Shown one piece after another: positions 1 to 11,699 of a stretch of DNA of 11,699 bases. This DNA is from Candidatus Calidifonticultor daggyaiensis (GTDB lineage: Bacteria; Actinomycetota; Humimicrobiia; Humimicrobiales; Humimicrobiaceae). The translations under genes were made by a program, and so were the position numbers. Numbering within the stretch: position 1 is the stretch's first letter; every line of letters begins with the position of its first letter. Below the pieces are notes generated by a model. The model searched no databases. It saw nothing but the letters and a program-made list of their open reading frames with translations, and had not been told where the DNA came from. Where the stretch lies: NCBI GenBank assembly GCA_015661035.1, contig JACVJA010000011.1, positions 1-11,699 on the forward strand. The letters run 5' to 3'.

Positions 1-177
1 TTTGGCAAAATTAAGGACATCACATTTGAGGGTCCAGATGTTAGATTAAAAATTCTTTCTCAAGATTTAGGAGAAATAGTTATTGAGGCAAAAAGTGATG
101 AAATTTATTATAAAAATTTAAAACAAGAAGATGAAGTTTTGTTTTTCTGGAATATTACAGATGGCTTAATTTTGTAA
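1..177 (+). CDS. C-terminal fragment of ABC transporter ATP-binding protein (TOBE-like domain)
   Basis: The window opens inside a plus-strand reading frame of 58 codons ending in TAA at 175-177; the 5' part lies outside. The peptide begins FGKIKDITFEGPDVRLKI and ends FFWNITDGLIL. This short beta-rich pattern (a G-x-I start, a 'V...L' strand pair, then a closing segment ending in x-x-D-G-L-I) is what the C-terminal TOBE domain of PotA/FbpC-type import ATPases looks like. No Walker or signature motif is in view, so the transport substrate cannot be told; spermidine/putrescine-type is the commonest match. The last 12 bases overlap the stop end of the convergent ligase gene. Identification rests on fold-like pattern only and is moderate. 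Confidence 0.5.
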   Translation, partial: FGKIKDITFEGPDVRLKILSQDLGEIVIEAKSDEIYYKNLKQEDEVLFFWNITDGLIL

Positions 178-1923
178 ATTTATAATTTTTTCAAGCAATT
201 GAATTTTTATTTTTGTAAATCCTTCAAATTTGCCAACATATGCATCTTCATATTTCCCTAAATCATAACATGTTTTATTATCTATATTTATTAAAATTCC
301 ATCTAGCCCTATTCTTTCAAAATCTTTTAAATGTTTTAAATAAAAAGCCTCACAACAAGCCCCGCCAAAAAATTTTACTCCGGTATTTTTTAAATTAATT
401 AAAGTTTGCTCCAGATGTTCATAACTAGTAATTGTAATATTTTTAATACTTTTTTTATTTAAAATTTTTATAGCATCTCCAACACTGCATTTACCACAAA
501 AGCTGCACCCTTGTTTATATCTAAATTTGCACTGAGGAAGTTTTGCACAATAAGGTAGTAAAAAAACTTCTAATTTTTTTAGTTTACTTATTTGGCTTAT
601 AAAACTATTAACAATTTTATTATTACCATTAATTTTATTATTAATTTTATTTTTATTATCTTTTTTGTCATTGTAATTAATTTCGCAACAATTAATTGTG
701 CAGCCTAATGGGTTTAATATATTATTAGTGATATTATTATTTATATTATTATAAATATTAAGGCCATTATTATAATTAGCCTTCATAAAAGGTTCGTTTA
801 TTAAGAAAATGTCTTTAATATATTTTTTGGGAAATTTAGCTTTTAAAACTTCAAGCTTATCTAAGCAGCCTTTAAATGCTTTAAAAATATTTTCCCAGCT
901 GACACCTTCTATTTTTTGGGAATAATTTTTATAAAAATCTTTTATGATTGCTTTTAAACAATCCTTATTGAGTGAAATATTTTTTAAAATTGATTCCAAA
1001 TCAAATATAGCTTTTTTGGGATATATAAAAAAATCGCCAGTAAAAATAACTCTTTTTAATATATTTCTTTTAAAATCTATTTCTGCATTACAATTTATAA
1101 GACCTAATGGATTAATAGAAGTGGATTTAACATTTAATAAATTATTTGCTTTTTTGATTCTGTAAATATGCTCTTTGCTTTTAAAATAACCTAATTTGTC
1201 TTTTAAAATCTTTTTTTCTAAATTTGAAAGTTCATCAAAATAAAATTCAAAGTCAAAAAATTCTTTAAAACCGTACAAAATATTATTTATTATATTTTGC
1301 CTGTCTGGGCAGTAACCCAACTCTCTTGAAAGCCAGGTAATTCTTTCTTTTAATGAATTTATTTCTTTATACTTTAATTTTTCAACCGGCACACGTAAAG
1401 AGCGAAGCATCATATTTATATCAATATCAACAAGCAATGTCCCCTGAAACATAAAGGCATTGCTAATTGAAGTTCCTCCTGATCCAGAAATCTTTTTTCC
1501 ATTTACTTCAATATCATTTCTTGGCCTAAAATTTGCATCAATATTAAAATATTTAAGTCCATTAGCAACTGCCGAACAAAAAAGCTTATAATAATCCTCA
1601 AATTTATTTACATATTTAGAAAAGCTATCCTTTTGGGCAAATATCTCCCAACCTACATCTTTCATGCCCCAATATAACGCTCCTCCACCAGTTATTCTTC
1701 TATTAATATCAATTTCATTTTTTTTACAAAAACTTGTTCTTACCTCATCTTCAATAGACTGAAAATAGCCTACTAAAACACAGTGGGGATTAAAGCTTAA
1801 AAAACGTATAGTATCAGGAATTTTATTATCTTCGCGAAGCTCAAGAAGTATTTCATCAATTGCCATATTTTCAGCAGCAGTTAAACTTTTGGTATCTATT
1901 ACTCTAATTTTTTTTGCAATCAT
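166..1923 (-). CDS. Lipoate-protein ligase fused to DUF116 (LplA-LplB-DUF116)
   Basis: Predicted cytosolic 585-aa protein with three parts. Residues 1-230 are an LplA/LipB/BPL catalytic domain: AAENMAIDE near residue 16, RRITGGGALYWG at 75-86 (the RRxSGGG lipoyl-AMP site) and NDIEVNGKKISGSG at 136-149, with K144 at the position of the essential LplA lysine. Residues about 245-355 resemble the LplB accessory domain (IDFKRNILKRVIFTGDFF, then a helical tail). Residues 383-440 form an Asn-rich linker. Residues about 450-575 match DUF116: LLPYCAKLPQC, CSFCGKC and GGACCEAF, with eight Cys (459, 465, 473, 476, 479, 523, 524, 552), suggesting a metal or Fe-S site. Known LplA enzymes attach lipoate or octanoate to a lysine of E2 or GcvH. 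The DUF116 role is unknown. The ATG fits the family N-terminus but has no clear RBS. It lies 88 bp downstream of an MFS gene, probably co-transcribed, and the LipS-like pair is close by. Confidence 0.88.
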   Translation of the reverse strand: MIAKKIRVIDTKSLTAAENMAIDEILLELREDNKIPDTIRFLSFNPHCVLVGYFQSIEDEVRTSFCKKNEIDINRRITGGGALYWGMKDVGWEIFAQKDSFSKYVNKFEDYYKLFCSAVANGLKYFNIDANFRPRNDIEVNGKKISGSGGTSISNAFMFQGTLLVDIDINMMLRSLRVPVEKLKYKEINSLKERITWLSRELGYCPDRQNIINNILYGFKEFFDFEFYFDELSNLEKKILKDKLGYFKSKEHIYRIKKANNLLNVKSTSINPLGLINCNAEIDFKRNILKRVIFTGDFFIYPKKAIFDLESILKNISLNKDCLKAIIKDFYKNYSQKIEGVSWENIFKAFKGCLDKLEVLKAKFPKKYIKDIFLINEPFMKANYNNGLNIYNNINNNITNNILNPLGCTINCCEINYNDKKDNKNKINNKINGNNKIVNSFISQISKLKKLEVFLLPYCAKLPQCKFRYKQGCSFCGKCSVGDAIKILNKKSIKNITITSYEHLEQTLINLKNTGVKFFGGACCEAFYLKHLKDFERIGLDGILINIDNKTCYDLGKYEDAYVGKFEGFTKIKIQLLEKIINLQN

Positions 1924-2011
1924 AAAATAATAAAATAATAAGTAATCAAATAATTATTAGTTTAAAAAACATAAAAAAAGTAAAGATTTATAATTTTTTT
2001 ATCATTCAATT

Positions 2012-3334
2012 TTAAATTTTAGATGTTTCCTTTATTCTCTCTTTTGGTACCCTGACCACTGTAATTATTATAAGACCGCTTATTAGAAAGACAAGAGTGC
2101 TAAGGAGTGCAATTTTCTGGTTTTTCGTAAAATATGACAAGAGACCAAAAACAACTGGTCCTAAAACACCAGAAAACTTACCGCCTATTGCATAAAAGCT
2201 GAAGTACTCTGCTTCCTTGTCATACGGAGTTAAAAAACTCATAAGACTCCTGCTTGCTATCAGTGTTGACCCTGTTAGAACGGAGGCCAGAATATAGACT
2301 ATATAAAAAATTATTTTTAAATTTACACTTGTAATGAGTATTATTACAGTACACCAAGCTATAAGAGTAATTATAATTACCGATTTTGCTCCAATTTTAT
2401 CAACAAGCCATCCAAAGAAAACAGAACTAATAATTACCGGAAAATGCCCGAGCATAAAAAGAAATGCAATTTCCTTAAGTGAAAGGTTAAGGGTATTTCT
2501 CCCATAAATTGCTGCATAAGCAGCAAGAATAGAAAAAGCATTGCTAAAAAGAAAAAATGAGGTTAAAAATCTTATAAGATTTTTATTTCTTTTCATTTCC
2601 TTAAAAGTTAAAGACAGACGTTTAAATCCAATCTTTAAATAAGATTCTCTTTGTAGAGACGTTTTATCATCAATATTGAAAGGTTTATCTTTTAAAAATA
2701 AAAATGAAGGCATTGCAAATATAATAAAATATAAGGCTGTAAGAATAAAACTTAGTTTTAGGTAAGGTATATTTTCTGATTCAAGCCCCCCGCCTAAAAA
2801 AGGATATATCATAAGAAGTGCAAAAAAACCACCCATATATCCAAATGCAAACCCAAGTCCAGAAATGAATCCCACATTGCTCTTATCAGAAAGTTCGGGC
2901 AAAAATGAATTATAAAACATCATAGATAACTGGTAGGTGATATTAGCTATTATAAATATAACCATTGCATACACGAGAGTACCAGAGCCAGTAAAGAATA
3001 AAAGCAGAACAAACAACACGCATATTAATGTAAAAATTATAAGAAATCTTCTTTTTGATCTAGAAATGTCTGCAACTGCTCCGCATATTGGGGCTAAAAA
3101 CGCAGCTATCAAAATTGAGGCAGCACTTGCTACGCCCCACATTAAATCACCAAAGTTTTTCTCATAAATATGTTCAGGTGCAATTACGTTTATAAAGAAT
3201 ACTGGAAAAATAACTGTTATAATTACTATAGCAAAAGAAGTATTAGCAAAATCATATAATGCCCAAGATAAAACAGAAAGATTCAATAAAAGTTTTAAAT
3301 TTTTTAAATTGAATCTTATAGGTTTATTAGCCAT
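2012..3334 (-). CDS. MFS transporter, UMF1 / Atg22-like family
   Basis: This 440-aa integral membrane protein has about 12 hydrophobic segments in two halves split by a charged loop (residues 215-255). Family marks are WALYDFANTSFA at 24-35, GAVADISRSKRRF at 85-97 (the loop 2-3 motif A of MFS carriers), YNSFLPELSD then GFISGLGFAFGYMGG at 141-169, a second-half motif FGWLVDKIGAK at 307-317, and SRSLMSFLTP ... YFSFYAIGGKFSGVLGP at 361-393. These fit the UMF1 ('unknown major facilitator') group related to the yeast vacuolar effluxer Atg22. Substrates in bacteria are not established. It is first in a probable two-gene unit with the ligase-DUF116 gene and divergent from the radical-SAM genes, so a link to lipoate or fatty-acid traffic is possible but only inferred from position. 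The start chosen is the first ATG; no strong ribosome binding site precedes it. Confidence 0.85.
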   Translation of the reverse strand: MANKPIRFNLKNLKLLLNLSVLSWALYDFANTSFAIVIITVIFPVFFINVIAPEHIYEKNFGDLMWGVASAASILIAAFLAPICGAVADISRSKRRFLIIFTLICVLFVLLLFFTGSGTLVYAMVIFIIANITYQLSMMFYNSFLPELSDKSNVGFISGLGFAFGYMGGFFALLMIYPFLGGGLESENIPYLKLSFILTALYFIIFAMPSFLFLKDKPFNIDDKTSLQRESYLKIGFKRLSLTFKEMKRNKNLIRFLTSFFLFSNAFSILAAYAAIYGRNTLNLSLKEIAFLFMLGHFPVIISSVFFGWLVDKIGAKSVIIITLIAWCTVIILITSVNLKIIFYIVYILASVLTGSTLIASRSLMSFLTPYDKEAEYFSFYAIGGKFSGVLGPVVFGLLSYFTKNQKIALLSTLVFLISGLIIITVVRVPKERIKETSKI

Positions 3335-3436
3335 AATTTAACTTAATTTTACATTACATAAAAATTTAATGATAGTGTCTTAATATTTATCAATAGATAT
3401 TATATTATCTAGAAATAGTTAATCTACAAAGATTTT

Positions 3437-3464
3437 AATTTTTTAATTTGTCAATTAAAAAATT
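3437..3464. repeat. Perfect inverted repeat, 12-bp arms, 4-nt spacer
   Basis: Arm AATTTTTTAATT (3437-3448) is followed by TGTC and the exact reverse complement AATTAAAAAATT (3453-3464); one further T/A pair extends it outward. The right arm and spacer contain TTGACA on the minus strand (3449-3454), a consensus -35 hexamer, but I find no well-spaced -10 for it. The site could be an operator for a dimeric regulator of the divergent genes or a G+C-free hairpin. The repeat is certain; its function is not. Confidence 0.7.
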
Positions 3465-3486
3465 AGCCTGTTGAGTTTATTTGTTT

Positions 3487-3512
3487 GCATTTGCATATAG
3501 CATTTGCATATA
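3487..3512. repeat. 13-bp tandem duplication
   Basis: GCATTTGCATATA occurs twice head to tail, exactly, at 3487-3499 and 3500-3512, between the divergent genes. It could be a paired binding site or a simple slippage duplication; nothing else distinguishes these. Confidence 0.7.
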
Positions 3513-3624
3513 TACTGTTTATGATATATCTCGTGTTATATATTATCTAGTGTTATCTGAGCACTTGGCTCTATATGGAAAAGCTTTCTTGTTTATCTTT
3601 ATGTTTTCGCGTATAGAAGACTTT

Positions 3625-3654
3625 ATAATATTACATGATATTACATAATATTGC
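3625..3654. repeat. 10-bp unit in three tandem copies
   Basis: ATAATATTAC, ATGATATTAC and ATAATATTGC follow each other without gaps, each differing from the first by one base. The period is close to one helical turn, so bound proteins would sit on one face of the DNA. It lies about 140 bp upstream of the first radical-SAM gene. Confidence 0.65.
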
Positions 3655-3732
3655 ATAATTAATATAAGTTTGTTATAAAATAAAAGACTTAAAACGTTTT
3701 TGAGGTTAAAAGTTTTTAGCAACACAAATAAT

Positions 3733-3760
3733 TTGTTGTAAAATAATATAAGAATAAAAT
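3733..3760 (+). promoter_or_regulatory. Candidate sigma-70-type promoter for the radical-SAM genes
   Basis: TTGTTG at 3733-3738 is followed after 16 nt by TAAAAT at 3755-3760, which would put a transcription start roughly 28 nt before the ATG at 3795. In DNA this A+T-rich such pairs arise by chance, so this is only a candidate. Confidence 0.25.
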
Positions 3761-3794
3761 AATTGTAATTAAGAACAAACTAGAAATTAATCAA

Positions 3795-4925
3795 ATGGAA
3801 AGCCCGCAATATATACAAACAAGCCTGGCAGCAGCAATATCATTAGGTTTTGAAAATGGAAGCTTTAAAGAGCCAGTAAAATTAACTGGACTAAATCTCT
3901 TATTAACTTATAAAAATGGCTGTATTGGAAAGTGTGCTTATTGTGGAATTTCAGCATTGAAACAAAAAATAAGCTATAAGAAACAAAATTATTTATCAAA
4001 TGAATGTATTAAAGAATATACTGAAGATACCATTGAGGATAACGTTAAATACACTAAAGAAACAATACTAAAAAAAACTTTTATAAGAGTAAAATGGCCA
4101 ATTTATAAATTTACAGATGTTTTAGCTGCTTTAAAAGAAAAAGAGGCAAATTTTAAAAGAGTATGTATTTCAATGATTACTCATAAAAAAGCAGTTGATG
4201 ACACTATTTTTATAATAAATCAAGTTAAAAAAACTACTACTTTGCCAATAAGTATTTTAATTACCCCTACACTCATAAACTCTCCTTCTATTTTAGAAGA
4301 ATTTAAAAAAGCTGGAGCTGAAATGATTGGAGTTGCAATTGATACTGCAACTAAAACACTTTTTGAAAAATACAGAGGCAAAGGCGTTAAAGGACCTCAT
4401 AAATGGGAAAAATACTGGGAAGTTCTAAAATGGGCTGTTAGTGTTTTTGGACCATACAAGGTAGGCATTCATTTAATAATTGGCTTAGGCGAAACTCAAA
4501 AAGAAGCTGTTGAAATAATATATAAAGCACATAAACTTGGTGTAAAGACACATCTTTTTTCATTTTATCCCGAAAAATACACAAGACTAGAGGAATATAA
4601 TCCTCCTTTGCTTTCAGATTATAGAAAAATACAAATAGTAAGATATTTAATTAATGAAGAAAATTTAGAATTATCAAATATTTATTTTAATGAAAATGGC
4701 AAAATTTTAAAATTAGACTATGACCTGGAAAAACTTTTTGATGATGGCATAGCTTTTATGACTTCAGGGTGTCCATGTCAAGAAAATCAAAAGATATCTG
4801 CTTGCAATAGACCATTTGCTAACGAAAGACCTTCTGAGGCCTTTAGAAATTATCCTTATCTTCCAAGACAAAAAGATTTAGAAGAAATAAAAAAACAGGT
4901 TTTTTCTAGTTTTTTATATGTATAG
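3795..4925 (+). CDS. Radical-SAM protein, COG2516-like; candidate split lipoyl synthase subunit (LipS type)
   Basis: This 376-aa cytosolic protein has the radical-SAM [4Fe-4S] motif CIGKCAYC (C43, C47, C50). A TIM-barrel core follows: IRVKWPIY at 97-104, VCISMITH at 123-130, PISILITPTL at 151-160, VAIDTATKTLFEKYRG at 180-195, KWEKYWEVLKWAV at 203-215 and the glycine-rich HLIIGLGETQ at 226-235. This series matches 'biotin synthase-related' COG2516 proteins, the group I associate with LipS1/LipS2, which insert sulfur into octanoyl-lysine in archaea and some bacteria. The C-terminus has three more Cys (326, 328, 337) in TSGCPCQ...ACNRPFANERP, which may bind an auxiliary cluster. An extra charged stretch (about residues 57-96) separates the CxxxCxxC motif from the barrel. 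Which sulfur it would install cannot be told. The downstream partner is 157 bp away on the same strand. The start has no clear Shine-Dalgarno. Confidence 0.75.
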   Translation: MESPQYIQTSLAAAISLGFENGSFKEPVKLTGLNLLLTYKNGCIGKCAYCGISALKQKISYKKQNYLSNECIKEYTEDTIEDNVKYTKETILKKTFIRVKWPIYKFTDVLAALKEKEANFKRVCISMITHKKAVDDTIFIINQVKKTTTLPISILITPTLINSPSILEEFKKAGAEMIGVAIDTATKTLFEKYRGKGVKGPHKWEKYWEVLKWAVSVFGPYKVGIHLIIGLGETQKEAVEIIYKAHKLGVKTHLFSFYPEKYTRLEEYNPPLLSDYRKIQIVRYLINEENLELSNIYFNENGKILKLDYDLEKLFDDGIAFMTSGCPCQENQKISACNRPFANERPSEAFRNYPYLPRQKDLEEIKKQVFSSFLYV

Positions 4926-4953
4926 GGATGCTAAAACTATTTATGCATAATTA

Positions 4954-4985
4954 TGCTGATATATAATGATATTTGCTGATATATA
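4954..4985. repeat. 12-bp direct repeat spaced exactly 20 bp
   Basis: TGCTGATATATA occurs at 4954-4965 and again at 4974-4985, start-to-start 20 bp, in the 157-bp gap between the two radical-SAM genes. The second copy also forms a small hairpin, TTGCT...AGCAA. The remainder of the gap is AT-rich with no gene. Confidence 0.6.
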
Positions 4986-5082
4986 GCAATTAGCTAGATA
5001 CAAATTAATTCTTGGCTTTGTTATTAATTTACTAAATATAATGATACAAATAATATAAATAATATTAATAATATAAAATTCT

Positions 5083-6303
5083 ATGGATATTAATTATGCT
5101 GCTAATTTTACTGCTAATAATGTTGAATATAATATCAATATCAACAATATGATAAATAATACTAATACTGATATTAACGCTAATAGTCAAACTAATAATA
5201 ATGATAAGAATTATAAGAATTATAAAATTCATCATAAAAATTATAATGGTAAAAAAAATAAAAATGTAACTTTTGCTGTGCCTGGCTCAAAAGTTTTTAT
5301 TAGCAAATATTATAAAAACAATCCAAATAGTTTTATAAATATAAGCCTTACAGGAAAAAATTGTGAGCTTTTATGCAAACATTGTAAAGGAATTCTTTTA
5401 AAAGATATGGAAGACATTAATTTTTTTTATGAAAGATTCAAATCAGAAAAAAGCTATAATCAATTAAACGGCGTATTATTTAGTGGAGGTTTTAATAAAG
5501 ATGGCGTGCTAATATTAAATAACGATAATATTAAAAAAATAGAGAAAATTAAATTTAATATAAAAAACAATGTAAACAAAAATGCAAAGTTTTACATGCA
5601 TTTAGGATTTATAGATAAAAACATTGTAAAGGTTTTAAATAGACTAAATTTTGACTGCCTTTTTGTAAATGTAATTGCAGATATATTTGCTATAAAAGAG
5701 GTTTATAATTTAAAAAACATCAAACCCGAAGACTTTTACGAAAACATTAAAATTTTAAAAGATGCCGGGCTAAAAGTATCTCCACATATTATAATTGGTC
5801 TAAATTATGGAAAAATAGAAACTGAGTTTGATGCTGTTAAAAATCTCTCAAATTTAGACATTGATTCTTTAGTATTTGTAATTGCAAAAAATTTATATAA
5901 AAATCATAATTTTTTAAAATCACAAATTGTTAACCAGAAGACTTATTTTACCCAGAATACTAATTTTAATAAGGATACTAATTTTAATTTGGATGCTAAC
6001 TTTAATCTGGATACTAATTTTAATAAGGATGCTAATTTTAACTACAATGTTTATTTTAACCAGGATAATTATATCTCATTAATTTTTAAACTTTTTGAGT
6101 ATTCAAAAATTCTAATGCCAAAAGTTCCAATAACATTAGGCTGTGCTAGGCCTCCAGGAGAGTTTTCGGCAGCAATAGAAAAAGAATTGTTAAAAAAAGG
6201 CATAAATGTTATATCCTTTCCTTCTGACAGCACAGTAGAATTTGCAGTTAAAAATAAATATAATTTCAGCTTTAAAGAAGATTGCTGTGCAGGTTGTTTA
6301 TAA
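5083..6303 (+). CDS. Radical-SAM protein, COG1856-like; candidate second LipS subunit, with tandem-repeat insertion
   Basis: This 406-aa protein has an Asn-rich N-terminus (residues 1-60) of no family character, so the true start may be further in; no strong RBS helps choose. The conserved part starts near FAVPGSKVFISKYY (64-77). NISLTGKNCELLCKHCKG at 86-103 carries the radical-SAM cysteines C94, C98 and C101. Then come VLFSGGFNKDG at 131-141, HLGFIDKNIVKVL at 173-185, HIIIGLNYGKIETEFDAV at 235-252 and TLGCARPPGEF at 351-361, ending in CCAGCL. This order resembles COG1856 ('homolog of biotin synthetase'), which I associate with the second LipS protein; C354, C401, C402 and C405 could bind a second cluster. 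Residues 287-328 are seven copies of a hexapeptide like TNFNKD. Beside the COG2516-like gene and near a lipoate ligase, a shared role in lipoyl sulfur insertion is the best reading. Confidence 0.72.
   Translation: MDINYAANFTANNVEYNININNMINNTNTDINANSQTNNNDKNYKNYKIHHKNYNGKKNKNVTFAVPGSKVFISKYYKNNPNSFINISLTGKNCELLCKHCKGILLKDMEDINFFYERFKSEKSYNQLNGVLFSGGFNKDGVLILNNDNIKKIEKIKFNIKNNVNKNAKFYMHLGFIDKNIVKVLNRLNFDCLFVNVIADIFAIKEVYNLKNIKPEDFYENIKILKDAGLKVSPHIIIGLNYGKIETEFDAVKNLSNLDIDSLVFVIAKNLYKNHNFLKSQIVNQKTYFTQNTNFNKDTNFNLDANFNLDTNFNKDANFNYNVYFNQDNYISLIFKLFEYSKILMPKVPITLGCARPPGEFSAAIEKELLKKGINVISFPSDSTVEFAVKNKYNFSFKEDCCAGCL
5941..6066 (+). repeat. In-frame 18-bp tandem repeat, seven copies, inside the second radical-SAM gene
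   Basis: Units run from 5941, 5959, 5977, 5995, 6013, 6031 and 6049, each 18 bp, encoding TYFTQN, TNFNKD, TNFNLD, ANFNLD, TNFNKD, ANFNYN and VYFNQD. Copies two and five are identical at DNA level (ACTAATTTTAATAAGGAT). The outer copies are the most diverged, typical of an array growing by internal duplication. The array sits between the barrel strand SLVFVIAKN and the conserved GCARPPG segment. Confidence 0.9.
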
Positions 6304-6319
6304 AAGATTTCTGCAGCAG

Positions 6320-6368
6320 GTGGTTATAAAGCAGAAGCCTTTTATAAAGCAGAAGCCTTTAAAGCCAC
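6320..6368 (+). terminator. Possible weak terminator hairpin after the radical-SAM genes
   Basis: GTGGTTATAAA (6320-6330) can pair with TTTAAAGCCAC (6358-6368) with one wobble and one mismatch, enclosing a 27-nt loop, and is followed by TCCTTTT. The long loop and interrupted U-tract make it weak; it is also partly a by-product of the repeats here. Confidence 0.2.
6324..6359. repeat. Perfect 18-bp tandem duplication between convergent genes
   Basis: TTATAAAGCAGAAGCCTT is repeated exactly at 6324-6341 and 6342-6359, just after the radical-SAM stop codon. No gene is recognised here, but the 18-bp period equals that of the coding array at 5941-6066. Confidence 0.85.
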
Positions 6369-6370
6369 TC

Positions 6371-6415
6371 CTTTTAATACTTTTAATACCTCTAATACTT
6401 TTAATACTTTTAATA
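6371..6415. repeat. 9-bp tandem repeat, five copies, reaching the sppA stop codon
   Basis: CTTTTAATA occurs at 6371, 6380, 6398 and 6407, with a variant copy CCTCTAATA at 6389. The last unit supplies the TAA stop of sppA on the minus strand (6410-6412), so the array has grown up against the gene end. Confidence 0.85.
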
Positions 6416-7381
6416 TTGGAATAAATTTATAGTACCGTTTTTATTATTAAAATACTCAATAAAATTAGCAAAATAATTTATTGAATAACCTAAAAGCATA
6501 TCAATTAGATTATATTGCCTTTTAGATATAATATTTGGCTCACCTTTTATGCCGCCAAGCTGGGCAGCAATTTTTTCTGCATCTTTATATGTACCAATTT
6601 CATCTATAAGACCTAACTCTTTTGCTTCTGTCCCAAGGAAAACCCAGCCGGTTGCAATTTCTCTTACTTTATCCTGGCTTATTTTTCTACTTTCTGCAAC
6701 ATCTTGTATAAACTGGTCATATATTTTAAAAGTTTGCTTTTTAAAAAGCTCTTCTTCTTCTTGTGTTAATGGCCTATCAGAGCTGCCCACATCTTTATAT
6801 TTCCCTTGTTTTATTGTAGTAAATTTAATGCCAAGCTTTTTGTATAATTCTTCAAGATTTGGCACCTGCAGTATTACACCAATACTGCCAACTGAAGAAG
6901 TTCTGTTTGCTACAATTTTATCTGCAGCACAAGATATATAATATGCACCAGAAGCACAAATATCTCCAACTGAAACCACAACAGGTTTTTTTACCTTTTT
7001 TAACTCCTCAAATATTTCTTGTGATGCTGCAGCACTGCCTCCGCCACTGTTTACTCTAATTAAAATTGCTTTTACATTTGAATTTTTCTCAGCTTGCGTT
7101 AACTGCTCTATCATATATTCAGGAGTAATAACTGGAGTATTAAGCAAACTCGAGCTCTGGGTTCCAGAAATAACCCCTTCCATCCTAATTAAATATATAG
7201 AATCTGTTTGTGAAGAAAAGGCTGAGGTTGTTTTAAAAGAACTGCCAAACCCCCCACTAAATAATCCTCCTAAATAGCCTAAAAAAAAGCAGCCGCCGCT
7301 AAAAATAAACAAAACAAAAAGACCTAAAAAAATAAAGCCTACTATCCTGCCAGTACTGGTTTTCTTTTTTTGTTCTTCCAT
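6410..7381 (-). CDS. sppA: Signal peptide peptidase SppA, short (36 kDa) type
   Basis: This 323-aa membrane-anchored serine protease of the SppA/ClpP-like S49 family cleaves remnant signal peptides in the membrane. The N-terminus is a charged stub followed by one membrane segment (about 13-37) and a Gly/Ser linker. The catalytic domain contains AILIRVNSGGGSAAAS at 105-120, then GDICASGAYYISCAADKI at 139-156, where S144 is the expected nucleophile, RTSSVGSIGVILQ at 160-172, and KQGKYKDVGSSDRPLT at 191-206, where K196 is the likely general base: 52 residues after S144, the spacing I recall for Bacillus SppA. GWVFLGTEAKELGLIDEIG at 245-263 is also typical. Length fits the short, single-domain type. 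It is the one gene here with a clear ribosome binding site, and is last in a run of four minus-strand genes. A short hydrophobic, Asn-containing C-terminal tail (290-323) looks non-family. Confidence 0.93.
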   Translation of the reverse strand: MEEQKKKTSTGRIVGFIFLGLFVLFIFSGGCFFLGYLGGLFSGGFGSSFKTTSAFSSQTDSIYLIRMEGVISGTQSSSLLNTPVITPEYMIEQLTQAEKNSNVKAILIRVNSGGGSAAASQEIFEELKKVKKPVVVSVGDICASGAYYISCAADKIVANRTSSVGSIGVILQVPNLEELYKKLGIKFTTIKQGKYKDVGSSDRPLTQEEEELFKKQTFKIYDQFIQDVAESRKISQDKVREIATGWVFLGTEAKELGLIDEIGTYKDAEKIAAQLGGIKGEPNIISKRQYNLIDMLLGYSINYFANFIEYFNNKNGTINLFQY

Positions 7382-7390
7382 AATAATATT

Positions 7391-7396
7391 TCACCT
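7391..7396 (-). promoter_or_regulatory. Ribosome binding site of sppA
   Basis: AGGTGA on the minus strand lies 9 nt before the ATG at 7379-7381. It is the only good Shine-Dalgarno match next to any start in the window and fixes the sppA start. Confidence 0.7.
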
Positions 7397-7460
7397 ATAT
7401 ATTTTTTATCATGCTCCCTATTTATTGTTTATTATGTTAAATATATTATCAATTATGTTT

Positions 7461-7550
7461 TAAAGCTATATAAAGCTATAAATTATATAAAAGTTTAAAG
7501 TTTGGCTAAACAAAATATCTTAATTTTTATGAAAATGTTGTAATTTTTAT
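7461..7550. repeat. Two short direct repeats with 10- and 20-bp periods
   Basis: In the 181-bp gap upstream of sppA, TAAAGCTATA is perfectly duplicated in tandem at 7461-7470 and 7471-7480. Further on, TAATTTTTAT occurs at 7521-7530 and 7541-7550, start-to-start 20 bp. The gap holds no gene or clear terminator; only a 4-bp GTTT/AAAC stem is visible near 7500-7511. Confidence 0.6.
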
Positions 7551-7562
7551 AAAAAATTCTTA

Positions 7563-9356
7563 CTAAAATTCTAATAAAAACAAATCCATCAGTTTATATC
7601 CCTGATTAATAAAAATGCCACTTTTTTTAGCAGTAATTTCATCATATGTAACATATGTTCTATCTATATTGTCTTTAATATCTTTATCGCATTTACTATA
7701 TTTACTATCTTCATTATCTTTGATACCTTTATTATTTTCGATATCTTTGTCCATATTATAATCGTTTATATTAAAATTATTGTTTAAAGATTCTTTAAAT
7801 TCTAAAAATTTCTTTATTCGTTTTTTAAAATTACTACTATCTTTATCATAAATTAAAAACGGAACAGGTTCAGAAGTATGAGTCTTTAATGATATAGGAG
7901 TTGGGTGATCCGGCAGTACCATTATTCTGTAATTAAACCCAAATAAATCAAGATCTGCCTTTAGCTTACCTATAATTTTTTCATCAATTAATTCAATTGC
8001 TTTAATTTTGCAATTAATATTTCCTTGGTGACTGCATTCATCTGGAGCTTCAATATGAATATAGACAAAATCTTTTCCACTTTTTAACTGATTTATTGCA
8101 GCAGCAGCTTTCCCTTCAAAATTAGTATTAATATTGCCGGTTGCACCTGTAACATTAACAGCTTCCAGTCCAGCACAAATTCCAATTCCTTTTATTAAAT
8201 CAACTGCTGAAATTACTGCACCTTTCTTTTTATATTTCTTATAAAAACTGTCTATTTTAGGTTTTTTTGCTTTAGCCCAAATCCATATAGCATTTGCGGG
8301 ATTCTTTGCTTTCTTTTTTCTTTCTAAATTTATTGGATGGTTTTTTAAAAGTTCTGAAGCCTTTTTCATAAGATTAGTCAAAATATGTATTTCAGATATT
8401 TTTTTTAGTTCTGAAATAAAAATCTTATCAGACCTTAGATCGTTAATCTCTGGATTAAAATATTCATCCTCAATAAATTCCGTTGCAGCGTTTTTTACAT
8501 TTTTAGCGCTTAAATTATTTAATTTTAATTTTAAATTTAATTTTAATTTAGAAAAATCAGTATCTGCAATTTTAGGCAGATAATTTTTTATTATTTTCCC
8601 CGAAATGTCATGAGGAGGAGTTAATATGATATCCTTAGTATCATCAGAAATTCCGAAATAACTAACATTGCTGACTTTTAAATTACTAATTAGTTCATTT
8701 ATTACATTATCAAAATCAATATCAATATTTTTAGAAGTTACATTTTCTTTATAAATTCTTTCTATTATTTTTTTTTCTAAAAAATTATTTAAAAAAACAT
8801 TATTTATGCTTTTATTATTAACATTATTAACAATAATATTATTAATATTTTTAATGTTAACATTTTTAAAAACAATTACATGTCTATAACTAACACCAGC
8901 ATAAAAATTTAAGAATTCATTATTTAAATTTTTAGAAAGATAATCAATTAATATTTTTGCTTCTTCAGTTGAAATCTCGCCAGCAGAATAGTCAATTAAT
9001 CGCCTATCTTCAAAATTTTCTTCTTTTGATAAAGTAACTAAATTGCACCTATAAGTTATATCCTCATCTTCTAAATTAACACCAATGCTTACTGCCTCTA
9101 AAGAAGACCTCCCAGTAGAATATTTTAAAGGATCATAGCCTAAAATAGACAAATTTGCAGTATCACTGCCGGGAGACATTCCGTCTGGTATTGTTTTTAC
9201 AAGCCCTAAAAATCCATGACTTGCTAAAAAATCCATATTTGGTTTACATGCTGCCTTTAATGGAGTGACATTTCCAATTTTTTCAATTGGGTAATCTGAA
9301 GCACCATCAATTAATACTACAATAAATTTTTTTTGAGAACCTGATAAATTATCCAT
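7563..9356 (-). CDS. apgM-family protein, probable alternative homoserine kinase
   Basis: A 597-aa member of the alkaline-phosphatase-like, cofactor-independent phosphoglycerate mutase family (archaeal apgM type). Seen: FIVVLIDGASDYP at 11-23 with metal-binding D18, GMSPGSDTANLSILGYDP at 59-76 with S64 as the phospho-acceptor, YSTGRSSLEAVSIGV at 79-93, LTPPHDISGK at 245-254, IHIEAPDECSHQGN at 433-446, LPDHPTPISLKTHTSEPVPF at 481-500, and the closing SGIFINQGYKLMDLFL at 579-594. TIGRFAM separates a subfamily of these proteins, found with threonine genes, as proposed homoserine kinase; lying after hom and thrC with no thrB in view, this gene fits that role. The glycolytic mutase is the alternative. 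Members are usually near 400 aa; the excess is Asn/Lys-rich insertions at about 166-235 and 520-565, plus a smaller one at 268-310. The first ATG matches the family start, without a good RBS. Confidence 0.82.
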   Translation of the reverse strand: MDNLSGSQKKFIVVLIDGASDYPIEKIGNVTPLKAACKPNMDFLASHGFLGLVKTIPDGMSPGSDTANLSILGYDPLKYSTGRSSLEAVSIGVNLEDEDITYRCNLVTLSKEENFEDRRLIDYSAGEISTEEAKILIDYLSKNLNNEFLNFYAGVSYRHVIVFKNVNIKNINNIIVNNVNNKSINNVFLNNFLEKKIIERIYKENVTSKNIDIDFDNVINELISNLKVSNVSYFGISDDTKDIILTPPHDISGKIIKNYLPKIADTDFSKLKLNLKLKLNNLSAKNVKNAATEFIEDEYFNPEINDLRSDKIFISELKKISEIHILTNLMKKASELLKNHPINLERKKKAKNPANAIWIWAKAKKPKIDSFYKKYKKKGAVISAVDLIKGIGICAGLEAVNVTGATGNINTNFEGKAAAAINQLKSGKDFVYIHIEAPDECSHQGNINCKIKAIELIDEKIIGKLKADLDLFGFNYRIMVLPDHPTPISLKTHTSEPVPFLIYDKDSSNFKKRIKKFLEFKESLNNNFNINDYNMDKDIENNKGIKDNEDSKYSKCDKDIKDNIDRTYVTYDEITAKKSGIFINQGYKLMDLFLLEF

Positions 9357-9378
9357 ATTTTTTATAAGCTCTTAATAT

Positions 9379-9398
9379 TTCTTATAAATTCTTATAAA
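9379..9398. repeat. 10-bp tandem duplication upstream of the apgM-family gene
   Basis: TTCTTATAAA occurs twice in tandem (9379-9388 and 9389-9398), followed by two decayed versions (TTTTAATAA, TTCTTAATAA). It lies in the 140-bp gap between thrC and the apgM-family gene, which otherwise shows no gene or hairpin terminator. Confidence 0.6.
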
Positions 9399-9496
9399 TT
9401 TTAATAATTCTTAATAACTTTATCTATTTTTATAATTTACATAAAGCTAAGCAGTTTGAAATGATTTTAAAATTATAAATAAAAAGCTAATCTTAA

Positions 9497-11041
9497 TTAT
9501 TCAATATTTAAAACCTTTTTTACAAAATTTTTCATTTCAGATACTTCACAAAAACTGCTATGCAAAACTTTTCTTTCAGCCAAATTTTTTAATGGGTATG
9601 GTATTTCAATACCTGTAAAACTTGATAATCTTTTAAGAAGCTCAAATTCATTTAATTTTTGCAAATGCTTATTATTTTTAAATTCTTCATCTATTGCCAT
9701 TAAAACACTCGCTGGAAATTTAAAAGGGCTTGCAGTAGAAGCAATTATAGTCTTTATTTTATCATTAGTAATTTCTTTATAGTCATTATAAACACTATAG
9801 CCAACTCCAGTATGTGTATCAATAAGATAATTGTATTCATAATAAGCTTTATTTATTGCACTAAGTGTTTGCTCTTCAGTTGCAAAACCAGCCCAGAAAT
9901 CAGCTAAATTCTCTCTGCATTCATCACTTATACTAAAAACACCTTTATTATTTAAATCCTCATACATTTGTTTTAAATGAACAAAATCTTGACCGCATAT
10001 ATCAAAAATTAATCTTTCAAGATTGCTTGAAATTAAAATGTCCATTGAAGGCGACATTGTAAGTTTTAACTGTCTTCTTTTATCGTATACTCCAGTATTT
10101 ATAAAGTCATACAAAACATTATTTTCATTTGAAGCACAAATAAGCCTTGAGAGGGGAAGACCCATTTTTTTTGCATAATAAGCTGCTAAAATATTTCCAA
10201 AATTACCAGTTGGAACTAAAATATTTACCTGTTCCCCTATTTCAATTTCACCTTTTTTAGCAAGCTGAACATATCCATATATATAATATACTATTTGCGG
10301 AAGCAGCCTTCCAATATTTATTGAATTTGCCGAGGAAAAAATATAATTTTTTTTATCAAGTAAATTTATAAATTCTTTATTATTAAAGATATTCTTCACC
10401 CCAGTTTGAGCATCGTCAAAATTACCATTAACAGCACACACAAAAGTATTTTCACCTTCCTGAGTTACCATTTGTCTTTCCTGAATTAAACTTACTCCTT
10501 TCTTTGGATAAAATACTATTATTTTTATTCCTTTAACATTAGCAAAGCTTTCAAGAGCAGCCTTTCCAGTATCACCACTTGTAGCAGTTAGTATTACAAT
10601 TTCTTTGTCCAAACCGACTTTAGATGAAGATTTTATTAAAAGATAAGGCAGAATTGATAAAGCCATATCTTTAAACGCAGAGGTGGCTCCATGATAAAGT
10701 TCAATAAAAAATACATCTCCGCATTTAACAATTGGGACAATTTCAGGAGTATCAAATTTTTCATCATAAGCATGCGTAACACAATATTTTATTTCCTCTT
10801 CTGAAAAATCTGTTAAGTATTTAGATAACAACCATTGTGCTAGACTCTTATAGTCAAAGCCCAAAAAGCTGGATAAGTCAGACAAACTAATTTGCGGATA
10901 AAAAGAAGGTACAAACAATCCCCCGTCATCTGCAATGCCTCTAATTATTGCCTCAGCGGAAGAGATTATTTTTGTAGAGCCCCTTGTGCTTTTATAAAAC
11001 ATCTCATTTGTATTTGTAATAGTCAAACTCAAAAAATTCAT
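9497..11041 (-). CDS. thrC: Threonine synthase
   Basis: This PLP enzyme converts O-phosphohomoserine to threonine in the cytosol. The 514-aa frame shows the long bacterial ThrC pattern: STRGSTKIISSAEAIIRGIA near the N-terminus, GGLFVPSFYPQI at 40-51, ELYHGATSAFKDMALSILPY at 114-133 with K124 as the PLP lysine, LTATSGDTGKAALESF at 151-166, FYPKKGVSLIQERQMVTQEG at 177-196, SSANSINIGRLLPQIVYY at 236-253, the phosphate-binding LVPTGNFGNILAAYYAKKMG at 275-294, and ASTASPFKFP near residue 435. Homologues usually begin close to the STRG motif, so Met14 (codon 11000-11002) is a credible start, giving 501 aa; neither ATG has a clear RBS. hom ends 13 bp upstream of the first ATG, so the two are almost surely co-transcribed. 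Confidence 0.95.
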   Translation of the reverse strand: MNFLSLTITNTNEMFYKSTRGSTKIISSAEAIIRGIADDGGLFVPSFYPQISLSDLSSFLGFDYKSLAQWLLSKYLTDFSEEEIKYCVTHAYDEKFDTPEIVPIVKCGDVFFIELYHGATSAFKDMALSILPYLLIKSSSKVGLDKEIVILTATSGDTGKAALESFANVKGIKIIVFYPKKGVSLIQERQMVTQEGENTFVCAVNGNFDDAQTGVKNIFNNKEFINLLDKKNYIFSSANSINIGRLLPQIVYYIYGYVQLAKKGEIEIGEQVNILVPTGNFGNILAAYYAKKMGLPLSRLICASNENNVLYDFINTGVYDKRRQLKLTMSPSMDILISSNLERLIFDICGQDFVHLKQMYEDLNNKGVFSISDECRENLADFWAGFATEEQTLSAINKAYYEYNYLIDTHTGVGYSVYNDYKEITNDKIKTIIASTASPFKFPASVLMAIDEEFKNNKHLQKLNEFELLKRLSSFTGIEIPYPLKNLAERKVLHSSFCEVSEMKNFVKKVLNIE

Positions 11042-11054
11042 TATTTATAATTAT

Positions 11055-11699
11055 TTAACAAAGCTCTTCAACTCTTATAATATTTAAAATCTTTTTTACA
11101 ACATCAAGCTTTTTAATTTCTTCTATGGAATCATATAAATTTTTATTTATTGTGTCATGAGTAATAAAAATAAGCCTTGCAGTCTCAGCAATATCAGTTT
11201 GTTTTTGAATCATTGATTGGATAGATACTGAAAATTTTCCAAAAATTGAAGCAATCCTTGCAAGAACTCCTGCTTTATCTACGACATCCATTAAAATATA
11301 AAATTTGTTTAAAGAATCTAAAAAAGACATTATATTTTTTTTCTCAAAACAAGTACACCCAAAAATTACTTTTTTATTTTGTCTATTATAATTTCTTGCA
11401 ATACTGATAATATCTCCTACAACTGAGCTAGCAGTTGGCTTATCCCCAGCTCCTCTTCCAAAACTCATTATCTCACCCACATAATTTCCATAAAAATAAA
11501 CTGCATTAAACGTGTCTTTAATAGATGCTAAAATATGAGATTTTGGAATTAGTGCTGGATGAACTCTAACATTAATATTACCATCGTGCTCACTGCCAAT
11601 TGCTAAAAGCTTAATATTATAACCAAGCTCATCAGCATAGCAAATATCAGAAATTGTAATATTTTGTATTCCTTCCCTATAAACATCATCATAGCTTAC
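11055..11699 (-). CDS. hom: Homoserine dehydrogenase with ACT domain, 3' part
   Basis: The frame stays open from the right edge to TAA at 11055-11057, giving 214 residues; the NAD(P)-binding N-terminus is outside the window. It catalyses aspartate semialdehyde to homoserine, the shared step to threonine and methionine. Within the fragment: YREGIQNITISDICYADELG at 7-26, IKLLAIG at 29-35 with K30 at the family's catalytic lysine position, RVHPALIPKSHILASI at 45-60, FNAVYFYGNYVGEIMSFGRG at 64-83 (by my reading residue 74 is GTG-encoded Val), and AGDKPTASSVVGDI at 84-97. Residues about 133-205 form an ACT domain (FYILMDVVDKAGVLARIASI), usually the site of threonine feedback inhibition. A GTG at 11478-11480 could be mistaken for a start, but conserved sequence continues upstream of it. 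It leads the thrC and apgM-family genes. Confidence 0.96.
   Translation of the reverse strand, partial: VSYDDVYREGIQNITISDICYADELGYNIKLLAIGSEHDGNINVRVHPALIPKSHILASIKDTFNAVYFYGNYVGEIMSFGRGAGDKPTASSVVGDIISIARNYNRQNKKVIFGCTCFEKKNIMSFLDSLNKFYILMDVVDKAGVLARIASIFGKFSVSIQSMIQKQTDIAETARLIFITHDTINKNLYDSIEEIKKLDVVKKILNIIRVEELC

Follow-up and report, generated by a model that had tools for sequence, protein, structure and literature searches.

A lipoate-protein ligase with a cysteine-rich DUF116 tail, travelling with LipS1, LipS2 and LipT, suggests that lipoate assembly may have an electron source of its own

The window analysed here is an entire contig of 11,699 nucleotides from Candidatus Calidifonticultor daggyaiensis (JACVJA010000011.1). 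Near its start lies the gene for a lipoate/octanoate-protein ligase with a C-terminal DUF116 domain, here called Lpl-DUF116 (166..1923, minus strand); a plus-strand reading of this interval meets many stops, and the genuine open reading frame (ORF), of 585 residues, is on the minus strand. The catalytic LplA domain (residues 16-219; 1267..1878, minus) is defined by its invariant columns and by its match to the Pfam family LplA-B_cat (PF21948; E 3.5e-44, 151.6 bits against a curated cut-off of 27). It contains the RRITGGG motif and the lysine K144 that the initial annotation had singled out; R75, R76, T78, G79-G81 and K144 are invariant in a 75-row alignment, and position 77 is isoleucine or leucine. 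Because these motifs are intact, the protein would be expected to have octanoyl or lipoyl ligase activity. The LplB-like accessory domain (residues 280-339; 907..1086, minus) is also seen, though weakly in the window copy: Lip_prot_lig_C scores 22.4 bits, slightly below its Pfam cut-off of 24, and the NCBIfam LplB model scores 35.5 bits on residues 280-352 against a cut-off of 65. Residues 274-349 align with the solved LplB chain 3r07_C, and PF10437 is matched at E 0.001 by 54 of the 75 fusion homologues scanned. An asparagine-rich linker follows (residues 394-445, 17 asparagines in 52; 589..744, minus), which is mostly gap in the other 20 rows of one alignment (A1). The DUF116 core occupies residues 451-585 (169..573, minus), as placed by Pfam and an AlphaFold2 model. 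PF01976 matches residues 428-554 with 31.0 bits in the whole protein and 36.0 bits in the isolated slice, above the gathering cut-off of 25, so the proposed fusion of a ligase to DUF116 is borne out by the profile search.

Between this gene and the other lip genes of the window, which run divergently, is an MFS/ATG22-like transporter gene (2012..3334, minus; Pfam E 2e-47). Beyond it are two radical SAM genes on the plus strand, LipS2 (3795..4925; NCBIfam NF053743, E 1.1e-67, 228.5 bits, cut-off 270) and LipS1 (5083..6303; NF053742, E 6.6e-47, 160.4 bits, cut-off 230). Both score below their equivalog cut-offs, yet in an alignment read by eye they keep the CxxxCxxC motif and the positions of the auxiliary-cluster ligand cysteines, as defined for LipS1 and LipS2 of T. 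kodakarensis (PMC9585515, excerpts). In the same excerpts, characterised LipS2 carries out the first sulfur insertion, at C8, and LipS1 the second, at C6. The nearest Actinomycetota relatives have LipS1-LipS2 divergent from ligase-LipT, an arrangement like that of the window minus the transporter insert; a tblastn search at E 1e-8 among the compared loci finds the transporter solely in pieces of its own genome. A LipT-like ORF of 520 residues is present elsewhere in the genome, on contig C251 (107 bits to TIGR02032 against a cut-off of 158.8), and GcvH is on contig C181. Since the window is a whole contig, the adjacency of ligase and LipT cannot be judged in this genome, and LipT may be absent beside the window ligase only because the contig ends. 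No LipA was found in the genome, which is 79.6% complete. Rfam gave no match, and a promoter scan scored at about shuffle level.

The architecture is widespread. At least 2486 proteins among 8000 candidates scored are matched at E 0.001, and the best 120 all carry both PF21948 and PF01976. Scanned singly at E 0.001, the 75 homologues of alignment A5, chosen from 189, all match LplA-B_cat as well as DUF116. A separate scan with the DUF116 part only (12-row query, one genome per species) gave 272 pattern matches that yielded 202 relatives, and the top 80 of these were taken further. These 80 come from Actinomycetota, Chloroflexota, Deltaproteobacteria/Thermodesulfobacteriota, Bacillota (including Formimonas warabiya), Cloacimonadota, Nitrospirae, Thermoplasmata, Altiarchaeales, Bathyarchaeota, Hydrothermarchaeota and others, and the nearest named relative among them is Candidatus Humimicrobium oleiphilum (Actinomycetota). 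One of the 80 loci (L015) yielded no ORF. The ligase glycine motif lies upstream of DUF116 in 74 of the 79 ORFs recovered; among the remaining five, three are truncated where the contig ends, one is interrupted by undetermined bases, and in the last (L069) a break in the reading frame separates off the LplA part, which lies immediately upstream. The lipoate-type DUF116 is therefore found almost only as a ligase tail. Viral contigs searched with the window protein as a single query contain no relative, and although 51 plasmid records match the fusion ligase, none covers 80% of it, and the matches of the five records listed fall in the ligase part.

The eight cysteines that the initial annotation counted in the DUF116 part (C459, C465, C473, C476, C479, C523, C524 and C552; 268..549, minus) are invariant across the best 120 homologues, with the window protein counted among them. 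A single regular expression fits 118 of these sequences, the other two (P0047 and P0050) deviating solely by CYE in place of CYD, and the same cysteines are present in all 79 ORFs read from the named loci. Comparison of the lipoate-type and stand-alone DUF116 sets by hhalign gives a probability of 96.3% with the cysteines in register: seven of the eight align with those of canonical DUF116 proteins that have no ligase, and the eighth, C523, is absent from the canonical family. The window protein scores only 31 bits against PF01976, which could suggest that a chance fusion or a weak DUF116 match has been mistaken for a real architecture. Such an annotation artefact is ruled out, with negligible probability left to it, by the uniform architecture of the scanned homologues, by its occurrence in named genomes of many phyla, and by the register of the cysteines between the two sets.

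AlphaFold2 predicts a Rossmann-like alpha/beta fold for the DUF116 domain (pLDDT 85.3, pTM 0.81), in which the cysteines sit after strands 1, 3 and 4 of the predicted sheet and therefore probably lie along one of its edges. No recognisable Fe-S protein is among the 50 fold matches listed, and the DUF116 alignment has no sequence relative in the PDB (best E 0.95). The eight-cysteine layout, taken with the predicted fold, suits the Fe-S site that the initial annotation had proposed, and the cysteines would hold one or more Fe-S clusters. Alternatively, DUF116 may carry a zinc or Fe-S centre in a structural role and serve mainly to dock LipT, LipS1/LipS2 or the lipoyl carrier to the ligase, with no redox or cluster chemistry of its own. 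Fusion implies proximity, the predicted fold is a common Rossmann-like arrangement, and the domain can be lost, as in one lineage (L213, below). Yet eight cysteines are strictly invariant across diverged sequences and seven are shared with stand-alone DUF116 proteins, which suggests chemistry independent of the lipoate partners and makes a purely docking role distinctly unlikely.

Genes for LipT, LipS2 and LipS1 are common beside the fusion ligase. The 80 named loci, covering up to 9 kb per side with many cut by contig ends, were searched in six frames with LipT and LipS HMMs built from the same 80 loci (LipT threshold above 100 bits). LipT is detected in 63 loci, with at least one of these counts, a 116-bit match at the far end of L030, being doubtful; LipS2 is detected in 60 and LipS1 in 55; 69 loci have one or more of the three genes, and 48 have the full set. 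Among the 29 loci that extend 6 kb or more in each direction, LipT occurs in 24, LipS2 in 25 and LipS1 in 22. Eleven of the 80 have none of the three nearby, three of which (L024, L026 and L070) have at least 6 kb on both sides. Frequent gene orders are ligase-LipT-LipS2-LipS1 and ligase-LipT-LipS1-LipS2.

Co-occurrence was examined in samples of three phyla, picked for having a fusion member. Among 198 genomes of Actinomycetota, the phylum of the window, LipS2 is present in 12, the eight-cysteine DUF116 in nine and both in nine; among 198 of the phylum represented by L043 (Deltaproteobacteria, genome G211), the counts are 33, 27 and 25, and among 194 of that represented by L046 (Thermoplasmata, genome G213), they are 43, 14 and 12. 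Thresholds differ between samples: LipS2 was counted at E 1e-30 in the latter two and, in Actinomycetota, only in the 12 genomes above 170 bits (131 of 198 matched at E 0.001, the next score being 52), and DUF116 was counted at E 1e-5 in Actinomycetota and 1e-10 in the other two. Together, the 590 genomes include 88 with LipS2, 50 with DUF116 and 46 with both. The tie to LipS1/LipS2 that the initial annotation anticipated is thus upheld, as LipS2 occurs in 46 of 50 DUF116 genomes compared to 42 of 540 others (Fisher p 4.7e-39, a value that is overstated because the genomes are phylogenetically non-independent). The four DUF116 genomes counted as lacking LipS2 include one in which LipS2 is cut by a contig end (G575) and one in which DUF116 itself is cut (G448), and the counts are unadjusted for these. 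The converse does not hold, as 42 LipS2 genomes have no DUF116; 31 of these are in the archaeal sample and mostly belong to another LipS2 lineage. Absence of LipA, which had also been put forward as a correlate, is rejected as a requirement. Of 46 genome entries tested, 27 matched LipA; after removal of three DUF116-negative genomes and three duplicates, 21 of 40 distinct DUF116 genomes do so (G231 as sub-cut-off fragments).

The closest partner appears to be LipT, a flavoprotein of the geranylgeranyl-reductase superfamily that exceeds the TIGR02032 cut-off in L265 (224 bits) and L263 (213 bits). In neighbourhoods of up to about 20 kb, as contigs allowed, LipT is found in 39 of 45 DUF116 stretches, mostly adjoining the ligase, but in only one of 42 LipS2 stretches without DUF116 (p 4.6e-17), the latter being shorter (median 11.2 kb compared to 16.1 kb, five below 6 kb). 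The other six DUF116 loci show no LipT within the stretch examined. This count covers neighbourhoods only and omits five of the 50 DUF116 genomes (G000, G208, G210, G213 and G224), whose loci include LipT in L036 and L071, none in L046 and the doubtful match in L030, while the window's own genome has LipT on another contig. A LipT-like match in L230 (114 bits) was put aside as FixC, and the 42 stretches exclude L256, where G213 carries LipS2 a second time. In some proteins, LplA, LplB, DUF116 and LipT form a single chain: P0004 (948 residues), and P0121 and P0122 (893 residues), at 34-35% identity over 98%. P0004 comes from one contig and, taken alone, could be an assembly fault; P0122 comprises three member sequences on two contigs, and independent origin of the fusions in the two distant sequence groups is likely. 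In L077, one protein joins Lpl-DUF116 to LipA.

The history of this association was followed in a LipS2 tree of 77 rows, made by a quick method with SH-aLRT support only and midpoint rooting. All 35 DUF116-associated rows cluster within a single group of 42 (support 98), the window LipS2 lying inside their clade; this group also holds seven DUF116-negative rows from the Deltaproteobacteria sample, and the DUF116 label changes three times on the tree. One DUF116-negative lineage comprises six rows; the ligase detected in two of its loci (L215 and L220) is a different one, and no LipT was seen in the stretches of this lineage, several of which are short. In contrast, L213 keeps LipT, LipS1 and LipS2 together with a ligase of the same lineage that lacks DUF116. 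As this ligase is nested next to a fused one in the ligase tree, DUF116 was lost in L213, and LipT can therefore apparently work without it. The LipS2 tree offers just two independent contrasts between DUF116 and LipT, one agreeing and one neutral, which leaves a sign test without power; the link is thus largely one inherited cassette.

Membership of the superfamily also raises the prospect that LipT, with DUF116 as reductant, acts on the acyl chain, for instance by saturating an unsaturated C8 precursor or reducing the dithiolane, and does not feed the radical SAM enzymes. No unsaturated precursor is known to us. LipS2 uses saturated octanoyl chains in vitro (PMC9585515, excerpts), and a role on the chain is very unlikely, even though LipT exceeds the family cut-off in the two loci above (the own-genome copy falls below it) and members of the family reduce C=C bonds, one of them with ferredoxin electrons (PMC10821996, in part).

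DUF116 as a whole is not confined to lipoate genes, and the idea that its distribution would follow theirs fails for the family. In 148 genomes of the phylum of G211, PF01976 is matched at E 1e-8 in 67, and a formyltransferase-like ORF (fmt) lies beside DUF116 in 26 of the best-scoring 30 of these matches, Pfam-confirmed in L323. Among the 198 Actinomycetota genomes, 11 match at E 1e-6, the lipoate-type copy of G029 scoring too low, and the non-lipoate copies (in the window's own genome, G019, G047 and G147) are stand-alone. Three stand-alone genes (L001, L331 and L330) neighbour squalene-hopene cyclase and ispE, the cyclase being Pfam-confirmed in L001 and L331. A lipoate-specific family is therefore rejected, and because these neighbours need no sulfur insertion, a general redox role fits better than a sulfur role.

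Radical SAM cleavage requires an electron. We propose an Lpl-LipT-LipS2-LipS1 cassette for lipoate assembly in which Lpl-DUF116 acts first: its LplA/LplB part would activate octanoate and join it to a GcvH-type carrier. The eight cysteines of the Rossmann-like DUF116 domain would hold Fe-S clusters, most likely two [4Fe-4S], and the domain would act as the redox partner of the flavoprotein LipT, with electrons passing to LipS2 and then to LipS1 before the octanoylated carrier has left the vicinity of the ligase. DUF116 is best read as the Fe-S partner of LipT because it is conserved with LipT and fused to it; the direction of electron flow and contact with LipS1/LipS2 are inferred. The suggestion that DUF116 serves the nearby radical SAM pair thus stands as far as the genomic tie goes, with LipT looking like the nearest functional partner. 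LipT has previously been proposed as an electron source (PMC10332631, in part). In the geranylgeranyl-reductase family, the M. acetivorans enzyme depends on a ferredoxin from its own locus (PMC10821996, in part), a pairing of a flavoprotein from the same superfamily with an Fe-S protein; in the window the candidate Fe-S domain is instead fused to the ligase, which matches no ferredoxin family in Pfam. Against this role stand L213, the DUF116 loci with no LipT nearby, the largely shared inheritance of the cassette, and the sulfur oxidisers, which are reported to use LipT with an Lpl(AB) ligase (PMC10332631, in part). We consider the chances of this electron-transfer role about even.

In the main rival view, DUF116 would be a built-in Fe-S carrier, similar to NfuA, and would restore the auxiliary [4Fe-4S] clusters that LipS2 and LipS1 spend in each turnover. 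With a ferredoxin system, LipS1 stalls in vitro at about 1.5 turnovers and LipS2 at about one, and the auxiliary clusters appear to be the sulfur source (PMC9585515, excerpts). NfuA and NFU1 regenerate LipA-type synthases (PMC9585516, in part), a likeness that arises only if DUF116 delivers clusters. This turnover limit, the extra cysteine C523 and the fusion to LipA in L077 favour delivery. Against this, LipS1/LipS2 of T. kodakarensis can apparently be loaded by SmsB2C2 (PMC12442378, in part), and NfuA has a two-cysteine CxxC per subunit, compared to eight cysteines in DUF116; no NifU-type C-terminal domain, as in an NfuA-type carrier, is matched by Pfam in the window protein up to E 1. The most tightly linked and directly fused partner is a flavoprotein, and in the short stretches examined, relatives of DUF116 occur without adjacent genes for sulfur insertion. 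An Fe-S carrier protein typically has few cysteines and a single labile cluster, unlike the domain here with its eight invariant cysteines. Electron relay is thus favoured by the link to a flavoprotein and by the settings, unrelated to sulfur, in which other DUF116 proteins occur, and cluster delivery seems unlikely, if not to be dismissed.

The pathway itself is already known. The Lpl(AB)-type ligase, LipS1, LipS2 and LipT cluster is shared with the sLpl(AB)-LipS1/S2(-LipT) pathway (Tanabe et al. 2023, PMC10332631, in part), to which the window ligase adds the C-terminal eight-cysteine DUF116; PF01976, COG1852 and DUF116 are absent from the main text of that paper. The family, as DUF116/COG1852/arCOG02078, was treated in a 2015 comparative study that predicted a Rossmann/flavodoxin-like fold and electron transfer (PMC5898192, in part), so that its description in the initial annotation as lacking a described function was nearly right. 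Compared to COG1852 in that account, the window domain has seven cysteines in register and the additional C523, is a ligase C-terminus instead of being membrane-anchored, and lacks the ATGGT-like motif. A bifunctional lipoate ligase/lipoyl synthase (NCBIfam NF053790, which the window protein matches over residues 40-326 of 606) also combines the ligase with a later step; the window ligase is fused to DUF116 and not LipA, whereas the L077 protein has both. The fused DUF116, its eighth cysteine, its breadth and the LipT fusions were not found described, and DUF116 together with lipoate was not found in the main texts, without supplements, of the literature searched.

It is possible, if tentative, that DUF116 proteins form a new class of redox protein, Rossmann- or receiver-like with two [4Fe-4S] clusters, that are dedicated electron partners of geranylgeranyl-reductase-type flavoproteins. 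In lipoate assembly, such a protein would form part of the ligase, and a single chain would octanoylate the carrier and afterwards power both sulfur insertions on it; the hopanoid-linked relatives would have a comparable task in other settings. These findings bear on how LipS1 and LipS2 are reduced and how the clusters that they sacrifice are restored. A ligase that is widespread, contains a cysteine-rich domain and is linked and sometimes fused to LipT is a concrete candidate for the missing part, and DUF116, an old family of unknown function, gains a testable biochemical setting. The cysteine-rich tail that travels with LipS1/LipS2 and LipT suggests that the making of lipoate may come with its own supply of electrons.

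Within the window, an ATG22-like MFS gene (2012-3334) lies between the divergent lip genes, and a tblastn search (E 1e-8) found no match to it in the other loci compared; as a guess, its product could be an octanoate or lipoate transporter. The LipS2 gene (3795-4925) encodes an insert of approximately 25-30 residues directly after the radical-SAM motif, which is absent from all nine compared relatives that cover the region. Low-complexity Asn-rich inserts and short tandem repeats occur in several genes (589-744, 5083-5260, 5925-6067 and 8784-8876). The insert in the lipoate ligase gene (589-744) is mostly gapped in the compared relatives, and in LipS1, where the tandem repeats measure 18 and 54 bp, the relatives have shorter inserts or none.

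Elsewhere in the same genome, the gene for the lipoylated-carrier type protein GcvH (L298, contig C181) is flanked on one side by a gene for a CCG-domain/4Fe-4S protein and on the other by one for a RACo-like protein, neighbors that hint at an unusual lipoylated-carrier pathway. The archaeal genome G213 has two LipS2 genes: one neighbors a ligase fused to DUF116 (Lpl-DUF116), and the other, of the short archaeal type, neighbors an unfused ligase.

DUF116 is also found apart from ligases. Among the 30 best-scoring matches in the phylum of G211, a Deltaproteobacteria record (L300-L329; 67 genomes of that phylum have PF01976), the canonical membrane-anchored form adjoins an fmt-like formyltransferase gene in 26 loci, and a NusB-domain gene, presumably RsmB/Sun-like, is also present in 22; Pfam confirmed one representative of either gene. 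In a second setting of the family, DUF116 stands alone as a protein of 150-170 residues, its gene placed between one for squalene-hopene cyclase and an ispE-like one (L001, on contig C124 of the same genome, and the Actinomycetota loci L330 and L331, where a TetR-like gene is the next neighbor).

At L077 (2559-5069), a single chain of 836 residues extends LplA-LplB-DUF116 with a LipA-matching radical-SAM domain at its C-terminus; GcvH, LipT, LipS2 and LipS1 follow downstream, and two LipA matches are found in that genome (G229). The L213 ligase, of the same lineage as Lpl-DUF116, has lost DUF116 while GcvH, LipT, LipS1 and LipS2 still adjoin it, and is a natural DUF116 deletion, useful for comparison.
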